The position numbers and the translations under genes were made by a program. The notes under the pieces are model-generated. The model was not told the origin of the DNA, searched no databases, and was given only the letters and a program-made list of their open reading frames with translations. This document shows, piece after piece, positions 1 to 64,000 of a stretch of DNA of 64,000 nt (position 1 is the first letter of the stretch; the number at the start of each line of letters is the position of its first letter). Origin of the DNA: Verrucomicrobiota bacterium (GTDB lineage Bacteria > Verrucomicrobiota > Verrucomicrobiia > Methylacidiphilales > UBA1321); NCBI GenBank assembly GCA_013286145.1, contig JABDGH010000005.1, positions 1 to 64,000 of the forward strand, read 5' to 3'.

Positions 1-329
1 CCATTCGGTGCATCGGGTGAATCGGCGGCAGAATCGGTCTTCACGCGGGTAATCGCCTCTGCCAGTTCCGGTGAAACTTCCTCGTCGGCGTCGATGCTCA
101 GCACCCATGAATGTAAGGCTTGATCGAGCGCGAAATTTTTCTGGCCCACATACCCGAGCCATTCCTGCTGCACCACACGCGCGCCAAATTCACTGGCGAT
201 TTTAACCGTCGCATCGGTGCTTTTCGAATCGACCACGAGAATTTCATCCACCAATGGCGCAATGCTCTTCAGGCAGCGCGGCAGGTTGCGTTCCTCGTTC
301 AAGGTGATGATGCACGCGGAGATTTTCAT
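1..329 (-). CDS. Glycosyltransferase family 2, N-terminal part (cut by window edge)
   Basis: The translation begins MKISACIITLNEERNLPRC and continues with the GT2 nucleotide-sugar signature EILVVDSKSTDAT and then LSIDADEEVSPEL, which carries the metal-binding D-x-D. This resembles the WaaE/KdtX-like GT-A enzymes that add sugars to the LPS core at the cytoplasmic face of the inner membrane. About 109 codons are visible; the 3' part lies beyond base 1. The ATG at 329 overlaps the TGA of the heptosyltransferase gene by four bases (ATGA), so the two genes are probably translationally coupled in an LPS-core operon. The family is clear; the sugar and acceptor cannot be told from this fragment. Confidence 0.88.
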   Translation of the reverse strand, partial: MKISACIITLNEERNLPRCLKSIAPLVDEILVVDSKSTDATVKIASEFGARVVQQEWLGYVGQKNFALDQALHSWVLSIDADEEVSPELAEAITRVKTDSAADSPDAPN

Positions 330-1315
330 TTCAGCATCGCCTCCCCCGCCTCGATAACCATCTCGGGCATGATGCTTGTCATGCACGCGAAATCGATCGG
401 ACATTCGCGCAGGAAACAGGGGCTGCACGGCACATGATGCCGCAGCACTTGCGTTCGCGATCCGAGCGGGCCGGTGAGTTGCGGTTCAGTCGAGCCGAAG
501 ATGGCGACGGTTGGCACGTCCAGCACGGATGCCACATGCATCGCGCCGCTGTCGTTGCAAAACACAAGCTGTGCGTTTGCCAGTGCCGCCATGAATTCCT
601 CCAGCGAAGTTTTCCCCACGCGATTCTCCGCTTCCGGTAATTGCGCGGCTAATTCCGCCGCCAGAGATGCGTCGCCAGCGGCTCCGAGCAGGATAATCCG
701 CGCCTCGTGCTTCGCGGTGAAGTGGCGCGCAACCGCGAGAAATTTTTCGACGGGCCAACGCTTGGCGGGACCATATTCGGCACCCGGACAAATTGCCACG
801 GTTATGCGTGAATCGGTTGCAGGCGTGACAATCTCCTTCCGTAATTCGGGTATCGAGGCATCGCTGGGGCCGCCCAAGGCGGTAACCAGGTCGAGATAAT
901 AAAACTTTTGATGTAAACGGACGGGATTACGCGCCGGAAGCGGCACAGCGTAAGTCAGCAGGAATTTGCGTCCTCCCCGCGCGTAACCGATCCGTTGTGG
1001 AATCCCGGCCAGTCTTGCTTCAGCAGCGGAGCGCAACGAATTGGGTAGCAGTATCGCGGAACCGAATTCCCCCGCCCGCAGTTGACGTGCCGTGGCCAGG
1101 AGATTTTTGGGCTGCGTCAGGACGAGAACCTGATCGACGAAGGGACACGCCTGCCACAGCGCTGCCAGTTTTTCCGGTGCGGCAACGACCAGCGGATCGC
1201 GCACCAGCATGGTCTTCAAGTTGCGCACGGCGGGCAAAGCCATCACGGCATCGCCCAGCCAGTTCGGGCTGCGCACCACGAGCGGGCCGTTTAGATGAAA
1301 GCCTGATTCGGTCAC
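326..1315 (-). CDS. waaF: LPS heptosyltransferase (WaaF/ADP-heptose type, GT9)
   Basis: This 329-residue GT-B enzyme of the GT9 family would transfer L-glycero-D-manno-heptose from ADP-heptose to the LPS inner core. The N-terminal motif RSPNWLGDAVMALPA (about residues 15-29) is the WaaF signature. The C-terminal donor site CNDSGAMHVA starts near residue 253 and is followed by FGSTEP. A cysteine-rich stretch (PCSPCFLRECP) near the end is common in WaaF-like proteins. The start is a GTG at 1315; no better ATG exists upstream of the first motif. Its stop overlaps the start of the downstream GT2 gene. WaaF is a better fit than WaaC or WaaQ, but the exact acceptor is inferred. Confidence 0.88.
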   Translation of the reverse strand: MTESGFHLNGPLVVRSPNWLGDAVMALPAVRNLKTMLVRDPLVVAAPEKLAALWQACPFVDQVLVLTQPKNLLATARQLRAGEFGSAILLPNSLRSAAEARLAGIPQRIGYARGGRKFLLTYAVPLPARNPVRLHQKFYYLDLVTALGGPSDASIPELRKEIVTPATDSRITVAICPGAEYGPAKRWPVEKFLAVARHFTAKHEARIILLGAAGDASLAAELAAQLPEAENRVGKTSLEEFMAALANAQLVFCNDSGAMHVASVLDVPTVAIFGSTEPQLTGPLGSRTQVLRHHVPCSPCFLRECPIDFACMTSIMPEMVIEAGEAMLK

Positions 1316-1371
1316 AATCTGCTTTTAGCGTGATTCCGCCCGTCGCGCACGGAAGGAATTTTTCCTTCTTT

Positions 1372-1505
1372 CCGTCATTCCGAACGAAACCGAGTCGAAA
1401 GATTATGATCATGCAATATGCTTAATCGAGGTGAAGTTGAGGAATCGGTTTGAAAAAACTCTGCCTCGGAGTAAATACCGATTCCTCGACTTCGCTCGGA
1501 ATGAC
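1372..1505. repeat. Dispersed palindromic repeat, family 1 (degenerate inverted pair)
   Basis: A left copy (1372-1410, CGTCATTCCGAACGAAAC followed by CGAGTCGAAAGAT) faces a right copy (1480-1505, GATTCCTCGACTTCGCTCGG then AATGAC). The intervening DNA also holds an inverted pair, GAGGAATCGGT at 1438 and ACCGATTCCTC near 1476. This is a diverged member of the TCATCC...GAGCTTGTCGA family found at about ten other places in the window. It fills the gap between waaF and tag and reads openly into tag, which makes the tag ORF look longer than it is. Confidence 0.7.
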
Positions 1506-1524
1506 AGCCTCCAATATTCTTTCC

Positions 1525-2082
1525 ATGAAAACCCGTTGTGCCTGGTGCCTCTCCGATCCTCTTTATATCCGGTACCACGACGAGGAATGGGGAGTGCCGC
1601 TTCACGACGACACCCGGCTCTTCGAGATGCTGATTCTCGAAGGCGCGCAGGCGGGACTTAGCTGGCTGACGATTCTCAAGCGGCGCGAAGGGTATCGCGA
1701 GGCCTTCGACCGCTTTAACGCGAAAAAAATCGCGCGATACGACAAAAAGAAAATGGCCACGCTACTAAAGAATCCCGGCATCATCCGCAATCGGCTGAAA
1801 ATTGCCGCCACCGTTGCCAATGCCCAGGCCTTCCTCCATGTTCAAAAAGAATACGGAAGCTTCGACCGTTACATCTGGTCATTCGTGTCGGGGGAACCCA
1901 AGCGAATGCGACGGGAAAACCATAAGCAACTCCCTGCTCAAACGTCCGAGTCTGAAACGATGAGCAAAGACCTGAAAAAGCGCGGCTTCCGTTTCGTTGG
2001 CCCCACCATCTGCTACGCCTTCATGCAAGCCGTCGGCATGGTCAACGATCACGCCGCCGAATGCTTTCGTTATAAAGCTTGA
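1525..2082 (+). CDS. tag: DNA-3-methyladenine glycosylase I
   Basis: This 185-residue cytoplasmic base-excision enzyme removes 3-methyladenine from alkylated DNA. MKTRCAWCLSDPLYIRYHDE matches the Tag N terminus. The zinc-snap ligands are present: Cys5 and His18 at the N terminus, and a His-x3-Cys pair in VNDHAAECF at the C terminus. LILEGAQAGLSW contains the conserved glutamate of the base pocket. An open frame extends upstream to 1450, but those codons come from the palindromic repeat, so the ATG at 1525 is chosen. It appears to be transcribed alone. Length and motifs are normal for the family. Confidence 0.93.
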   Translation: MKTRCAWCLSDPLYIRYHDEEWGVPLHDDTRLFEMLILEGAQAGLSWLTILKRREGYREAFDRFNAKKIARYDKKKMATLLKNPGIIRNRLKIAATVANAQAFLHVQKEYGSFDRYIWSFVSGEPKRMRRENHKQLPAQTSESETMSKDLKKRGFRFVGPTICYAFMQAVGMVNDHAAECFRYKA

Positions 2083-2127
2083 GTTAGGTGATGATTTTAA
2101 AAAAATCTTGACGATATGCTGTTTTAT

Positions 2128-2140
2128 CAGCACTGTGCTG
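2128..2140. promoter_or_regulatory. Candidate BlaI-type operator
   Basis: A perfect 13-bp palindrome, CAGCACTGTGCTG, lies 11 bases upstream of the BlaI-like gene and 14 bases after a TTGACG hexamer at 2108 that could be a -35 element. BlaI-family repressors usually bind short dyads over their own promoter. The sequence differs from the TACA-TGTA core of MecI/BlaI in staphylococci, so assignment rests on position and symmetry only. Confidence 0.4.
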
Positions 2141-2150
2141 GAAAACCAGC

Positions 2151-2543
2151 ATGAAGAAAATTTCCTGGGAACAAAAATTGAGCCGACGAGAACGGCAAGT
2201 AATTGATATTCTCCTTTCTCTTGGCGAGGCGAGCGCTTCAGATATTCGAGGCCGCTTGCCGGAAGCACCTAGTTACTCCGCCGTACGTGCCCTCTTGCGC
2301 GTCATGGAAGAAAAGGGCGTTCTCACCCATAAAAGTGACGGGCCGCGTTACGTTTACAAACCCACGATTGCCCCCGGCAAGGCGCGCCAGTCGATCCTCA
2401 AGCAAGTTCTCGATAATCTTTTTCACGGTTCACGCGAACAGCTTGTCGCCGCTCTCCTCGATACAAGCACAGATAAAATCAGCCGGGAGGAACTCGACCT
2501 CCTGGCCGCCAAAATCAACGAGGCTCGCAAGGCGGGCCGCTAA
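2151..2543 (+). CDS. BlaI/MecI/CopY-family transcriptional repressor
   Basis: This 130-residue winged-helix protein has a typical BlaI body: LSRRERQVIDILLSLGEASA leads into the recognition helix PSYSAVRALLRVMEEKGVLT and a wing with GPRYVYKP. The C-terminal half, with FHGSREQLVAALLDT and a helical tail, is the dimerisation region. BlaI proteins repress their own operon until cleaved or released through a BlaR1-type M56 membrane protein. Such a protein is encoded 10 bases downstream, so the pair is probably one operon. The inducing signal is unknown, because the partner lacks the penicillin-binding sensor domain of classical BlaR1. Confidence 0.87.
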   Translation: MKKISWEQKLSRRERQVIDILLSLGEASASDIRGRLPEAPSYSAVRALLRVMEEKGVLTHKSDGPRYVYKPTIAPGKARQSILKQVLDNLFHGSREQLVAALLDTSTDKISREELDLLAAKINEARKAGR

Positions 2544-2553
2544 CCTAAAAATT

Positions 2554-5500
2554 ATGCCCGATCTCATCTCCTTCCTGACCGATGTCGCTCTGCGCAGTTC
2601 GCTCATTTTGGCGGTTATTTTTGTTTTACTTTTCGTGATGAGTCGGGCCTCGGCCTCAGAACGTCACTTGGTGATGCTTCTGGGCTTGCTCGTTGTGGCG
2701 TTGATACCGGTCGGTTTGCTCTTAAGTCCAAAAATTTCATGGAAGATTCCCTTTCCGCAACAGGCGGAAGTCATGGTTGTTCAAAAAGTAGTCAGCCCTG
2801 TTTTGGAAGAAGGCAGAAATTCGAACGTGCCTCTTTCTTCTTCCGCTATTGAGAGCAAATTTTCTCCATGGGAATTGCTTACGTACGTCAATGGCTTGGG
2901 TACGCTGCTGGGTGCAGGCATGTTGGTGCAAATCATGATCTTGGGACGCGTAGGTTGGTCATGGTGGAAAGTTCGACGTCAGGTCGTGCAAACGCCCCTA
3001 TCCAACGAGGCACTTGATCAGGCGCAGACTTTTGCCGGGAAGAAGGGGATGCCTCCGATTTTTATTTCCGATCAAGTGACGGTTCCGATGCTGGCTGGCT
3101 GGTTGCGACCCGCGATCATTCTTCCGGTCGAAGCGCACAAATGGCCAGCGAAACGTTTGTCGATGGTTCTCTGCCACGAACTCGCCCACTTCAAGCGTGG
3201 TGACGCCTGGATACTCCCTCTCCACTGGCTTCTGCGCATCCTTTACTGGTGGCATCCGATGGTCTGGCTCGCACTGGCTCGACTGCGGCGTGAACGCGAG
3301 AACGCCTGCGACGACCTGGTGCTGAATCAAAATTTCCGGGCCACCGATTATGCCGACCTTATTGTTTTCACGGCACGGCAGATGCGAAGCATTCACTGGC
3401 AAAACGGAGCCCTGGCCATGGCGTCCCCCTCGCATCTCGGAGAACGCATTCGGGCGATCCTCGATCCCTCCCTCAATCGCCGTCCGGCAAGCCGAACTAC
3501 TGGCTTCACCGGCCTCATCCTCGCCTTCTCCCTTGGTTGGCTCTTCGTTGCCGCCAATATTCAGGCCGAGGACAAGCCCGTAATGCCTGAATCAATTATT
3601 GCCACAAACGCATCGGAGCCACAAATAAAACTCAGCTTCAAATTGGTCGAAATCGATGAAAAAACTTATTTGCAAAAAACCAAGGTAATCGATGAGGCCG
3701 TAAAAAACGGTAATATGACTATCTTTTATAATATGCCGGGAGCTTCATTATTATCAGCTCCAAGCGTGACCACGGACTGCGGTATAAAAGCAAGTATCGG
3801 ACTTACAAAAAAGTATTCGATTGAAGACGATGGAGACTCCAATAAAAAAGCCTCATCCCCAATTCACGATATGAATGTCGGAGTCGAGGCCATGATCACG
3901 CCATCTCTTTCTGCGGACGGTAAGATTCGGCTTACATGGAAAACCAAGGTCATCGGAGTCTTGAATGGCGCGGAGGAACCAGAACCCCATTTTTACGTCA
4001 ATGGTAATTCCACACGTAATGCATCAAGCGACAAGTGGGCTTTTTGGATTAATGATGCCAACCTCAGATACAATTATAGTTTGATAGGCTTGATGAACGG
4101 TACCGGCGACAAACTAAAGTTATCCGATCTAAAAAAATCACCCAACCGACTTGCGCTCTTCATAACGGCTCATCTTGTGCAGCACGATGTGGGTGCGGCT
4201 CCGGTTCCCGCTCCAGCCGTGAGAATGTCGCCTGCGCCATCAGGGCCGGGACCTCGGATCGACATGGGCGTGACCTTCGTGGAAATCGAAAAAAAGATGT
4301 ACGAGCAACAGGCCCAGGCGATGGATAAAGCGGTCAAAAATGGTGATGTTCATTTTTTCGATAACCGGGAGGGCGTTGCCGTGGTTCCCAATGCCAAAGT
4401 CAGGTTGGCGGTGGGAAAGCCGGGGTGGTTCTCCAATGGTAAAGTCTTCTCTTACGTTAGCTGCTCAGTCTCGACTGAAAAGAAGGATGGAGTGGCCCCC
4501 ACCACCACGTTAACTGCCAATGCCGTGTTTATCGGCGTCAATGCCGACTTTACCTCCTCAGTTTCTCCCCAAGGCGGCATTCTGCTCGATTCGTCATTCC
4601 AGGTAACCGAGATGCTCGGGTACGATAAATTGGCCTCGAGTTCCGACCGCTATCCGAAGCCTGAATTCCGTGTCACCACTTTCAAGGACAAGAATTGGAA
4701 GATGGCACCGGGAAAAGAGCATGGCTTTTGGGTTAGTGCAACGGATGGCTCGATAAAAAACTGGGCCCGATCTGGGAGATGGCCTGCGTCGTTGGATGAG
4801 ATGATAAAATCCAAGTCGCCATCCCGACTCGCCGTATTTATGCACGCGGAACAGATAACCTCTTCCGCAGGCGTCCGGCCTACCGACCAACCAGCGACGG
4901 CGGAATCAACCGCTGCTAATGGAATGACCCATCTTGTGGCAGACGACGCGAGTATGGTTCCAATCAATCCGCCTGATCCGGCTAAAACAACGTTTTATAC
5001 TCAAATGGAATACTTTGAAATTGACGAAAAGACCTATGCGCAGAAACCCGATGCCACTGAGGTGGCATTAAAAAAAGGTGATATTTCGTTCTTTCGTCAG
5101 CTTGGAACCTTTCGCATTTTAGCGTACCCGGCGGTATATACGAAAGTTAATTGCAAGGCCGTTATCCAGGTTCTTAAGCCGTTTTCTTACCCCGATAAAT
5201 TCGTTCGGGATAATAATGGTAAATTTATTCCGTCTGGAAAAACGAATGACCGGAAATGTGGCATCACGGCGACGATACTTCCCTCGCTCTCTGCCGATGG
5301 CAAAATTTCGCTTGGTTATACTGACGAGATCACCATGTTTGCGGGATGGCTCGAAAAGCCGTCTGGTTCTGGTGAAGAATCGCCCATCTTCAATGTGAGT
5401 GCCGGAGCTTCCAAGAAGCTGGCTCTGGCCGATGGAAAGCCACAGGGCTTGTGGGTGCGGACGAATTCCCCCGGCCTGGATGAAATGATAGGCTTGAAAA

Positions 5501-5586
5501 AAGGAGTCCCCAGCATTCCGTCAATAACTGCTCCTCCGGTAAGAATTGGCGTGATCATAACCGCCAGCAAAGTAAATCAGCCTTAG
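2554..5586 (+). CDS. BlaR1-like M56 membrane metallopeptidase with three repeated secretin-like modules
   Basis: The ATG at 2554 gives 1010 residues; an open frame reaches back to 2203 but overlaps the BlaI gene out of frame. Two hydrophobic helices (about residues 10-60) and another near 120-135 precede the M56 zinc motif HELAH at residues 208-212 and the third-ligand region ERENACDD near 249-254. A further membrane helix lies near 315-335. The exported C-terminal part is unusual: three copies of a ~200-residue module begin near residues 355, 568 and 811. Each opens with a 'F.E(I)(D/E)EK.Y' strand and has a later 'I.PSLSADGKI.L'-like strand in modules 1 and 3. The layout recalls the C-terminal secretin domain. 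It would act as signal-sensing protease for the BlaI repressor; the module function is inferred. Confidence 0.82.
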   Translation: MPDLISFLTDVALRSSLILAVIFVLLFVMSRASASERHLVMLLGLLVVALIPVGLLLSPKISWKIPFPQQAEVMVVQKVVSPVLEEGRNSNVPLSSSAIESKFSPWELLTYVNGLGTLLGAGMLVQIMILGRVGWSWWKVRRQVVQTPLSNEALDQAQTFAGKKGMPPIFISDQVTVPMLAGWLRPAIILPVEAHKWPAKRLSMVLCHELAHFKRGDAWILPLHWLLRILYWWHPMVWLALARLRRERENACDDLVLNQNFRATDYADLIVFTARQMRSIHWQNGALAMASPSHLGERIRAILDPSLNRRPASRTTGFTGLILAFSLGWLFVAANIQAEDKPVMPESIIATNASEPQIKLSFKLVEIDEKTYLQKTKVIDEAVKNGNMTIFYNMPGASLLSAPSVTTDCGIKASIGLTKKYSIEDDGDSNKKASSPIHDMNVGVEAMITPSLSADGKIRLTWKTKVIGVLNGAEEPEPHFYVNGNSTRNASSDKWAFWINDANLRYNYSLIGLMNGTGDKLKLSDLKKSPNRLALFITAHLVQHDVGAAPVPAPAVRMSPAPSGPGPRIDMGVTFVEIEKKMYEQQAQAMDKAVKNGDVHFFDNREGVAVVPNAKVRLAVGKPGWFSNGKVFSYVSCSVSTEKKDGVAPTTTLTANAVFIGVNADFTSSVSPQGGILLDSSFQVTEMLGYDKLASSSDRYPKPEFRVTTFKDKNWKMAPGKEHGFWVSATDGSIKNWARSGRWPASLDEMIKSKSPSRLAVFMHAEQITSSAGVRPTDQPATAESTAANGMTHLVADDASMVPINPPDPAKTTFYTQMEYFEIDEKTYAQKPDATEVALKKGDISFFRQLGTFRILAYPAVYTKVNCKAVIQVLKPFSYPDKFVRDNNGKFIPSGKTNDRKCGITATILPSLSADGKISLGYTDEITMFAGWLEKPSGSGEESPIFNVSAGASKKLALADGKPQGLWVRTNSPGLDEMIGLKKGVPSIPSITAPPVRIGVIITASKVNQP

Positions 5587-5945
5587 TCTGTCTTCCTCAC
5601 ACACAACGGCTGCGTCTGCGTGATCCATTCGGTCACGGGTTGGCCTGCGATGACGTGCTCTTGTAGAATCCGCTCGCAGCGCTCCACCGTCATTCCGCCG
5701 TACCAGGTGCCTTCGGGATAAATCAGGAGCCACGGGCCGCCGACACAGATGCGAAAGCAACTGGCCTTCGTCCGCATCACGGGAAGATTCAATTCAGCGC
5801 ATCGCTTCTTAAGGTAATCCCAGACAACCTGGCCTTCATCGAGCGGCGCGCAATTGGGGCCGAGACACAGAAAGAGATGGCGCTCGGCCTGCGCCACATG
5901 AGCCGCGTCCAACCCCTCGCTGACGGATTTGTATTTTGCGGGCAT
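5583..5945 (-). CDS. Thioredoxin-like (2Fe-2S) ferredoxin domain protein
   Basis: This is a 120-residue protein of the thioredoxin-like 2Fe-2S ferredoxin family, as found alone or in NuoE/HydA-like subunits. HLFLCLGPNC supplies Cys27 and Cys32, and SCFRICVGGPW supplies Cys63 and Cys67. The following LIYPEGTWYG is the usual family strand-turn. These proteins carry one [2Fe-2S] cluster in the cytoplasm; the redox partner is unknown. The gene converges with the M56 gene and the two 3' ends overlap by four bases. It sits just downstream of the PIN toxin gene on the same strand, with only two bases between them, which may be a chance of packing. Confidence 0.85.
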   Translation of the reverse strand: MPAKYKSVSEGLDAAHVAQAERHLFLCLGPNCAPLDEGQVVWDYLKKRCAELNLPVMRTKASCFRICVGGPWLLIYPEGTWYGGMTVERCERILQEHVIAGQPVTEWITQTQPLCVRKTD

Positions 5946-5947
5946 TC

Positions 5948-6364
5948 TTATTGTTCAACAAACGGATTTAAACAATCGACGCCGGAACGCTCAACATCCG
6001 GCTTATTGCTGGTGACCAGCGTCAGTCGATGGTGCAGCGCGGTGGCAGCGAGAAGGCCATCCACGGCGGGCAAGCGCGCGTTGATCGACAACCCTCCCCA
6101 GATATCGCAAATCTCACCCGTGACGGGCAGGATGCGCTGGTCATAAATGGCCTCCACTTCGTGCAGCCATTTTTCCAAGACGAGTGCCGTGGCAACATCC
6201 CTGATTCGGCATATTTCGACACCACGTCGGATTTCACCCATGACAAGCACGCTGGTAAAAAGTTCCTCCGCAGGAGTGGCCTCAAACCAATTCCGCACCG
6301 AACGTGAACACCGTTCGATCTTGCGCAATTCCGAGACGACATTGGTATCGAGTAAAAAGCCCAT
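5948..6364 (-). CDS. vapC: PIN-domain toxin ribonuclease (VapC/FitB type)
   Basis: This 138-residue PIN-domain protein would be the toxin of a type II toxin-antitoxin pair, cleaving RNA with a Mg2+-dependent acidic site. The first acidic residue is in FLLDTNVVSEL near the N terminus, the second in VLVMGEIRRGVE, and the third in LPAVDGLLAATAL, followed by LTLVTSNKPDVE. All three PIN positions are present, so it looks intact. It follows the antitoxin gene with nine bases between them. The NVVSELRK form and the partner type resemble FitB of the FitAB subfamily. Its RNA target is unknown. Confidence 0.88.
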   Translation of the reverse strand: MGFLLDTNVVSELRKIERCSRSVRNWFEATPAEELFTSVLVMGEIRRGVEICRIRDVATALVLEKWLHEVEAIYDQRILPVTGEICDIWGGLSINARLPAVDGLLAATALHHRLTLVTSNKPDVERSGVDCLNPFVEQ

Positions 6365-6373
6365 GGATGAGCT

Positions 6374-6616
6374 TTAGGAGAGATCGACTTCGCGAGGCAT
6401 GTCCCGTGGGCGTTCGAAATCCGCGTCATCGCCCACATTGGGCATCGTCAGCAGAAATTCCTTAAAGTTCATTTTGGGAAGTTGGGATTTTCCGGTGAGC
6501 GAACTGCGCAAAATACGGCGATGCTCCTCTTCCATCGACACGCCGTCCTCGGCGGCCTTCCGCTTTAATTTACGGACGACAGATTCCTCGATGTTGCGGA
6601 CGATAAGCTGGGCCAT
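6374..6616 (-). CDS. Ribbon-helix-helix antitoxin (FitA/StbC type)
   Basis: This 80-residue protein begins MAQLIVRNIEESVVRKLKRK, the ribbon strand and first helix of a FitA-like Arc/MetJ fold, followed by GVSMEEEHRRILRSSL as the second helix. The remaining acidic tail (MPNVGDDADFERPRDMP) is the likely toxin-binding segment. FitA-type antitoxins neutralise the PIN toxin and repress their operon as a complex. A near-perfect dyad lies just upstream (6624-6646), which fits that role. Length and order (antitoxin first) are typical. Confidence 0.87.
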   Translation of the reverse strand: MAQLIVRNIEESVVRKLKRKAAEDGVSMEEEHRRILRSSLTGKSQLPKMNFKEFLLTMPNVGDDADFERPRDMPREVDLS

Positions 6617-6623
6617 GTCTGCA

Positions 6624-6646
6624 AAGTGCTATCAATGATATCACTT
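6624..6646. promoter_or_regulatory. Candidate toxin-antitoxin operator dyad
   Basis: AAGTG-c-TATC and GATA-t-CACTT form an inverted repeat with one mismatch around an AAT centre. It starts eight bases upstream of the antitoxin ATG. Ribbon-helix-helix antitoxins bind such dyads to autoregulate. Assignment is by position and symmetry. Confidence 0.5.
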
Positions 6647-6657
6647 GTCAAGCTGGC

Positions 6658-7626
<969 letters not shown>

Positions 7627-7725
7627 TCAATGCGCTGCCATGAGAGCACGGCGAAACATTTTTAAAAAAAGTTGAAGCTATTTATTGCGCTATGCGTCGA
7701 AGCTGGGACAATACCTTACTCATCT

Positions 7726-8172
7726 ATGAAAATTACTCTACTCACCCCGGCCCTTGCGGCCATTCTGGGTCTCGCTTTGGCCAGCGCCCCCACTACCCTC
7801 CAGGCCCAAACCAACTCGCCTGCGACCACCACGACGGCGCCTGCTCCCGCTCCAAAACCGGCCAAGCCGACCGAATTCAGGGGTACCTTGACGGCCGTTG
7901 ATACCGCCGCGAGCACGATCACCGTCGCCACTCAAAAATCCACCAAGGATACTGAGAAGACCATCGCCATCGCTTCCACGACCAAGGTTAAGAAAGACGG
8001 TAAACCCGCCACTCTGGCCGATTTTTCCGTGGGTGATAAAGTCAGCGGTTCCTACCGCACCGATGATGCCGGCAAGATGACGGCTGCCTCGTTGAACTCC
8101 AAGGCCGCGAAGACTGAACCGGCTCCTGTAACAACGCCTGCCAGCACCCCCGCCTCGACCGACAAGAAATAA
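7726..8172 (+). CDS. Small secreted protein with a DUF5666-like beta domain
   Basis: The ATG at 7726 gives 148 residues and places a clean signal peptide at the start (MKITLLTPALAAILGLALAS, cleavage probably after LQA near residue 26). An Ala/Pro/Thr-rich linker follows. The core, FRGTLTAVDTAASTITV to DKVSGSYRTDDAGKMTA, resembles the small OB-like DUF5666 fold often seen in exported bacterial proteins. A second Pro/Ala/Thr tail ends in DKK. The upstream in-frame start at 7672 would hide the signal peptide inside the protein. Its role is unknown. A strong terminator follows 17 bases after the stop. Confidence 0.75.
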   Translation: MKITLLTPALAAILGLALASAPTTLQAQTNSPATTTTAPAPAPKPAKPTEFRGTLTAVDTAASTITVATQKSTKDTEKTIAIASTTKVKKDGKPATLADFSVGDKVSGSYRTDDAGKMTAASLNSKAAKTEPAPVTTPASTPASTDKK

Positions 8173-8189
8173 CTTCTTAGTTAACCATC

Positions 8190-8227
8190 AAAAAAGCCGT
8201 CGATCTCCGGGTCGGCGGCTTTTTTAT
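8190..8227 (+). terminator. Rho-independent terminator
   Basis: AAAAAAGCCGTCGA and TCGGCGGCTTTTTT form a GC-rich stem with a TCTCCGGG loop and a T run. It ends the 7726 gene and isolates it from the next one. Confidence 0.85.
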
Positions 8228-8267
8228 TGTTTCGGAAAGACTTTCCCAACGCAGCGGGAAGTGGACA

Positions 8268-8789
8268 ATGAATCCCATGAAAAAACGACGTGACAGCGAC
8301 GATGAGAATTCAACGTGGGTCAAAGATTTTTTCCTCGTACTATTGATTTTAGCCGGTCTCGGCTATCTGGCCTATACCCATCAGGAAAGCATCCGGTCGT
8401 TTGATCTAAAATCTCTCAACCTGGAATCGCTCAAACAGTTGGTGGGATTGGGCCAACCGGAAAAAGCGAGTTCTGATACGGCCCCCCCTGCATCGCCGAA
8501 CCCCAACCCGGCTCCAGTCCCAGTTCCAGCCCCGATGGCGGTTCTTTCAACAAATGCGCCCGGAAATCCCGTCCCCGTCGTGGGGCGTCCCCGTTCCATT
8601 TTACCTGCAAAGGATCATTGGACTTGGGTGACTACGGATGGCAAAACCTACCAGGACGTAAAGGTTGAAAAAATTCAGGAGGGCTATGTGACGATTATTT
8701 ACGCCGATGGTGGAGCGCGTATTCCCATCTCCACATTGCCTGAAGAGGTGCAAAGGGAACTCGAATACAATTCCGCGCACGGGCAGTAA
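8268..8789 (+). CDS. Single-span membrane protein with C-terminal 'TTDGKTY' domain
   Basis: This 173-residue protein has a charged N terminus, one transmembrane helix (DFFLVLLILAGLGYLAY, about residues 20-37), a Pro/Ala-rich linker with repeated PNP/PVP steps, and a compact C-terminal domain (WTWVTTDGKTYQDVKVEKIQ to IPISTLPEEVQREL). That last domain, a small SLA1/SH3-like beta unit followed by 'IP.S.LPE..Q', recurs in secreted proteins of Verrucomicrobiota-like bacteria; this is recalled, not checked. It is probably anchored in the inner membrane with the domain in the periplasm. Function is unknown. Confidence 0.7.
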   Translation: MNPMKKRRDSDDENSTWVKDFFLVLLILAGLGYLAYTHQESIRSFDLKSLNLESLKQLVGLGQPEKASSDTAPPASPNPNPAPVPVPAPMAVLSTNAPGNPVPVVGRPRSILPAKDHWTWVTTDGKTYQDVKVEKIQEGYVTIIYADGGARIPISTLPEEVQRELEYNSAHGQ

Positions 8790-8868
8790 GCACAGGAACT
8801 GATTTTCCCGCATCCTCATGACCTCGACTGCATTGACGCGGAGGCCATGAGGAGAAATCCGCAGGAAA

Positions 8869-9552
8869 TTATCGATCCACTGTTCGGTCGCCGGTGAAGA
8901 ATTCTTCCAGGTCACCACCCACGCCCAGAAAAGTTTTTTTAATGTCACGGCCCAAACCTTTGTCGCCACTGTCACTGGAAGATTTCGCAGAACCGGATGA
9001 TGCCGCTGTATAAGCAACCACGGTACCGTCCAGGGCGTTCACAAGAACAAAGCCCCGGCTTTGACCGTCGTGAATTAATTCCACCCTCCAGCGGAAAGGC
9101 TTGTCGCCGCTTGTCTGTTTAAGCAGGGCATGAACCGAATCGTACGTGATATGATGCTTGGCGGCGTAATCCTGGGCGGCACTCAATACCGGCCCTTCGC
9201 TGGTAATCCGGGAAGGATCGAAGGTCAGGTCGGCAGCATAAGTTGTCCCGCCATTTGCCGGATAGGTTTTGGTAATCTTGCTATTTTCCACCAGCACAGC
9301 CCGGCCATGGGACGGCACGGCGGGATCATAAAAAATGACATACCATTTCTGGATCGCTTCGGCTGTGCCGACGCCATAAAGAGAAACAACCTTGGTCTGA
9401 ATCTCCGGTTTCACGGCCTGTCGCGCAACTTGAAAAGCCTCGGTGACGTTACTGCCCGAATTTTGTGCCCAAGTCGTTCCGGAAATCAGCAGCAGGGAAC
9501 AAGCAGCCACCAGCCCGGCCCAGCCTGAGAAGAAAAAATGATTTGTTTTCAT
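8869..9552 (-). CDS. Secreted protein, PepSY-like
   Basis: The ATG at 9552 gives 227 residues and starts directly with a signal peptide (MKTNHFFFSGWAGLVAAC), cleaved probably after TWA. The upstream in-frame ATG at 9585 adds 11 polar residues and is less likely. The middle contains alternating strands and a helix, LSAAQDYAAKHHITYDSVHA, followed by FRWRVELIHDGQSRGFVLVN and ALDGTVVAY. The last two match the strand pattern of PepSY-type domains, which often bind or inhibit peptidases. The acidic, Ser/Gly-rich tail ends in a short helix. No neighbour suggests a partner. Function is unknown. Confidence 0.65.
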   Translation of the reverse strand: MKTNHFFFSGWAGLVAACSLLLISGTTWAQNSGSNVTEAFQVARQAVKPEIQTKVVSLYGVGTAEAIQKWYVIFYDPAVPSHGRAVLVENSKITKTYPANGGTTYAADLTFDPSRITSEGPVLSAAQDYAAKHHITYDSVHALLKQTSGDKPFRWRVELIHDGQSRGFVLVNALDGTVVAYTAASSGSAKSSSDSGDKGLGRDIKKTFLGVGGDLEEFFTGDRTVDR

Positions 9553-9684
9553 CCTAGAAGGTTGCCCGGAATCGGCGGCATGCAACTTCTTTAAACTTTG
9601 CTTACCTTAATTTAATTATAATCCGAGGGCGTAAAATGGAGAGTTGATCTTGCACGATGGGGCGTGCTTGTTACTCTATTCCAC

Positions 9685-10536
9685 ATGTTACGTAGCATTT
9701 GCCTTATTCTAACGGCTTCCCTCACTCTGGTCGGTTGCGATGTCGCCAACAAGGGCGCGGCCCAGTACGACGGCCCCAGCAATCCCTATTACAAACAAGC
9801 GCAGCAGGATCTCGAAAATAATAATCCCGACGCCGCAATCGCCGATTACGAAAACGCCCTCGCGGCCAATCCGAAACTGGCGGGCGCACATTACGAATTG
9901 GGGAACATTTACAACGATAAAAAGCCGGATCAAATTGCTTCCATTTTTCATTTCAAGCGTTACCTCGAACTGGCTCCCAACTCGGACAAGACCGAGCAGG
10001 TCAAAGCGCTGATTGATAAAGAAAGCCAGGCCTTTGCCGCTTCGCTGCCCAACTCGCCCACCCAAAGCGCGGACGATTACGCCAAGCTCCAAAGCGACAA
10101 CGCCGCGCTCAAGAAACAGGTTGAAGACGCCACCCGCACCATCGCCCAGCTTCAATCCCAGATTGGCAAGCATCACGCCGCCACCGCCGCCGCCGTTGCA
10201 CCCGCGCCGTCAACTCCTGCCCCCGCACCTACCCCTGCTATAGAGGGAACAATGGCTGTCGCGGCGCCTGCCACAACCAATGCCGCTCCAACGACTCCTC
10301 CCCGCGCCCTGCCCTTGGATTCCACCAATGCCGTGGAAACACCCGCCGCCGCGGCTAGTACCGGCGAAAGCCGCACTTACAAAGTTGTTTCAGGTGACAG
10401 CCTCTGGAAAATTGCCCACAAGATGTATCCCGGCGACACCAAGAATGGCGTGGAAAAAATCAAGGAAGCCAATAAAGACACCATGGTCGAGGGCAAGCCC
10501 TTGAAAATTGGACAGGTCTTGATCGTTCCCCAATAA
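9685..10536 (+). CDS. TPR and LysM lipoprotein
   Basis: This 283-residue protein begins MLRSICLILTASLTLVGCD, a lipoprotein signal with lipobox LVGC, so it should be anchored in the envelope. Residues ~30-100 form about two TPR motifs (YKQAQQDLENNNPDAAIADY and the following AHYELGNIYND). A short coiled coil (AKLQSDNAALKKQVEDATR), then a long Ala/Pro linker follow. The last ~55 residues are a LysM domain (TYKVVSGDSLWKIAHKMYP to IGQVLIVPQ), which binds peptidoglycan glycan strands. A scaffold in cell-wall maintenance is the most reasonable role. A GTG at 9664 is possible but would displace the signal. The next two genes follow closely, probably as an operon. Confidence 0.82.
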   Translation: MLRSICLILTASLTLVGCDVANKGAAQYDGPSNPYYKQAQQDLENNNPDAAIADYENALAANPKLAGAHYELGNIYNDKKPDQIASIFHFKRYLELAPNSDKTEQVKALIDKESQAFAASLPNSPTQSADDYAKLQSDNAALKKQVEDATRTIAQLQSQIGKHHAATAAAVAPAPSTPAPAPTPAIEGTMAVAAPATTNAAPTTPPRALPLDSTNAVETPAAAASTGESRTYKVVSGDSLWKIAHKMYPGDTKNGVEKIKEANKDTMVEGKPLKIGQVLIVPQ

Positions 10537-10557
10537 AGTAAGTTTTATTTTTTTCGT

Positions 10558-11205
10558 ATGAGCCGCAATCCAAAATCTTCCATTGAGTCCGAATATCCGG
10601 AAGAACCGGAATTGTTGCCATCCACCCAATCGGGCGACCCGACATCGACGGCCAACGAGATCAATCTCAAGGTTCAACACGTCCAGGAACAACTCCTCGA
10701 TCTCAAACGGCAGCAGGAAGAGATCGAACGCCAAAAGCGCGATCTCGAGGACCTCAGTCGCAAGCAGCGCGAGTTTGACGAAGGCCGCCGTGAAATTGTC
10801 GAAAAACTCACCCGTGGCCTCGTCCTTCTCGAGCGTCAGGAATTTGAAGTCAAACGCGAACTCGAACAAATCAAAATTGTCCGCGACAGCTTTGCCGAAC
10901 ATCTCGGCCAGACCGAAAATCTCAATCCCGCCGACTGGCCCAGCGAGGAGCTCCCCTCCGAGTTGACCAAGGCTCTTGCCCGCGTCGATCAGGCCAAGAC
11001 CATCTACAGCCAGTCCCGCGCCCGCCTGGTCGCCCTGCGACTGGCCGAGGAAGGCCAGGGCGAAATTCCTTCCGACCTCGCCCCCGAGTTCGCCAGCTAC
11101 GAAAAATCGTTTGGCAACATGGTTCGCGAAGGGTTCGCCTATTCACTTCCGCTTCTTCTCCTCGGGGTATTCGGTTTGCTCGCCTACCTCGTCCTTCACC
11201 ATTAA
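10558..11205 (+). CDS. Coiled-coil protein with C-terminal membrane anchor
   Basis: This 215-residue protein has a polar N terminus, then a long charged heptad region (about residues 28-110, e.g. QEQLLDLKRQQEEIERQKRD) and a second helical part to residue ~185. It ends in one hydrophobic helix (YSLPLLLLGVFGLLAYLVL). It is probably a tail-anchored inner-membrane protein with a cytoplasmic coiled coil. It begins 21 bases after the TPR-LysM gene. The next gene also encodes a short helix plus tail anchor, so the three may work together at the cell wall or membrane; this is inferred from context only. Confidence 0.7.
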   Translation: MSRNPKSSIESEYPEEPELLPSTQSGDPTSTANEINLKVQHVQEQLLDLKRQQEEIERQKRDLEDLSRKQREFDEGRREIVEKLTRGLVLLERQEFEVKRELEQIKIVRDSFAEHLGQTENLNPADWPSEELPSELTKALARVDQAKTIYSQSRARLVALRLAEEGQGEIPSDLAPEFASYEKSFGNMVREGFAYSLPLLLLGVFGLLAYLVLHH

Positions 11206-11246
11206 CCGTTTGCGGTTTTTATAACGCGCCTTCATCCCCCGTCTTC

Positions 11247-11591
11247 ATGCCGTGGAACCGCAACGACCCTGATCCAATTGAGATCAAGCGACGTCAATTG
11301 GCGGAGCAGGAACGTCTCCTCGCCGAGAAAATGTCCCAGTTAACCGAGGAGTTACATCAATCCGGCAATCCCCTCCCGCCCGATCCCAAGTCGCTCGAGC
11401 CGCCCGTCTGGCGCAGGGAGGATGAAGCCCCGGTTCACCGCACGCTGGAACCGACCCCCGCACGCAAAGGTGCCCTGGCCAGGCAACGTCAACGCGACAT
11501 GGTTCTCTTTTTTATTTTTGTCGGCCTGTTTCTTTTCGTGGTGGCCATCGTCATCTGGCTCTTTTACACCCACGTTAATAATGGGGCATAA
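11247..11591 (+). CDS. Small tail-anchored membrane protein
   Basis: This is a 114-residue protein. The N-terminal part is a charged helix (IEIKRRQLAEQERLLAEKMS), followed by a Pro-rich region with PPVWRRED, a basic patch (ARKGALARQRQRD), and one C-terminal transmembrane helix (MVLFFIFVGLFLFVVAIVIW). The topology mirrors the preceding gene on a smaller scale. The stop lies eight bases before the end of the convergent gene at 11600. No known family was recognised. Confidence 0.65.
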   Translation: MPWNRNDPDPIEIKRRQLAEQERLLAEKMSQLTEELHQSGNPLPPDPKSLEPPVWRREDEAPVHRTLEPTPARKGALARQRQRDMVLFFIFVGLFLFVVAIVIWLFYTHVNNGA

Positions 11592-11599
11592 GACACTGC

Positions 11600-11941
11600 T
11601 TACTTAAGCAAAAAACCGCCCAACGAAACGCAGCCCAGAATCAAGAACATCCACAGGACAATCTTGCTCACCGGGGAAAGATCCTCCTTCATCGGCGCAA
11701 TAAGGGAGTTCCTTCTCGGCTTTTGCTGCACCCGGTGCCGCATAAGAGCCCCGAGCGATCCTCCCAGTGTAAATCCGGCAAACAGGCACACGCAAAGGGC
11801 GTAACGAGGTGGCGGTTGCATCAGATTTTTCAATGCAAAATAAACGCCCACCCCGATCAAAATACCCACGATCGAGGTCAGGAAAAAATCGATGGTGACA
11901 TCCAACGGATCTTTCGTGCGGAGCTGTTCCACGCCCTGCAT
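11600..11941 (-). CDS. Small integral membrane protein
   Basis: This 113-residue protein has about three hydrophobic helices: DFFLTSIVGILIGVGVYFAL, YALCVCLFAGFTLGGSLGAL and a C-terminal IVLWMFLILGCVSLGGFLL. A basic loop (RHRVQQKPRRNS) lies between the second and third. The ATG at 11941 gives a natural N terminus. It is convergent with the small tail-anchored gene and divergent from clpB. No family was recognised and no function is proposed. Confidence 0.6.
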   Translation of the reverse strand: MQGVEQLRTKDPLDVTIDFFLTSIVGILIGVGVYFALKNLMQPPPRYALCVCLFAGFTLGGSLGALMRHRVQQKPRRNSLIAPMKEDLSPVSKIVLWMFLILGCVSLGGFLLK

Positions 11942-12036
11942 TTTAAGTTATTCCTTCGTAAATGTTAAGCCTATTTTTTAGGCGCAAAAATTATCCTGCC
12001 GTTTGCATCACTCATCATACCTACTAGAGTTGGACT

Positions 12037-14667
12037 ATGGATTTGAACAAATTTACGGAACAAGCCACCGCCGCCCTCGGTACAGCCCAGGATGAAGCCA
12101 CCCGACTCGGCAACCAGGCCGTCGATGTGGAGCACCTTTTTTACGCTCTTTTGACCCAGGAAAACGGGCTTATCCCCCGGCTTTTTGAACGCCTGAAAGT
12201 CTCGCTCGACCTCCTCCTCACCAAAACGCAGGCCGCGCTCGATCATATCCCCAAGGTCACCGGTTCCGGGGCCAGCGGTCAGACTGGTATCACCCCGCGC
12301 CTGAACCAACTGCTCATCCACGCCCAGGACGAAGCTAAAAAACTCAAGGACGATTACGTCTCCGTCGAGCATGTCGTCCTCGCCATGTTCAGCGAGAACC
12401 GCGATAGCGAGATCACCCGGATTTTCCGCAGCCTTACCATCACGCGCGGCGCATTTCTCACGGCCCTCCAGGATGTTCGCGGGAACCAGCGCGTCACCAG
12501 CCAGAATCCCGAGGCGACCTACGAATCGCTCCAGAAATATGGCCGTGATTTGACTGCCCTCGCGCGCCAGAACAAGCTCGATCCCGTCATCGGTCGCGAT
12601 ACCGAGATTCGTCGCGCCATCCAGGTACTCTCGCGCCGCACTAAAAATAATCCCGTCCTCATCGGTGAACCGGGTGTCGGCAAAACCGCCATCGTGGAAG
12701 GCCTCGCCCAGCGCATTGTCGCCCACGACGTTCCCGAAAGCCTGCGAGATAAAAAAATTGTCTCGCTCGATCTCGGCGCACTCATCGCCGGCGCGAAATT
12801 TCGTGGTGAATTCGAGGAACGGCTTAAAGCCGTCCTCCAGGAAGTGACCAAGTCGGCCGGGCAAATCATTCTTTTCATCGACGAACTCCATACCATGGTC
12901 GGCGCGGGCAAAGCCGAAGGCGCGATGGACGCAGGCAACATGCTCAAGCCGATGCTCGCGCGCGGCGAACTCCATTGCATCGGCGCGACCACGCTCGACG
13001 AATATCGCAAGTACATCGAAAAAGATGCCGCGCTCGAGCGCCGTTTCCAACCCGTGATGGTCGATGAACCGAGCGTCGAAGATACGATTTCCATCCTGCG
13101 CGGCTTGAGCGAAAAATATCAGGTTCACCATGGCGTCCGCATCCAGGATGCCGCGCTTGTCGCCGCCGCCGTGTTATCGCATCGCTACATCACGGATCGC
13201 TTCCTACCTGACAAAGCCATCGACTTGATGGATGAAGCCTCCGCCAAGCTCCGCACCGAAAACGAGAGTATGCCCGAGGAACTCGAAACTCTCGAACGAC
13301 GCTTCACGCAACTTGCCATTGAGCGCGAGGCGTTGAAGAAAGAAAAGGACGCCGCCTCCAAGGAACGCCTGGCGGAATTGGAAAAGGAAATCGCCAATGT
13401 CCAGGCCGACCGCGACCGCCTCAAGGCCCAGTGGCAAAACGAAAAAGCAGCCATCGAGGTCACTGGCAAACTCCGCGAGGAACTTGAGCAGGTTCGCAAT
13501 CAGATCGACCAGGCTCAACGCGCCAACGATCTCAATCGCACGGCAGAGCTTCGCTACGGTGTCCTGCCACAAAAAGAAAAGGCGCTCAAGGATGCCGAGG
13601 AGAAAATTGCCAAGTCGGTGAAAGATGGCAAAGGGCCACGTCTCATGCAGGAGGAAGTCACCGCCGATGAAATCGCCGAGATTGTCGCTCGCTGGACGGG
13701 CATCCCCGTGGCTCGATTACTCGAGGGCGAACAGGAAAAATTGCTGCGGCTCGACTCCATTTTGCATGAGCGCGTGATCGGCCAGGACGAGGCCGTGCAG
13801 GCTGTCGCTGACGCGGTCATCCGGGCGCGTGCCGGACTCAAGGACCCCAAACGGCCCATCGGCTCGTTCATCTTCCTCGGCCCGACTGGTGTCGGCAAAA
13901 CCGAACTTGCCCGCGCGCTGGCCGAGTCGATGTTCGACAGTGAGGAAAACATGGTTCGGCTCGACATGAGCGAATACATGGAAAAACACGCCGTCTCGCG
14001 GCTCATCGGCGCGCCGCCCGGTTATGTCGGTTACGACGAGGGTGGCCAACTTACCGAAGCCGTGCGTCGCAAACCCTATTGCGTCGTGCTTTTTGATGAA
14101 ATCGAAAAAGCGCATGTCGATGTCTTCAACACGCTCCTGCAAATCCTCGATGACGGCCGTCTGACCGATAGCCAGGGCCGCACCGTCGATTTCAAGAACA
14201 CCATCATCATCATGACTTCCAACATCGGTTCGCGTCATCTGATTGAAAACGCCTCGGATATCATCGGCGAAATTTCCGAGGAGACTCGCAAAGCAGTCAT
14301 GGCCGAGATGAGATCCCACTTCCGCCCCGAGTTCCTCAATCGTGTCGATGAGATCGTCCTTTTCAAGCCGCTCACGCTCAAGGAAATCGAACGCATTGTC
14401 GATCTGCAACTCAACCTGCTCCGCTCGCGCCTCTCTGAACGGCACATCGAACTGGAACTCAGCGATTCCGCAAAGGAACTGCTCGCCCGTCGCGGCTATG
14501 ATCCCATCTACGGTGCCCGCCCGATCAAACGACTCATCCAGCGCGAACTCGAAACGAAACTCTCCCGCGCTCTCCTCAAGGGCGAAATCACCGATAATTC
14601 CAGCGTCGAAGTCATCGCCAAAAAAGGTGAACTGGAGTTCACATCAAAGTTGTTAACCACAAAATAA
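12037..14667 (+). CDS. clpB: ATP-dependent disaggregase ClpB
   Basis: This 876-residue AAA+ chaperone threads aggregated proteins through a hexameric pore, working with DnaK in the cytoplasm. The N-terminal Clp-N repeat pair spans residues ~1-145. NBD1 has Walker A GEPGVGKT near residue 210 and Walker [11 protein letters not shown]. The coiled-coil middle domain (~400-530) is long and intact, which separates ClpB from ClpA and ClpC. NBD2 has GPTGVGKTE near 615 and [11 protein letters not shown]. The ClpP-docking loop is absent, as expected. The start [10 protein letters not shown] is standard. It stands alone between divergent and unrelated genes. No CIRCE element was seen in the 95 bases upstream. 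Confidence 0.97.
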
Positions 14668-14711
14668 TCTAACATATTGCAAAATATAGGCATGCCTCAT
14701 AAATATACTGA

Positions 14712-15341
14712 GTGAAAGAATACTATTTTGCAGATTCAGAGGGCGCAACCAAAGGGCCTGTTCCTCTGAGTAGTTTAATGCAATGGTTTCAAGAAGGCAG
14801 CTTGCATGCAGATACATGGATATTGGAGACCGGAACTGAAAACTGGATTCCCCTGTCATCCGTAAGATCTACCACTCCAAAAGCAATTCTATCACCTCCG
14901 CCAATCATCCCTTTAGCAACGTCACAACAGAATCTGTCTAGCCATCAGGATGAAACTATATTTTCAGATTCTACTGTCTTAGTAACAACAACTCGTGTCG
15001 TTCTCAATGGAACAACTTACGCCCTTCGAAATATTACTTCTATAAGAATGGGGTTAACACCTGCTAAACATGGGTGTGCTATTTTTCTTCTCTTAGGAGG
15101 CATGTTTTTCGTTCTTACTGGTCTCGCCGTTCTTTTCAGTGATTCTCATATGCCAGTTCCATTAATCATAGGAATTATCGTGGTCATTTTAGCCATTCTC
15201 TGGTTACGAAGCAACAAACCAACCTATCATGTCGTGATCGCTAGCTCCTCCGGTGAAGTTCATGCTCTCACTTCAAAAAATAAGGGATACATTGAATCTA
15301 TTATCAACAGCATTAATGAAGCTATTATTAGATACAAATAG
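14712..15341 (+). CDS. GYF_2 (DUF4339) membrane protein
   Basis: The GTG at 14712 gives 209 residues. Residues 1-50 form a GYF_2 (DUF4339) domain: YYFADSEGATKGPVPLSSLM, then WILETGTENWIPLSSV. The middle, VLVTTTRVVLNGTTYALRNI followed by TSIRMG, resembles a DUF6232-type strand pattern. Two transmembrane helices follow (AIFLLLGGMFFVLTGLAVLF and PLIIGIIVVILAILWL), then a C-terminal segment with VVIASSSGEVHAL. GYF_2 domains are thought to mediate peptide or protein contacts. The gene is clearly AT-richer than clpB and the permease around it, which suggests later acquisition. Function is unknown. Confidence 0.72.
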   Translation: MKEYYFADSEGATKGPVPLSSLMQWFQEGSLHADTWILETGTENWIPLSSVRSTTPKAILSPPPIIPLATSQQNLSSHQDETIFSDSTVLVTTTRVVLNGTTYALRNITSIRMGLTPAKHGCAIFLLLGGMFFVLTGLAVLFSDSHMPVPLIIGIIVVILAILWLRSNKPTYHVVIASSSGEVHALTSKNKGYIESIINSINEAIIRYK

Positions 15342-15412
15342 AGTATTTTCTTTGTTTCCGACGAACACTATATGCTCAAACGGTGGTCTTGATTAAAGTT
15401 CCCTACAGAGGC

Positions 15413-15441
15413 TGATCCTTCGACAAGCTCAGGATGACGGA
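15413..15441. repeat. Dispersed palindromic repeat, family 1
   Basis: CTGATCCTTCGACAAGCTCA followed by GGATGACGG is one half-unit of the family, in the orientation opposite to the copy at 28836. It lies in the gap between two convergent genes. Confidence 0.8.
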
Positions 15442-15523
15442 ACGTTGATGCGATAACGCGGCTGCTTTAAATACCTACTACTTGCGACGGGATACTTTAT
15501 TCAAGTTTCCCAGCGACAAGCGC

Positions 15524-17572
15524 TTACTTATTCCCAAATTGCAGGATGCGGATCGGCATCACCACCATGGGGATGCCCTGCAATTGCAGACGACGGGTAA
15601 TGGCGTAGGCGGTTTCGTTATGCAACAGCGGATAGTACCATTTCTCCGCCTCGAAAAGGAGCTTGCCGGCGAAGAAAACGGAACGCGGAAATCGTTCGCG
15701 GATTTTCATGCACAGCGCGGTCGATTCCTCCACCGGATCCGTTCCGATCGTGTATTCGCCGTCTGCCGCCAGTCCCAGCGTTTGGGCAAGGAGCACATAT
15801 TGGTCGATGGTCTTTTGCCGCTCGGCGCGCAGCCTGCCGACCTCCTCGACACCCTTGAAATTGCCCGAGTCAAGCACGCCCACCGACGCGAAATAGACCT
15901 GCGAAAACTGCCCCGGAAATGTCTTGAGCAAAATCAGGAGCGTATGGATGCCAAGCCCGCCGTAGGCATTCACCAGCAGCACCGCCGTCTGCTTTTTGGG
16001 GTCGATGTCCGGGGGCGGTTCTTTTCTGGCGCCAGCCAGGGTCTGGACATCACCGAGTTGGGTGTTGAGTTCGACCAGCTTCGCCCGCACCCGCACATAA
16101 TGGCGGTGAATCATAATGCAAAATAAAATCAGCACACTTGTGACAAAAAGCGTCACCCAGGCGCCCTGGGCAAATTTCAAAATCACCACCGCGATCAAAA
16201 TGCCGAGGCAAAGTATGAAGGAGAAAGAATGCAGCAGAATGGGCCACAAGCCCTGGCCTTTCCGATTCCGGCGCATCCAACTGAATCGAGTCATGCCCAA
16301 TTGCGAAAGTGAGAAAGTGACGAACACATTGATCGCGTACATCGTCACCAGCACATCGACCGAACCCTGGGTGTAGAGCAGGCTCGCGATGGCCGCCGCA
16401 CCGACAAGCAACACGCCGTAGTGACTCGTCAACCGGTCGGAAAGCGAACTAAACCGCCGTGGAATCCAGCCATCCAGCGCCATGTTTGCCATCACGCGCG
16501 GGCCGCCGATGTAACCGGTCTGCGCCGCGAAGAGCAACAGTCCCGCCTCCGAACCGAGCGTCAGCCATGTGAACCACGAGCCAAAGTTGAGCTTTTCCAC
16601 CAGCAAACCGTTCATCGTTTTGCCCACCATCGGTTGCAGGTCTGCCAACAAATAACAAATCAGCAGGCCACCGGCCGTGACCGCCAGCGAGACGGCCATG
16701 TAGAGCATCGTCCACTTGGCATTGGACACCTGCGGTTCGCGCATCGCCGAGACACCGTTGGAAACCGCCTCGATCCCGGTGTAGGTACCCGCGCCTCGTG
16801 AATAAGCCTGCATGAAAATCACCAGCAAAACCCATAAACCGAGATTTTGCGCATCGGAATGCACCTCCGCATGGATAACGGATAAATGATCCATGAGGGT
16901 TCCCGTCCCCGGATGCACCACGAGCACACCGATCAACACGGCCAGGTGCGTGGCGACAAAAAGCAGGAATATCGGCACGATGATCGTGATCGATTCCTTG
17001 ATCCCGCGCAGATTCAACACGATCAAAGCGCCGATCATCAGCAACTCCACCGACATCTTGTAAGGGTGATATTCGAGAGGAAAGACATTGAAGACCTGAT
17101 CGACACTCGACGCGATTGACGTGGTGACTGTCAGCACATAATCGACCAGCAGCGCGCAACCCGAAACGAGGCCGAAATAAGGGCCCAGAAGCTTGCTCGC
17201 CACGCCGTAACCGCCACCGCTGTAGGGGAAATGCTCGATCAGGCCGCTGTAGGACCATGAAATGATGGCCACCGTCCCGGCGGTCGCCAGTGCCAGTAGA
17301 ATGGCCAGTTCCCGATGATTGGTTCCGTCCGTGTTGAACAACGCGCGGAAGGCCTCGTCGGGGCCATAGGCGCACGAGCTCAAACCATCCACGCCGAGAC
17401 CCACCCAGGCCAGGAAGGGAATGAGCGAGATGGTATGGAAAAGCGACGGGTCGTTAATGTCCCGCGGTTTGCCAAAAAGCATGCTGCGAAAGAAGGAGCT
17501 TTTCTTGGGCAACGGCTTGGCCGTCGAGGGATCGGTAGTCGATCCTGAAGATTCATTCATCGGTGTGGCCAT
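15524..17572 (-). CDS. APC-superfamily permease
   Basis: This 682-residue inner-membrane transporter has a polar N terminus (~45 residues), about twelve hydrophobic helices to residue ~480, and a soluble C-terminal part of ~190 residues. TM1 contains LAWVGLGVDGLSSCAYGPDE, the unwound glycine-rich helix of APC amino acid/cation permeases. FPYSGGGYGVASKLLGPYFG and YTGIEAVSNGVSAM are also typical. The C-terminal domain (TAVLLVNAYGGLGIHTLLIL onward) may be regulatory. The substrate cannot be read from sequence; amino acids or K+ are the main options. It is monocistronic and followed by the convergent GYF_2 gene. Confidence 0.82.
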   Translation of the reverse strand: MATPMNESSGSTTDPSTAKPLPKKSSFFRSMLFGKPRDINDPSLFHTISLIPFLAWVGLGVDGLSSCAYGPDEAFRALFNTDGTNHRELAILLALATAGTVAIISWSYSGLIEHFPYSGGGYGVASKLLGPYFGLVSGCALLVDYVLTVTTSIASSVDQVFNVFPLEYHPYKMSVELLMIGALIVLNLRGIKESITIIVPIFLLFVATHLAVLIGVLVVHPGTGTLMDHLSVIHAEVHSDAQNLGLWVLLVIFMQAYSRGAGTYTGIEAVSNGVSAMREPQVSNAKWTMLYMAVSLAVTAGGLLICYLLADLQPMVGKTMNGLLVEKLNFGSWFTWLTLGSEAGLLLFAAQTGYIGGPRVMANMALDGWIPRRFSSLSDRLTSHYGVLLVGAAAIASLLYTQGSVDVLVTMYAINVFVTFSLSQLGMTRFSWMRRNRKGQGLWPILLHSFSFILCLGILIAVVILKFAQGAWVTLFVTSVLILFCIMIHRHYVRVRAKLVELNTQLGDVQTLAGARKEPPPDIDPKKQTAVLLVNAYGGLGIHTLLILLKTFPGQFSQVYFASVGVLDSGNFKGVEEVGRLRAERQKTIDQYVLLAQTLGLAADGEYTIGTDPVEESTALCMKIRERFPRSVFFAGKLLFEAEKWYYPLLHNETAYAITRRLQLQGIPMVVMPIRILQFGNK

Positions 17573-17788
17573 CGAAAATCCGGATCACCGGAAAAACAAG
17601 CTTCGGGGTTGTTCGGAAATTTGCAATCTTGTTCCGGTTATGGTCAGAACACGCAAAAAGCGTGAACCCAACGCGTAGGGCAGGCACTCCAAGCAGGCAA
17701 GGCCTAGCAAATCACCCTGAAAAGCATTGCCATCACCATTGATAAAACCTAGATTGCCCAACTCCACTCGAAAGAGTGAAGAAACTTA

Positions 17789-17862
17789 GGAGCCATAGCT
17801 CAATTGGTTAGAGCGCCTCCCTGTCACGGAGGAGGTTGCGGGTTCGAGCCCCGTTGGCTCCG
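17789..17862 (+). tRNA. tRNA-Asp (GTC)
   Basis: A full cloverleaf folds. The acceptor stem is GGAGCCA/TGGCTCC, the D stem GCTC/GAGC with AATTGGTTA loop, the anticodon stem CCTCC/GGAGG around loop CTGTCAC (anticodon GTC), and the T stem GCGGG/CCCGT around TTCGAGC. The discriminator is G. The terminal CCA is not encoded. Confidence 0.97.
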
Positions 17863-17895
17863 CATTTTTCCCTTGGAATTGTCAGGGTGCCATCC

Positions 17896-18876
17896 TTATT
17901 TTGCCGTGAATGCCTGGATGTATGCTTTCGCATCCTTGGCGAAGGCAATCCAGGCCGTATGGGTTTGAGGATCGACTGCGATACTGTGAGCGCCGGGTGA
18001 ACTGGGCAGCGGCGCTAATGTCGTGAGTTTATTCTGGCCTACTTCGACGACGGAAATGGTGCCGAGACCGCTGGCACAGTAAACGCGCTTCACTCCGGGA
18101 TCATACGCTATCTCGTCGATTTTGAGTGAAACGTCGCAGGAGGCCACTACCTGTCCAGTGCCCAGGCTTATGAGACTCAGTTTCCCTGTTCCGCCGACCA
18201 CGAGCACGGCATTCGCCCCGGGAATCATGGCGAGGCCATGAGGTTTCTCTGCGGGAGTGGTCGGCCATGTGGCGAGAATCTTTCCTTCCTTGGGATCGAT
18301 TTTAACCAATTCGCTGGAATCCTTGAGACACTGGAAAAGGTATTTGTCCTGGGCATCGAAATCGAGATCCTCCATGCCACCTCCGGTGAGAGTGAGCGTG
18401 GTTACGATTTTTTTGGCTTCAGGATCGATCACCCATAGTTCCGGCTTTTCATCATTACAGACAAACACGCGATTGGATTCCGGGTGATACGACACCAGGT
18501 CAGCAGGGCCGGGAAGAGGAACCTCACCGATGATCTCCAGCTTGGTCGAATCGATCACGACCATTTTCAGCGGCTTGCTCACGCTGACAAAATAGCGCCC
18601 GCCCCTGGCATCGATGGCTACGCCTTGCGCTGCTCCGGTTGGCAGGCTCTTGACCAGCTTGGACGTTGCCAGGTCGATCACGTCCAACGAACCGTTTCCG
18701 GTATGGCAGGCCAGAAGACGTTTATGCGCCAAATCGATTTTGATGAAATCGAATCTTCCCTGGGTTTTAGCCAGTTCCACCGGTGGCTGTGGGGTTAGAG
18801 CATCCGCCGCAATGAGTGGCGTGAGCATGGTCAAGAATAGGGAGCAGATGAATGGGACGAGGAATTGTGGGTTCAT
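17896..18876 (-). CDS. Secreted YVTN/YncE-like beta-propeller protein
   Basis: This 326-residue protein starts with a signal peptide ([20 protein letters not shown], cleaved near AADA). The mature part is a chain of ~40-residue blades typical of YncE/YVTN propellers: [86 protein letters not shown] and a final [12 protein letters not shown], each followed by a residue-rich turn. A seven-bladed periplasmic propeller is expected. Ligand and function are unknown. It is followed upstream on the same strand by the COG4705-like gene with a 30-base gap, so the two may be co-transcribed. Confidence 0.78.
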
Positions 18877-18906
18877 AGGGGTGGTGTGTTTTCGATTTCT
18901 TGTAGA

Positions 18907-19680
18907 TTAAAGCGCCGGGCTTTCTCCCGGGTGGCGGCCTGCCTTTTGCGGAAAGAGCAGAATGCAGGCAACCATAAAGCTGGCGAGAATGGCCGAGGCG
19001 GTGAAGCGACCGACCGCCAGTCCTCCGTGGTCGATGGGTTTATCGAGGAAATCACCCACCGTGGCACCGAGGGGCCGCGTCAGGATAAAGGCACTCCAAA
19101 ACAGGAGGACATGCGAGATTTTTGTATAACGATAGAGTATGATGAGTAGCACCAAGCCAACAGAGAACAGGAGCGCCCCGCCGTCGTACCCAAGTCCGGC
19201 GGTATCGGCCATCCAGTCCCCCAGGGCAGTGCCCAAAGTTTGGGAGAACATGATTGCCGTCCAGTAAAACATCTCAACCCTGGGAGATGCAACTGTCTCG
19301 ACTGCGATAGAGCCTTCTGACCAGTACCAGATCCCAAGGGATAACATCAGCAGCACGAACAATATCGAGGTTCCCCCGGGATAACCGATGCCGAGCGAGC
19401 GATCCGAGAAATCTGCCATGGTTGTTCCCGCTGTGGTCGTCGCAACGATGACCACCCAATAAAGGAACGGGTGGAATGACTTGGCCATGATCTGCGCAAA
19501 TACAGTGATTAAAAAGATTCCGATAAAGATTACGCTGGCGAGGGCATAACCCAGGTTCATGGTCATGGAAACAGCGTCACCACCCGTCTCCCCCAAGGTT
19601 GTTGCCACGATTTTGATGATCCAGAATATCACGGTGACTTCCGGCACCTTGCTGGCGATTTCCTTGATTGATTGATTCAT
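18907..19680 (-). CDS. COG4705-like multi-span membrane protein with internal repeats
   Basis: The ATG at 19680 gives 257 residues and a short polar N terminus before TM1; the frame stays open to 19800 but adds an unlikely 40-residue segment. About eight transmembrane helices are visible. Four copies of a helix motif recur: ATTLGETGGDAVS, ATTTAGTTMADFSD, SQTLGTALGDWMAD and TRPLGATVGDFLDK. Each has a small-residue GxxxGD/T-like core followed by an aspartate, as in COG4705 membrane proteins. This symmetry suggests a channel or transporter built from repeated hairpins. Substrate is unknown. The last repeat ends in GDFLDKP, highly conserved in the family. Confidence 0.75.
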   Translation of the reverse strand: MNQSIKEIASKVPEVTVIFWIIKIVATTLGETGGDAVSMTMNLGYALASVIFIGIFLITVFAQIMAKSFHPFLYWVVIVATTTAGTTMADFSDRSLGIGYPGGTSILFVLLMLSLGIWYWSEGSIAVETVASPRVEMFYWTAIMFSQTLGTALGDWMADTAGLGYDGGALLFSVGLVLLIILYRYTKISHVLLFWSAFILTRPLGATVGDFLDKPIDHGGLAVGRFTASAILASFMVACILLFPQKAGRHPGESPAL

Positions 19681-19841
19681 GAAATTATTCGTGCGCTTTT
19701 CCAACCCGGCAAACCAGTACGGAGGCAAATGCATGCTGGCTTTCGTTGAATCATCCTTCCAGAAGGAAAAGTATTCCACAATCCTTGAAGTAATCTTCAA
19801 AGTGTTCTGCCTTAAAATCGTCGGATTGCATGATACCTCAC

Positions 19842-19865
19842 AGCTCGATCCCCGCTGGCTCCGCT
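19842..19865 (+). repeat. Fragment resembling the 3' end of the tRNA-Asp gene
   Basis: AGCTCGATCCCCGCTGGCTC followed by CGCT matches the T-arm and acceptor end of the tRNA-Asp gene (17843-17864) at roughly 19 of 23 positions. It lies 2 kb from that gene and in the same orientation. The rest of a tRNA is not present. It could be a chance match, a degenerate tRNA remnant or a diverged attachment-site duplication. Confidence 0.35.
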
Positions 19866-19876
19866 CCTCTCTTTAT

Positions 19877-19920
19877 AAAAAAAGACCGGGCGGCAACTCG
19901 AACGGAGTCACCACCCGGTC
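19877..19920 (-). terminator. Rho-independent terminator of the SDR/oprB unit
   Basis: On the minus strand GACCGGGTGG and CCGCCCGGTC form the stem, an inner ACTC/GAGT pair extends it, and a run of seven T follows. It lies 96 bases after the SDR stop. Confidence 0.85.
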
Positions 19921-20016
19921 AGGGGAGGAATGAATGAAACTAACAATAGGATAGACCCAGCCGTGGCCGCCATGTTCAAGCTGAAACGATTACACTTGGG
20001 TAATGCAGCCAGGAGA

Positions 20017-20766
20017 TTAGCGTGCCGTAAAGCCGCCATCCAGAGGCAGGGCAATTCCTGTCACGTAAGATGAACTTGGCGAACAGAGCCAGACAGCAGC
20101 GTCAGCCACTTCTTCGGGATTAGCCACCCTGCCGATGGGTTCCAGCGAGACGAGCAATTCTTCCGAGATCACGCCGGGATTGTCCGAGATCATTCGGTTC
20201 ATCAACGGGGTGCGCACCGCACCGGGGCAGATCGCATTAATCCGGATCCCTGTCTGCGCATATTCGAGGGCCGCCGTCTTGGTCAATCCCACCACGCCGT
20301 GTTTGCTGGCGACATAGGCCGGGTATCCGGGCAATCCCACCAGGCCGAGGACGGATGACATGTTGACGATGGCACCGCCACCCTGCTTGAGCATCTGCGG
20401 GATCTCGTATTTCATGCAGAGCCAGATGCCCTTTAAATTGACACCAAGAACTTTGTCCCAATTTTCTTCCGTGCAATCGGTAGTGGTGGCCAGCGATCCT
20501 TCCACCCCGGCATTATTGATCGCGCAATCAATCCGGCCATATTTGCGCACGACTTCATCGATTAAATTTTTTACCTGGGCCGGCTTGGAGACATCGAGAC
20601 GGATCGAATGGCCGTCGCCTTGCATCTCGGAAACAGTTTGATCCAGGCCTTCCTGGTTGATATCGGCGACAATCGTCACGATTGCGCCCGCGCGGCTGAA
20701 GGCCAGGGCACAAGCTTTGCCAATGCCCGAACTACCACCAGTTACCAGTATGATTTTGTCTTTCAT
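20017..20766 (-). CDS. Short-chain dehydrogenase/reductase (SDR)
   Basis: This 249-residue classical SDR has the cofactor motif TGGSSGIG (residues 9-16), the structural motif NNAG near residue 90, the catalytic serine in NMSSVLG, and the YxxxK pair in YVASK. The C terminus contains GRVANPEEVADAAVWLCS and TGIALPLDGGF, which is usual for sugar- or polyol-type SDRs. A likely role is oxidation of a sugar alcohol or sugar, because the gene lies 33 bases downstream of an OprB-type carbohydrate porin and opposite a GntR-LacI regulator. The exact substrate cannot be read. A strong terminator follows. Confidence 0.88.
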   Translation of the reverse strand: MKDKIILVTGGSSGIGKACALAFSRAGAIVTIVADINQEGLDQTVSEMQGDGHSIRLDVSKPAQVKNLIDEVVRKYGRIDCAINNAGVEGSLATTTDCTEENWDKVLGVNLKGIWLCMKYEIPQMLKQGGGAIVNMSSVLGLVGLPGYPAYVASKHGVVGLTKTAALEYAQTGIRINAICPGAVRTPLMNRMISDNPGVISEELLVSLEPIGRVANPEEVADAAVWLCSPSSSYVTGIALPLDGGFTAR

Positions 20767-20799
20767 ATTTTAATTTTAATTTTGAAGGTTTGCTGAGGG

Positions 20800-22167
20800 T
20801 TAAAACTGGACGATGGTTCGCAGGCCGAGGATGAGGATATCGCCACGGTGCATATCACCGCTGGGATTGATGATGTCCTGGATGTCGGGCTGAATCGAAA
20901 GCCATGGCATGGGATTGTACTGGTAGCCAAGCTCCAGGGTGGTTTCACCGCCGAGACCATGACCGAAGGCAGTGCGATAAGCCGAGCTGAAAGCCGTGCC
21001 GATATCGGAATAGATGACGCCGAAATCGACCTTGTCTTCATCGCGGCCCGGGATCAACCCCGTGTAACGACCGCCGAAGGTAATCTCGTATTGGAGGGGA
21101 TTGCGATCACCAGGCGCCCCGATAAATTCAGAAACAAGATCGAGACCTTTCGCGGTCTGGAGCTTTCCATCGGCGCCTGTCGGATGATAGACCGTCTTTT
21201 CCACCACGCCATAAGCGTTGTAATCACCACGGTAAGTTTCCCCCGTGTAGGGATTCATGTAGCTCAACTCGTTTCCGTTGAGACCCGCTTTGTAGAGGCC
21301 CGGATAGGTGGCGTTCTGTTCGTTGTAACCGATTTCAAATGCAGCGGCCATGCCATGATTAAAATCGTCCGAGTAATAGATGCCGTTGGAGTCGGGCCGG
21401 TAGGGATTGTAGTAAGCGGTAAACGCACCAGCTTTGACGTAGAGACCCTTCGTAAGATCGGAAAGATCGCCGGTGAGAATGATGCCGGGTTTACCAGCGG
21501 GACTGAACGACTGCTTGATGTTGTAGAGGGCATCTGGCGCATAGGCCAATTCATCATTGACGAAAACGTCGTAAAAATCGGTCGCGCCAAATTCGCTCGA
21601 CGCAGCCACCTGGCCAAACTTGACCTTGAACATGTTGTCGGCAAACCCCTGCTGATACCATAATTGATCGATGCGCTCGCTTTCCTCACCACCAACACTG
21701 CTGGTGAACGTATTGACGTGGTAGGGATTGCCGAATGAACCGTGCCCATCGGGATATTGAGCAGTATTATTCCGTCCATATTGCCAGAGCCCGGTGAAGA
21801 AAAACTCGCCATCGACGTCTGCCAGCTTCTTGAAATTGATATCGACGATGCCGCGAAAACGACCGTCATAAGTCGCATGATGCTCCTGGTTGCCAGTCAT
21901 GTCGCCCTGCAAGTCGCCAATATTGTTGAGAACGAAAATGATGCCTTCATTCGCCAGCTTTGTTCTTTCACCACCCCAATCGCCCAGAAGATATTGCTGG
22001 GATAAAATCGACGGCTCCGGCTGTTGAAGCGCGGGAGTAATCTCTTTCATGCCCTTGTCTGTGTCAGCGCGGACATTCGGATTAACCATGAGCAAAAGAC
22101 CCAAGACGGTGATAAGCGTATTAGCTATTTGACACGGATACATTGAAGGAAAGATACTCGATTTCAT
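20800..22167 (-). CDS. OprB-family carbohydrate-selective porin
   Basis: This 455-residue outer-membrane beta-barrel starts with a signal peptide (ITVLGLLLMVNPNVRA). QQYLLGDWGGERTKLANEGI is the OprB signature (LLGDWGG.R..L...G). The barrel ends with alternating strands LGYQYNPMPWLSIQPDIQDI and the terminal aromatic residue in TIVQF, as needed for BAM-dependent assembly. OprB porins bring glucose or other sugars across the outer membrane. It is likely co-transcribed with the downstream SDR and controlled by the divergent regulator at 22485. Confidence 0.9.
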   Translation of the reverse strand: MKSSIFPSMYPCQIANTLITVLGLLLMVNPNVRADTDKGMKEITPALQQPEPSILSQQYLLGDWGGERTKLANEGIIFVLNNIGDLQGDMTGNQEHHATYDGRFRGIVDINFKKLADVDGEFFFTGLWQYGRNNTAQYPDGHGSFGNPYHVNTFTSSVGGEESERIDQLWYQQGFADNMFKVKFGQVAASSEFGATDFYDVFVNDELAYAPDALYNIKQSFSPAGKPGIILTGDLSDLTKGLYVKAGAFTAYYNPYRPDSNGIYYSDDFNHGMAAAFEIGYNEQNATYPGLYKAGLNGNELSYMNPYTGETYRGDYNAYGVVEKTVYHPTGADGKLQTAKGLDLVSEFIGAPGDRNPLQYEITFGGRYTGLIPGRDEDKVDFGVIYSDIGTAFSSAYRTAFGHGLGGETTLELGYQYNPMPWLSIQPDIQDIINPSGDMHRGDILILGLRTIVQF

Positions 22168-22484
22168 TTGTTATGTTTTGGGGGTTAGTTGTTTGTATCG
22201 CAATGAGAACTCAAAATAAATATATAATTTTCGGCTAGCCTCTAAAAGAGAAGACATCTTTTTGCTGGCTAAAACAGGTAGTGTCGTGGCTAGCATCACG
22301 ACGATCATGAGCGATAGCGAGCTAATCATTCAATAAATATTTCCTAATTTGTCATTTCAAGCCTCCATTTGAACGACCCTTATTTTCATAATACATGTCA
22401 TTTGGGTAAGTCTTGAACAAATAAAAAGTAATTGGATACATAGATTTTTCTTGTTTTAGATACATTAGATGCAATAGTACGGAC
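22168..22484. promoter_or_regulatory. Divergent control region of oprB and the GntR-LacI gene
   Basis: This 317-bp AT-rich gap separates the oprB and regulator starts and must carry both promoters. Three related ATACAT-containing sites lie near the regulator start: AATACATGTCATTTG (22389), GGATACATAGAT (22434) and AGATACATTAGAT (22458). The last two are 24 bases apart, about two helical turns. They are candidates for operator half-sites. A small hairpin, GTCGTG...CACGAC, lies at 22282-22301. No match to a known GntR operator was recognised. Confidence 0.45.
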
Positions 22485-23585
22485 GTGTTGATCAATCAAA
22501 AACAAACCGCTCGAGCTAACCTCGCCGCTGCACTAACTCAGGAAATTCTGAGCAATCCTGAACTAGGCAGCTTTCCCATTGCCAGTGAACATCAGCTGTG
22601 CCGGCGCTTCAAAATCAGCCGTGTTACAGTCCGGCTCGCACTCGGAGACTTGGAAAATAGGGGTCTCATTTATCGTAAACATGGTAAGGGTACTTTTGCT
22701 CATGGACGGTCGAAACGTGTTCACAAGGCAATAGGCACCCTGTTGAAGACTCCTCACATGGTAGAACACAGGCCGATTGCCGAGATTATGCGGGGAGTGC
22801 AGAGCGTCCTGAGCTCTCAGCGTTTGAGCGCCATGATGATCTGTATGCCACCCGAGGAATGGACGTCCGAAATGGCCAGCAGCCTCGGAGGTGTCATCGT
22901 CTTCCCCCAGGATGTCACCTCAAAGGATATTGATGTCTTAAGAAATCGGAAGTTGCCCTATCTGCTGGTTGGAAAGACGGATCTGCCCGGACCACAAATT
23001 CGATTTGGACAGATCGATGCGGCGCGCGTGATGACAGAGAAATTATTACAGCTCGGCCATCAGCATATCGCACTTTTGACCGGATATGACCCGCTTCTTG
23101 ATGCGCAAAAACGCACGGGCGTGCATCAGGCCTTGCGTGCGGCAGGCATCGATCCGGCCTCAGTACCTGAAATTTCAGCCCAAGGAGAAGAAAGCGACAG
23201 GCTCAAGGCCGTGTCCGATTTGCTCAAGCTGGAGCCGCGCCCGACAGCGGTGCTGGCTTTTGATGACAGCCTGGGTTCATTGCTGAGCTTTTATGCCCGG
23301 CGCCATGAAAACATCCGGGTTCCCGAGGATCTGAGCATCGTAGGCTTTCATGACATTCCTTATCTTCGTTATTTCGAGCCGATGATAACCACCGTGCGAT
23401 TCGAATTTTTCAAGGCAGGTCAGCGCGCAGCCGAAACTCTCAATCATGCGGCCATCACAGGTGAAGAGGCGAAAAATCTGGTCTTCGAGCCGGTCTATTG
23501 CCCGGGACAGACTCTTATCCCCAACCGAAGCAATCCGTGGAGTGTGGAAGAGAATCTGTCCGAAGCTTTAGCCACTTCTCTTTAA
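22485..23585 (+). CDS. GntR-type HTH fused to LacI-type sensor domain, transcriptional regulator
   Basis: This 366-residue regulator starts at GTG 22485. Residues ~10-75 are a GntR winged helix (ASEHQLCRRFKISRVTVRLA and LENRGLIYRKHGKGTFAHG). Residues ~95-345 are a LacI/periplasmic-binding-like sensor: EIMRGVQSVLSSQRLSAMMI, GGVIVFPQDV, LPYLLVGKTD, LGHQHIALLTGYD, DQ-like RTGVHQALRAAGID, AVLAFDDSLGS and LSIVGFHDIPYL. This AraR-like fusion senses sugars in the cytoplasm. It is divergent to the OprB porin and SDR genes, so control of carbohydrate uptake is a reasonable inference; repressor or activator action is open. Confidence 0.88.
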   Translation: MLINQKQTARANLAAALTQEILSNPELGSFPIASEHQLCRRFKISRVTVRLALGDLENRGLIYRKHGKGTFAHGRSKRVHKAIGTLLKTPHMVEHRPIAEIMRGVQSVLSSQRLSAMMICMPPEEWTSEMASSLGGVIVFPQDVTSKDIDVLRNRKLPYLLVGKTDLPGPQIRFGQIDAARVMTEKLLQLGHQHIALLTGYDPLLDAQKRTGVHQALRAAGIDPASVPEISAQGEESDRLKAVSDLLKLEPRPTAVLAFDDSLGSLLSFYARRHENIRVPEDLSIVGFHDIPYLRYFEPMITTVRFEFFKAGQRAAETLNHAAITGEEAKNLVFEPVYCPGQTLIPNRSNPWSVEENLSEALATSL

Positions 23586-23648
23586 ATTAGCCGCCGCAGG
23601 GTCTGCGATGGCTTCCACAACAAATACCCGCCCCCGCGCCGGTACTGC

Positions 23649-24953
23649 TTAGTACCGGTAATGCTCAGGCTTGAACGGGCCTTCGACAGGCACACCGAGA
23701 TATTCGGCCTGCTTCGATGTCAGTTTCGTCAGCTTTACGCCGAGCTTGTCGAGATGGAGCCGCGCCACACGTTCGTCGAGCGCCTTCGGCAACACATAGA
23801 CATCGTTCTTGTACTTGTTCTTGCCGCGCGATTCCCACAGCTCGATCTGCGCGATGGTCTGATTGGTGAACGAGGCTGACATCACGAAGCTCGGGTGGCC
23901 CGTGGCGCAACCAAGATTCACCAGGCGACCTTCGGCCAGCACCGTGAGCACCTTGCCGTTGGACCAGGTGAATTGATCGACCTGCGGCTTGATCTCGATT
24001 TTCTTGAGCGTCTTGTCGTTGTAAAGGCTGCCCACCTGCACCTCGCTGTCGAAGTGACCGATGTTGCAAACGATGGCCTGATGCTTCATCTGGTTCATGT
24101 GCTCGCGGGTGATGACATCGATATTACCTGTCGTGGTGACGAAGATGTCTCCGTAAGCGGAAGCCTCGTCCATGGTCACGACTTGAAAACCTTCCATCGC
24201 GGCCTGCAACGCATTGATCGGATCGATTTCCGTCACGACCACGCGCGCGCCGAGGCCCTTCGCCGCCTGCACGCAACCTTTGCCCACGTCGCCATATCCC
24301 GCGACGACCACGACTTTACCCGCGATCATCACGTCGGTCGCGCGCTTGACCGCATCAATGAACGATTCGCGACAGCCGTAAAGATTGTCGAACTTGCTCT
24401 TCGTGCATGAATCGTTGACGTTGAAGGCGGGCATCTTGAGCGTGCCCTTCTTGACGCGTTCGTAGAGGCGGTGCACACCAGTCGTCGTCTCTTCCGAGAG
24501 ACCGTGAATGCCTGCGATCAATGCGGGAAATTTATCGTGAACCATGTTGGTCAGGTCGCCGCCGTCATCGAGGATCATGTTGAGTTGCGAGCCGTCCGGC
24601 CACTTCAGCGTCTGCTCGATGCACCAGTCGAATTCTTCGGCGTTCATGCCCTTCCAGGCGAAGACCGCGATGCCGCGCGCCGCGATAGCCGCCGCCGCGT
24701 GATCCTGCGTGGAGAAAATGTTGCACGAGCTCCAGCGCACTTCCGCGCCGAGATCGATTAGCGTTTCGATGAGCACCGCTGTCTGGATCGTCATGTGGAG
24801 ACAGCCGGCGATCTTCGCGCCCTTGAGCGGGGCCTTGCCCTTGTACTCGGCGCGCAGCGCCATGAGGCCGGGCATCTCGTGCTCGGCGATGGTGATTTCC
24901 TTGCGGCCAAATTCGGCCTGCGAGATGTCTTTGACTTTGTAATCGGTGCTCAT
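23649..24953 (-). CDS. ahcY: S-adenosylhomocysteine hydrolase
   Basis: This 434-residue NAD-dependent enzyme splits S-adenosylhomocysteine into adenosine and homocysteine, removing product inhibition of methyltransferases. Signatures are [57 protein letters not shown], and the NAD site [38 protein letters not shown] and the C-terminal PFKPEHYRY are diagnostic. It lies downstream of metK on the same strand, 190 bases away, so the two cover synthesis and recycling of the methyl donor. The gap contains an inverted repeat pair that could reduce read-through. Confidence 0.97.
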
Positions 24954-25143
24954 AGGGGTTCTTTCGTTGTTGTTTTTAAAGTTTGGGGAATGACGGAATT
25001 ACTAAATTTGACGGAATTAACGGAATTATTTTCTATCTGTCATCCTGAGCTTGTCGAAGGATCAGTTTTGCCTGCCTTTTCTCAGCGACCGAACTGATCC
25101 TTCGACAAGCTCAGGATGACGGGTTGGTTATTTTATAAATCTT
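24954..25143. repeat. metK-ahcY spacer with inverted palindromic repeat pair and short tandem motif
   Basis: Two full family 1 half-units face each other: TGTCATCCTGAGCTTGTCGA plus AGGATCAG (25038-25065) and CTGATCCTTCGACAAGCTCA plus GGATGAC (25094-25120). They would fold into a long hairpin in the transcript. Nearer ahcY, the minus strand reads AATTCCGT three times (about 24994-25028), which resembles a slipped or iterated motif. No SAM or SAH riboswitch core was recognised. Confidence 0.7.
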
Positions 25144-26325
25144 TTATAATCCCGCTGCTTTCTTCAGTTCATCGGCCTTGTCGGTTTTTTCCCACGTCAG
25201 CGCATCGAGATTATCGGTGCGGCCGAAGTGACCGTAGTTGGTGGTGTGGCTGTAAATCGGACGGAGCAGGTTGAGTTGCTTGATGATGTTCGCGGGCTTG
25301 AAGCTGAAAATCTGCCTCACCGCATCGACGATCTTGTCATCGGCCACTTTGCCAGTGCCGAACGTATCGATGTGAACCGAGACCGGTTCAGGATAGCCGA
25401 TGGCGTAGGCAAACTGAATTTCACACCGGTCAGCCAGGCCCGCCGCGACGATATTCTTCGCGACATAGCGACCCATGTAGGCGGCGCTGCGGTCAACCTT
25501 CGACGGATCCTTGCCGCTGAATGCGCCACCACCGTGACGACCCATGCCACCGTAGGTATCGACGATGATCTTGCGGCCCGTGAGACCTGAATCGCCTTCC
25601 GGCCCGCCGATGACAAACCGGCCCGTGGGATTAACGAGATACCGCGTCTTGGCGTCGAGCAATTCTTTAGGCACCACAACCTTGATCACGTTCTCGACGA
25701 TGAACTCGTAAATCTCGCTATGCTTCACCGTGTCGCGGTGCTGGGTCGAGACGACCACCGCGTCGATGCGCTCGATCTTGTTCCCGTTGTATTGGAGCGA
25801 GACCTGCGTTTTGCAATCGGGACGCAGCCACGAAACTTTTTTGCCCTTGCGCAGCTTGGTCAGCTTTTCGCCCAACGCGTGTGCGTAGTAAATCGGAGCT
25901 GGCATCAGATGCGTCGTTTCCGTGCAGGCGAAACCGAACATCAAGCCCTGGTCACCCGCGCCCTGCTCGGCGGTCGCCTTGCCCTCGGCGGCTTTCTCAT
26001 CCACGCCCTGCGCGATGTCGGGGCTCTGTGCCGTGAGCGCGTTCATGATGTGAACGCCCTTGGCGTTGAAGGACTCGCCCGGTTCGGTGTAGCCGATCTC
26101 CTCGATCGCGTTACGAACCACCTTGTTGTAATCGAAATCGGCGCGGGTGGTGATTTCACCAGCCACGACGACGAGATTCGATTTCACCAGCGTTTCGCAC
26201 GCCACGCGGCTGTTCTTGTCCTGGGCCAGACAGGCGTCCAGCACCGCATCAGAAATCGTATCGGCAACTTTGTCCGGGTGACCTTCCGTCACTGACTCGG
26301 AAGAGAAAATATAAGATTTGGCCAT
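25144..26325 (-). CDS. metK: S-adenosylmethionine synthetase
   Basis: This 393-residue enzyme makes S-adenosylmethionine from methionine and ATP. The ATG at 26325 starts [20 protein letters not shown], the normal N terminus; 12 more in-frame codons upstream are not needed. [36 protein letters not shown] and [19 protein letters not shown] are the family's ATP- and methionine-binding loops. [19 protein letters not shown] is also intact. It precedes ahcY on the same strand. Upstream lies the AT-rich ORF array, and no SAM riboswitch was found in the 130 bases before the start. Confidence 0.97.
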
Positions 26326-26408
26326 GTGTCGCAAAATAGGGCCGGAAAGGGTCTCGTGCAATAAAAAAATATGAACATATCTGGATGCGTGGATATTTAA
26401 ATGTCATC

Positions 26409-26450
26409 CCGTGCTTGTTTGGAGCTTGGTAGAAGTGATTGCGCTGTTAG
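26409..26450 (+). repeat. R1: left partial copy of the 60-bp array repeat (3' half only)
   Basis: GTTTGGAGCTTGGTAGAAGT followed by GATTGCGCT matches the 3' half of R2 and R3 with few differences. The 5' half (AAACTGACCCACTACGGGAG) is missing. It begins the array of three small-ORF units between metK and the polyprenyl synthase gene. Confidence 0.75.
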
Positions 26451-26459
26451 ATTAATGGA

Positions 26460-26636
26460 GTGAAGGGCTACCGAGTTGCCATTATTCTGTGGGTCTTATT
26501 CGGGCTGATTTCAGCCTATGTTTTGTTTGGCGGATCCATTTGGGGACTAACCCGAGGGGAATCAATTTTTGTCGTTGTCTTATTTCTCTTCGAGCGAGTA
26601 GCTATCAATATCGTTCGGTTTTTGAAAGATCACTAG
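26460..26636 (+). CDS. 58-residue two-helix membrane protein (array unit A)
   Basis: A GTG at 26460 opens a 58-codon frame. The product has two hydrophobic helices, VAIILWVLFGLISAYVLFGG and ESIFVVVLFLFERVAINIV, joined by a short loop and ending in RFLKDH. A GGAG lies directly against the GTG, so the true start may be a nearby non-ATG codon. The frame fills the space between repeats R1 and R2 almost exactly (stop at 26636, R2 starts at 26637), which supports it as the cargo of the first unit. Function is unknown. It is AT-rich compared with metK. Confidence 0.5.
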   Translation: MKGYRVAIILWVLFGLISAYVLFGGSIWGLTRGESIFVVVLFLFERVAINIVRFLKDH

Positions 26637-26700
26637 ATTTAAACTGACCCACTACGGGAGTAGTCGATCACGTTTGGCGCTTGGTAGAAGTGATTGCACT
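26637..26700 (+). repeat. R2: full copy of the 60-bp array repeat
   Basis: TTTAAACTGACCCACTACGG, then GAGTAGTCGATCAC, then GTTTGGCGCTTGGTAGAAGT and GATTGCACTTTT. The first part contains the small hairpin ACTAC-GGGA-GTAGT inside a wider TGA...TCA symmetry. It differs from R3 at about six of 60 positions. Confidence 0.85.
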
Positions 26701-26762
26701 TTTGGCCATGCACGCGAGCATGGCGCAAAATGATTGCACCCAATTGTCCGACTACAGAACTA

Positions 26763-27182
26763 ATGGAAAAACTCAAGTGGGGATCTACGTGGCGTTTGTT
26801 CGGCTTGATCCTTATCACCTATTTCATCTACATGGTCTATTATGCTCGGCGCCAAACGATTATCTTGAATGCATACTCCCCTTCGGAGAAACAGATCGGT
26901 TTGGCTTTTTTTCGCTGGTGGTTTATCATCACTTATAGCTCGCTAGCTCTTTTCTTCGTGTATCTCTTTGTGCCAGATGATAGTCCGTGGGTCACAATCA
27001 GTAATCTTTTTGATCATCTTGATGGCTTACTCGCACTGATTTGGGCGTTTAGAGCGCGGAGTAGCTTTCATCGTCTCATGCTGTCGGAAAAAGGCACGCC
27101 CTACTGGTTCAACGGCATTTGGACCTTCCTGTTCCAAGCTCTCTACATTAACTTTAAAATCAATCGGCTTCTAAAAAAATGA
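26763..27182 (+). CDS. DUF4234-like small membrane protein (array unit B)
   Basis: The ATG at 26763 gives 139 residues. The N terminus, MEKLKWGSTWRLFGLILITY and FIYMVYYARRQTI, follows the pattern of DUF4234 membrane proteins (short amphipathic start, helix with TYFIY, then a basic Y.ARR turn). Further helices are WWFIITYSSLALFFVYLFV and a C-terminal GIWTFLFQALYINFKIN. An upstream in-frame ATG at 26694 reads through repeat R2 and a hairpin, so it is not used. The gene is AT-rich and lies between repeats R2 and R3. Its function is unknown. Confidence 0.72.
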   Translation: MEKLKWGSTWRLFGLILITYFIYMVYYARRQTIILNAYSPSEKQIGLAFFRWWFIITYSSLALFFVYLFVPDDSPWVTISNLFDHLDGLLALIWAFRARSSFHRLMLSEKGTPYWFNGIWTFLFQALYINFKINRLLKK

Positions 27183-27241
27183 AGCACCTAACACAGGCTT
27201 ATCCACCTAACTAGAGAGAGAAGTAACAAGCTTCTTTAAAT

Positions 27242-27307
27242 TCAAACTGACCCACTACGGGAGTAGTCGATCATGTTTGGAGCTTGAAGGAAGTGATTGC
27301 GCTTTTG
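27242..27307 (+). repeat. R3: full copy of the 60-bp array repeat
   Basis: TTCAAACTGACCCACTACGG, GAGTAGTCGATCATG, TTTGGAGCTTGAAGGAAGTG and ATTGCGCTTTTG. It carries the same ACTAC-GGGA-GTAGT hairpin as R2. It is followed at once by a hairpin, TTGAAC-TGAATT-GTTCAA. The last codons of the minus-strand unit C gene lie inside the repeat. Confidence 0.85.
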
Positions 27308-27656
27308 AACTGAATTGTTCAAGTGCGTTGCTCAGTGCGGCCACCACTTTTTTGCGCTTTGGTTCTTCTCGGAGATACAGAGGAAGTTGCTCAAACCAAG
27401 TTTGAAACTCCCAATGAGAACCTCCCCTAGCGTCAACTCGAGTTGTGGGCTGAATTTTGTGCGAGTAAAACAAAAGACACTCTTCGATCTGGAAGATATT
27501 GTGAAATTCAAAAGTAAAGGAGCACACACGAATAAAGTAGACATCTGCTGACAATAAAGTGGGAGCCTGTTGTACCTTATCGCAAATACCTCCAAGCGTC
27601 GGCATGTGATTATTATGCCGAGCGGCATCCCACTTTTCCTTCCATATACGAGCCAT
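27255..27656 (-). CDS. Hypothetical 133-residue protein (array unit C)
   Basis: This soluble protein is read from 27656 on the minus strand. It starts MARIWKEKWDAARHNNHMPT and has aromatic, alternating segments (YFIRVCSFTFEFHNIFQIEE). The C-terminal part has an amphipathic helix region: FQTWFEQLPLYLREEPKRKK followed by VVAALSNALEQFSSKA. The final ~15 residues (QSLPSSSKHDRLLP) are encoded by the R3 repeat itself, so part of the protein end is made from the repeat. No family was recognised. It runs opposite to units A and B. It is AT-rich. Confidence 0.55.
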   Translation of the reverse strand: MARIWKEKWDAARHNNHMPTLGGICDKVQQAPTLLSADVYFIRVCSFTFEFHNIFQIEECLLFYSHKIQPTTRVDARGGSHWEFQTWFEQLPLYLREEPKRKKVVAALSNALEQFSSKAQSLPSSSKHDRLLP

Positions 27657-27696
27657 ATCGTGAGCCTAACCGCGAAGAGCCAGTTATCAACTTAGT

Positions 27697-27735
27697 TCAA
27701 ACTGACCCACTACCGGCGTGAGGCTTGGTTTGACC
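27697..27735 (+). repeat. R4: right partial copy of the 60-bp array repeat (5' half only)
   Basis: TTCAAACTGACCCACTACCG keeps the 5' half, then the sequence departs (GCGTGAGGCTTGGTTTGACC). The 3' half found in R1-R3 is missing. It closes the array next to the polyprenyl synthase gene. TTTGACCCG a few bases later is a weak second echo of TGACCCA. Confidence 0.7.
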
Positions 27736-27765
27736 CGTTTCGAGGATAAGGGTAGTTTCTCGTAT

Positions 27766-28827
27766 ATGAGCGATTCAGCGGCTTCTTTTATGCCTGGGGA
27801 AATTTCAATGGATGCGATCCAGCGCGCCTTCCCGACGCTCACGCAAAAACTCGATCTCCGTCGGCAACTCGACACGATCAAGCCCGATCTCGCCACGATT
27901 GAAGAGCGGTTGCGATTCCAAGTGCAGGAATTCGATCCCGGCATTTCGGGTTACGTCAGTTACGCGCTCGACAGCAACGGCAAGCGGATTCGCCCCGCGC
28001 TGGTGCTTCTCGCCGCACATGCGAGCGGAAAATCGACCCCGCAGCACATCGACCTGGCGATTGCCGTCGAGTTGATCCACCTGGCCACGCTGGTGCATGA
28101 CGACATCATGGACGGCGCCTCGAAGCGTCGCGGCAAACCGACCGCCTTCGCGAAATGGGGCGCGGAACTCGCGGTGTTGCTGGGCGACTGCCTCTTTTGT
28201 CACGCGCTGAAGCTCAGTTCCAATTTCCCCAGCCAGGAAATCTCGCGCAAAATCGCCGAGGCCGCCAACGAAGTCTGCAGCGGCGAAATCCTGCAAACCC
28301 AGCGCCGCTTCGATCTCAAGCTGAGCATTCCCGAGTACATCAAGATCATCTCGATGAAAACGGGCGCACTTTTCCGCGTCAGCACGGAACTGGCCGCGGT
28401 GTTGAACAACTGCCGCCCGGATGAAATTCTCGCGCTGCGCAATTACGGCGATTTCCTCGGCATCGCCTACCAGATTTACGACGATTGCCTCGACCTGGTC
28501 GGCACCGAGGGATCAACCGGCAAGACGGTTGGCACTGATCTCGCCAAGGGGAAGCTGACCCTGCCCCTTCTCCATGTCCTGGCGCAGTCCAGCCCGGCGG
28601 AGCAGGAACAACTTCACAATATCATCCTGCACGGCACGCCTGAAAGCCGCACGGAATTGCTCGCGCAGGTCGTCGAGCGGGGCGGACTCAAGAACGCGGT
28701 ACGACGCATCCACAGCTATCTCGATCAAGCCGTGGCCGCGCTGCAGGTGCTGCCCAAGACCGGTTACCGCGACACGCTGGAAGGCATTCCCCGCGCCGTG
28801 GCCGAGCACGTCGCGACGCTGGGGTGA
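27766..28827 (+). CDS. Long-chain polyprenyl diphosphate synthase
   Basis: This 353-residue all-helical trans-prenyltransferase would extend farnesyl- or geranyl-type diphosphates with isopentenyl diphosphate, giving the side chain of menaquinone or a carrier lipid. The aspartate motifs are DDIMD in TLVHDDIMDGASKRRGKP and DDCLD in YQIYDDCLDLVG. GKRIRPALVLLAA and GKTVGTDLAKGKLTLPLL are the IPP-binding and C-terminal motifs. The ATG at 27766 is chosen because the earlier in-frame start at 27718 reads out of the R4 repeat. The family resembles octaprenyl/heptaprenyl synthases (IspB/HepT); product length is not determined. Confidence 0.9.
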   Translation: MSDSAASFMPGEISMDAIQRAFPTLTQKLDLRRQLDTIKPDLATIEERLRFQVQEFDPGISGYVSYALDSNGKRIRPALVLLAAHASGKSTPQHIDLAIAVELIHLATLVHDDIMDGASKRRGKPTAFAKWGAELAVLLGDCLFCHALKLSSNFPSQEISRKIAEAANEVCSGEILQTQRRFDLKLSIPEYIKIISMKTGALFRVSTELAAVLNNCRPDEILALRNYGDFLGIAYQIYDDCLDLVGTEGSTGKTVGTDLAKGKLTLPLLHVLAQSSPAEQEQLHNIILHGTPESRTELLAQVVERGGLKNAVRRIHSYLDQAVAALQVLPKTGYRDTLEGIPRAVAEHVATLG

Positions 28828-28835
28828 GTAGCTCT

Positions 28836-28970
28836 CGTCATCCCGAGCTTGTCGAGGGATCAGATCAGCAAGGTAGCCGCCGCTGGCCCAGCGGCGGTGC
28901 CTCCCGGTAGGGACGCGAGTCCCTTCGCGTCCCATTAATAATCAGACGGCATGGGATTACCGTCCCTATC
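28836..28970. repeat. Palindromic repeats: family 1 half-unit plus family 2 hairpins
   Basis: 28836-28863 is a family 1 unit (CGTCATCCCGAGCTTGTCGA, GGGATCAG). Next, CCGCCGCTGGCCCAGCGGCG G (28876-28897) and GGACGCGAGTCCCTTCGCGT CC (28911-28932) form two hairpins. An outer pair, GGTAGGGACG (28906) and CGTCCCTATC (28961), encloses the second. The layout resembles the GTAGC-type family 2 copies at 34433 and 44016. It lies between two convergent genes. Confidence 0.75.
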
Positions 28971-29400
28971 AAAATTTGACTTTTAATCCCGCACGCCGGG
29001 CCAATTCCGTCTGTCTTCGATCAAAAGTCAAAAACTCATTGGCGCCCAGGACAACGGCTGAGGCCACGTGCAGGAGGTCGCCCGAGCGGACGCCAACCTC
29101 AGTAAGATGAGCCTCGGCCAACCGTTCCGCTTCGCGCAGGACATCGGCCCAAACCAGCGGTGTGTGCCGGAGAATGCCGTCGCTGAGATCTTCGTCGATT
29201 TGACGGAAAGCGGTTTGGAGATAGGCCGGGGTAAGTTCATTTCGAAAGACGCGGAGGCGAAGAGCCGTTCTCACCTCAAGCCGATGGAACGGAGTAAACG
29301 GGACGGAAGCCGTTATTCCATTCAGATAGCGGTGTGCCAGGGCAGTTTGTTCTTCGTCTACGTAGATCGAGACCAGAAAGCTGGTATCGGGATAGATCAC
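28969..29400 (-). CDS. vapC: PIN-domain toxin ribonuclease (second locus)
   Basis: This 143-residue PIN protein has Asp5 in MIYPDTSFLVSIYV, a glutamate in FHRLEVRTALRL, an Asp in VRSGDLLHVASAVVL and a last Asp in FLTFDRRQTEL. The full acidic set predicts an active Mg2+-dependent RNase. The ATG overlaps the TGA of the preceding Phd-like antitoxin gene by four bases. It belongs to a different PIN subfamily from the toxin at 5948 (the GDLLHVASA form). RNA target is unknown. A minor frame artefact in the opposite strand should be ignored. Confidence 0.88.
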   Translation of the reverse strand: MIYPDTSFLVSIYVDEEQTALAHRYLNGITASVPFTPFHRLEVRTALRLRVFRNELTPAYLQTAFRQIDEDLSDGILRHTPLVWADVLREAERLAEAHLTEVGVRSGDLLHVASAVVLGANEFLTFDRRQTELARRAGLKVKF

Positions 29401-29648
29401 CAGGGACTTTCCTCGCGCATCATCAACACAGAATTACCGGGCAAAACTTTGCCGCCGTAAAGCTCCTTGAGTTTCTTCATCCGCGCTTTGGCATCGAAGC
29501 GGACTCGCTTGCGTTTGGGCTGGGCCATGGGCACGAGACGGGCCAGCGGCACTCCACGACTGGTGATTTCCACTTCCTGTCCATCCTTGATCCAGTTGGA
29601 AACCTTGGCGAAGTGATTGCGCAGATCCCGGACTGTCGCGGTTTTCAT
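29397..29648 (-). CDS. Phd/YefM-family antitoxin
   Basis: This 83-residue protein starts MKTATVRDLRNHFAKVSNWI and continues with GQEVEITSRGVPLARLVP, the DNA-binding fold of Phd/YefM. The basic C-terminal segment (KRKRVRFDAKARMKKLKELY) binds and neutralises the toxin. It is placed before the PIN toxin with ATGA overlap. A perfect inverted repeat overlaps the start region upstream (29650-29671), as expected for autoregulation. Confidence 0.88.
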   Translation of the reverse strand: MKTATVRDLRNHFAKVSNWIKDGQEVEITSRGVPLARLVPMAQPKRKRVRFDAKARMKKLKELYGGKVLPGNSVLMMREESPW

Positions 29649-29649
29649 G

Positions 29650-29671
29650 GTGATACATAAGATAGTATCAC
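29650..29671. promoter_or_regulatory. Candidate antitoxin operator
   Basis: GTGATAC and GTATCAC form perfect 7-bp arms around ATAAGATA. The dyad begins one base upstream of the antitoxin ATG on the minus strand, so a bound Phd-like dimer could block transcription or translation. Confidence 0.5.
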
Positions 29672-29785
29672 GAGCGGAAAGATCAAGATTTTTCCCGCAC
29701 AGCTTCCCAGTGGCGCTCCTTACATGGATTTAACGTGGAAATAGGCTGAACTGCGGTTATTCTTTCCGAAAGCGGAGAAGAATTC

Positions 29786-30442
29786 ATGATAACCACCCTT
29801 GCCGCAACTTTGTCTTCCGATAAAGTCAGGGCGGAGAGAATGGAACCGACTGAGTCCACATCGAAGCCAAGTGGAGAAATCACCGACCGCGTGCTCGTTG
29901 AGCGCACGCAGGGAGGCGATCCAACCGCTTTTGACGAACTGGTGCGCCGGTACCAGCCACGGCTGCTCGGGATGCTCTACAACATGACCAGTAACCAGAC
30001 GGATGCTTGGGACCTGGCGATGGAGACCTTCGAAAAGGCCTATAGCAGCATTCACAGCTTCCGCCTCGATGCCGAATTTTACACCTGGCTCTATCGGATT
30101 GGGTTCAACCTGACGGTTAATTTCATCAAACGGAACAAGCATCGCCATAACTTGAGCATGGACGATGAGAATCTCGACCTGCAGAACCGAAGTGAGTTCA
30201 TTGATGTTCGTGCCGCCGGGGATGCGGAAAAGCAGGCTCGATTGACCGAATTGAAAAAAAAATTGAACGAATCGCTCATGAAGCTGTCTGATGAACACAG
30301 GGCAGTTGTGACTTTGTTTGATATTCAGGGGCTTAGCCACTCGGAAATCAGCAAGATCATGAGCTGCAAAGAAGAGACTGTTCGTTCGCGGTTGTTCTAC
30401 GCGCATAAGCAGTTACAGAAATATTTAAAGAATTATACATAA
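29786..30442 (+). CDS. ECF-type RNA polymerase sigma factor
   Basis: This 218-residue sigma factor has region 2 in AFDELVRRYQPRLLGMLYNM to AEFYTWLYRIGFNLTVNFIK and region 4 in LSDEHRAVVTLFDIQGLSHS to CKEETVRSRLFYAHKQLQKY. The two are linked by a variable acidic loop. No region 1.1 or 3 is present, which is typical of ECF (group 4) sigma factors. A GGAG lies nine bases before the ATG. The downstream genes, with a 1-base gap and then an overlap, encode a putative anti-sigma protein and an HtrA-like protein, so this resembles an envelope-stress operon. The -10/-35 target is unknown. Confidence 0.9.
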   Translation: MITTLAATLSSDKVRAERMEPTESTSKPSGEITDRVLVERTQGGDPTAFDELVRRYQPRLLGMLYNMTSNQTDAWDLAMETFEKAYSSIHSFRLDAEFYTWLYRIGFNLTVNFIKRNKHRHNLSMDDENLDLQNRSEFIDVRAAGDAEKQARLTELKKKLNESLMKLSDEHRAVVTLFDIQGLSHSEISKIMSCKEETVRSRLFYAHKQLQKYLKNYT

Positions 30443-30443
30443 T

Positions 30444-30935
30444 ATGAATCACGATCAGGATTTCTCAGCGCTTCGTAATTTGCTGGCCCTCAAGAAACTT
30501 GAGATGCCGATGGATACGGATGTTAATCGGTTCCTGATTGAATTTCATCGTCGTCAACGCGCCCAATTGCTGGTTCCAGCAACGCCTTGGTTGCGAGTCG
30601 CGGCTTGGGTGAAAGAACGCCTGGCAGGTTTCGAGCTCGTTCCTTCGCTTTCTTACGCTTCGGTTTTTGCTGCCATTGCCATAACGGCATTCGTCGGTCT
30701 TTCCCAACAGGTGCAGGTCACCCATGCGGCAGGCGGCTCGTACAAATTTTCCCTCCACATGCCCAGTGCCGATTCCTCCTTCGCGATGCTTCCTGCGTCC
30801 CTGGGTGTGACTTCAAGTGCTTCCTCAAAAATAACCAACAGCCTGAATTTCAGCCCCGGCCATTCCGATTCGGCAGCGACCCGGTTTGTTTTGGCGAATT
30901 CACATGCGGCCTATGACGCAAATGTGGCGTTCTAG
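30444..30935 (+). CDS. Putative anti-sigma-factor membrane protein
   Basis: This 163-residue protein starts one base after the sigma gene. A polar N-terminal part (MNHDQDFSALRNLLALKKLE) could contact the sigma factor. One transmembrane helix follows (SYASVFAAIAITAFVGLSQQ), and then an exported low-complexity Ser/Ala-rich tail. No zinc-binding anti-sigma motif (HxxxCxxC) is present. The topology and gene order fit an anti-sigma role, but there is no sequence signature to prove it. The 3' end overlaps the next gene's start. Confidence 0.6.
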   Translation: MNHDQDFSALRNLLALKKLEMPMDTDVNRFLIEFHRRQRAQLLVPATPWLRVAAWVKERLAGFELVPSLSYASVFAAIAITAFVGLSQQVQVTHAAGGSYKFSLHMPSADSSFAMLPASLGVTSSASSKITNSLNFSPGHSDSAATRFVLANSHAAYDANVAF

Positions 30936-32004
30936 GGTTGTCCATCAGCGAGCGCTTCCTTTACTTCTCGCTGCGATCCCGGTTGCGTCTTCGTTGATTG
31001 CTCCCGTTCTGGTTCATGCTGTCGATATAGCCACATCAACCAGTGTCGCCGGGGAAGAGGTAAGTTCCGTTTTCGACAAAGCCAAACCGGCGGTGATAAA
31101 AGTCCGTTCCGGCGACCAGAGTTTTGTCCTTGCTGGCACTGGTTTTTTTATTGATGGCCACGGCACCGTGCTAACTTCTTCGACTGTCGTGGGTACCAAT
31201 GCCACCGCGAAGGTGGAAATCAACGGGGTGCAGATGGACGCAAAAGTGTTGGGCAGCGACGCTCGCAGTGGCCTGGCGATGCTGAAGGTTGCCTATGATG
31301 GGACATCTTTTCTGACCCTGAGCCACTCGACCGATCTCAGAACCGGGTATGGAGTGGTTGCGATTGGATACCCGCTTGATCTTCCGGCCTCGCCTTCGCA
31401 GGGGCTGATCAGTGGTTTCGATGTTCGCTACATGAATCAATTTTTTTCCACGACACATATCCACGTCAGCGCTCCACTCACTCCTGGTGAAGTGGGTGGG
31501 CCCTTGCTCAACATGCGCGGTGAGGTCATTGGACTCGTGGTGCCCAGTCCTGATGATGGCCGATCCATTTACGCGTTGCCGGTCGAGGCTGTGCAGAAAA
31601 TCATCACTGACTTCAATCAGTACGGTCGCGCCAAGCATGGCTGGGTTGGCGTGAATGTCGTCGAGGTTCCCGATACGGATCATGATGGTCGGACGGTACG
31701 CGTGGTTCAGGTCGAGCATGGCACTCCGGCCAGCAAGAGCGGGCTTCAAGCCGGCGATATCGTGATGCGCATCGATTCGCGCGAAATTTATCGACCATCC
31801 GATGTTCTCGACGCCTCTTTTTTCAGCCGGGTCGGAGGAAACCTGAATGTCGTGGTGCGCCGGGATGCCAAATTGCTCAACTATACGTTTGCGGTGATTG
31901 AACGGCCTCAAAATCATTTCGTGCCAACCCAGCCTGTTGCCCACGATCCAGATTCCCAGACGCAGCCGGTTGTGGTCAATCGCGCCATTCCGAATTCACC
32001 TTGA
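30913..32004 (+). CDS. HtrA/DegP-like trypsin-fold protein with PDZ domain, catalytic triad lost
   Basis: This 363-residue protein (ATG 30913; ATGs at 30904 and 30922 and a TTG at 30886 are alternatives) has a signal anchor (PLLLAAIPVASSLIAPVLVH), a trypsin fold and a C-terminal PDZ domain (GWVGVNVVEV to AGDIVMRIDSREI). The fold landmarks are clear: GTGFFIDGHGTVLTSS, LAMLKV, VVAIGYPL and GGPLLNMRGEVIGL. The catalytic His is replaced by Thr91 (SSTVV for NNHVV), the Asp by Gly120 (RSGLAM for RSDIAL) and the nucleophilic Ser by Val194 (GEVGG for GNSGG). It should be proteolytically dead. It is probably a periplasmic peptide-binding sensor or chaperone. It overlaps the putative anti-sigma gene. 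Confidence 0.85.
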   Translation: MTQMWRSRVVHQRALPLLLAAIPVASSLIAPVLVHAVDIATSTSVAGEEVSSVFDKAKPAVIKVRSGDQSFVLAGTGFFIDGHGTVLTSSTVVGTNATAKVEINGVQMDAKVLGSDARSGLAMLKVAYDGTSFLTLSHSTDLRTGYGVVAIGYPLDLPASPSQGLISGFDVRYMNQFFSTTHIHVSAPLTPGEVGGPLLNMRGEVIGLVVPSPDDGRSIYALPVEAVQKIITDFNQYGRAKHGWVGVNVVEVPDTDHDGRTVRVVQVEHGTPASKSGLQAGDIVMRIDSREIYRPSDVLDASFFSRVGGNLNVVVRRDAKLLNYTFAVIERPQNHFVPTQPVAHDPDSQTQPVVVNRAIPNSP

Positions 32005-32063
32005 TCCCTTTTATCGACCACGCGAAAACTTGGCGCGGGACGAAATCGAGGTAAGTTATAATC

Positions 32064-33806
32064 ATGTCGTCGCCTGGCTATACGCACCGACTCCCCTCGG
32101 TGGAGAAAGGGCGCGAACCCGATGTCACTGCGGAAGGCACACAGCTTCCCAAGCCTTTCCTGACCGAAGATTCCTTTTTTTGGGGTGTGGCCACTTCAGG
32201 CTACCAGGCGGAAGGCGGCTATAATGGCCCCGGGCAACCGCTTAATAATTGGGCCTGGGCGGAAAGTCAGGGCGATGTCGTGCCCTCGGGCCGCACGTCT
32301 GATTTCTGGACACTGGCTCATGAAGATTTTGAGCGATGTCGCGAGATGGGGCTGAATGCCTTTCGCATGAGCATCGAATGGTCGCGAGTGCAGCCGACCA
32401 CGACCCTGGGCCCGACTGAAGGCATCGCTCCTGATGCGGAAGCACCTCCATTCGATGAACGGGCTCTCTATAGTTATGCGCAACGAATCGCCGATTGTCG
32501 TGCTCAGGGTCTCGAACCGATCATCACCCTGCATCATTTCGTTTACCCGTCATGGCTGGGTCTCGATGCGTGGCTCAAGCCCGAGACCATCGATCGCTAT
32601 CTCGCTTTTGTAGAGCACACGTTGAAATATCTTCTTCGCACGTTACCGCAGGATTTTGGCTGCCCGCCGCCGCGATGGTTTATCACGCTCAATGAGCCAA
32701 ACCTGCAGGCGTTCAATCATTATCTCTATCGTATTTTTCCGAGCGGGCCTCCGGTCGGTATCGAGCCGACTTCCAAATGCCTGGCCTATCTTTTGGAAGC
32801 CCATGTGCGCGCCTATCGTTTAATCCATGAAATTTATGCCGGATCCGGGGTCTCCCCGATGGTCAGCTTCAACAATTACTCGAGTGATCTCTACTGGAGC
32901 GATACGGCGATGCTCGACCTGCTTTTTGCGCCTTCCCGCAAAGTGCCGCGTCAAATGGTGCGGGACGATTTGTTGGAACGCGCCCATGCCTTTGACAAGC
33001 GTTTCGACGACGCGCGACTCTTTCCGAGGCATGGCCCGCGCTATTTCCTGGGACAATGGATCAAGCGTTTTCATCACACCGTTGCCCTGCGGGGCTTCGA
33101 TCTGCCTTGTTGGGAACGCCTGATCGCGGTGCTCTACGAACGCGCCGAGGTGCCGCTCGATTATATTGCTTTCGATTACTACGACCCGTTTATCGCACAT
33201 GCGCTGCGCTGGCCGACCTGGCACGATTTCGACTGCCGCAAGCGATCCTTCCGCGATTGGATGCTGGAGAGCCTGGCCAGCAAATGGTGGGACTGGCACA
33301 TGTTGCCGGAAGGCCTGACGTTTTTCGTCAAGCACCTGGCCCGTTATGGCCTGCCGCTTCTGATTGCGGAAAATGGGATGGCATTGCGCCGTTTGCCGGA
33401 TAACCGTCCTTTCAAACGCAGGGACAACCTGGCCCGCAGCCAATACTTGCGCGAACATGTGCGGGTCGTCAGTCGGTTGGTTGAGCGAGGACAACCGTTG
33501 ATCGGTTATCTTCACTGGTCACTTTTTGACAATTACGAATGGGGATCATTTGCGCCACGGTTCGGTCTTTTCTCGATCGATTATACTGTTTATCCCACCC
33601 GGCATTCGGTTGATGCGACTGGTGACAACCCCTCGGCCACTTACGCGCATGAAATTCAGGAGGCGCGATTACAATTCGCCGGGATGGCGCGGCGTGCCGG
33701 AAAAAAATCGGCGGCAACACAGGAAGCACCCACGAGCGGCGCGACTCCTGCTTCTCCAACGCAAGAATCGAACATTTCATCTCCCGATAGCGTCCAAAAG
33801 ATATGA
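32064..33806 (+). CDS. Glycoside hydrolase family 1 (beta-glycosidase)
   Basis: This 580-residue retaining glycosidase of clan GH-A has FFWGVATSGYQAEGG near residue 39, the GH1 N-terminal signature. LNAFRMSIEWSRVQP, then TLNEP, supplies the acid/base glutamate. The nucleophile is in LLIAENGMALR (AENG in place of the usual TENG), and GYLHWSLFDNYEWGSF is a core motif. The last ~45 residues are Ala/Ser/Pro-rich and probably disordered. No signal peptide is seen, so a cytoplasmic role on imported sugars is likely. It overlaps the MBL-fold gene by four bases, giving one operon. Substrate specificity is not determined. Confidence 0.88.
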   Translation: MSSPGYTHRLPSVEKGREPDVTAEGTQLPKPFLTEDSFFWGVATSGYQAEGGYNGPGQPLNNWAWAESQGDVVPSGRTSDFWTLAHEDFERCREMGLNAFRMSIEWSRVQPTTTLGPTEGIAPDAEAPPFDERALYSYAQRIADCRAQGLEPIITLHHFVYPSWLGLDAWLKPETIDRYLAFVEHTLKYLLRTLPQDFGCPPPRWFITLNEPNLQAFNHYLYRIFPSGPPVGIEPTSKCLAYLLEAHVRAYRLIHEIYAGSGVSPMVSFNNYSSDLYWSDTAMLDLLFAPSRKVPRQMVRDDLLERAHAFDKRFDDARLFPRHGPRYFLGQWIKRFHHTVALRGFDLPCWERLIAVLYERAEVPLDYIAFDYYDPFIAHALRWPTWHDFDCRKRSFRDWMLESLASKWWDWHMLPEGLTFFVKHLARYGLPLLIAENGMALRRLPDNRPFKRRDNLARSQYLREHVRVVSRLVERGQPLIGYLHWSLFDNYEWGSFAPRFGLFSIDYTVYPTRHSVDATGDNPSATYAHEIQEARLQFAGMARRAGKKSAATQEAPTSGATPASPTQESNISSPDSVQKI

Positions 33807-34435
33807 TTTCACCACGTGTCTATACCGGAGGCGACCTGGCAACCAATGGTTACCTGCTCGAAGGCAAGGAAGGTGTGATTTGTTTCGATGCCCCGGAAGG
33901 CATGGCACGCGAGTTGATGCGCAATGAAGTCAAGCCAGTGACGCTATTGCTGACACATGGACACTTCGATCACATGTGGGATTCGGTTTTGATCCAGGAA
34001 GATTACCATTGCCCGATTTATGTGCACAAAGCCGATGAGGCCATGGTGCTCGATACCTCCTACGTGAAAATGTTCGGCGTGGTGCCAGCCATTCGTGCCC
34101 CATCCCATGTGGAAAATTTCGATATTCCCGACCAAGGCTCGGCAAAATTTGTCTGTGCGGGCGAAGAATTTCAAATCTTTCATATTCCCGGCCATTCACC
34201 GGGCAGCGTGGCGTTTTATCATCCGGGCTGGGGCCTTTTAATCAGCGGCGATACGCTCTTCTGCGGCGGTGTGGGACGCTGGGATTTGCCCGGCGGCTCG
34301 CGAGTGGCCCTACTACAAGGTCTGCGGAAGCATCTCCTGCCATTGCCACCTGAAACGCGCGTCTATGCGGGTCATGGTCCGAGCTCGACCATCGGTTACG
34401 AACGCGAAACGAATCCCTATCTCGATATTGTGTAG
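33803..34435 (+). CDS. MBL-fold metallo-hydrolase
   Basis: This 210-residue protein has the metal motif LTHGHFDHMWD (HxHxDH), a later FHIPGHSPGSVAFY with the next metal histidine, LLISGDTLFCGGVGRWDLPG with the bridging aspartate, and YAGHGPSSTIG with the last histidine. This is the glyoxalase II-like group, a dinuclear zinc hydrolase probably acting on thioesters. The ATGA overlap with the GH1 stop indicates translational coupling, but the metabolic link is not clear. Followed by a family 2 repeat, then gpmI. Confidence 0.88.
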   Translation: MISPRVYTGGDLATNGYLLEGKEGVICFDAPEGMARELMRNEVKPVTLLLTHGHFDHMWDSVLIQEDYHCPIYVHKADEAMVLDTSYVKMFGVVPAIRAPSHVENFDIPDQGSAKFVCAGEEFQIFHIPGHSPGSVAFYHPGWGLLISGDTLFCGGVGRWDLPGGSRVALLQGLRKHLLPLPPETRVYAGHGPSSTIGYERETNPYLDIV

Positions 34436-34497
34436 TTGGTGGCCGTTGACCTCCGGGCAACGGCTGCACTTGCGGAAAGCTCGCTCTGGGGCTAACC
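34433..34497. repeat. Dispersed palindromic repeat, family 2
   Basis: GCCGTTGACCTCCGGGCAAC GGC (34442-34464) forms a hairpin. The flanks read GTAGTTGGT on the left and GGGGCTAAC on the right, matching in position the GTAGCC...GGGCTACC flanks of the copy at 44016. The intervening GCACTTGCGGAAAGCTCGCT corresponds to GTGCGGAAGATTCCCGCGCT there. It overlaps the MBL gene stop. Confidence 0.7.
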
Positions 34498-34507
34498 CTA
34501 TTAACTG

Positions 34508-36049
34508 ATGAAACCTGTAGCTTTAATCATTCGTGACGGTTGGGGCATCAGTCCCAAAGGCGCGGCGGCCGCACAGAAAGAAGGCAATGCGCCCCTGCTC
34601 GCGAAACTTCCTTTTCACGAATACCTCTACAAGACCTATCCGCAGAGCCGGTTGAGCGCGAGCGGCGAGGATGTGGGCTTGCCCGCTGGCCAGATGGGCA
34701 ACAGCGAAGTGGGCCATCTCAATTTGGGTGCAGGCCGGATTGTTTACCAGGAATTGACGCGGATCAACAAGGCCATCGCAGACGGCTCGCTCGCGAGTAA
34801 TCCGGCGCTGAAAAAATTTCTGACCGATCTCAAGGCGCGCAATGGTGCGTTGCATCTTTGGGGGCTTCTTTCTGATGGCGGTGTCCATTCGCATCAGGAG
34901 CACCTTCATGCATTGGTCGCGATTGCGAAACAGGCGGGTATCGGACGCATTTTCATCCACGCCTTTCTCGATGGTCGCGATACTTCGCCGACTGGTGGCG
35001 CTCATTACTTGACCCTGCTTCAGGCGAAGTTAAAGGAAATCGGCGCGGGTAAAATCGCGACGGTCATTGGGCGTTACTTCGCGATGGATCGCGACAATCG
35101 CTGGGAGCGGGTGGAGCAGGCTTACAAATTGATTTTTCTCGGTGAAGGAACTTATGCGGATGATCCGGTCGCGGCGGTGAAAGCGGAATACACGGCCAAA
35201 AAAACGGATGAGTTCATGCCTGCGCTCGTGTGTGTGAAAGAGCCGCGCCCGCTGATTGCCGATGGCGATGGAATTCTTTTCTTCAACTTTCGCGGGGATC
35301 GCGCACGGCAGTTGAGCCAGGTGCTGCTGCACGATGATTTCAAAGGCTTTCCGCGCACGCATTATCCCAAAGTCAGTTACCTGACGATGACGCAATACGA
35401 TGCGACTTTCGACGTGCCCGTGATGTTTTCGCCGCAGTCAATGAAGCATCTTCTGGGAGAAGTCGTTGCGACGGCGGGCAAGCATCAGTTACGCATGGCG
35501 GAGACGGAGAAATATCCGCATGTGACTTATTTTTTCAACGGTGGGGTGGAGACGCCGAACACAGGCGAGGATCGCGACATGGTTCCTTCACCCAAGGTAG
35601 CCACTTACGATTTGAAGCCCGAAATGAGTGCGGAACCACTCACGGATGAAGTGTTGAAGAGGCTCGACACGGGCAAATACGATTTGTTGATTTTGAATTA
35701 TGCGAATCCCGACATGGTGGGGCATACGGGTGTCGTCGAGGCGGTAATCAAGGCTGTGGAAACGATCGACGCCTGCCTCAAGCGCGTGGTGGAAAAAATT
35801 CTCGCGATGGGCGGAGCGTGCCTGGTCACCGCCGATCACGGCAACTGTGAACGGGAAATCAACGACGACGGCACACCCAACACGGCTCACACGACGAACT
35901 TGGTCCATTTTATCTACGTCGGCCCGAACCACGAAAAGGTCGAGATGCAGGATGGCATCCTGGCCGATGTCGCACCGACTCTGCTCTATTTAATGGGGCT
36001 GCCCAAGCCGGAAGAGATGACGGGGCATAGCTTGGTGAAGTTTTTATGA
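34508..36049 (+). CDS. gpmI: 2,3-bisphosphoglycerate-independent phosphoglycerate mutase
   Basis: This 513-residue alkaline-phosphatase-superfamily enzyme interconverts 3- and 2-phosphoglycerate in glycolysis. LIIRDGWGISPKG supplies the first metal Asp, and GQMGNSEVGHLNLGAGR contains the phospho-serine nucleophile. HAFLDGRDTSP, GRYFAMDRDNRWER and VTADHGNCEREIN supply further metal and substrate ligands. Length and domain order are normal for the Mn2+-dependent type. It is followed, two bases after its stop, by a perfect 25-bp-arm inverted repeat that lies between it and tatD. Confidence 0.96.
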   Translation: MKPVALIIRDGWGISPKGAAAAQKEGNAPLLAKLPFHEYLYKTYPQSRLSASGEDVGLPAGQMGNSEVGHLNLGAGRIVYQELTRINKAIADGSLASNPALKKFLTDLKARNGALHLWGLLSDGGVHSHQEHLHALVAIAKQAGIGRIFIHAFLDGRDTSPTGGAHYLTLLQAKLKEIGAGKIATVIGRYFAMDRDNRWERVEQAYKLIFLGEGTYADDPVAAVKAEYTAKKTDEFMPALVCVKEPRPLIADGDGILFFNFRGDRARQLSQVLLHDDFKGFPRTHYPKVSYLTMTQYDATFDVPVMFSPQSMKHLLGEVVATAGKHQLRMAETEKYPHVTYFFNGGVETPNTGEDRDMVPSPKVATYDLKPEMSAEPLTDEVLKRLDTGKYDLLILNYANPDMVGHTGVVEAVIKAVETIDACLKRVVEKILAMGGACLVTADHGNCEREINDDGTPNTAHTTNLVHFIYVGPNHEKVEMQDGILADVAPTLLYLMGLPKPEEMTGHSLVKFL

Positions 36050-36050
36050 A

Positions 36051-36120
36051 TGTAGCGGCGGTCTATGACCGTCGCTAATTAACCTCAGTCAAAGTGCGAC
36101 GGTCATAGACCGCCGCTACA
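36051..36120. repeat. Perfect inverted repeat, 25-bp arms (family 2)
   Basis: The left arm, TGTAGCGGCGGTCTATGACC GTCGC (36051-36075), and the right arm (36096-36120) are exact reverse complements around a 20-base spacer. Each arm contains its own shorter dyad (GGTCTATGACC). It occupies nearly the whole 78-base gap between gpmI and tatD, so it is in the likely transcript and would form a stable hairpin. No T run follows, so it is not a simple terminator. Confidence 0.9.
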
Positions 36121-36127
36121 TTAAGAT

Positions 36128-36916
36128 ATGCTGATCGATACGCACGCTCATCTCGATTACACCGACTATGATCCCGATCGCGCGAAAGTAATCGCGCGTG
36201 CGACCGAGGCTGGCGTGACGGAGATCATTTCCATCGGCACGCAAATCGAGTCCAGCAGTCGCGCGGTGGAACTCGCTGAAAACTTTCCCAATATCTGGGC
36301 GACGGTTGGTGTTCATCCTTGTGATGTCGATAACGCGCCGGACGACGCGGTGGAGCGTCTGCGCGCGATGGCGCAAAGTCGGCGCGTGGTGGCCGTGGGC
36401 GAAATCGGGCTCGATTATCATCGGTTGCCGCCGGATCCGCAGGAGGCGGAAGCGAACAAGCAACGACAAGCGATTTTGTTTCGTCAACAACTCGAATTGG
36501 CCACCGAGCTTGGCTTGAATGCGGTGATTCATCAGCGCGATTCGTGGGATGACACCTTACAGATCATGGCCGAGTTTACGGGCAAGGTGCGTGGTGTTTT
36601 TCACTGCTTCGGAGGAACGCTTTTGCAGGCGCAGGAGGTGATTGCGCTCGGGCACATGGTTTCGTTCACAGGTATTGTGACATTCAAGAATGCGCGGCAG
36701 GTGCAGGAAACGGCGCGGCAGATCGATCCCCGGCATTTTATGGTCGAGACCGACTGCCCCTATCTTGCGCCAGCGCCGGATCGGGGGAAGCGTTGTGAAC
36801 CAGCCCATACGCGTCGTGTGGCGGAATACTTGGCGGAACTGCGTGGTGTATCCCTGGAGACCCTCGCGACGCGCACCACGGAAAACGCGCGCGAGTTTTT
36901 CAAATTTGCGCGGTAG
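36128..36916 (+). CDS. tatD: TatD-family metal-dependent hydrolase (DNase)
   Basis: This 262-residue TIM-barrel metal hydrolase starts MLIDTHAHLDYTDYD, with the THAHLD metal pair. Then come GVHPCDVDNAP, GEIGLDYHRL with a bridging glutamate, NAVIHQRDSWDDTLQIM, VFHCFGGTL, and VETDCPYLAPAP with the C-terminal Asp ligand. The family includes 3'-5' DNases that act in DNA repair and also D-aminoacyl-tRNA-type activities; the physiological substrate here is inferred. It follows gpmI after the inverted repeat. Confidence 0.92.
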   Translation: MLIDTHAHLDYTDYDPDRAKVIARATEAGVTEIISIGTQIESSSRAVELAENFPNIWATVGVHPCDVDNAPDDAVERLRAMAQSRRVVAVGEIGLDYHRLPPDPQEAEANKQRQAILFRQQLELATELGLNAVIHQRDSWDDTLQIMAEFTGKVRGVFHCFGGTLLQAQEVIALGHMVSFTGIVTFKNARQVQETARQIDPRHFMVETDCPYLAPAPDRGKRCEPAHTRRVAEYLAELRGVSLETLATRTTENAREFFKFAR

Positions 36917-36930
36917 GTTATTCCCAATTC

Positions 36931-37155
36931 TGTCATCCCGAGCTTGTCGAGGGATCAGACACGTAGTGAGTGGGCAATAAGTTAGAGAACTTGAAATTAA
37001 TTAATTTTCCGTTTTTTATGACTTGGCGGATAATGAAAGCGTGTCTGATCCCTCGACAAGCTCGGGATGACGGGAGTTTATAGCGCTAAAGTCCAGACTG
37101 TGGCTGCATGAATGAAACCTATCGAATTGCTCCCTCGACAACTTCGGAATGACAG
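36931..37155. repeat. Cluster of three family 1 half-units
   Basis: 36931-36960 (CTGTCATCCCGAGCTTGTCG AGGGATCAGAC) and 37042-37074 (GTCTGATCCCTCGACAAGCT CGGGATGACGG) are inverted and nearly exact, around an AT-rich spacer of ~80 bases. A third, degenerate unit (GCTCCCTCGACAACTTCGGA ATGACAG) lies at 37130-37155, where it would be read as protein if hisI were started too early. Confidence 0.85.
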
Positions 37156-37168
37156 GCATTTTTACAGG

Positions 37169-37573
37169 ATGAAAGAGCTTGAAGAGGGAAATGAATTGCA
37201 GCTCGATTTTGCCAAGCTGCAAAAAATCGCGCACACGGGTCTGCCGGTTTTGCCGGTAGTCGTGCAGGACGCCGATTCGCGGGAGGTGCTGCTGGTTGCC
37301 TACTCGAACCGGGAAGCGCTCGAACATTCCTTGAAAACCAGCATCGCGACCTTCTGGAGCACGTCGAGAAATGAGCTTTGGGTCAAGGGCGCGACTTCCG
37401 GCGACACGCTCCAATTGGTCGATATTCGCGTCAATTGCGAGCAGAACTCGCTCCTTTATCTGGTGCGCATGGTCGGTGGCGGTGTTTGCCACACCAAGGA
37501 TGCCAACGGAAAAAACCGCAAGACTTGTTATTATCGTTCGCTCAAGGACGGGAAGTTGAAATTTCGGGAATAG
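37169..37573 (+). CDS. hisI: Phosphoribosyl-AMP cyclohydrolase
   Basis: This 134-residue enzyme opens the purine ring of PR-AMP in histidine synthesis. ATFWSTSRNELWVKGATSGD is the family core. The three zinc cysteines are in VNCEQN, GVCHTKDA and KTCYYR. The metal-binding acidic run that is DCDxD in many HisI proteins reads NCEQN here. No HisE domain is fused. The ATG at 37169 is used because an upstream in-frame ATG at 37112 would translate a palindromic repeat (LPRQLRNDR). No other his gene is nearby, so the pathway is scattered. Confidence 0.88.
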   Translation: MKELEEGNELQLDFAKLQKIAHTGLPVLPVVVQDADSREVLLVAYSNREALEHSLKTSIATFWSTSRNELWVKGATSGDTLQLVDIRVNCEQNSLLYLVRMVGGGVCHTKDANGKNRKTCYYRSLKDGKLKFRE

Positions 37574-37579
37574 AATTTT

Positions 37580-37609
37580 TTCTCATCCCGAACTTATCGA
37601 GGGATCAAC
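37580..37609. repeat. Dispersed palindromic repeat, family 1
   Basis: TCTCATCCCGAACTTATCGA GGGATCAACT, a slightly diverged half-unit, lies between the convergent ends of hisI and the small secreted-protein gene. Confidence 0.75.
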
Positions 37610-37611
37610 TT

Positions 37612-38100
37612 CTATTTGCTCTGAAGCGTTGCAGCAAAGGCACGGAGCGTTCCGGCCTTTTCCTTGTCTTTCAAGGCGTCGATTTCGGGCAGCTTGACCG
37701 TGGGATTGATCTGATGAAGCTGATCATAGGTAAGAAAAACTTGCTGCCAACCGGCATAAATATCATCTTCCGCCTTGCCGCTCTGGAGTTGAGAACGGAT
37801 ATTGCCCGAGACATACGCGGTAAGCAACATGCTGCGAGTATCCGCATCCGACGCATCCCCGCCCTTGAACCAGGGAACCACCGCCTTGGAGAGAGATAGG
37901 TGAACTGCGCCATTTTTTTTGGCAAAGGACATGATGGTCGATGCCGCCGCGAAGCCCTCCTTGCTCGAGGGGTCTTTTTCAAAAATCACAATGGCGGCGA
38001 GAACCGCGTCCTTTGAGACCGATTCTGTCGTGGCCGCATCACCCCCCACTGTCCATCCGGCCAGCGCGACCACCAGAAAGATCAGTGGAAGACGAATCAT
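37612..38100 (-). CDS. Secreted helical protein in the gyrA operon
   Basis: This 162-residue protein starts with a signal peptide (MIRLPLIFLVVALAGWTVGG, cleaved near DAA). The mature part is mostly helical (AASTIMSFAKKNGAVHLSLS, AYVSGNIRSQLQSGK, then WQQVFLTYDQLHQINP) and ends KAGTLRAFAATLQSK. Its ATG overlaps the stop of the upstream 50-residue membrane-protein gene (ATGA). No family was recognised. It seems co-transcribed with gyrA, but no functional link to the gyrase is implied. Confidence 0.65.
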   Translation of the reverse strand: MIRLPLIFLVVALAGWTVGGDAATTESVSKDAVLAAIVIFEKDPSSKEGFAAASTIMSFAKKNGAVHLSLSKAVVPWFKGGDASDADTRSMLLTAYVSGNIRSQLQSGKAEDDIYAGWQQVFLTYDQLHQINPTVKLPEIDALKDKEKAGTLRAFAATLQSK

Positions 38101-38249
38101 TTGCGACGGCGCAAAACGAGAATGGCGATGAAGAAACCGCCCGCGAGTCCAAAAAGCAACGCCACCACCATGGGTGTGTTGACCCAGGATTGGACGATGC
38201 CGGTTGTGACGGTGGTGATTTCGGTGGTTGGGGCTGGTGTTGGGTTCAT
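38097..38249 (-). CDS. 50-residue single-span membrane protein downstream of gyrA
   Basis: An ATG at 38249 opens 50 codons. A Pro/Thr-rich N terminus (MNPTPAPTTEITTVTTGIVQ) precedes one transmembrane helix (VVALLFGLAGGFFIAILVL) and a basic end, RRRK. It begins five bases after the gyrA stop and overlaps the next gene by four bases, which gives a tight three-gene operon order and supports it as real. Function is unknown. The topology suggests an exported N terminus and cytoplasmic basic tail. Confidence 0.65.
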   Translation of the reverse strand: MNPTPAPTTEITTVTTGIVQSWVNTPMVVALLFGLAGGFFIAILVLRRRK

Positions 38250-38254
38250 AGGAA

Positions 38255-40846
38255 TCAACCAGCCAACTCAGGCTCGGGGGTGCCGTCTTCCTCGGATTCG
38301 GAGACGACGCGCGCTATGGCCGTGAGTTTATCGCCAGTATTGAGATTGACCAGTTTGACGCCCTGGGTATTACGCCCGGCTTCACGAATATCCTTCACCG
38401 GTGTGCGGACCATCTGGCCCTGCTGGGTGAGAAGCATGATTTCGTCCTTGTCGATAACGGTGAGAGCGCCAACGACTTTGCCCGTCTTGTCGTTCGTCTT
38501 CATGGTGATGATGCCCTTGCCACCGCGTGTCTGGACGCGGTATTCATCGAAGGCGGTTCGTTTGCCAATGCCATTTTCACCGGCAACGAGGAGCGTTGCG
38601 CCCGGATCGACCACCGCAAGAGCGACCAAGTGATCGTCTTTATCGAGGTTGATGCCGCGTACGCCCGTGGCGGGACGGCCCATGGAACGGACATCCGATT
38701 CCTCGAAGCGAATGCTCATGCCTTCACGGGTGATGAGAACGGCTTCACTGGAACCGCTGGTGAGGCGCGCCTCGATGAGATTGTCGCCCTGCTCGATGCC
38801 GATGGCGATGATCCCGCCCTTGCGGACGTTGTCGAAATCCTCGAGCGATGTCTTCTTCACAGTTCCACGCTGGGTGGCGAAGAGGACGAACTGCCCGACT
38901 TTCCAGGTGATGTCCTCGCCCTTGGCGTCCCGGCGTGATTCGACACGGATGAGCGCGGCGACTTTTTCGCCCGGTTTCATTTCGAGAAGATTGGCGATGG
39001 AGCGACCCTTGGCGGCACGGCCCATGTCGGGAATTTCGTGTACGCGCTCGACATAGACACGGCCTGTGTTGGTGAAAAACATCAGGTAATCGTGGGTCGA
39101 GGCGGTGAAGAGATGCTCGACGAAATCGTCGTCCTCGGGCCGGTCGCCCTCCTTCGTCGTCATGCCAATCACGCCACGCCCACCGCGACGTTGCGCGCGA
39201 TAGCTGCTGATGTTGGTGCGCTTGATCAGCGAATTGTGCGTGATCGTGATGATGACGCCCTCGTTGGCGATAAGATCCTCGATGGCCATCTCGCCCTCAT
39301 CTGGAACGATCATGGTGCGGCGTTCATTGCCGTGTTTGTCGCGAATGACCTGCAATTCCTTCTTGATGATCGTGAGCACCCGGATTTCCTTGGCCAGGAT
39401 GTCGATCAGGTCGGTGATCTTCTTGAGCAGTTCCTTGTACTCATCGGTAATCTTGCCCCGCTCCATGCCGGTCAACTGATAGAGGCGCAGTTCGAGGATG
39501 GCGGTGACCTGTTCCGCGCTGATGAGATAACGATTGTTTTGCAGGCGGCTCGGCGCGTGGATCATGATGCCGAAGGACTCAGCCTCGGCGCGCGTGAAGC
39601 TGTAAGCGGCGAGCTTGGCGCGGGCTTCCTCGCGGTCGGCGGCTTTGCGGATGATCTTGATGACTTCGTCGAGATTCGCGAGCGCGATGAGATAACCTTC
39701 GAGAACCTCGGCGCGGCGCTGGGCTTCGCGCAGTTCAAAGCGCGTACGGCGCATGATTACTTCGCGGCGATGCTCGATATAGCAGTTGATCATCTCCTTG
39801 ATATTGAGCGTCTTGGGCCGACCGCCATCGATGGCGAGCTGGTTGACGGCGAAGGAGTTTTCCAGCGCGGTCATCTTGTAGAGCTTGTTGATGACGACCT
39901 TGGGGACGGCGTCGCGCTTGAGTTCGATGACCACGCGCGTGCTTTCATCCGATTCATCGCGCACGTCGGTGATGTCGGTGATTTCCTTGGTGTTGACCAA
40001 TTCCGCGATGCGCGAGACAAGCTCGGCGCGGTTCACGTTGAAGGGAATTTCGGTGACGATGATCTGTTCCTTGCCGCCCTTTGGCATTTCGGTGTGGAGC
40101 TTGGCCCGCACACGGATGCTGCCGCGTCCCGTCTGGGAATAATTCTTGATGCCTTCTATGCCGAGGATGGAACAACCGGTGGGGAAATCGGGCCCCTTGA
40201 TGATTTTCATCAACTGGGGAATCGTGATGTCGGGCTTGTCGATCTGCGCGCAGATGCCGTCGATGACTTCCGTGAGATTGTGCGGAACCAGATTGGTGGC
40301 CATGCCGACGGCGATGCCAGTGCCGCCATTGACGAGAAGATTCGGAAAAGCGGCGGGAAGAACAACCGGCTCGTGATTTTTTTCGTCGTAGGAGGGAGTG
40401 AAATCGACGGTGTCCTTGTCGATGTCCTCCATGAGAATCGCGCCGAGATGGGTCAGCCGCGCCTCGGTATAACGCATGGCGGCGGGTGGATCGCCTTCAA
40501 CGGAACCGAAGTTTCCTTTGCCTTCGATCAGGCGTTCGCGCATCGACCACGGCTCGGCCATGTGGACGAGGGTCGGGTAGATGGCCATGTCGCCGTGCGG
40601 ATGATATTTCTTCATCGTATCGCCGACGATACCGGCGCATTTCGAGGTGGAGCGGCCCGGGTGCAATCCCATCTCGTGCATGGCAAAAAGAATGCGGCGC
40701 TGGGAGGGTTTGAGTCCGTCGCGGACATCGGGCAGTGCGCGAGAGATGATGACCGACATCGAGTAATCGAGGAAGGAGTTGCGAATTTCTTCAGCAACAT
40801 TGATGCGGTCGATGCGTTCGCCGGGAGAAAAAAGATTATCAGGCAT
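38255..40846 (-). CDS. gyrA: DNA gyrase subunit A
   Basis: This 863-residue subunit breaks and rejoins DNA during supercoiling. The catalytic tyrosine is in PAAMRYTEARLT. The helix-turn-helix and quinolone region reads KKYHPHGDMAIYPTLVHMA. The wing and the coiled-coil tower follow, and the C-terminal wrapping domain contains the GyrA box in YRAQRRGGRGVIGM (QRRGGRG), which separates GyrA from ParC. Positions equal to E. coli Ser83 and Asp87 are Met and Pro. An acidic C-terminal tail is present. GyrB is not in the window. Two small genes follow in the same direction. Confidence 0.96.
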   Translation of the reverse strand: MPDNLFSPGERIDRINVAEEIRNSFLDYSMSVIISRALPDVRDGLKPSQRRILFAMHEMGLHPGRSTSKCAGIVGDTMKKYHPHGDMAIYPTLVHMAEPWSMRERLIEGKGNFGSVEGDPPAAMRYTEARLTHLGAILMEDIDKDTVDFTPSYDEKNHEPVVLPAAFPNLLVNGGTGIAVGMATNLVPHNLTEVIDGICAQIDKPDITIPQLMKIIKGPDFPTGCSILGIEGIKNYSQTGRGSIRVRAKLHTEMPKGGKEQIIVTEIPFNVNRAELVSRIAELVNTKEITDITDVRDESDESTRVVIELKRDAVPKVVINKLYKMTALENSFAVNQLAIDGGRPKTLNIKEMINCYIEHRREVIMRRTRFELREAQRRAEVLEGYLIALANLDEVIKIIRKAADREEARAKLAAYSFTRAEAESFGIMIHAPSRLQNNRYLISAEQVTAILELRLYQLTGMERGKITDEYKELLKKITDLIDILAKEIRVLTIIKKELQVIRDKHGNERRTMIVPDEGEMAIEDLIANEGVIITITHNSLIKRTNISSYRAQRRGGRGVIGMTTKEGDRPEDDDFVEHLFTASTHDYLMFFTNTGRVYVERVHEIPDMGRAAKGRSIANLLEMKPGEKVAALIRVESRRDAKGEDITWKVGQFVLFATQRGTVKKTSLEDFDNVRKGGIIAIGIEQGDNLIEARLTSGSSEAVLITREGMSIRFEESDVRSMGRPATGVRGINLDKDDHLVALAVVDPGATLLVAGENGIGKRTAFDEYRVQTRGGKGIITMKTNDKTGKVVGALTVIDKDEIMLLTQQGQMVRTPVKDIREAGRNTQGVKLVNLNTGDKLTAIARVVSESEEDGTPEPELAG

Positions 40847-41076
40847 AGGTGGAAATTACTTCAAAGTCTCCCAGGGCGAAACGCCCCGGAAGCAAATATC
40901 AGACGTAAAGTTTCAAATTAGAAAGCAAGCGAAGGCACGGCAAGAGAAAAGGTCTGCCGGACGGTAATTTTGTCCATGCTCGCAAATCAATTTCGTGCTT
41001 GTTCTCCCCGGGGGTTCGTCTATCGAAGGTAGTCTGGGCATTGCTCGCGTGCTTGCCCTTCAAATTTCCCTATCCA

Positions 41077-41388
41077 ATGAATCGAATCCAATACTTGGTC
41101 CTGATGAGCCTCAGCAGTCTCATAGCGTTACTTTTGCTTCTCCAGATTGTTTTCGTTCGCATTACCTCGGCTGATCAGGTTCAACTGCTTAAAAGGCAGC
41201 AACTCATCAGCCAGGGACAGCAAAGTGACCGTAGTGTGCGTGAGTTGGCCGCGCGGATTTACCAGCTTAGCCAGCAAACGAATGACACGGCCTTGAAGGA
41301 TCTGCTTACGCGGCAGCAAATTACCATCACCCCGCCCTCGGATGCCTCAACCAATGCTGCGTCAGCCCCCGCTACCGCACCTCGCTAA
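41077..41388 (+). CDS. Small single-span protein
   Basis: The ATG at 41077 gives 103 residues: one N-terminal membrane helix (YLVLMSLSSLIALLLLLQIV), a coiled-coil-like helical part (QVQLLKRQQLISQGQQSDRS, then LAARIYQLSQQTNDTALKDL), and a Ala/Pro-rich tail. An upstream in-frame start at 40999 is less natural. The next gene, 13 bases downstream, has the same plan, so they may form a pair. No known family. Confidence 0.62.
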   Translation: MNRIQYLVLMSLSSLIALLLLLQIVFVRITSADQVQLLKRQQLISQGQQSDRSVRELAARIYQLSQQTNDTALKDLLTRQQITITPPSDASTNAASAPATAPR

Positions 41389-41401
41389 CCCATTTTTTCC
41401 T

Positions 41402-41761
41402 ATGTCCGACGAAAACATCAGATACTCCCCCCGGTACTCTTCCTTCTGGCCGATGTTCATTCTCATGAGCGGCATATTCATCTGGTGCGCCTACCAGCTT
41501 TATGCGATCAACAGCCAACGGGTCGTGATCGATCAACAATACGAAGCCCTGGCTGCAACGGTTGAGCCTGCCGAAGGTGCCCAGAAAAGACTTTTTTCAT
41601 TGGCCCAGGATTTGGTGCAAATGAGCGCCAAGGATCCCAATGCGACGCAGATCGTGAAGGAATCGATCCAGGCCGGTATTCTTCACTTCAACAAGAATAG
41701 TACCGGCACGAACACCACAACGACCCCCGCCGCGCCTCCTGCACCCGCCCCTTCAAAGTAA
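41402..41761 (+). CDS. Small single-span protein, partner of the preceding gene
   Basis: The ATG at 41402 gives 119 residues. The protein has a short polar start, one helix (FWPMFILMSGIFIWCAYQLY), a helical periplasmic part (QQYEALAATVEPAEGAQKRL, then FSLAQDLVQMSAKDP) and a Thr/Pro/Ala-rich tail. The layout (N-terminal anchor, helix, low-complexity tail) repeats that of the 41077 gene. Together they may make a small envelope complex, which is only an inference. Confidence 0.62.
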   Translation: MSDENIRYSPRYSSFWPMFILMSGIFIWCAYQLYAINSQRVVIDQQYEALAATVEPAEGAQKRLFSLAQDLVQMSAKDPNATQIVKESIQAGILHFNKNSTGTNTTTTPAAPPAPAPSK

Positions 41762-41942
41762 GTTGGAGAGAACTGCTGCTCCCGCGGCAGGAATTTATAT
41801 TCGTTTGGTCGCATCTGCATGGCCATATCACAGGGTGAAACCGTGCCGTCAAGCAGTGTCACAACTAAACGATACTTTATTTAAGAAGATTCTTGTTGAT
41901 GTTTTTGTCGCGCATACGATCAAAGCAGGTAAAGTCAGGCGG

Positions 41943-43904
41943 ATGTGGTTCGCCAAATTACTACGTCTCATGAGACCTGCATTATTTTTTGTTTTGGCGC
42001 TCTGTCTGACGCCCCTTTCTTGGGGATCAGAAAATTGGACAATGGTTAACCCAGGTCCGACAAGTAACCCGCTAACCTCCGTCATATGGACTGGTTCAGA
42101 ACTTGTGGCCGTTGGCGACCGAGGGACAGTGTTGATTTCAAAGGATGGCGTAATTTGGACAAGTTATCGCATTACCGACCCTGCCGGGGATGCAGTAACA
42201 ATTTCTCAAATCGCCTTTTCTGGTAAGCAGTTTGTGGCAACCGGAAATGTTCCAGGAGTCGTTTGGACTTCCAAAAATGGAACGCAATGGCAACGGGTCG
42301 AACTTGGTTTTTCTGTAGAAATAAGCAAGCTGATATGGACTGGGCAACAGTACGCAGGAATAGGAATGGTGATGGAACTTATGATCGGCGGTTCACGGGC
42401 TCACTATACTTTTGTCTCTTCTTCTGACGGTGTCCACTGGGCTTCAGTTCCAATAAATATATGGGGTAAGGTGGGAATCACTGATCTTACCTGGACTGGA
42501 AAACAATATCTCTTGGTGGGATCTCGAGAAACAAATTGGAATGATTGGCTGGATTACATCAATTTTTTTTGCTTCTCCAGGGTCTTTCATACAACAACTC
42601 AAATTTTCGTCGCTAGCTCGGCTAATGGCCACGCTTGGTCAACTTCTGTCTTAGTGGACTCAGAAAAGCCTGAAGTGCCAAAGAGTATTGTCTGGACAGG
42701 AACCCAAGCAATTGTGATCGGATTAAAAGGTTTTATCTCCTCATCGGCAGACGGAATTTCATGGAACCAAGGAAGATCTATTCAAGGCATGGAAGTGGGA
42801 AGCGATATTCTTAATGTCGTATGGACAGGCCACGAGCTAATAGCTGTCGGAGATATTACCGCAAGCGGTGACCTATCGCGGCGCGCCAATATTTTAACTT
42901 CCTCAGATGGGATTTCCTGGGTCTTTCATCCTCTGGCACCTTCCACGTTAAGGCAAGTTTTGTCTGCCACTTGGACGGGGACTCAGTATGTGATTGTCGG
43001 AATGGAAGGGTTTATTCAAACTTCACCAGATTGTGATATTTGGACAATACGTTCGCCAATCGGGTACACTAAAAAGCCACTTTCAAAAATAACTTCAAAT
43101 GGTTCCATGTTCGTGGCAGTCGGTGGTGACGCTGTTGTTACTTCGCCTGATGGCGAGCAATGGTCTCTGACGAACCCCACCGAATTCAATGCTGTGAGCA
43201 TTACCTGGACTGGTTCCATGTTCATTGCCGTCGGAAAAGGTGGTAGCGTATTCACTTCAGCGGATGCCAAGGAATGGGCGGTGCAGAAGATAGAGGGCAA
43301 ACCGTCTTTACATGACGTTACTTGGAATGGAAACCTTGTCGTGGCCGTAGGTGACAAGGGAAATGAAAGCGGCCAAGTCATATTCACATCTTCCGACGGA
43401 ATGAACTGGAATCAAGAGCAGGTACCAGAAGGGCTACTAGGACCACTTAACGGCGTCACATGGACGGGGGAGCAATTTGTGGCTGTTGGGTATAATGGCG
43501 CAATCATAACTTCCCAAGATAGTCACAATTGGAAGAAGGTGCATGAGCAAGACGGTTCACCGCTTCTTTCTGCCGTGGCATCTAAAGGCAATCGTCTAGT
43601 AGCGGTTGGAAATGGTGCTGGTGAACCCCCCAATGGACTTACCTCAGCTGACGGACAAACTTGGACCCCTATAATCGTTCCCTTCCTGCAAACGCTGTAC
43701 GGGGTGGCTTGGTGTGGTGACCGCTTTGTTGCAGTAGGGACAAGGGGAACCATCTTGACCTCTAAAGACGGGATTCAGTGGAACCGCGACAACGTGCCGT
43801 CGGATTTAGACTTTAAAGGTGTCATTTGCTCCGGCAATAAAATCGTTACGGTAGGGGAAAGCGGCACTGTGCTTATTACACCAGCAAGCCCTTCAAAAAA
43901 TTGA
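41943..43904 (+). CDS. Secreted protein with 14 WTG..VAVG..TS.DG..W propeller repeats
   Basis: The ATG at 41943 gives 653 residues; a second ATG at 41970 would also give a signal peptide (MRPALFFVLALCLTPLSWGS). The whole mature chain is made of about 14 repeats of ~42-48 residues. Each has a WTG strand, a VAVG strand, and a TS.DG..W hairpin (for example WTGEQFVAVGYNGAIITSQD). This is the beta-propeller (BNR/Asp-box-like) pattern and would give two seven-bladed units. It is AT-richer than its neighbours, so may be acquired. No catalytic motif was found; a binding or surface role is inferred. A 180-base untranslated gap lies upstream. Confidence 0.75.
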   Translation: MWFAKLLRLMRPALFFVLALCLTPLSWGSENWTMVNPGPTSNPLTSVIWTGSELVAVGDRGTVLISKDGVIWTSYRITDPAGDAVTISQIAFSGKQFVATGNVPGVVWTSKNGTQWQRVELGFSVEISKLIWTGQQYAGIGMVMELMIGGSRAHYTFVSSSDGVHWASVPINIWGKVGITDLTWTGKQYLLVGSRETNWNDWLDYINFFCFSRVFHTTTQIFVASSANGHAWSTSVLVDSEKPEVPKSIVWTGTQAIVIGLKGFISSSADGISWNQGRSIQGMEVGSDILNVVWTGHELIAVGDITASGDLSRRANILTSSDGISWVFHPLAPSTLRQVLSATWTGTQYVIVGMEGFIQTSPDCDIWTIRSPIGYTKKPLSKITSNGSMFVAVGGDAVVTSPDGEQWSLTNPTEFNAVSITWTGSMFIAVGKGGSVFTSADAKEWAVQKIEGKPSLHDVTWNGNLVVAVGDKGNESGQVIFTSSDGMNWNQEQVPEGLLGPLNGVTWTGEQFVAVGYNGAIITSQDSHNWKKVHEQDGSPLLSAVASKGNRLVAVGNGAGEPPNGLTSADGQTWTPIIVPFLQTLYGVAWCGDRFVAVGTRGTILTSKDGIQWNRDNVPSDLDFKGVICSGNKIVTVGESGTVLITPASPSKN

Positions 43905-44015
43905 AAAGCGATCACTATTATGCCGATGCAGCACGTTGAGTGATGGAATCTCATCGCGGAGCATGGGAAGTTATGCCGCGCTTGGAATCAGTTCAAAATG
44001 AATCAAGGTTCCAAG

Positions 44016-44140
44016 GTAGCCGTCGACCGCCGGGCGACGGTGCGGAAGATTCCCGCGCTCGGTGATCGCGGGCTACCAAAAAGCCGAGACAGGCTTCAGG
44101 GAATTAACACTCATTTTACCGCCGTCGAGCCGACGGCGGC
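44016..44140. repeat. Family 2 palindromic repeats
   Basis: CCGTCGACCGCCGGGCGACG G (44020-44040) and CCCGCGCTCGGTGATCGCGG G (44052-44072) form two hairpins, enclosed by GGTAGC (44016) and GCTACC (44072), a cruciform-like three-way layout. A further hairpin, CCGCCGTCGAGCCGACGGCG G, lies at 44119-44140. They fill the 289-base gap between the propeller gene and the convergent PHP-GT4 gene. I see no gene in the gap. Confidence 0.75.
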
Positions 44141-44193
44141 TGCCTTGGCCTGGGGTCAACAATGTGCCTCAATCTAAAAACTTACGCTTCTAT

Positions 44194-46584
44194 CTACTGA
44201 CCATCCGCCCAGAACCGGGCAAAGGCACTGTCCCAGCGACGTTCGCCGCCAGCCTGCCGGGCCAGGGCGAGTCGTTCTTCCGGTGAAAGCGGCTTGGCCA
44301 ACATCTGCGTCAGGCCATTCACCCACGCGGAAACATCGCGTGCCGGGAAGATGCGCCCCATCTGCGAGGTTTTGACCAATTCGCGCGGGCCGCCGATATC
44401 GGAGACCGCCACGGGCAACCCGGCGGCCATCGCTTCCACGACCGCGTTGCCATAGGTATCCGTCGTGCTCGGAAAGACAAAAAGATCCGCCGAGGCATAG
44501 GCCACGCCAAGCTCGCGCCCGTTGAGAATGCCCGTGAAGATCGCCTCGGGCAGCAGCTTCTCCAGTTCGGCGCGATAAGGCCCCTCACCGACAATGGCGA
44601 GCGTGAAGGCACCCGTTTTTTCGCGCAGCAAGGGGATGACTTCCACCAGCAGATTAAGATCCTTTTCCTTGGAAATGCGTCCCACGTAGAGAAGCACCGG
44701 CCCCTTCGCGCCCCGCTTGGACCAGAAAGCAGAATCGCGTAACACAGGATTGAAAAGTTCCGTGTCGAGACCGCGTGGAAAGATGCACAACTTCTCCGGC
44801 GTGATCCCGCGGTCGATCCAGCAACGGCGATAGAACTCCGAGTTGACGTAGATGAGATCGGTCTGGCCGTAGAACCACTGCATGTAATTCCAGACCAGCG
44901 TTTCCATGAAGGCGTCGTCGCTGAGAAAACGGGCATACTGCGGGAAATCGGTGTGGTAGATGCCCGTGGTGCGCAGCCCGAGCAACTTGGCGCAACCGAG
45001 CGCGCAAAGCCCAATCGGCCCCGGCGTGCTGATGATCAATTCGGTAAATCGCTCGCGTTGGATGTAGTCGAGCATGTCGAGAAACGGCGGGAAACTAAGC
45101 TTCTGTAATTCGTACTCGGGAATTTCAAATTCACCCACCGGCGGAAAATTCTTGATCGGAATGTCCTTGATCGAGAGGTCTGAGCGCGAGGTGACGACGG
45201 TGAGGTCCGCCCCGGCGTGACGCGCCGCCTGCACCATTGCGCGAATCGTGCGCGCCACGCCATTGACGTCCTCGAGTGTGTCGGTGAACCATGCGCGTTT
45301 TTCGTTGCGCAAAGGTTGGGGCAATGTGCCGATGAACCGACGCGCGACATTTCCGAGCAGCGGACGATCAGGCGCCTGTTGGCCGAAGGCGACCAGGTAG
45401 GGTAAAATGCCGAAGCCGACGGGCAGCAATCCCGTGAAAGCCTGGAACGCGTCGATCAGGTTGCCGCGACTCAGCCGTTCTTGGAATTGCGTGATGAGGC
45501 GATAGGAGAGTTCGTTGGCGGTGTGGGAGGCCATGCGGAACGAGCGTCGTTGCGCGTTGGGTTCCTCGGCGATGATTCGGTCGAGCGCCTGCTTCAACTT
45601 GGGATTGGAAAGATAGGCGCTGATTTCGCGAGCGAGCGTGACTTCGCCAGGTTTGACGAAATCGAGCGCCTGGCCCGTGCGAATCGCCTCCGTGACGTGG
45701 CCAAAACGTTCCGCGAAGGAAAAGGCGGTCGGGTTCTGTCCGGCCAGAAAACGTTCCGCCATCTTGCCGAGCAGGTTCGCACCCATGGGCGCGTTGCGCT
45801 TGATCTTGTCGCGCGCGAAACTGAAGACGGTCGTGTAGAGGCTGCTCGAAAAGGTGAGCGGGTCGCCCATCGGGCCCTGCATCTCGGCGTGGCCTGTTGC
45901 GAGGCCCTCGAAGAAGTCGGCGACGGTTGCGCCCTTCTTTATCTCGGTCCAGGTCTTACCGGGATGAAGTCCGCTGTGATCGTCGGACGAGGCAAAAAAG
46001 ATTTTGCGATGCGCGTTGGCGTGTGTCGGTTCGAGATTGTGACGATTGGCCAGCTCGATAATTTTTTCGGGCGTCAGGGAGGCGAGGCATTGATTGCTGA
46101 CCTCCTGCCCCAGTGGTTCGCGATTGCCGTTGCGCCCTTCAAAATAGCGGAAGAGCAGCACCAGCCGCTCGAAATGTTCGACGGTGAGAAGATTGTTGAT
46201 GTTGACCAGCGGATGCGCCACGCCGTGGGGCAAGCGTTCCTGTCTCAGATAGGCGGCCAGTTCGTTGATGTTGGGGCGCAGCCGCTCGATCTCCTGAAAC
46301 TGCGCTTCATTGAGATTCCAGACGAGGAGATGGATTTTACAGCCATCGGGAAAATAGGTGGTCACTTCCACGCTCAGGAAAACATCCGGGTAATGCGCGA
46401 TGGCCTTGCAGCCATCGAGCCGGTTGTGATCGGTGATGGTTTTGAAAGTCATCCCGGCGGCATCGAGCTTGCGGTAGAGCGCCTCGGGTTCGCTGTAACT
46501 CTGGGGCATCCCGAGCCGGCGAAAAATCCACTCGGTTGGCCGGTCGGAAAAGCGGGAATGGAGTTGGAGATCAACGCGCAACAT
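44194..46584 (-). CDS. PHP-domain and GT4 glycosyltransferase fusion
   Basis: The ATG at 46584 gives 796 residues. The N-terminal third is a PHP metallohydrolase-like domain: VDLQLHSRFSD, TITDHNRLDG, PHGVAHPLVN and FFASSDDHSGLH. The first histidine of the usual HxH motif is glutamine (DLQLHS, residue 7), so the metal centre may be altered. After a helical linker, the C-terminal third (about 430 onwards) is a GT4 (RfaB/Pim-like) glycosyltransferase with GIYHTDFPQYAR, CIFPRGLDTELF, LLYVGRISKEKDLNLL and DLFVFPSTTDTYGNAVVEAM. It would act at the cytoplasmic membrane face on a glycolipid. It overlaps the DUF2334 gene by 14 bases. Confidence 0.85.
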   Translation of the reverse strand: MLRVDLQLHSRFSDRPTEWIFRRLGMPQSYSEPEALYRKLDAAGMTFKTITDHNRLDGCKAIAHYPDVFLSVEVTTYFPDGCKIHLLVWNLNEAQFQEIERLRPNINELAAYLRQERLPHGVAHPLVNINNLLTVEHFERLVLLFRYFEGRNGNREPLGQEVSNQCLASLTPEKIIELANRHNLEPTHANAHRKIFFASSDDHSGLHPGKTWTEIKKGATVADFFEGLATGHAEMQGPMGDPLTFSSSLYTTVFSFARDKIKRNAPMGANLLGKMAERFLAGQNPTAFSFAERFGHVTEAIRTGQALDFVKPGEVTLAREISAYLSNPKLKQALDRIIAEEPNAQRRSFRMASHTANELSYRLITQFQERLSRGNLIDAFQAFTGLLPVGFGILPYLVAFGQQAPDRPLLGNVARRFIGTLPQPLRNEKRAWFTDTLEDVNGVARTIRAMVQAARHAGADLTVVTSRSDLSIKDIPIKNFPPVGEFEIPEYELQKLSFPPFLDMLDYIQRERFTELIISTPGPIGLCALGCAKLLGLRTTGIYHTDFPQYARFLSDDAFMETLVWNYMQWFYGQTDLIYVNSEFYRRCWIDRGITPEKLCIFPRGLDTELFNPVLRDSAFWSKRGAKGPVLLYVGRISKEKDLNLLVEVIPLLREKTGAFTLAIVGEGPYRAELEKLLPEAIFTGILNGRELGVAYASADLFVFPSTTDTYGNAVVEAMAAGLPVAVSDIGGPRELVKTSQMGRIFPARDVSAWVNGLTQMLAKPLSPEERLALARQAGGERRWDSAFARFWADGQ

Positions 46585-47329
46585 AGTCGCCGTAAGTGGT
46601 GGGTTGGAAGCCGCGCTTGAGCGAAGCCCGTACGATTTGATCAATCTGCCGCCGCATTAGCGGAAATTCAAGATCGCGCGGATGGAGGCTGAGCCGGATC
46701 AGGTCGGTCTCGCGCAATCGTCCGTAGAGATGCTTGTTCCAGATGCCCGATGCGACGCGCCTCCAACCCGCCCGCGTGCTGTAACAGAGTGAGGTCGAGG
46801 CCTTGAGGCGATTCTCTCCCGGCAAAAACGGAATGATTTCTCCCAGTCGCGTGGTGTAGGTGAAGCCCATCTCGGCGAGAAGATTCGGCAGACCCTCCGC
46901 CATCAGCCACGCCGGGGCGACAAACCCGCTTGTGCGCCAGCCTTGTGATTCAAAAAGCGCGCGGCCCCGCTCCAATCGCAATCGCGCGGTCGCGAGCGGC
47001 AGGTCGAGGAATTCGGCTTCCCGGTTCGTGTAGAGCCGCGTCCAAAAAACCGTGGAAAGTTTTTCCGGAGGCGATTCCTGCCGGTCATGGAAATAACCGT
47101 GCAGGACGAGTTCATGTCCCTGCGCCTGCCAGCCCGAAACCGTCGCGCAAAAGTCCTTATCCTGCAGCACCGATCCGCGATGATGAAATTCAGGCACGAC
47201 CAAAATGCTGCAACGCGTGATTCCATACCCCGCCAGAAACGCCACCTGCTCCGCGATTTGCGCGTGCGATCCGGGGTGCGCGTCGTGCAACGAGACGATG
47301 AGCGATTTTTGGATGAATGATTCCGGCAC
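46571..47329 (-). CDS. DUF2334-like polysaccharide deacetylase-fold protein
   Basis: This 252-residue protein starts near MPESFIQKSLIVSLHDAHPG, with the SLHDAHP metal-binding site at residues ~13-19. SILVVPEFHHRGS and HELVLHGYFHDRQ (HGY..H) supply the remaining metal and catalytic residues of the NodB-like fold. WRTSGFVAPAWLMAEG and LIRLSLHPRDLEFP are also typical of DUF2334 proteins. The family probably deacetylates sugars. It lies upstream of, and overlaps, the PHP-GT4 gene, so the two likely build the same glycan or glycolipid. Its substrate is unknown. Confidence 0.82.
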   Translation of the reverse strand: MPESFIQKSLIVSLHDAHPGSHAQIAEQVAFLAGYGITRCSILVVPEFHHRGSVLQDKDFCATVSGWQAQGHELVLHGYFHDRQESPPEKLSTVFWTRLYTNREAEFLDLPLATARLRLERGRALFESQGWRTSGFVAPAWLMAEGLPNLLAEMGFTYTTRLGEIIPFLPGENRLKASTSLCYSTRAGWRRVASGIWNKHLYGRLRETDLIRLSLHPRDLEFPLMRRQIDQIVRASLKRGFQPTTYGDYVAR

Positions 47330-47347
47330 GACTCGATTATAACCTCC

Positions 47348-47373
47348 GCCATCCCAAGCTTGTCGAGGGATCA
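47348..47373. repeat. Dispersed palindromic repeat, family 1
   Basis: GCCATCCCAAGCTTGTCGAG GGATCAG, a family 1 half-unit, lies in the gap between two minus-strand genes. Confidence 0.75.
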
Positions 47374-47433
47374 GCTTCCAGAAAATAGATGCTTTACTCT
47401 ACATTGGGCATTACTCGCATCTGTCCGAAAATG

Positions 47434-48207
47434 CTATTTTTTCAGAAAGACGCGGTTATGGCCAATGGCCAGGATTTCCTGGAATTGGTTTTTGTCGATT
47501 TCCTGAACGAGGCGTGACGGGCCGGGATGGCCGGGGAAGGCAAAAGCAGGAGCATGGTAGCCGGAGTAAAGAGCGGCATCGTCAAAAATGATCAGGCCGC
47601 CCGATTTCACCGCCGCGCTGCAATGGTTCCAGTCCTGCTTGGCGATTTCGTAGTCGTGGTTGCCGTCGATATAAATCCAGTCCCACGCCTCGGAAGTGAT
47701 GAAGGCATGCGCCGTCGCGTCGGTCGAGTAGGCGCGGCAAAGATTTGGAAGGGGAAGCTGGAAATGATTGAAATGGCTTTTGATGTCCTGCTCGTAATCG
47801 ATGGTTTTCAGGTAGTTGGAGGCTGAATCTCCGTCGGCGGTCAAGGGACTGATCCCATACACGGCGCAATCCAAGCGCAATTGCCGGGCAATCAGGGTCC
47901 AAAGCGAGATAGTTTGACCGCGATAAAGGCCGATTTCCAGCACCTTGCGCGGGCGAAAATTGATGAAAAGCTGATACCAGAGACTGTGAAAGGCATCCTC
48001 TCCAAAGCCTCGCTGATCCTGGCTAAAATAGAGACGATGTTGAACCAGCGACTTGGGCAGGGCGGTGGAAAAATAACGATAAGCCCGCACATAAAATTCG
48101 GTGCGATGTTCCAAGCCCCATTCCCAGCAATCGCGCGAAATATCGAGATTCGCCCATGGAGGCGCTACGGAATAGAGCGAACGACTTATTTTTGTCCATC
48201 CGAGCAT
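47434..48207 (-). CDS. Class I SAM-dependent methyltransferase
   Basis: This 257-residue protein has the Rossmann methyltransferase core: KVLEIGLYRGQTISLWTLIA is motif I, and AVYGISPLTADGDS is the motif II region. The acidic turn is WDWIYIDGNHDYEIAKQDW, with post-motif GGLIIFDDAALYSGYH. It belongs to the Methyltransf_24/cephalosporin-hydroxylase-like group, often linked to glycan or lipid modification. Its N-terminal ~65 residues are a separate, aromatic-rich segment. The acceptor is unknown. It follows purL on the same strand by 52 bases. Confidence 0.82.
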   Translation of the reverse strand: MLGWTKISRSLYSVAPPWANLDISRDCWEWGLEHRTEFYVRAYRYFSTALPKSLVQHRLYFSQDQRGFGEDAFHSLWYQLFINFRPRKVLEIGLYRGQTISLWTLIARQLRLDCAVYGISPLTADGDSASNYLKTIDYEQDIKSHFNHFQLPLPNLCRAYSTDATAHAFITSEAWDWIYIDGNHDYEIAKQDWNHCSAAVKSGGLIIFDDAALYSGYHAPAFAFPGHPGPSRLVQEIDKNQFQEILAIGHNRVFLKK

Positions 48208-48259
48208 ATCGGTTCAGTAAGGGGTTAAAAACTAAGCGTTCATTCTAAGGGTGTTCGCG

Positions 48260-50515
48260 TTAATCCACAAGGGAATCCAATGCCCCGTCCCAAACTTGAT
48301 GGAGCATGGCAACTTCCCAGGAAAATTCGCTTGGCGTGGTTCCACCGACCTGGACGACGAGATCGCGACCTCCAACGGTGCCAATACGACGCGCAGGGAC
48401 GCCACGAAGATCGAGCAGGGCGACCAGTGCCGAGGCATTTTCGGGACGTGTGGTAATGATCGCGCGGCTCTGGCTTTCGCCGAAGAGAAGCGCGTCGAGG
48501 CGCTTATAGGGGACATCGAGTTTGATGGTCGCGCCAAAGCGTTTTGCGCCGCCGATGGCACATTCGGCCAACGCGACGAGGAGACCGCCCTCGGCCAAGT
48601 CGTGCGCGCTACGGACTTCACCGAGACGAATGGAGGCGCGTACCGCATCGTGAAGTTTCTTTTCGCGCTCCATGTTAAGCTCGGGCGGACGGCCTCGTTT
48701 CAGGCCGTGCGCTTCGCGAAGATAGAGGCTGGCGCCGAGTTCCTCACCGATATTGCCGACGAGGATAATCGCATCGCCGTGATTTTGAAAATGGGATGGC
48801 GTGATATGCTTCGGATCGCGGATGAGTCCCACGATGCCGACAGTCGGCGTCGGGTCGATTGGCCCGGCAGGCGATTGATTGTAGAGACTGACATTGCCGC
48901 CTGTGACCGGAATATCGAATGCGCGGCAGCCTTCGGCGAGGCCATCGACCGCCTGCTGAAGCTGGTAGAAATTCTCCGGCACATGGGGATTGCCGAAATT
49001 GAGATTATCCGTGAGCGCGAGCGGTTCCGCGCCTGTCATGGCGAGATTGCGCGCGCATTCAGCAACGGCGATAAGCGCGCCGAGCTTCGGTTCCAGAGCG
49101 ACGTAATGGGCGTTGCAATCGACCGACGCGGCCAGGTATTTCCAGCTATTCTCGCCGGTGGGAATGCGCACCACGGCGGCATCGCTGCCGGGCGCAACGA
49201 CAGTGCCGACGCGAACCATGTGATCGTACTGGCGATAAATCCAACGCTTCGAAGCAAGATCGGGCGTCGCGAGCAGCTTCGGCAACAGGGCCTGAATATC
49301 GGCCTCGGGAATCTTGGCAAGATCGAGTTTCTGCCGTGCATCAAGATCGGCGGGACGTCGCGCTTCGCGTTTATAAAGCGGAGCTTCGTCGGCAAGTTGC
49401 TTCGCGGGAATTTCGGCCACGGTCTTGCCGTGATTTTTCACCCGCATGAGACCGTCGTCGGTGACGCGACCAATCAACGCGCAAGGCAGATCCCACTTCT
49501 CAAAAATATCCGTGACAGTTTTTTCATGGCCCTTGCGGACGATGATGAGCATTCGTTCCTGCGACTCGGAAAGCATGGTTTCGTATGGCGTCATGCCCGG
49601 CTCGCGTTGCGGCACGAGCGCGAGATCAATCTCAATCCCGCTGTTGCCACGACTGGCTGTTTCGCAGGTCGAACAAGTAAGACCCGCCGCGCCCATGTCC
49701 TGGACGCCGACGACCGCTTCCGGGTGTTGGAACAATTCGAGACACGCTTCGAGCAACAGTTTTTCGATGAATGGATCGCCAACCTGCACGGCGGGTCGGT
49801 CGGCCTTGGAATCTTCGGTCAGGTCGCGCGAAGCGAATGCCGCTCCGGCGAGACCGTCGCGGCCTGTGCGCGCACCGACATAAAAGACTGGATTGCCCGC
49901 GCCAGTCGCCGCGCCACGCCGAATTTCATCGGTGCGCAAGGTGCCCAGGCAGAACACATTTACCAGCGGATTGCCGTCGTAAGAGGCATCGAAATAGACT
50001 TCACCGCCAACGGTCGGCACACCGATGCAGTTACCGTAATGGGCGATACCCGAGACGACGCCAGCAAGCAGGCGGCGATTGGTCGCGGCGTTGGGAGCCG
50101 AAGGGCGGATGTCGCCGAAGCGAAGCGAGTTGAGTAGAAATACGGGCCGGGCGCCCATCGTAAAAATGTCGCGCAAAATACCGCCGACGCCGGTGGCCGC
50201 GCCCTGGAACGGCTCGACCGCACTCGGATGGTTGTGCGATTCCATTTTGAAAGCGACACCCCAGCCGTCGCCGATGTCGATCACGCCTGCATTTTCCTCG
50301 CCCGCCTTGACCAGCACGCGCGGCCCTGTCGTGGGAAATTTGCGCAGCTCAAGCCGCGAGTTTTTGTAAGAGCAGTGCTCGCTCCACATGACGGAGAAGA
50401 TGCCAAGCTCGGTGAAATTCGGTTCACGCTTCAGGATGCCTTTGATGCGCTGGAATTCCTCGGGCGTGAGACCGTGCTTGGCGACGAGTTCGGGGGTGAT
50501 GGCGGGGTCAGGCAT
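48260..50515 (-). CDS. purL: Phosphoribosylformylglycinamidine synthase subunit PurL
   Basis: This 751-residue small-type PurL uses ATP and ammonia to turn FGAR into FGAM in purine synthesis. [20 protein letters not shown] and [20 protein letters not shown] are ATP- and FGAR-binding segments, and [12 protein letters not shown]-like sequence follows. [17 protein letters not shown] and [16 protein letters not shown] are also conserved. Length is normal for the Bacillus-type enzyme, which needs PurS and PurQ. Those genes lie upstream in the same direction, but an ORF6N gene is placed between purQ and purL. The start overlaps nothing and has a 17-base gap to that gene. Confidence 0.96.
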
Positions 50516-50532
50516 GGTGTTACAGGTTAAAT

Positions 50533-51090
50533 TTAATTTTTGAGAATGCCATATCTGGCCTTGGTCTCACGGAATCCAATCTTGGGACGCGGAGTTTCCG
50601 GCGGCGGTTGAAGAAGTGGCATCAGCTTTTGATAAACATCCCGCAATGCGGCATTGTGCTGAAGAAGCGTTTTATCGATTTCCGCCAACCTTTTCAGGAT
50701 GGTTTCATTGGCGGCCAGTACCTCGCGTTGCTGAATAAACGCCCTCACCACATAGACACTCATCGCAACCGCCTTGGGGCTGTTCAAGACGTTTGCCGCC
50801 ATGATCGCCCCATGCTCAGTGAAGGCATAAGGGCGGTATTTCAAATGCTGTCCCTGTTTTAAGATCACAATTTGTGATCTTAAACTTTGAGATGTATCTA
50901 TTTCATCCACAGTAAGTTGAAACATGAAATCCGATGGAAATCTCTCCAAGTTGCGCTTGATCTGTTGGTTAAGATGGCGTGTTTCCACACCATAAAGACT
51001 GGCCAAATCTTGAGCCAAAATCACTCGCTGGCCTCTGATGGTATGAATCAGAGGCAGAACATCTTGAGTGGAAAGAGATAAGTCGGTCAT
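50533..51090 (-). CDS. ORF6N-domain (KilA-N-like) DNA-binding protein inserted in the pur operon
   Basis: The ATG at 51090 gives 185 residues; the frame is open far upstream inside purQ, but that part is an antisense-like shadow. Residues ~10-90 are an ORF6N domain ([40 protein letters not shown]) followed by [20 protein letters not shown]. The remaining part is helical ([18 protein letters not shown]) with a Pro/Arg tail. ORF6N is known from phage and mobile-element DNA-binding proteins. The gene lies between purQ and purL with short gaps (43 and 17 bases). Its codon for LRSQIVIL falls on a perfect palindrome that resembles one before its own start. Target and function are unknown. Confidence 0.85.
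50858..50884. repeat. Perfect 27-bp palindrome inside the ORF6N gene
   Basis: TTTAAGATCACAA and TTGTGATCTTAAA are exact inverted arms around one base. On the coding strand it spells L-R-S-Q-I-V-I-L. The arms match the upstream palindrome (51100-51128) at the AAGATC-CAA/TTG-GATCTT positions. Confidence 0.9.
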
Positions 51091-51099
51091 ACTTTTTAA

Positions 51100-51128
51100 G
51101 TTCAAGATCGCAAATTGCGATCTTGAAC
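51100..51128. repeat. Perfect 29-bp palindrome just upstream of the ORF6N gene
   Basis: GTTCAAGATCGCAA and TTGCGATCTTGAAC are exact inverted arms around one central base. It fills most of the 43-base gap between the purQ stop (51134) and the ORF6N ATG (51090), so it lies in the transcript near the ribosome site. It is a candidate operator for the ORF6N protein. Confidence 0.9.
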
Positions 51129-51133
51129 GATTT

Positions 51134-51847
51134 TCATGCCGCCTGCGCCAAAGGCACGCCCTGGCTGGCGAGGATGGAAGTAAAAAGGCCGAGTCCGTCA
51201 CTGCTGCCGAGGATTTTTTCCGAGGCGCGTTCCGGGTGCGGCATGAGACCGAACACATTGCCCGCGCGATTGGTGATACCCGCAATGTGCCGCTGAGAAC
51301 CGTTTGGGTTCGATCCGGGCGTCGTGCGGCCTTGGGAATCGCTATAGGTAAATAGTACCTGCTTATGTAGGAAGAGCGCGTCGAGCGTCGCTTCATCCGC
51401 GACGTAATGACCTTCACCGTGGGCGATGGGGAGTTGCAACACCTGGCCAGTCAAGTATTCGCTCGTGAAGCGGCTGCTCGGATGCTCGACACGAACCGGG
51501 ATCGTTTCGCAGCGAAAGTGAAGGCTCGTGTTGCGCACCAGTACACCGGGGAGCAAACCCGCTTCGCAGAGAATCTGAAAGCCGTTGCAGATGCCCAGAA
51601 CCGTCTTGCCCTGTCCTGCAGCTTCCTTCACGGCGGGCATGATCGGGGAAAAACGGGCGATGGCTCCGCAGCGGAGATAATCGCCGTAGGAAAATCCGCC
51701 CGGCAGCACAACCGCGTCGGCACCCTTCAAGGAGGAGTCTTTGTGCCAGATGTAATCGACCTCCTGCGCGAGCACATTTTTCAGGACGTGAAAAACGTCC
51801 TGATCGCAATTGGAACCTGGAAATTGAATGACAGCCCAGCGCATCAT
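51134..51847 (-). CDS. purQ: Phosphoribosylformylglycinamidine synthase subunit PurQ
   Basis: This 237-residue class I glutamine amidotransferase supplies ammonia to PurL. The nucleophile cysteine is in [19 protein letters not shown], and the His/Glu pair in [29 protein letters not shown] is the PurQ N terminus. Two ATGs (51847 and 51844) follow each other; the first overlaps the purS stop as ATGA. It is followed by the palindrome and the ORF6N gene. Length and motifs are normal. Confidence 0.95.
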
Positions 51848-52254
51848 TTACCTTTTTTCTTTTTGACGGCAGCGCGACGCACCGTTTTTTTGACCTTGGT
51901 CTTTTTAACCGGCTTGGACGCGGCCTTTTTGGCAACAGGACGGGACGCGGCTTTTTTGACCGCCTTTTTTGCAGCGGGTTTGGACGCTGCTTTGACCTTG
52001 GGCGGTTCGGCACCCTTGAGAGTCAAAACATAATCCTCGATTACAGGATTGGAGAGGAGATCCTTACAAATTGTCTCAAGCTGGGCGCGGGCTTTATTGA
52101 GGTCGTTGCCTTCGAGTTCGAGTTCGATGCATTTGCCGACGTGGGCCTGTTTAACCGTGGAGACGCCGAGGTGCTGGATGGCGCGACAAACAGCATCTCC
52201 CTGCGGATCGAAGATGCTGGCGCGGGGACGAACGATGACTTGGGCTCGAATCAT
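51844..52254 (-). CDS. purS: PurS with a lysine/alanine-rich C-terminal tail
   Basis: This 136-residue protein has a normal PurS core in residues ~1-83 (QVIVRPRASIFDPQGDAVCR, VGKCIELELEG, LLSNPVIEDYVLTL), the small bridging subunit that joins PurL and PurQ in FGAM synthase. It is about 50 residues longer than the family usual of ~80. The extra tail is made of AAKKAVKKAASRP-like runs of Lys, Ala and Pro (residues ~90-136), resembling eukaryotic histone H1 and bacterial nucleoid-type tails. The tail is likely disordered and positively charged. It overlaps purQ. Function of the tail is unknown. Confidence 0.92.
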   Translation of the reverse strand: MIRAQVIVRPRASIFDPQGDAVCRAIQHLGVSTVKQAHVGKCIELELEGNDLNKARAQLETICKDLLSNPVIEDYVLTLKGAEPPKVKAASKPAAKKAVKKAASRPVAKKAASKPVKKTKVKKTVRRAAVKKKKGK

Positions 52255-52341
52255 GATGGTTTATTTGTATCGCCTTTCGACGACCCTTGTCGAGTTTTGC
52301 TGCTCAGATATTGTTCTATTTTGAGGACATGACCTGTCACC

Positions 52342-52956
52342 TCAATCCAGCCCTGTCAATTCGTAGCTGGCGAGGGCTTCGCGGAGATTGACGCCAGGGC
52401 GGAGATGTATGGTTTGCCAGCCGAGTTTCGATGCTCCGAGGATGTGGGACTCGATATCGTCGATGAAGAGGGCTTTCAGGGGATCGATGCCACCAAGGGC
52501 GGTGAGCGCAGCATCGTAGATTTCGCGTTCGGGTTTCATGACGCGGATTTCGTGCGAATAGATGCGGGCGTGGAAGAGGGAAAAGAAAGAGTAGGTGGCC
52601 TCAGCATAGGCGATGTGGGCGTCGTTGGTGTTGGAGATAATGGCGAGCGGGTAATGGGGTGCGAGTAGTGCGGCAAGGGCGATGTGGTCGGAAAGAGGAG
52701 TGAAGATTTCGCAGCAACAGGCGCGAAGCTCCTTCGTGGTGCCTTGGTAACGAAGGAGCTTTTTGAGATGGGCGAAGTATTTGGCCGAGGTGATGCCGCC
52801 TTTCTCGTAGATGATTCCTTGTTGATCTTTCAGGAACAGCGGTGTCATTTCGGCTGCGGTTAGCGATGACTTTTTCGCGATGCGCACGAGCATGGCTTCC
52901 TTGTCAAAATCGAGGAGGACTTTGCCGAGATCGAAGCAAATGGCGGAAATTTTCAT
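52342..52956 (-). CDS. HAD-superfamily hydrolase
   Basis: This 204-residue protein begins MKISAICFDLGKVLLDFDKE, with the HAD motif I as FDLGKVLLDFD (DxGx instead of DxDx at the nucleophile position: D8 and the residue after). LAIISNTNDAHIA is motif II, and the Lys in VMKPEREIYDAAL is motif III. FIDDIESHILGASKLGWQTI is motif IV with its aspartates. It resembles the YihX/HAD-IA-3 group that dephosphorylates sugar phosphates. No partner gene is evident. Confidence 0.85.
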   Translation of the reverse strand: MKISAICFDLGKVLLDFDKEAMLVRIAKKSSLTAAEMTPLFLKDQQGIIYEKGGITSAKYFAHLKKLLRYQGTTKELRACCCEIFTPLSDHIALAALLAPHYPLAIISNTNDAHIAYAEATYSFFSLFHARIYSHEIRVMKPEREIYDAALTALGGIDPLKALFIDDIESHILGASKLGWQTIHLRPGVNLREALASYELTGLD

Positions 52957-53103
52957 AAAGGAATTTTGGACAGGATTACCATGATTTACAGGATTGGAGG
53001 AGAGAATGATGACGGCGTCATCCTGTGCTTCCGGCAGAAATGCCTTGTTCCTGTCAAAAAACTCTCCCTGTTGATTTCAACGTGAATCTGGTAGAAAGTG
53101 CTC

Positions 53104-53793
53104 ATGTTACCGGAAAATCGTGCCTTTATTATTCGCGGGGATGATGGCGAGGAATATGGTCCGGTGGACATGGACGCGCTGCGCGAATGGGTGCGGGAAA
53201 ATCGTGCCGGGCTGGGAACGGTGGTGCGGCAGGATGAACCGGGCGCACTGTGGCAACCGTGGCAATATTACCCCGAATTGGTCACATTGCTGGCTGAGGC
53301 CCATGCCACCAGCCCCGTGCCGGGCCAACCGGGACTGGTCATTGCGCCGATGCGAAAACGAATCCTGGCCTGCCTGATCGATTTGATCCTGAGCTATATT
53401 TTGGTGGTTCCGATCCTGTTTATCGTAACGCTGATTTATGCGCCAGATTGGTATATTCAATGTACGTTGGCGCTCGCCCGGGCTCAAACTCCGCTGCCGG
53501 AAGCACCCTTCCGATACGGATTGTTCGTGACCCTGCTTTCACAACTGGGACTCATGCTTTACATGGCTGGTTTTCACGCCACCCACGGCAAGACTCCGGC
53601 CAAGGCGATTTTTCGCATCCGTGTGGTGGATCAAAACGGGAATAAGCCTTCTTTTACGAAGTCGGTGCTGCGCGCGCTGGCCATGGTTGTTTCCTTGTCC
53701 TTTTATGGAATCCCGATCGCTTATGCTTTCTTTAATCCGCAACGACGCGCCTTTCATGATTTCGTCGCGGGAACCTACGTGGTCGAGGCATGA
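53104..53793 (+). CDS. GYF_2 and RDD domain membrane protein
   Basis: The ATG at 53104 gives 229 residues; a GTG at 53098 would add two residues. Residues ~7-70 are a GYF_2 domain (IRGDDGEEYGPVDMDALREW to ALWQPWQYYPEL). The rest is an RDD domain with about three membrane helices: RKRILACLIDLILSYILVVP, LLSQLGLMLYMAGFHATHGK and VLRALAMVVSLSFYGIPIAY, with the R..D and GKTPAKAIF motifs. RDD proteins are membrane proteins often linked to ion or solute transport. The stop overlaps the nadD start (ATGA). Confidence 0.82.
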   Translation: MLPENRAFIIRGDDGEEYGPVDMDALREWVRENRAGLGTVVRQDEPGALWQPWQYYPELVTLLAEAHATSPVPGQPGLVIAPMRKRILACLIDLILSYILVVPILFIVTLIYAPDWYIQCTLALARAQTPLPEAPFRYGLFVTLLSQLGLMLYMAGFHATHGKTPAKAIFRIRVVDQNGNKPSFTKSVLRALAMVVSLSFYGIPIAYAFFNPQRRAFHDFVAGTYVVEA

Positions 53794-54401
53794 AAGCGAA
53801 AGGGAAAGCTTCACCGAGCCAGCGCCGCCTGCGGCTGGGTATTTATGGCGGCACATTCGATCCCGTGCATAACGGCCATCTTCTCATGGCCCGCGACGCT
53901 CTGGAACAAGCCCGTCTGGACGCCATGCTCTTCGTGCCCTGCAACCGGTCGCCGTTCAAGGCGCACAAATCGCACGCAACTGACGCCCAGCGACTGGCGA
54001 TGTTGCGACTGGCGCTCAAGGGCGAGCCTCGTTTCTGGCTCACGCGTTGCGAACTTGACCGGCCCGCGCCGTCCTACGCCTTCGATACCGCGACCGAAAT
54101 CCGGGAAGCCTTTCCGCGCGCGGAACTTTTCTGGCTCATCGGGACCGATCAACTGGCGAAGCTGGATAAGTGGCACCGCCCGGACGACCTGCGTCGCCTG
54201 GTGAAATTCCTGCTCCTGCCGCGCGGGGAAGCCACTCCGAAAAAACGGTCGGGAACGGTTCTAAGCTTGCCGCAGCCGCGTCGAGTCGATATATCAGCAA
54301 CAGAAATTCGTCGCCGCGTGAAATCCTGTTTATCGATCGATCACTTTGTTTCCCATTCGGTCGCGGCTTATATCAAACGTCATCGTCTCTACCTTTCCTG
54401 A
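53790..54401 (+). CDS. nadD: Nicotinate-nucleotide adenylyltransferase
   Basis: This 203-residue enzyme makes deamido-NAD from nicotinate mononucleotide and ATP. LGIYGGTFDPVHNGHLLMAR carries the GGTFDP and HxGH motifs. FVPCNRSPFK and APSYAFDTATEI supply the substrate loop. LFWLIGTDQLAKLDKWHRPD and VDISATEIRRRV, with the ISSTxxR-type motif, complete it. It overlaps the RDD gene and is followed eight bases later by rsfS, an arrangement common in many bacteria. Confidence 0.94.
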   Translation: MKAKGKASPSQRRLRLGIYGGTFDPVHNGHLLMARDALEQARLDAMLFVPCNRSPFKAHKSHATDAQRLAMLRLALKGEPRFWLTRCELDRPAPSYAFDTATEIREAFPRAELFWLIGTDQLAKLDKWHRPDDLRRLVKFLLLPRGEATPKKRSGTVLSLPQPRRVDISATEIRRRVKSCLSIDHFVSHSVAAYIKRHRLYLS

Positions 54402-54408
54402 AAACTTC

Positions 54409-54786
54409 ATGCCTAAAACTTCCCGCGCAGCCCTGACAAGTTTAAAACTCGCCCATCGTTGCGTGGAATTTGCCCTGGATAAAAAAGCTCTCGATCCAAT
54501 CATTCTCGACCTGCGGAAAATTTCCAGCATCACCGATTATCTGGTCATTTGTTCCGCCCTGTCGGAGCCACAGATCAAGGCCATCGCCACTGGCGTGGAG
54601 AAATCGCTCAAGGACGATTTCGGCCGTCATCCCCACGCAGTTGACGGCTTTCCCACCAGCCAGTGGGTGGTGATCGATTACGGTGATGTAATGCTCCATA
54701 TTTTCCATGACCAGAAACGTCCGGTTTATGCCTTGGAAGAGCTATGGAGCGATGCGCCGCAGGTAGCTATTCTTCACTCCAGTTAG
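54409..54786 (+). CDS. rsfS: Ribosomal silencing factor RsfS
   Basis: This 125-residue protein binds ribosomal protein uL14 and keeps subunits apart in slow growth. SITDYLVICSALSEPQIKAI is the RsfS signature (SS.TDYFVI.SG.S), and GFPTSQWVVIDYGDVMLHIF, then YALEELWSDAP, match the family C terminus. The ATG at 54409 is used; an earlier in-frame start at 54346 lies inside nadD. Its place directly after nadD supports the assignment. Confidence 0.93.
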   Translation: MPKTSRAALTSLKLAHRCVEFALDKKALDPIILDLRKISSITDYLVICSALSEPQIKAIATGVEKSLKDDFGRHPHAVDGFPTSQWVVIDYGDVMLHIFHDQKRPVYALEELWSDAPQVAILHSS

Positions 54787-54835
54787 TAGTTCGGTTTGGA
54801 GTTTTTTCTTTTTGAAAGTGGCCATCTCTGGCAAA

Positions 54836-55543
54836 ATGATCGTTCCGCTCATGCGTCTTCTCGTCACTTTTATTTCCTTTTTAGTATTAGGTACACTGGC
54901 CGCATCCGCACAAAGCCGTGAAGACATCGTGCTCACGGGAGGACCCGCCCTCCGTTTTCTCGAGCACGGCAAGGCCGCTTCGCACGATTTTTATTGGTTC
55001 AATTTTATCGATGCGAGCGTCATCCGATTGAAGGAATTAAAGGATCAAGCCAAACCGGATGAACAAGTTACCTGGGTGGTCTATCGGCCCGGCTATGTTT
55101 CGCGCAGCCACGAAATGGAAATGGATCTGCTGCCCCAAATCAAAGCCAAGGCCCAGCAAGTCGGCGTAAACCTGGTCTGGTTCGACACGAAAGAAGAACT
55201 CATCAGTTATTTCAACAAGGGTCTCGACCGCGACAAAACAAAGATCGCCAGCTTCGATTATTTCGGTCACTCCAATAAAGCCTGCTTTCTCTTCGACTAC
55301 AGCAATACGATCGACACCATGTCGATCACCTTCCTCCATGTGCGCGACCTGAAGAAAATCGACTCGGATGATTTCTCTTCCCACGCGGCCTGTAAAAGCT
55401 GGGGTTGCCATTCCGGCGAAATGTACAGCCAATGGTGGAAGAGCCATTTTAATTTCCCCATGATTGGGGCCATCGGCAAGACGGACTTTTCTCACGGTGG
55501 TGAACCTGTCCTCTCCAATTCGGATGGCAAATGGACGCAGTAA
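54836..55543 (+). CDS. Secreted protein with possible caspase/CHAT-like fold
   Basis: The ATG at 54836 gives 235 residues with a signal peptide (LVTFISFLVLGTLAASAQS). Alternatives are TTG 54812 and ATG 54851. The body alternates strands and helices like a clan CD (caspase/CHAT) fold: TWVVYRPGYVSRSHEMEMDL, VNLVWFDTKEELISYFN, then ASFDYFGHSNKACFLFDYS with a histidine, and AACKSWGCHSGEMYSQWWKS with a cysteine, followed by MIGAIGKTDFSH. His and Cys lie where the catalytic dyad would be. This fold reading is my inference from pattern, not a recognised family. The next gene is also secreted and follows closely. Confidence 0.5.
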   Translation: MIVPLMRLLVTFISFLVLGTLAASAQSREDIVLTGGPALRFLEHGKAASHDFYWFNFIDASVIRLKELKDQAKPDEQVTWVVYRPGYVSRSHEMEMDLLPQIKAKAQQVGVNLVWFDTKEELISYFNKGLDRDKTKIASFDYFGHSNKACFLFDYSNTIDTMSITFLHVRDLKKIDSDDFSSHAACKSWGCHSGEMYSQWWKSHFNFPMIGAIGKTDFSHGGEPVLSNSDGKWTQ

Positions 55544-55568
55544 TTTGGACTCTTTCCTTTCGCATTAT

Positions 55569-56186
55569 ATGAGCCGTTTCCTTGTCATTCCCGGACTCTT
55601 ATTGGGAGCATGGATTTTTTCTTCCAGCCAGCTTCCGGCCCAAACGGAAACCGAACCCGTTTATACCGCTCCCGTCGGTGCGCCTCCGCCCGTTGCACCT
55701 CCCGTGCGAAAGGGGTCGCCGCTCGATCATCTGACGAACGACGTGAAACTCGCGACACCCACCGTGGGTTACAAGGAAGGCAACACCAATGCTCCCGATT
55801 ACTGGGTCGCTCACCGTTTTGTCGATGACATGGGTGGAAGCGGTTGGGGTTGGGTGAAGAAAAAGGGAGATGGCTGGGGTTCCGCCAAATGGGTGGCATT
55901 GCAGGAAAATCCGGGATTGGCCGTGGCACCTTACCGCAAACTCCTTTTGCATGACGCCGATAATAATTGGGAATACAAATTTTGGGGCAGCATCGCCGCC
56001 TACAAGGCTTACGACCCGCACCTCGATGAAATGGTGCCGGTGTTTATCCTTCAAGGTTACGAAGTCGTCGGATCGGCAAATCCGCTCAATATCAAAACAG
56101 GGCCTTCGGATCGTGTCAGGCACCGTCCCAGTGGCGCCTCTTCACGCAACAGTCGTCCGATTCTCACCGATCCCGGTATTGATTAA
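55569..56186 (+). CDS. Secreted protein of unknown function
   Basis: The ATG at 55569 gives 205 residues with a signal peptide (MSRFLVIPGLLLGAWIFSSS). A Pro/Val-rich linker (PVYTAPVGAPPPVAPPVRKG) precedes a Trp- and Gly-rich domain, GGSGWGWVKKKGDGWGSAKW. Further strands are LLLHDADNNWEYKFWG, DPHLDEMVPVFILQGYEVVG. The aromatic pattern suggests a small beta-rich, secreted domain. It follows the possible caspase-like gene by 25 bases, so the pair may act together outside the cell membrane. No family recognised. The earlier in-frame start at 55464 overlaps that gene. Confidence 0.65.
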   Translation: MSRFLVIPGLLLGAWIFSSSQLPAQTETEPVYTAPVGAPPPVAPPVRKGSPLDHLTNDVKLATPTVGYKEGNTNAPDYWVAHRFVDDMGGSGWGWVKKKGDGWGSAKWVALQENPGLAVAPYRKLLLHDADNNWEYKFWGSIAAYKAYDPHLDEMVPVFILQGYEVVGSANPLNIKTGPSDRVRHRPSGASSRNSRPILTDPGID

Positions 56187-56198
56187 TTATAAAAAAAT

Positions 56199-56226
56199 CT
56201 GTCATCCCTCGACAAGGTCGTGGATT
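56199..56226. repeat. Degenerate family 1 repeat
   Basis: CTGTCATCCCTCGACAAGGT CGTGGATT keeps the GTCATCCC and TCGACAAG blocks but in a rearranged, shortened form. It lies between 3' end of the 55569 gene and the next small gene. Confidence 0.5.
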
Positions 56227-56262
56227 TGACATTCAGGTACTTCCCACGAAACTTTAATCCCC

Positions 56263-56385
56263 ATGATACCCGATTTACCCACGTTAGCTGGCGGTTGGAA
56301 TCCCTGGATTATATTGGGCTTCAAAACTCTCGTCGCAGCGGGCTTCATGGCCCTGGGAGATACCTTTATTCTCTATGCCTGCTGA
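56263..56385 (+). CDS. Possible 40-residue membrane peptide
   Basis: An ATG at 56263 opens 40 codons: MIPDLPTLAGGWNPWIILGF then KTLVAAGFMALGDTFILYAC. The hydrophobic stretch would be one membrane span. The stop overlaps the start of the next gene (56375-56385). No ribosome site is clear, so it may be a leader peptide or not be expressed. Close overlap with a gene that itself encodes a membrane protein is the only support. Confidence 0.35.
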   Translation: MIPDLPTLAGGWNPWIILGFKTLVAAGFMALGDTFILYAC

Positions 56386-56818
56386 AAAGAGCGATGAATT
56401 CGGTTACGTGCGCGACCCGCTTTTTCTGTTAAGTGTCGCGCTCTACTTCATTAACCGCGAGTTGATCAAACCGAACCTGCACCATTATTCGCCTCTTTTT
56501 CATGGGCATTTTAACGATTCCCTTCTTGTGCCCGTGATCCTGCCGCTTTATCTCCTATTCTATCGGTGGATTGGTCTCCGTCCGGATAATGCTCCGCCGA
56601 GGTTCTGGGAAATAGCTCTTCATGTTCCTCTCTGGGCCATTTTTTTCGAATGGTTTGGCCCACTGATGCTGCATAAAGGCATTGCTGACCCGATTGATTC
56701 GTGGTGTTTTGCGGGTTCCGGCATCATTTCATGGCTGGTATGGCAGCGTGCCTGGTTGATGCAAAAAATGAAACAGCCACAACGTGCGGAGGCGTCAGTT
56801 GGTGCGCTGGAATCATGA
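56375..56818 (+). CDS. Multi-span membrane protein
   Basis: This 147-residue protein (ATG 56375, GGGAG 21 bases upstream) has about four hydrophobic stretches: PLFLLSVALYFINREL, SLLVPVILPLYLLFYRWIGL, EIALHVPLWAIFFEWFGPLM and SGIISWLVWQRAWL. It keeps the motifs NREL and HHYSPLF..HFND in the first loop. It has the look of a VanZ-like or related small membrane family, but no signature was matched. Function is unknown. It is followed by the metallophosphoesterase gene 62 bases later. Confidence 0.62.
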   Translation: MPAEKSDEFGYVRDPLFLLSVALYFINRELIKPNLHHYSPLFHGHFNDSLLVPVILPLYLLFYRWIGLRPDNAPPRFWEIALHVPLWAIFFEWFGPLMLHKGIADPIDSWCFAGSGIISWLVWQRAWLMQKMKQPQRAEASVGALES

Positions 56819-56880
56819 CGGCTTTGTCATGATGACGTGGTTGAAAGAGCATTGCCAATAGGCGAGAATCGATCCCTGCC

Positions 56881-58053
56881 ATGGAAATACGGATTCTAAT
56901 TACGATATTCGTGGTTGTGCTGAATGGTGCCTATGCCGCCCTTCTGATCGGGCTGCTGAGACGTCGCAAGCCCTGGCCCAGGTTTATTGGGATCGCCCTC
57001 GGCATCTGGGCCGTGACGATGAGCGGCCTGTTCATCCTCGAGCTTTTTGCGCCTGTGGAATGGAAGCCCTTCATGCGTCACTGGCTTTACCTGCCCATCG
57101 CGGTAGAGATGGTTTGGAACGTCCTTTTCATACAACAATTGTTTCTCGCGACGATTATCGTGGTCTTGGCCCTGACACGCCTGCGTCCGGTAAAAGCTTC
57201 ACCTCCAGTTTCACCCGCCGACCTTTCCCGCCGCAAATTCATTTACCTTCTCTCATACGGAGCCGCCCCGGCTGTTGCCCTGGGTGCGGGTGTGCACGGT
57301 ACCCTGTCGCAATACGATTTACGTGTGCGCGAACTTCGCATTCCCATCACAGGTTTGCCGCCCGAGTTTGAAGGATTCACGATTGCCCATGTCAGCGATC
57401 TCCATTCGGGTCTCTTTTGCGGCCCGGAACGACTAAAAATCATCAGCGATAGGGCCAATGACCTGAAAGCCGACCTGGTGACAGTCACGGGAGACGTCAT
57501 CAACACCGAAATGGGCGAATTGCCCGTGGCGCTTGCTGCAATCCAACGAATCGAATCGCGTCACGGCACCTATCTGTGCGAGGGCAACCACGATGTCATT
57601 CCCGGTCGTGGAAAAGTCGTTGATGCCTGTGCTCAAAATAATCTCCCGATGCTTTTTGGCTCCACCAAAATTATCCCGGTTCAAGACCGGAGAATATTGA
57701 TTGCAGGTCTGCCCTGGATGCGGCACGGCTTTGAAGGAAAACCGGAATTAGTCAGCAATCTTTATCCCGAGCGACAGGAAGGCGACGTGCGTATCCTGCT
57801 CGCGCATCACCCCCACTTATTCGACATTGCAGATAGCACTGATCTCGTTTTGACTGGCCATACGCATGGCGGCCAGATCATGTTTGGGCCGTTGGGCCTG
57901 GGACCTCTTTTCTTCAAATATTGGAGCGGCCTTTATCAACGGAGCAACAGTACGATGGTTGTCTCCAATGGCTGCGGGGATTGGTTTCCCTGCCGCATCG
58001 GCGCACCTGCGGAAATCGGGCTGTTACGACTGACGGCGGCAAAAACGGGATGA
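56881..58053 (+). CDS. Membrane metallophosphoesterase (YaeI/YkuE-like)
   Basis: This 390-residue protein has about three N-terminal membrane helices (residues ~1-105; LITIFVVVLNGAYAALLIGL onwards). A twin-arginine-like stretch (LSRRKFIYLLS) and calcineurin-like phosphoesterase domain follow. Metal ligands are in IAHVSDLHSGLFCGPE, LVTVTGDVINTEMGEL, EGNHDVIPGRG, ILLAHHPHLF and LVLTGHTHGGQIMFGPLG. YaeI/YkuE-type enzymes hydrolyse UDP-2,3-diacylglucosamine or similar lipids at the membrane. Substrate here is open. It lies alone before the MntR-like gene. Confidence 0.85.
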   Translation: MEIRILITIFVVVLNGAYAALLIGLLRRRKPWPRFIGIALGIWAVTMSGLFILELFAPVEWKPFMRHWLYLPIAVEMVWNVLFIQQLFLATIIVVLALTRLRPVKASPPVSPADLSRRKFIYLLSYGAAPAVALGAGVHGTLSQYDLRVRELRIPITGLPPEFEGFTIAHVSDLHSGLFCGPERLKIISDRANDLKADLVTVTGDVINTEMGELPVALAAIQRIESRHGTYLCEGNHDVIPGRGKVVDACAQNNLPMLFGSTKIIPVQDRRILIAGLPWMRHGFEGKPELVSNLYPERQEGDVRILLAHHPHLFDIADSTDLVLTGHTHGGQIMFGPLGLGPLFFKYWSGLYQRSNSTMVVSNGCGDWFPCRIGAPAEIGLLRLTAAKTG

Positions 58054-58118
58054 CCGATTTCCCCTCCCATGCTGACCTGAAAAAGATGGATTAGGACTCT
58101 TTTCCATCTGTTTTCCCA

Positions 58119-58135
58119 AACAATATAAGATTGTT
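58119..58135. promoter_or_regulatory. Candidate MntR-like operator dyad
   Basis: AACAAT-ATAAG-ATTGTT forms 6-bp inverted arms, 57 bases upstream of the metal regulator start. It is a candidate site by position and symmetry only. Confidence 0.35.
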
Positions 58136-58192
58136 ATGTCAAACAACCGTTATCGGCTTTACACTTGTTGCGTGCTTTAATAATCTTTTCTC

Positions 58193-58669
58193 ATGGTCAG
58201 GCCGACAGGAAAATCTTCCGCGATGTCAACCAGCGGGAGTCCCCGCAAACGAAGCGCCCATGACCGCTCCGTGGTGACCGAAAGCATGGAGGACTACCTC
58301 GAATGCATCTTCGACTTGGAAAACAGCAAAGGTTACGCCTGTGTTTCCGATGTCGCCGAAGCCCTCCAATTGAACCGGGCCAGCACCTCCATCATGGTGA
58401 AGCGTCTCGGCAAGCTGGGTTTTCTGCGTTACGAACCCTACCGTGGGTTTGCCCTGACTCCCGAAGGCACCCGGGTGGCTGAAAAAATTCGCAAGCGCCA
58501 TGCCATGCTGGCCGAGTTGTTTCAGCTCATGGGCCTGAATAATCGCGACCATCTATCCGATATAGAAGGTATCGAACATCACTTGAGCGAACGCGCTTTT
58601 CGTCGCTTTGCCGAATTGGCGTCGCATCTGCGCCGACATCCCCTTCCCCGTTCTACTACCGGGCATTGA
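58193..58669 (+). CDS. mntR: DtxR/MntR-family metal-dependent regulator
   Basis: This 158-residue regulator has a winged helix (MEDYLECIFDLENSKGYACV, LNRASTSIMVKRLGKLGFLR) and a metal-binding dimer domain. The E. coli/Bacillus MntR ligands are visible: Asp and Glu in MEDYLE, His in KRHAMLAEL, and Glu-Glu-His in DIEGIEHHLSE. These fit MntR rather than DtxR (no SH3 domain). It would repress Mn2+ uptake when manganese is present. No transporter gene lies nearby; the COG4705 gene at 18907 is not linked. The next gene is a methyltransferase 22 bases away. Confidence 0.85.
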   Translation: MVRPTGKSSAMSTSGSPRKRSAHDRSVVTESMEDYLECIFDLENSKGYACVSDVAEALQLNRASTSIMVKRLGKLGFLRYEPYRGFALTPEGTRVAEKIRKRHAMLAELFQLMGLNNRDHLSDIEGIEHHLSERAFRRFAELASHLRRHPLPRSTTGH

Positions 58670-58691
58670 TTCAGTTTTAAGACGTAAAAAT

Positions 58692-59357
58692 ATGTGGGCC
58701 AAATATCTCTCCTTCAACGACGAACTCTATAAATACATGGTCGCCCAGCGATCAGATGCGCACGACCCTGTGATGGAAGCGCTTCACGCCGAAACGCAAA
58801 CCCTGGGAGAAATCAGCCAGATGGCGATCGGCCCGGATCAGGCCAGCTTCATGACTTTTCTGGTCGCCACCCTTGGGGTCAAATCTGCTGTTGAAGTTGG
58901 CACCTTCACGGGCACAAGTTCCATCAGCATCGCGCGCGGGATTCCTGCCGGGGGTAAATTGATTTGCTTCGACCAGGATTTCAAATGGACGAGCATCGCC
59001 CGTCGCTATTGGATGAAAGCTGGCGTGGAGAAGAAAATTGAACTGCGCCTGGGCAATGCCCGCGACTTACTCATCCATTTTAGACCGCCCAAGCCCCTCG
59101 ATTTTGTTTTCATCGATGCCGACAAGACGTCATACGATCTCTACTACGAAGCGCTTTTGCCCCATGTGCGACCCGGTGGCGTCATTCTTTTCGATAACAT
59201 GCTTATGGGTGGAAAAGTGATCGATCCGACCGAAAAACATTCGCCCGCCAATCACGCCATTGATCAACTCAACCGCAAGCTTGCCACTGATCCGCGCATC
59301 CACGCCGTTCTTATACCGGTGGCTGACGGTCTCTATCTCTGTCGTAAAAACGGTTGA
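58692..59357 (+). CDS. O-methyltransferase family 3 (catechol/caffeoyl-CoA type)
   Basis: The ATG at 58692 gives 221 residues; the frame opens earlier inside the regulator gene. ALGVKSAVEVGTFTGTSSIS-like sequence (LGVKSAVEVGTFTGTS) is motif I of the SAM fold, PLDFVFIDADKTSYDLYYEA is motif II with the metal Asp, and GGVILFDNMLMGGKV the third metal site. This is the cation-dependent OMT family, which needs a divalent metal. Metal dependence makes its position after an MntR-like gene suggestive but not proof. The acceptor is unknown. Confidence 0.9.
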   Translation: MWAKYLSFNDELYKYMVAQRSDAHDPVMEALHAETQTLGEISQMAIGPDQASFMTFLVATLGVKSAVEVGTFTGTSSISIARGIPAGGKLICFDQDFKWTSIARRYWMKAGVEKKIELRLGNARDLLIHFRPPKPLDFVFIDADKTSYDLYYEALLPHVRPGGVILFDNMLMGGKVIDPTEKHSPANHAIDQLNRKLATDPRIHAVLIPVADGLYLCRKNG

Positions 59358-59431
59358 GCATCTTCGATTTAGTCGAGTGCTCCTATTTACCGTGGACTGC
59401 TACCAGTTACCTGCGGTGACTTGAGATAGCT

Positions 59432-59476
59432 TAAAAAAAAGAAAACGGCGGTCTGGACAAATCGTCCAAACCGCCG
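59432..59476 (-). terminator. Rho-independent terminator of the first porin gene
   Basis: On the minus strand CGGCGGTTTGGAC and GTCCAGACCGCCG form a 13-bp stem with a five-base loop, followed by TTTTCTTTTTTTT. It lies 26 bases after the porin stop. Confidence 0.9.
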
Positions 59477-59502
59477 CATCTACGAAATCTTTTCTACCTG
59501 AC

Positions 59503-60996
59503 TTAGAACTTCCAAATCAAATCGACCTGCACACGCTGCGTGGCATTGACTCCAACCAAAGTGCTGGTGGCCGTCGTGGTGCCACCTGCAATGGTATTGC
59601 CGTTTGTGCCGCCGCCAGCGCCACCTGCGATGGGCAGGGTTCCGGGAGCTTGTCCGGTTGACTCGCCGTCGAGAAGGTGCTCCTTGTAATTCCAAGTATC
59701 AAAGAAAGTCAGGGAACCGGTCAGGAAGTCGGTGAAGTTATAGACCGACTGAATTTTGAAGCCCTGCTGATTGAGGAAGCTGTCGCCCCAATCCGAATCG
59801 TTGATATTGGGATCGACGGAACCGACGCCAACCTGGCGGAAGTCACCCTTGATCGACCAGTCACCCTTTTTCTTGTTTTGACCGACCTGCACACCCGCGA
59901 GCCAGGCGACATTATCGCTCAAAGCCATGTTTGCATTTCGGGTCGTCTGATCGCCTGCTGCCGTGCTGGCAAAATAGACATTTTGCACACGGTCATGCCC
60001 TTCCAGATTCAAAGCGAAATCCCAGTAAACCCTGAAGGGAAGATCCCACGCCTTCCAATCAAATTCACCGGGAGCCGTCAGGATTTGCAGATCATCTGCG
60101 GCATGAGGTCCCACAAAAGTTACCGCGCTGCCTGCCCAGGCGCCCACGGCGTTCGTGCCACCCGTACCGGAATTGCCTCCGCCCATATAGGCAGTGAAGC
60201 CGGGCACTTCCTTGATGAAGGTATCCTTGTCAAAGTTGTACTGAATAGGCAACTGCTGCGCAAACATCCAGATATCCGATTTGGGAAGTGTCGAGCCGCC
60301 GCCTGCAACCGCAGGATTGTTTTCCGCATTGTCGGCGTAAAGGAACTGTCCTGCCGTCAAGCCGATGGAAAATTCATCCGTCGGATGAAAGCTAAGAACT
60401 TCCGTGGCGCCTTCCGGATTGATATCGGGATCCCAGACCATATCGGTCGTGTAGAGCAGATTGCGCTGCTTGCCACCCGTCAAGGTCAACCAGTCGGTCG
60501 GTTTCCATTGGAGATAGATCAGGCCAACCTGAATACTGAATTTCCCGAAACCATTACCCATCGATTGATTGGCGCTATCGCCCGCCGTGCCCGATTCCAA
60601 TTCAAAACCGGCAAGGAAGTTATCGGTGAAGGTATAGTCGGCCCCAATACGCAGACGGTAACGATTACGCTCCGTCGTCGTACTGTTGTGACCGAGAGAA
60701 GTTACGCCCGTGGACAGAAAGCGGTCTTGCGGCACTTCATCCAGATATTCAAAACGCATACGGGCGTCGCCGTAAATCTTGAGTTGGGTGATGTGGTTGG
60801 AAATGGATAATTTGCCAGCCGGGGTCTGGGCATAATCCTTGGCCAGGCCAGCGCGGACATCTTCAGCTTCCTGATCGCTCAGGACGCCTTTTTTGACCAG
60901 CGCATCGAGCAACGCGTCTTCCTGCGCATGCACGGCGCTGAGGCCGAGGGCGAGGATGCCGACGAGCGCGAAGATGCGCTTCATGAGTGTTTTCAT
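59503..60996 (-). CDS. Large putative porin, paralogue 1
   Basis: This 497-residue outer-membrane protein starts with a signal peptide (MKRIFALVGILALGLSAVHA) and an N-terminal helix with DALLDALVKKGVLSDQEAED, typical of the putative-porin group in Verrucomicrobiota (Porin_10-like; recalled). The barrel has strands such as LKIYGDARMRFEYLDE, RYRLRIGADYTFTDNFLAGF, and ends WKF, the terminal aromatic needed for assembly. GGAGAAAGAAAG lies before the ATG. It has a closely similar second copy at 61457, with matching terminators. Substrate is unknown. Confidence 0.85.
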   Translation of the reverse strand: MKTLMKRIFALVGILALGLSAVHAQEDALLDALVKKGVLSDQEAEDVRAGLAKDYAQTPAGKLSISNHITQLKIYGDARMRFEYLDEVPQDRFLSTGVTSLGHNSTTTERNRYRLRIGADYTFTDNFLAGFELESGTAGDSANQSMGNGFGKFSIQVGLIYLQWKPTDWLTLTGGKQRNLLYTTDMVWDPDINPEGATEVLSFHPTDEFSIGLTAGQFLYADNAENNPAVAGGGSTLPKSDIWMFAQQLPIQYNFDKDTFIKEVPGFTAYMGGGNSGTGGTNAVGAWAGSAVTFVGPHAADDLQILTAPGEFDWKAWDLPFRVYWDFALNLEGHDRVQNVYFASTAAGDQTTRNANMALSDNVAWLAGVQVGQNKKKGDWSIKGDFRQVGVGSVDPNINDSDWGDSFLNQQGFKIQSVYNFTDFLTGSLTFFDTWNYKEHLLDGESTGQAPGTLPIAGGAGGGTNGNTIAGGTTTATSTLVGVNATQRVQVDLIWKF

Positions 60997-61390
60997 TCTT
61001 TCTTTCTCCTTTAAGTGAGGTTCTTGTTTTTTATTCCTTGGCTAATCCAATAGCCCTGGCCGTCGTGTCGTGAAGGCCTCCGGGTATTCAATTAACCCCC
61101 TTGATTCGGAAAAAAGTTGCCGCTCGAATGTTACGAACTGATGACAATCAGGAAACTTTGGGGCAACTAAAGTGTCGTCTTTGATTTACAGCTCCAACCA
61201 GAACCTGTTCGATTAGCATCAACGTATTTCTTCCCTTTTCGTCATCCTGAGCGGAGCCGAAACTAAAAGTGTTGATCGAGCTTAAGGCTTACCCGAAGCA
61301 AAGTCGAAGGACATGGCTTGATAAACCAAACGTAAAAATGGCGTCACAAAATTTCAAAACACCAGAAGGGATTCATGCGCATCGCTCATG
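60997..61390. other. Intergenic region upstream of porin 1 with degenerate family 1 repeat
   Basis: This 394-bp stretch must hold the promoter of the first porin. At 61240-61311 there are two diverged pieces of the family 1 repeat (CGTCATCCTGAGCGGAGCCG and CCCGAAGCAAAGTCGAAGGA). I see no gene in it; the open frame there starting at 61269 reads through the repeat and lacks support. Confidence 0.6.
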
Positions 61391-61434
61391 CGAAAAACAA
61401 AAACGGCGGTCTGGACAGATTGTCCAAACCGCCG
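61391..61434 (-). terminator. Rho-independent terminator of the second porin gene
   Basis: The stem arms CGGCGGTCTGGAC and GTCCAAACCGCCG (plus-strand reading) are identical to those of the first porin terminator; only the loop and T tract differ. It lies 22 bases after the porin 2 stop. Confidence 0.88.
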
Positions 61435-61456
61435 CCTCTGCAAAGATCTACCTAAC

Positions 61457-63001
61457 TTAGAACTTCCACTGCAAATCGACTTCCACACGCTGGGTCGAAT
61501 TCACACCCGCGAGATTCGTGGTGACACCGGCAGTCGTGCCACCGGCAATGGTATTACCGCTGCCACCCGAGATGGGAAGCGTCGTGCTTAAACCGGAATT
61601 TTGGCCAGTCGAAGAACCATCAAGCAGATGCTGCTTATAGTCCCACGTATCAATAAACGTGACTGTACCGGTCAGGAAATCGGTGAAATTATAGGCCGAT
61701 ACAATCCGGACTCCTTGCTGATTCAGGAAACTGTCACCCCAGTCGGAGTCGTTAAGATTGGGGTCCGTTGCACCGAGACCCACCTGGCGAAAATCACCCT
61801 TGATCGACCAGTCCCCCTTCTTCTTGTTTTGACCAACCTGCAAGCCCGCCAGCCAGGCGATGTTATCGCCCAAATTTCGGTTCTGCGAGATCACCGCCAG
61901 GTTTGCTGCATCCGCACCACCCGGCGTGGAGGCCCTGAAGTAGGTCTCCTGAATGCGCTGTTTACCTTCCAGGTTATAAATAAAATCCCAGTAAGCCTTG
62001 AACGGAACACTTCCAATTTTCCAATCCACTTCCCCGGGAGCGGTGAGGAGTTGCAAATGATCGGCGGCATGGGGGCCAACAAAACTTACCGCGCTGCCGC
62101 TCCAGGCGCCCACCGCATCCGTGCCGCCCGTACCCGAATTGCCACCGCCCATATAGGAAGTGAATCCGGGAACTTCCTTCACAAAGGTATCCTTGTCGAA
62201 GTTGTACTGAATGGGCACCTGCTGTGCAAAAATCCATATATCCGACTTGGGAAGAGGATTAGCCAGCGTATTGGCCACGGGAACTGTCCCGGAAATGGTC
62301 GGATTATTTTCCGCATTATCGGCATAAATATATTGGCCTGCGGTCAAACCGATGGAAAATTCCTCTGTAGGTTGAAAGCTGAGGATTTCAGAACCTCCCT
62401 CGGGGTTGATATCGGGATCCCAGAGAATATCGGTGGTATAAAGCGGATTACGCTGTTTGCCGCCAACAAGAGTCAGCCAGTCGTTGGGCTTCCATTGCAG
62501 ATAAACCAAACCAACATTGATACCGAACTTCCCGAAGCCATTACCAAACGATTGATTGGCGCTATCGGCAGCCGAATTCGATTCCAACTCGAACCCGGCG
62601 CTGAAATTATCCGTAAAAGTATAATCCACACCCAGGCGCAGGCGGTAGCGGTTGCGCTCCGTCGTCGTGGAACCAGGGCCGTAGTTTGAGGTGGTTCCGC
62701 CCGATGTGACTTTTTCGGCCAGTGGATTTTGTGCTTTCTCATCGAGATATTCGAAACGGTAGCGAACATCGCCATAGAGCTTGAGATTGCTGATATGATT
62801 GGAAAGCGACAATTTGCTGGCCGCCGTCTGGGCATAGTCCTTGATCTCACTATTGCGGACATCCTCCGCCTCCTGGTCGGTCAAGAGACCTTTGCGAACC
62901 AACGCATCAAGCAACGCACCGTCATTCTGGGCGTGTAGTGCCGTAAGACCCAAAATCAGTAAGGCACCAAAAACCACCACTCGTTTGATTACTATTTTCA
63001 T
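61457..63001 (-). CDS. Large putative porin, paralogue 2
   Basis: This 514-residue protein has the same layout as the first porin: signal peptide (VVFGALLILGLTALHA), N-terminal helix DALVRKGLLTDQEAEDVRNS, and barrel strands LKLYGDVRYRFEYLDE, RYRLRLGVDYTFTDNFSAGF, PHAADHLQLLTAPGEVDWK and a final LQWKF. Most central segments, such as WDPDINPEG and GVGNSGTGGT-like GGGNSGTGGTDAVGAWSGSA, are shared. Insertions near AEKVTSGGTTSNYGPG and GTVPVANTLANPL account for its extra length. The two are probably a tandem duplication that includes the terminator. Its upstream region faces the birA start. Confidence 0.85.
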   Translation of the reverse strand: MKIVIKRVVVFGALLILGLTALHAQNDGALLDALVRKGLLTDQEAEDVRNSEIKDYAQTAASKLSLSNHISNLKLYGDVRYRFEYLDEKAQNPLAEKVTSGGTTSNYGPGSTTTERNRYRLRLGVDYTFTDNFSAGFELESNSAADSANQSFGNGFGKFGINVGLVYLQWKPNDWLTLVGGKQRNPLYTTDILWDPDINPEGGSEILSFQPTEEFSIGLTAGQYIYADNAENNPTISGTVPVANTLANPLPKSDIWIFAQQVPIQYNFDKDTFVKEVPGFTSYMGGGNSGTGGTDAVGAWSGSAVSFVGPHAADHLQLLTAPGEVDWKIGSVPFKAYWDFIYNLEGKQRIQETYFRASTPGGADAANLAVISQNRNLGDNIAWLAGLQVGQNKKKGDWSIKGDFRQVGLGATDPNLNDSDWGDSFLNQQGVRIVSAYNFTDFLTGTVTFIDTWDYKQHLLDGSSTGQNSGLSTTLPISGGSGNTIAGGTTAGVTTNLAGVNSTQRVEVDLQWKF

Positions 63002-63110
63002 GTATCCTCCAAGACTAATTGTTTGTTATGAATTTTTTATCAGCCGACATCGTGGGAAACCTATTCCACACTATTCCTAGAGAACTACTATAGATTACAA
63101 TACTACGTCA

Positions 63111-64000
63111 ATGTCTTTTTTTCGTAACAGAGATGTCACAATTCTCCGACTGCTTTTTGCTGCCAAGAGTAATTTTATTCCCCGCAGCAAATTGGCGCAG
63201 GCTGCAGGGATGTCTTCCAGTGAGATAGAACTTGCCCTAAGTACCTATGTGGATGCGGGTTACCCCATCGAAATTCATCCTCAAAGAGGCATTAGTCTCA
63301 AGGAACCTTCCGACATTTGGTGCGCGGAAGAAATCGTCGCCCGTTGCCCCGCGCAAAAAAATGGACCTATTTGGGATCCCCTCATTCTGTCGAAAACTTC
63401 TTCCACCAACGATGTGGCGCGTGAGCAGGCATCCAAGGGAGCGAAGGCTGGCTTTCTGGTCGCAGCAGCGCGTCAAACCAAAGGTCGCGGGCGGTTGGGA
63501 CGCAGTTGGGAATCGCCACCGGAACGGGGACTCTACGTTTCGCTTCTCCTGCGCCCTTCGTTATCGGTCGCACAAGCGGGACAACTCACCATTTTAAGCA
63601 GCGTGGCGATGGTCGATGCCATCGAAGCCGTTTCCTGTCTTCGCCCCCAAATCAAATGGCCCAATGACCTGATGATCGGTGGGCGCAAGCTGGCGGGTCT
63701 GTTGATCGAGACTGAACCGAAGGGATCACGACTCGCTTTTGCCGTGATCGGAATGGGCATCAACGTGCGTCACGACGCGGAAGATTTTTCTCCCGAGGTG
63801 CGCTCCCTGGCGACGTCACTTTATCTGGCAACCGGACATCTTTATCGCCGTGCCGATTTACTCGTCGCCTTGCTCCACGCTTTCGAGAAGCGATTGAGCA
63901 ACCCCTTCGCAGAAGTGCGTGAAGCGTGGGCGGCAAGCAGCCTTACGCTTGGTCAGCAAGTAACCTTGACGACTGTCCGGGGCCGTAAATATGGCCAGGC
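63111..64000 (+). CDS. birA: Biotin-protein ligase / biotin operon regulator (cut by window end)
   Basis: From the ATG at 63111 the frame is open to the window end, about 296 codons. Residues ~1-65 form the N-terminal winged helix of bifunctional BirA (DVTILRLLFAAKSNFIPRSK, LAQAAGMSSSEIELALSTYV). The ligase core follows: SSTNDVAREQA, QTKGRGRLGRSWESP for biotinyl-AMP binding, QIKWPNDLMIGGRKLAGLLI with the catalytic lysine, and AVIGMGINVRH. The C-terminal SH3-like domain is beginning at the edge (LGQQVTLTTVRGRKYGQA). It attaches biotin to acetyl-CoA carboxylase and may repress biotin genes. It is divergent from porin 2. Confidence 0.92.
   Translation, partial: MSFFRNRDVTILRLLFAAKSNFIPRSKLAQAAGMSSSEIELALSTYVDAGYPIEIHPQRGISLKEPSDIWCAEEIVARCPAQKNGPIWDPLILSKTSSTNDVAREQASKGAKAGFLVAAARQTKGRGRLGRSWESPPERGLYVSLLLRPSLSVAQAGQLTILSSVAMVDAIEAVSCLRPQIKWPNDLMIGGRKLAGLLIETEPKGSRLAFAVIGMGINVRHDAEDFSPEVRSLATSLYLATGHLYRRADLLVALLHAFEKRLSNPFAEVREAWAASSLTLGQQVTLTTVRGRKYGQ

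Follow-up and report, generated by a model that had tools for sequence, protein, structure and literature searches.

The array lying between metK and the prenyl synthase gene in the window (the whole 64,000-nucleotide stretch analysed) very probably consists of three adjacent, left-truncated mobile insertion cassettes (MICs) derived from IS1-family transporter insertion sequences, judging from sequence comparison. An IS1-family element supplies both halves of its repeat: its right inverted repeat (RE) makes up the 5' half (TTCAAACTGACCCACTAC), and the in-frame end of its transposase gene the 3' half (...GVVDHVWSLEEVIALLD-stop). The original prediction had listed remnants of IS ends as an alternative, and this was essentially correct.

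We detected two 71-nt direct repeats, 89% identical, at 26634-26704 and 27237-27307, together with a 33-nt copy of the right part (26416-26448) and a 24-nt copy of the left part (27696-27719). Each part had three matches in the window, against 0.03-0.13 (left part) and 0.00 (right part) expected from shuffling. The predicted ~60-bp repeat with half-copies at the array ends is therefore real and far beyond chance, the three ORFs between the copies were located (58, 139 and 133 aa), and the array indeed has no adjoining recombinase gene. In R2 and R3, the RE that closes one unit meets the stub that opens the following one; R1 consists of just a stub and R4 of just an RE. Because the repeat halves are a transposase end and an RE, the unit of the window reads as transposase stub, one small ORF, RE (Table 1). 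No left inverted repeat was matched on the + strand of the window units, which have right ends only; R1 is preceded by native metK-upstream DNA, and no target duplication was found around the array as a whole. No sigma-70 promoter was found in the stub in the window. An RNA element was rejected, as Rfam matches in the window comprised one tRNA only.

Table 1. Positions of the array features in the window
Feature	Position	Strand	Remarks
R1, unit 1 transposase-gene stub (VWSLVEVIALLD-stop)	26417..26455	+	without left end
Cargo 1, 58-aa hydrophobic ORF	26460..26636	+	GTG start 4 nt past stub; stop 1 nt ahead of RE
RE1, right inverted repeat TTTAAACTGACCCACTAC	26638..26655	+	nearly identical to the right end in autonomous IS1-family elements
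Unit 2 transposase-gene stub (GVVDHVWRLVEVIALL)	26656..26705	+	abuts RE1; RE1 and stub form R2
Cargo 2, 139-aa membrane-type ORF, from ATG	26763..27182	+	
RE2, right inverted repeat TTCAAACTGACCCACTAC	27241..27258	+	
Unit 3 transposase-gene stub (GVVDHVWSLKEVIALLN-stop)	27259..27313	+	abuts RE2; RE2 and stub form R3
Cargo 3, 133-aa ORF, opposite strand	27255..27656	-	
RE3 (R4), right inverted repeat TTCAAACTGACCCACTAC	27696..27713	+	

The part common to R1, R2 and R3, read in frame, is (GVVDH)VWSLEEVIALLD-stop, the C-terminal end of the transposase, and longer stub copies in congeners read like FIRVHQSLRVTTAMEAGVADHVWSLEEVITLLG. Full-length relatives are ORFs of 275-297 aa; G000, the genome to which the window belongs, has two (C67 and C9), and others lie elsewhere. 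They match DDE_Tnp_IS1/transpos_IS1, and plasmid homologues carry the annotation 'IS1 family transposase'. The C67, C9 and G011 proteins scored 28.5-37.5 bits against PF03400, over its gathering cut-off of 24.1, and the best NCBIfam match, NF033558, reached 59.6-73.6 bits, under its 100-bit cut-off, indicating that these transposases are divergent IS1-family members. Neither full transposase of G000 bears the exact stub sequence. Autonomous elements with the exact RE were found in other phyla: in L133, L148 and L130, from MAGs labelled Nitrospirae, Natronospirales and Proteobacteria, the exact 18-base RE lies 51 nt beyond the DHVW codons and overlaps the transposase stop codon.

The previously noted ACTAC-GGGA-GTAGT hairpin is present as sequence, but it arises by chance where the RE (..CACTAC) meets GGGAGTAGTCGATCAY, the transposase codons for G V V D H; GGGAGTAGTCGATCAC encodes GVVDH (compare GCGGGCGTTGTCGATCAC in G006:C134). 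Its fold has only a slight advantage over shuffles (z -1.35 and -1.57), and a REP/IS605-type hairpin element was ruled out, the hairpin being fortuitous. A separate hairpin, GGCCATGC-ACGCGA-GCATGGC (26704-26730; z -2.2 against shuffles), lies directly past the unit 2 stub and before cargo 2.

An intact element of the parental kind is present in the same genome. C67 carries an intact 3.2-kb IS1-family element (about 3443-6671; L019) in the order left end, ~410-aa gene, transposase, 109-aa passenger and right end, with an exact 8-bp target duplication, GGAAAATC, on both flanks. Larger elements L138 (TCGGCGCG), L148 (CGGGCGCG) and L103 (TGGAGGCT) likewise have 8-bp duplications, as does L205; terminal inverted repeats with 8-9 bp target duplications, which characterise the IS1 family, were thus found in C67, L138, L148 and L103. 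Complete cassettes without a transposase were also observed. In C36 of G000, a left end, stub, 116-aa cargo and right end are flanked on both sides by AAACTCTG, and target duplications flank L050 (G006:C66; GGTTTTTGG), L074 (G002:C120; GAAGCGTT), whose inner left end is diverged and was at first missed by the left-end matrix, and L136 (GCCGGTCG). The flanking duplications of L083 (G005:C35) and L128 match at 7/8 positions each. All six cassettes hold a passenger between two IS inverted repeats without a transposase, as in a MIC. The window units have right ends only, so the array represents truncated MIC derivatives and not complete MICs.

Some of these elements carry further genes. The ~410-aa gene upstream of the C67 transposase is HTH/metallopeptidase-like. 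L103 (G007:C2:179500-184500) contains a Fic-like 401-aa gene and a GIY-YIG-like cargo, with ~56 transposase codons remaining. A homologous protein of ~100 aa (..ETFQGKTVWEGEVEVF..) lies near IS1-family transposase genes in L101, L102 and L100 (G011:C284, G007:C8 and G001:C92); it matched no Pfam or NCBIfam family where tested and is apparently a recurrent partner gene in this transposase subgroup.

To survey the genus, we searched with a sequence model of the stub at a threshold of E <= 0.05, at which the weakest matches may be chance. The results showed matches in 7/8 congeners, ~59 in all, with 21 in G006 alone. Named matches came from MAGs of Ca. Methylacidiphilales, Verrucomicrobiales, Limisphaerales and Pedosphaera and from a few other phyla. 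Only five full transposases occurred across the genus, and G006, G004, G002 and G003 had none, counts that are subject to MAG incompleteness; G000 is itself a MAG, 66% complete. We catalogued 47 non-redundant units, mostly from the congeners. In the median unit, the longest ORF takes up 91% of the interval between stub and RE, compared with a median of 42% and a 95th percentile of 74% in shuffles. The gaps between stub and ORF and between ORF and RE have a median of 10 nt each, the cargo is co-oriented with the stub in 43/47 units, and in several units the RE itself provides its stop codon (..SN-stop).

The cargo is diverse: besides one overlap within the window, only two related pairs were found. 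Pfam matches are few (DUF2007, DUF3800, HicB-like, MqsA, WG repeat and some weaker ones), and the 50 cargo ORFs examined include 36 with a membrane-like segment, a raw count without a baseline. Defence genes were considered and rejected, the PADLOC matches being weak and single. Cargo 2, described earlier as DUF4234-like, matched no Pfam family; among 388 genomes of the phylum it has only two homologues, both distant (34% and 32%) and each from a remote genome, around which no RE match rose above background, and cargo 3 has no relative in the same set. The three ORFs are therefore not a block always fixed in order. A search for other arrays with different ORFs between the same repeats had been suggested, and a second array was found at G000:C33 (about 21838-23560; L015 3840-5560), plus other units elsewhere. 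Its four cargos are a DUF2007 zinc-ribbon ORF, a 63-aa ORF, a DUF3800 protein and a small minus-strand ORF, and its RE/stub joints fall at other stub positions than those of the window.

In a parent element, the left inverted repeat (GGTAGTGGGTCAGTTTGAA) is followed by the transposase gene, a single passenger gene and the right inverted repeat. We propose that the transposase is then mostly deleted, so that the ends, its last ~20-35 codons and the passenger remain. Such MICs probably move in trans, acted on by an IS1-family transposase that is supplied from another locus and duplicates 8-9 bp at the target. In the window, the left ends would then have been lost, and the RE/stub junctions may have arisen by transposase-driven adjacent deletion, which is documented for other IS families (PMC11708052) and would create such joints; alternatively, a new unit may have inserted beside an old RE.

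Most catalogued units have no detectable left end and so are at most candidates for current mobility. Left boundaries crowd towards the end of the ~275-codon transposase gene, within its final ~35 codons: 37 codons or fewer are kept in 31/46 units, with a pile-up at about 17-37, and the exact position varies by unit. Either left ends were lost while the cargo was kept, or the stub may serve as the left border. A scattered REP-like repeat of the GTCATCC(T/C)GAGCTTGTCGA type recurs in these genomes (L011, L012, L123 and the window at about 26402) and edges some of the truncated units.

The pile-up near the transposase 3' end would be expected if that sequence (around GGAAGCGGGC...GATCACGTTTGG) acted as a left end, which we regard as rather unlikely; we give the same low weight to the related proposal that bare stub-cargo-RE units are themselves mobile and stack into arrays when one lands next to an RE. 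In L211, an exact 8-bp duplication, TTGTTGCG, directly adjoins a stub that has no left end, but this is the single clear case. Window unit 2 is flanked on both sides by GGGAGTAGT, but the homology of R2 and R3 makes this flank ambiguous. Furthermore, complete cassettes possess a true left end, the boundary differs from unit to unit, and selection keeping cargo with its expression signals could also yield the pile-up.

Loss of left ends in most units, the lack of a target duplication round the window array and the predominance of cargo without known function would also fit ordinary degraded IS copies, their ORFs being chance frames or decaying, unselected passengers. We consider this improbable, since the ORFs fill the interval from stub to RE far beyond shuffles, the homologues of cargo 2 in distant genomes are full-length, REs and stubs are still well conserved, and some cassettes retain both ends with exact target duplications.

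Serial insertion of circular units at a ~60-bp site by a recombinase acting in trans would explain the single ORF of each unit, the common borders, and the placing of complete junctions within the array and of half copies at its edges. It is nevertheless highly improbable given that one half codes for the transposase end and the other is an IS end, that complete copies have inverted-repeat ends with 8-9 bp target duplications, a DDE transposase signature and not one of the circular-cassette entry originally envisaged, and that single units are scattered across genomes. The junctions (ACTAC/GGGAGTAG in R2 and R3 of the window; TCTACC/GTTTGG and CTGCCC/TTGGAG in C33) differ between loci, unlike what site-specific recombination would produce. 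As the original prediction stated, integron core sites are absent: no attC sites with R''/R' core boxes border the units, and core-like stretches are RE plus transposase codons. An attC-like reading of R2-R4 (AAAC...GTTT pairing) was rejected, as the GGTTTGACC partner in R4 is native prenyl-synthase-upstream DNA and junction spacing varies between arrays. No feature here requires an integron or circular-cassette recombinase. Of the proposed recombinase-in-trans cassette locus, what survives is separate passenger modules with shared borders and an enzyme that presumably lies elsewhere; the single ~60-bp recombination site does not.

MICs and transporter insertion sequences are already established. 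MICs, such as MIC231 (Bacillus cereus) and mic-qnrD (Proteeae), hold one or more passenger genes between IS inverted repeats, with a target duplication and no transposase, and MIC231 is mobilised in trans by the IS231A transposase (PMC3913671). The complete cassettes described here share this structure, and their movement in trans would be a further likeness. They differ from MIC231 and mic-qnrD in that the parent is an IS1-family element, a transposase 3'-end stub is kept beside the cargo, nearly every unit has a different single ORF tight against the RE, and dozens occur in one genus, also in short arrays. Transporter insertion sequences (tIS; Siguier et al. 2009, IS1595 family), cited in the ISsaga paper (PMC3129680), carry extra passenger genes that have no role in transposition. 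The C67, L214, L138 and L148 elements fit that description, whereas the transposases here score best to IS1 rather than IS1595, albeit under the NCBI cut-off, and the passenger of most units has a constant position between transposase stop and RE. The Tn3-family TnXax1 of Xanthomonas (PMC6304161) similarly has different passenger genes in different copies, but belongs to another family, and the passages of that paper describing it mention no transposase stub beside cargo. Integron cassette arrays are alike in having one small ORF per unit, mostly of no known function, unrelated genes and an enzyme in trans; here, in contrast, there are IS inverted-repeat ends and 8-9 bp target duplications and no attC-like site. 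The literature searched, covering part of the IS literature, contained no description of an IS1-family MIC set like the present one. What is notable here is the number, uniformity and cargo diversity of the units and the left-boundary pile-up.

Tentatively, and with a likelihood well below even, these units might be a DDE-transposase equivalent of the integron cassette pool, in which IS1-family elements repeatedly take single small genes, often for membrane proteins, at a fixed spot, shed the transposase but retain its final ~20 codons as a functional left border, and so move one-gene cassettes about verrucomicrobial genomes and stack them there. The proposed MIC set would show that cassette-style build-up of tiny unknown genes needs no integron, a plain IS family with its transposase in trans being sufficient. 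The signature of a DHVWSLEEVIALLD stub, one ORF and TTCAAACTGACCCACTAC offers a way to find many unannotated small mobile genes, and makes testable by what route single ORFs come to enter an IS again and again in the gap from its transposase stop codon to its right end.

Finally, we compared the locus with its congeners. In all seven, metK and the prenyl synthase gene lie on separate contigs, and none has the two genes adjacent as an empty site. Homology of the metK-upstream DNA to congeners ends near 26402, and native prenyl-synthase-upstream DNA resumes near 27716. The split of the two genes in congeners, with native sequence ending at the array edges, indicates that the array marks a rearrangement point (synteny breakpoint). 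Since the window units have no left end and lie at this breakpoint, they are probably immobile now; the array would then be a relic whose small genes may or may not serve the host. Just downstream of the prenyl synthase gene, on the - strand (28969-29648), a PIN-domain protein gene adjoins a Phd/YefM antitoxin-like gene, forming a VapBC-type toxin-antitoxin pair.
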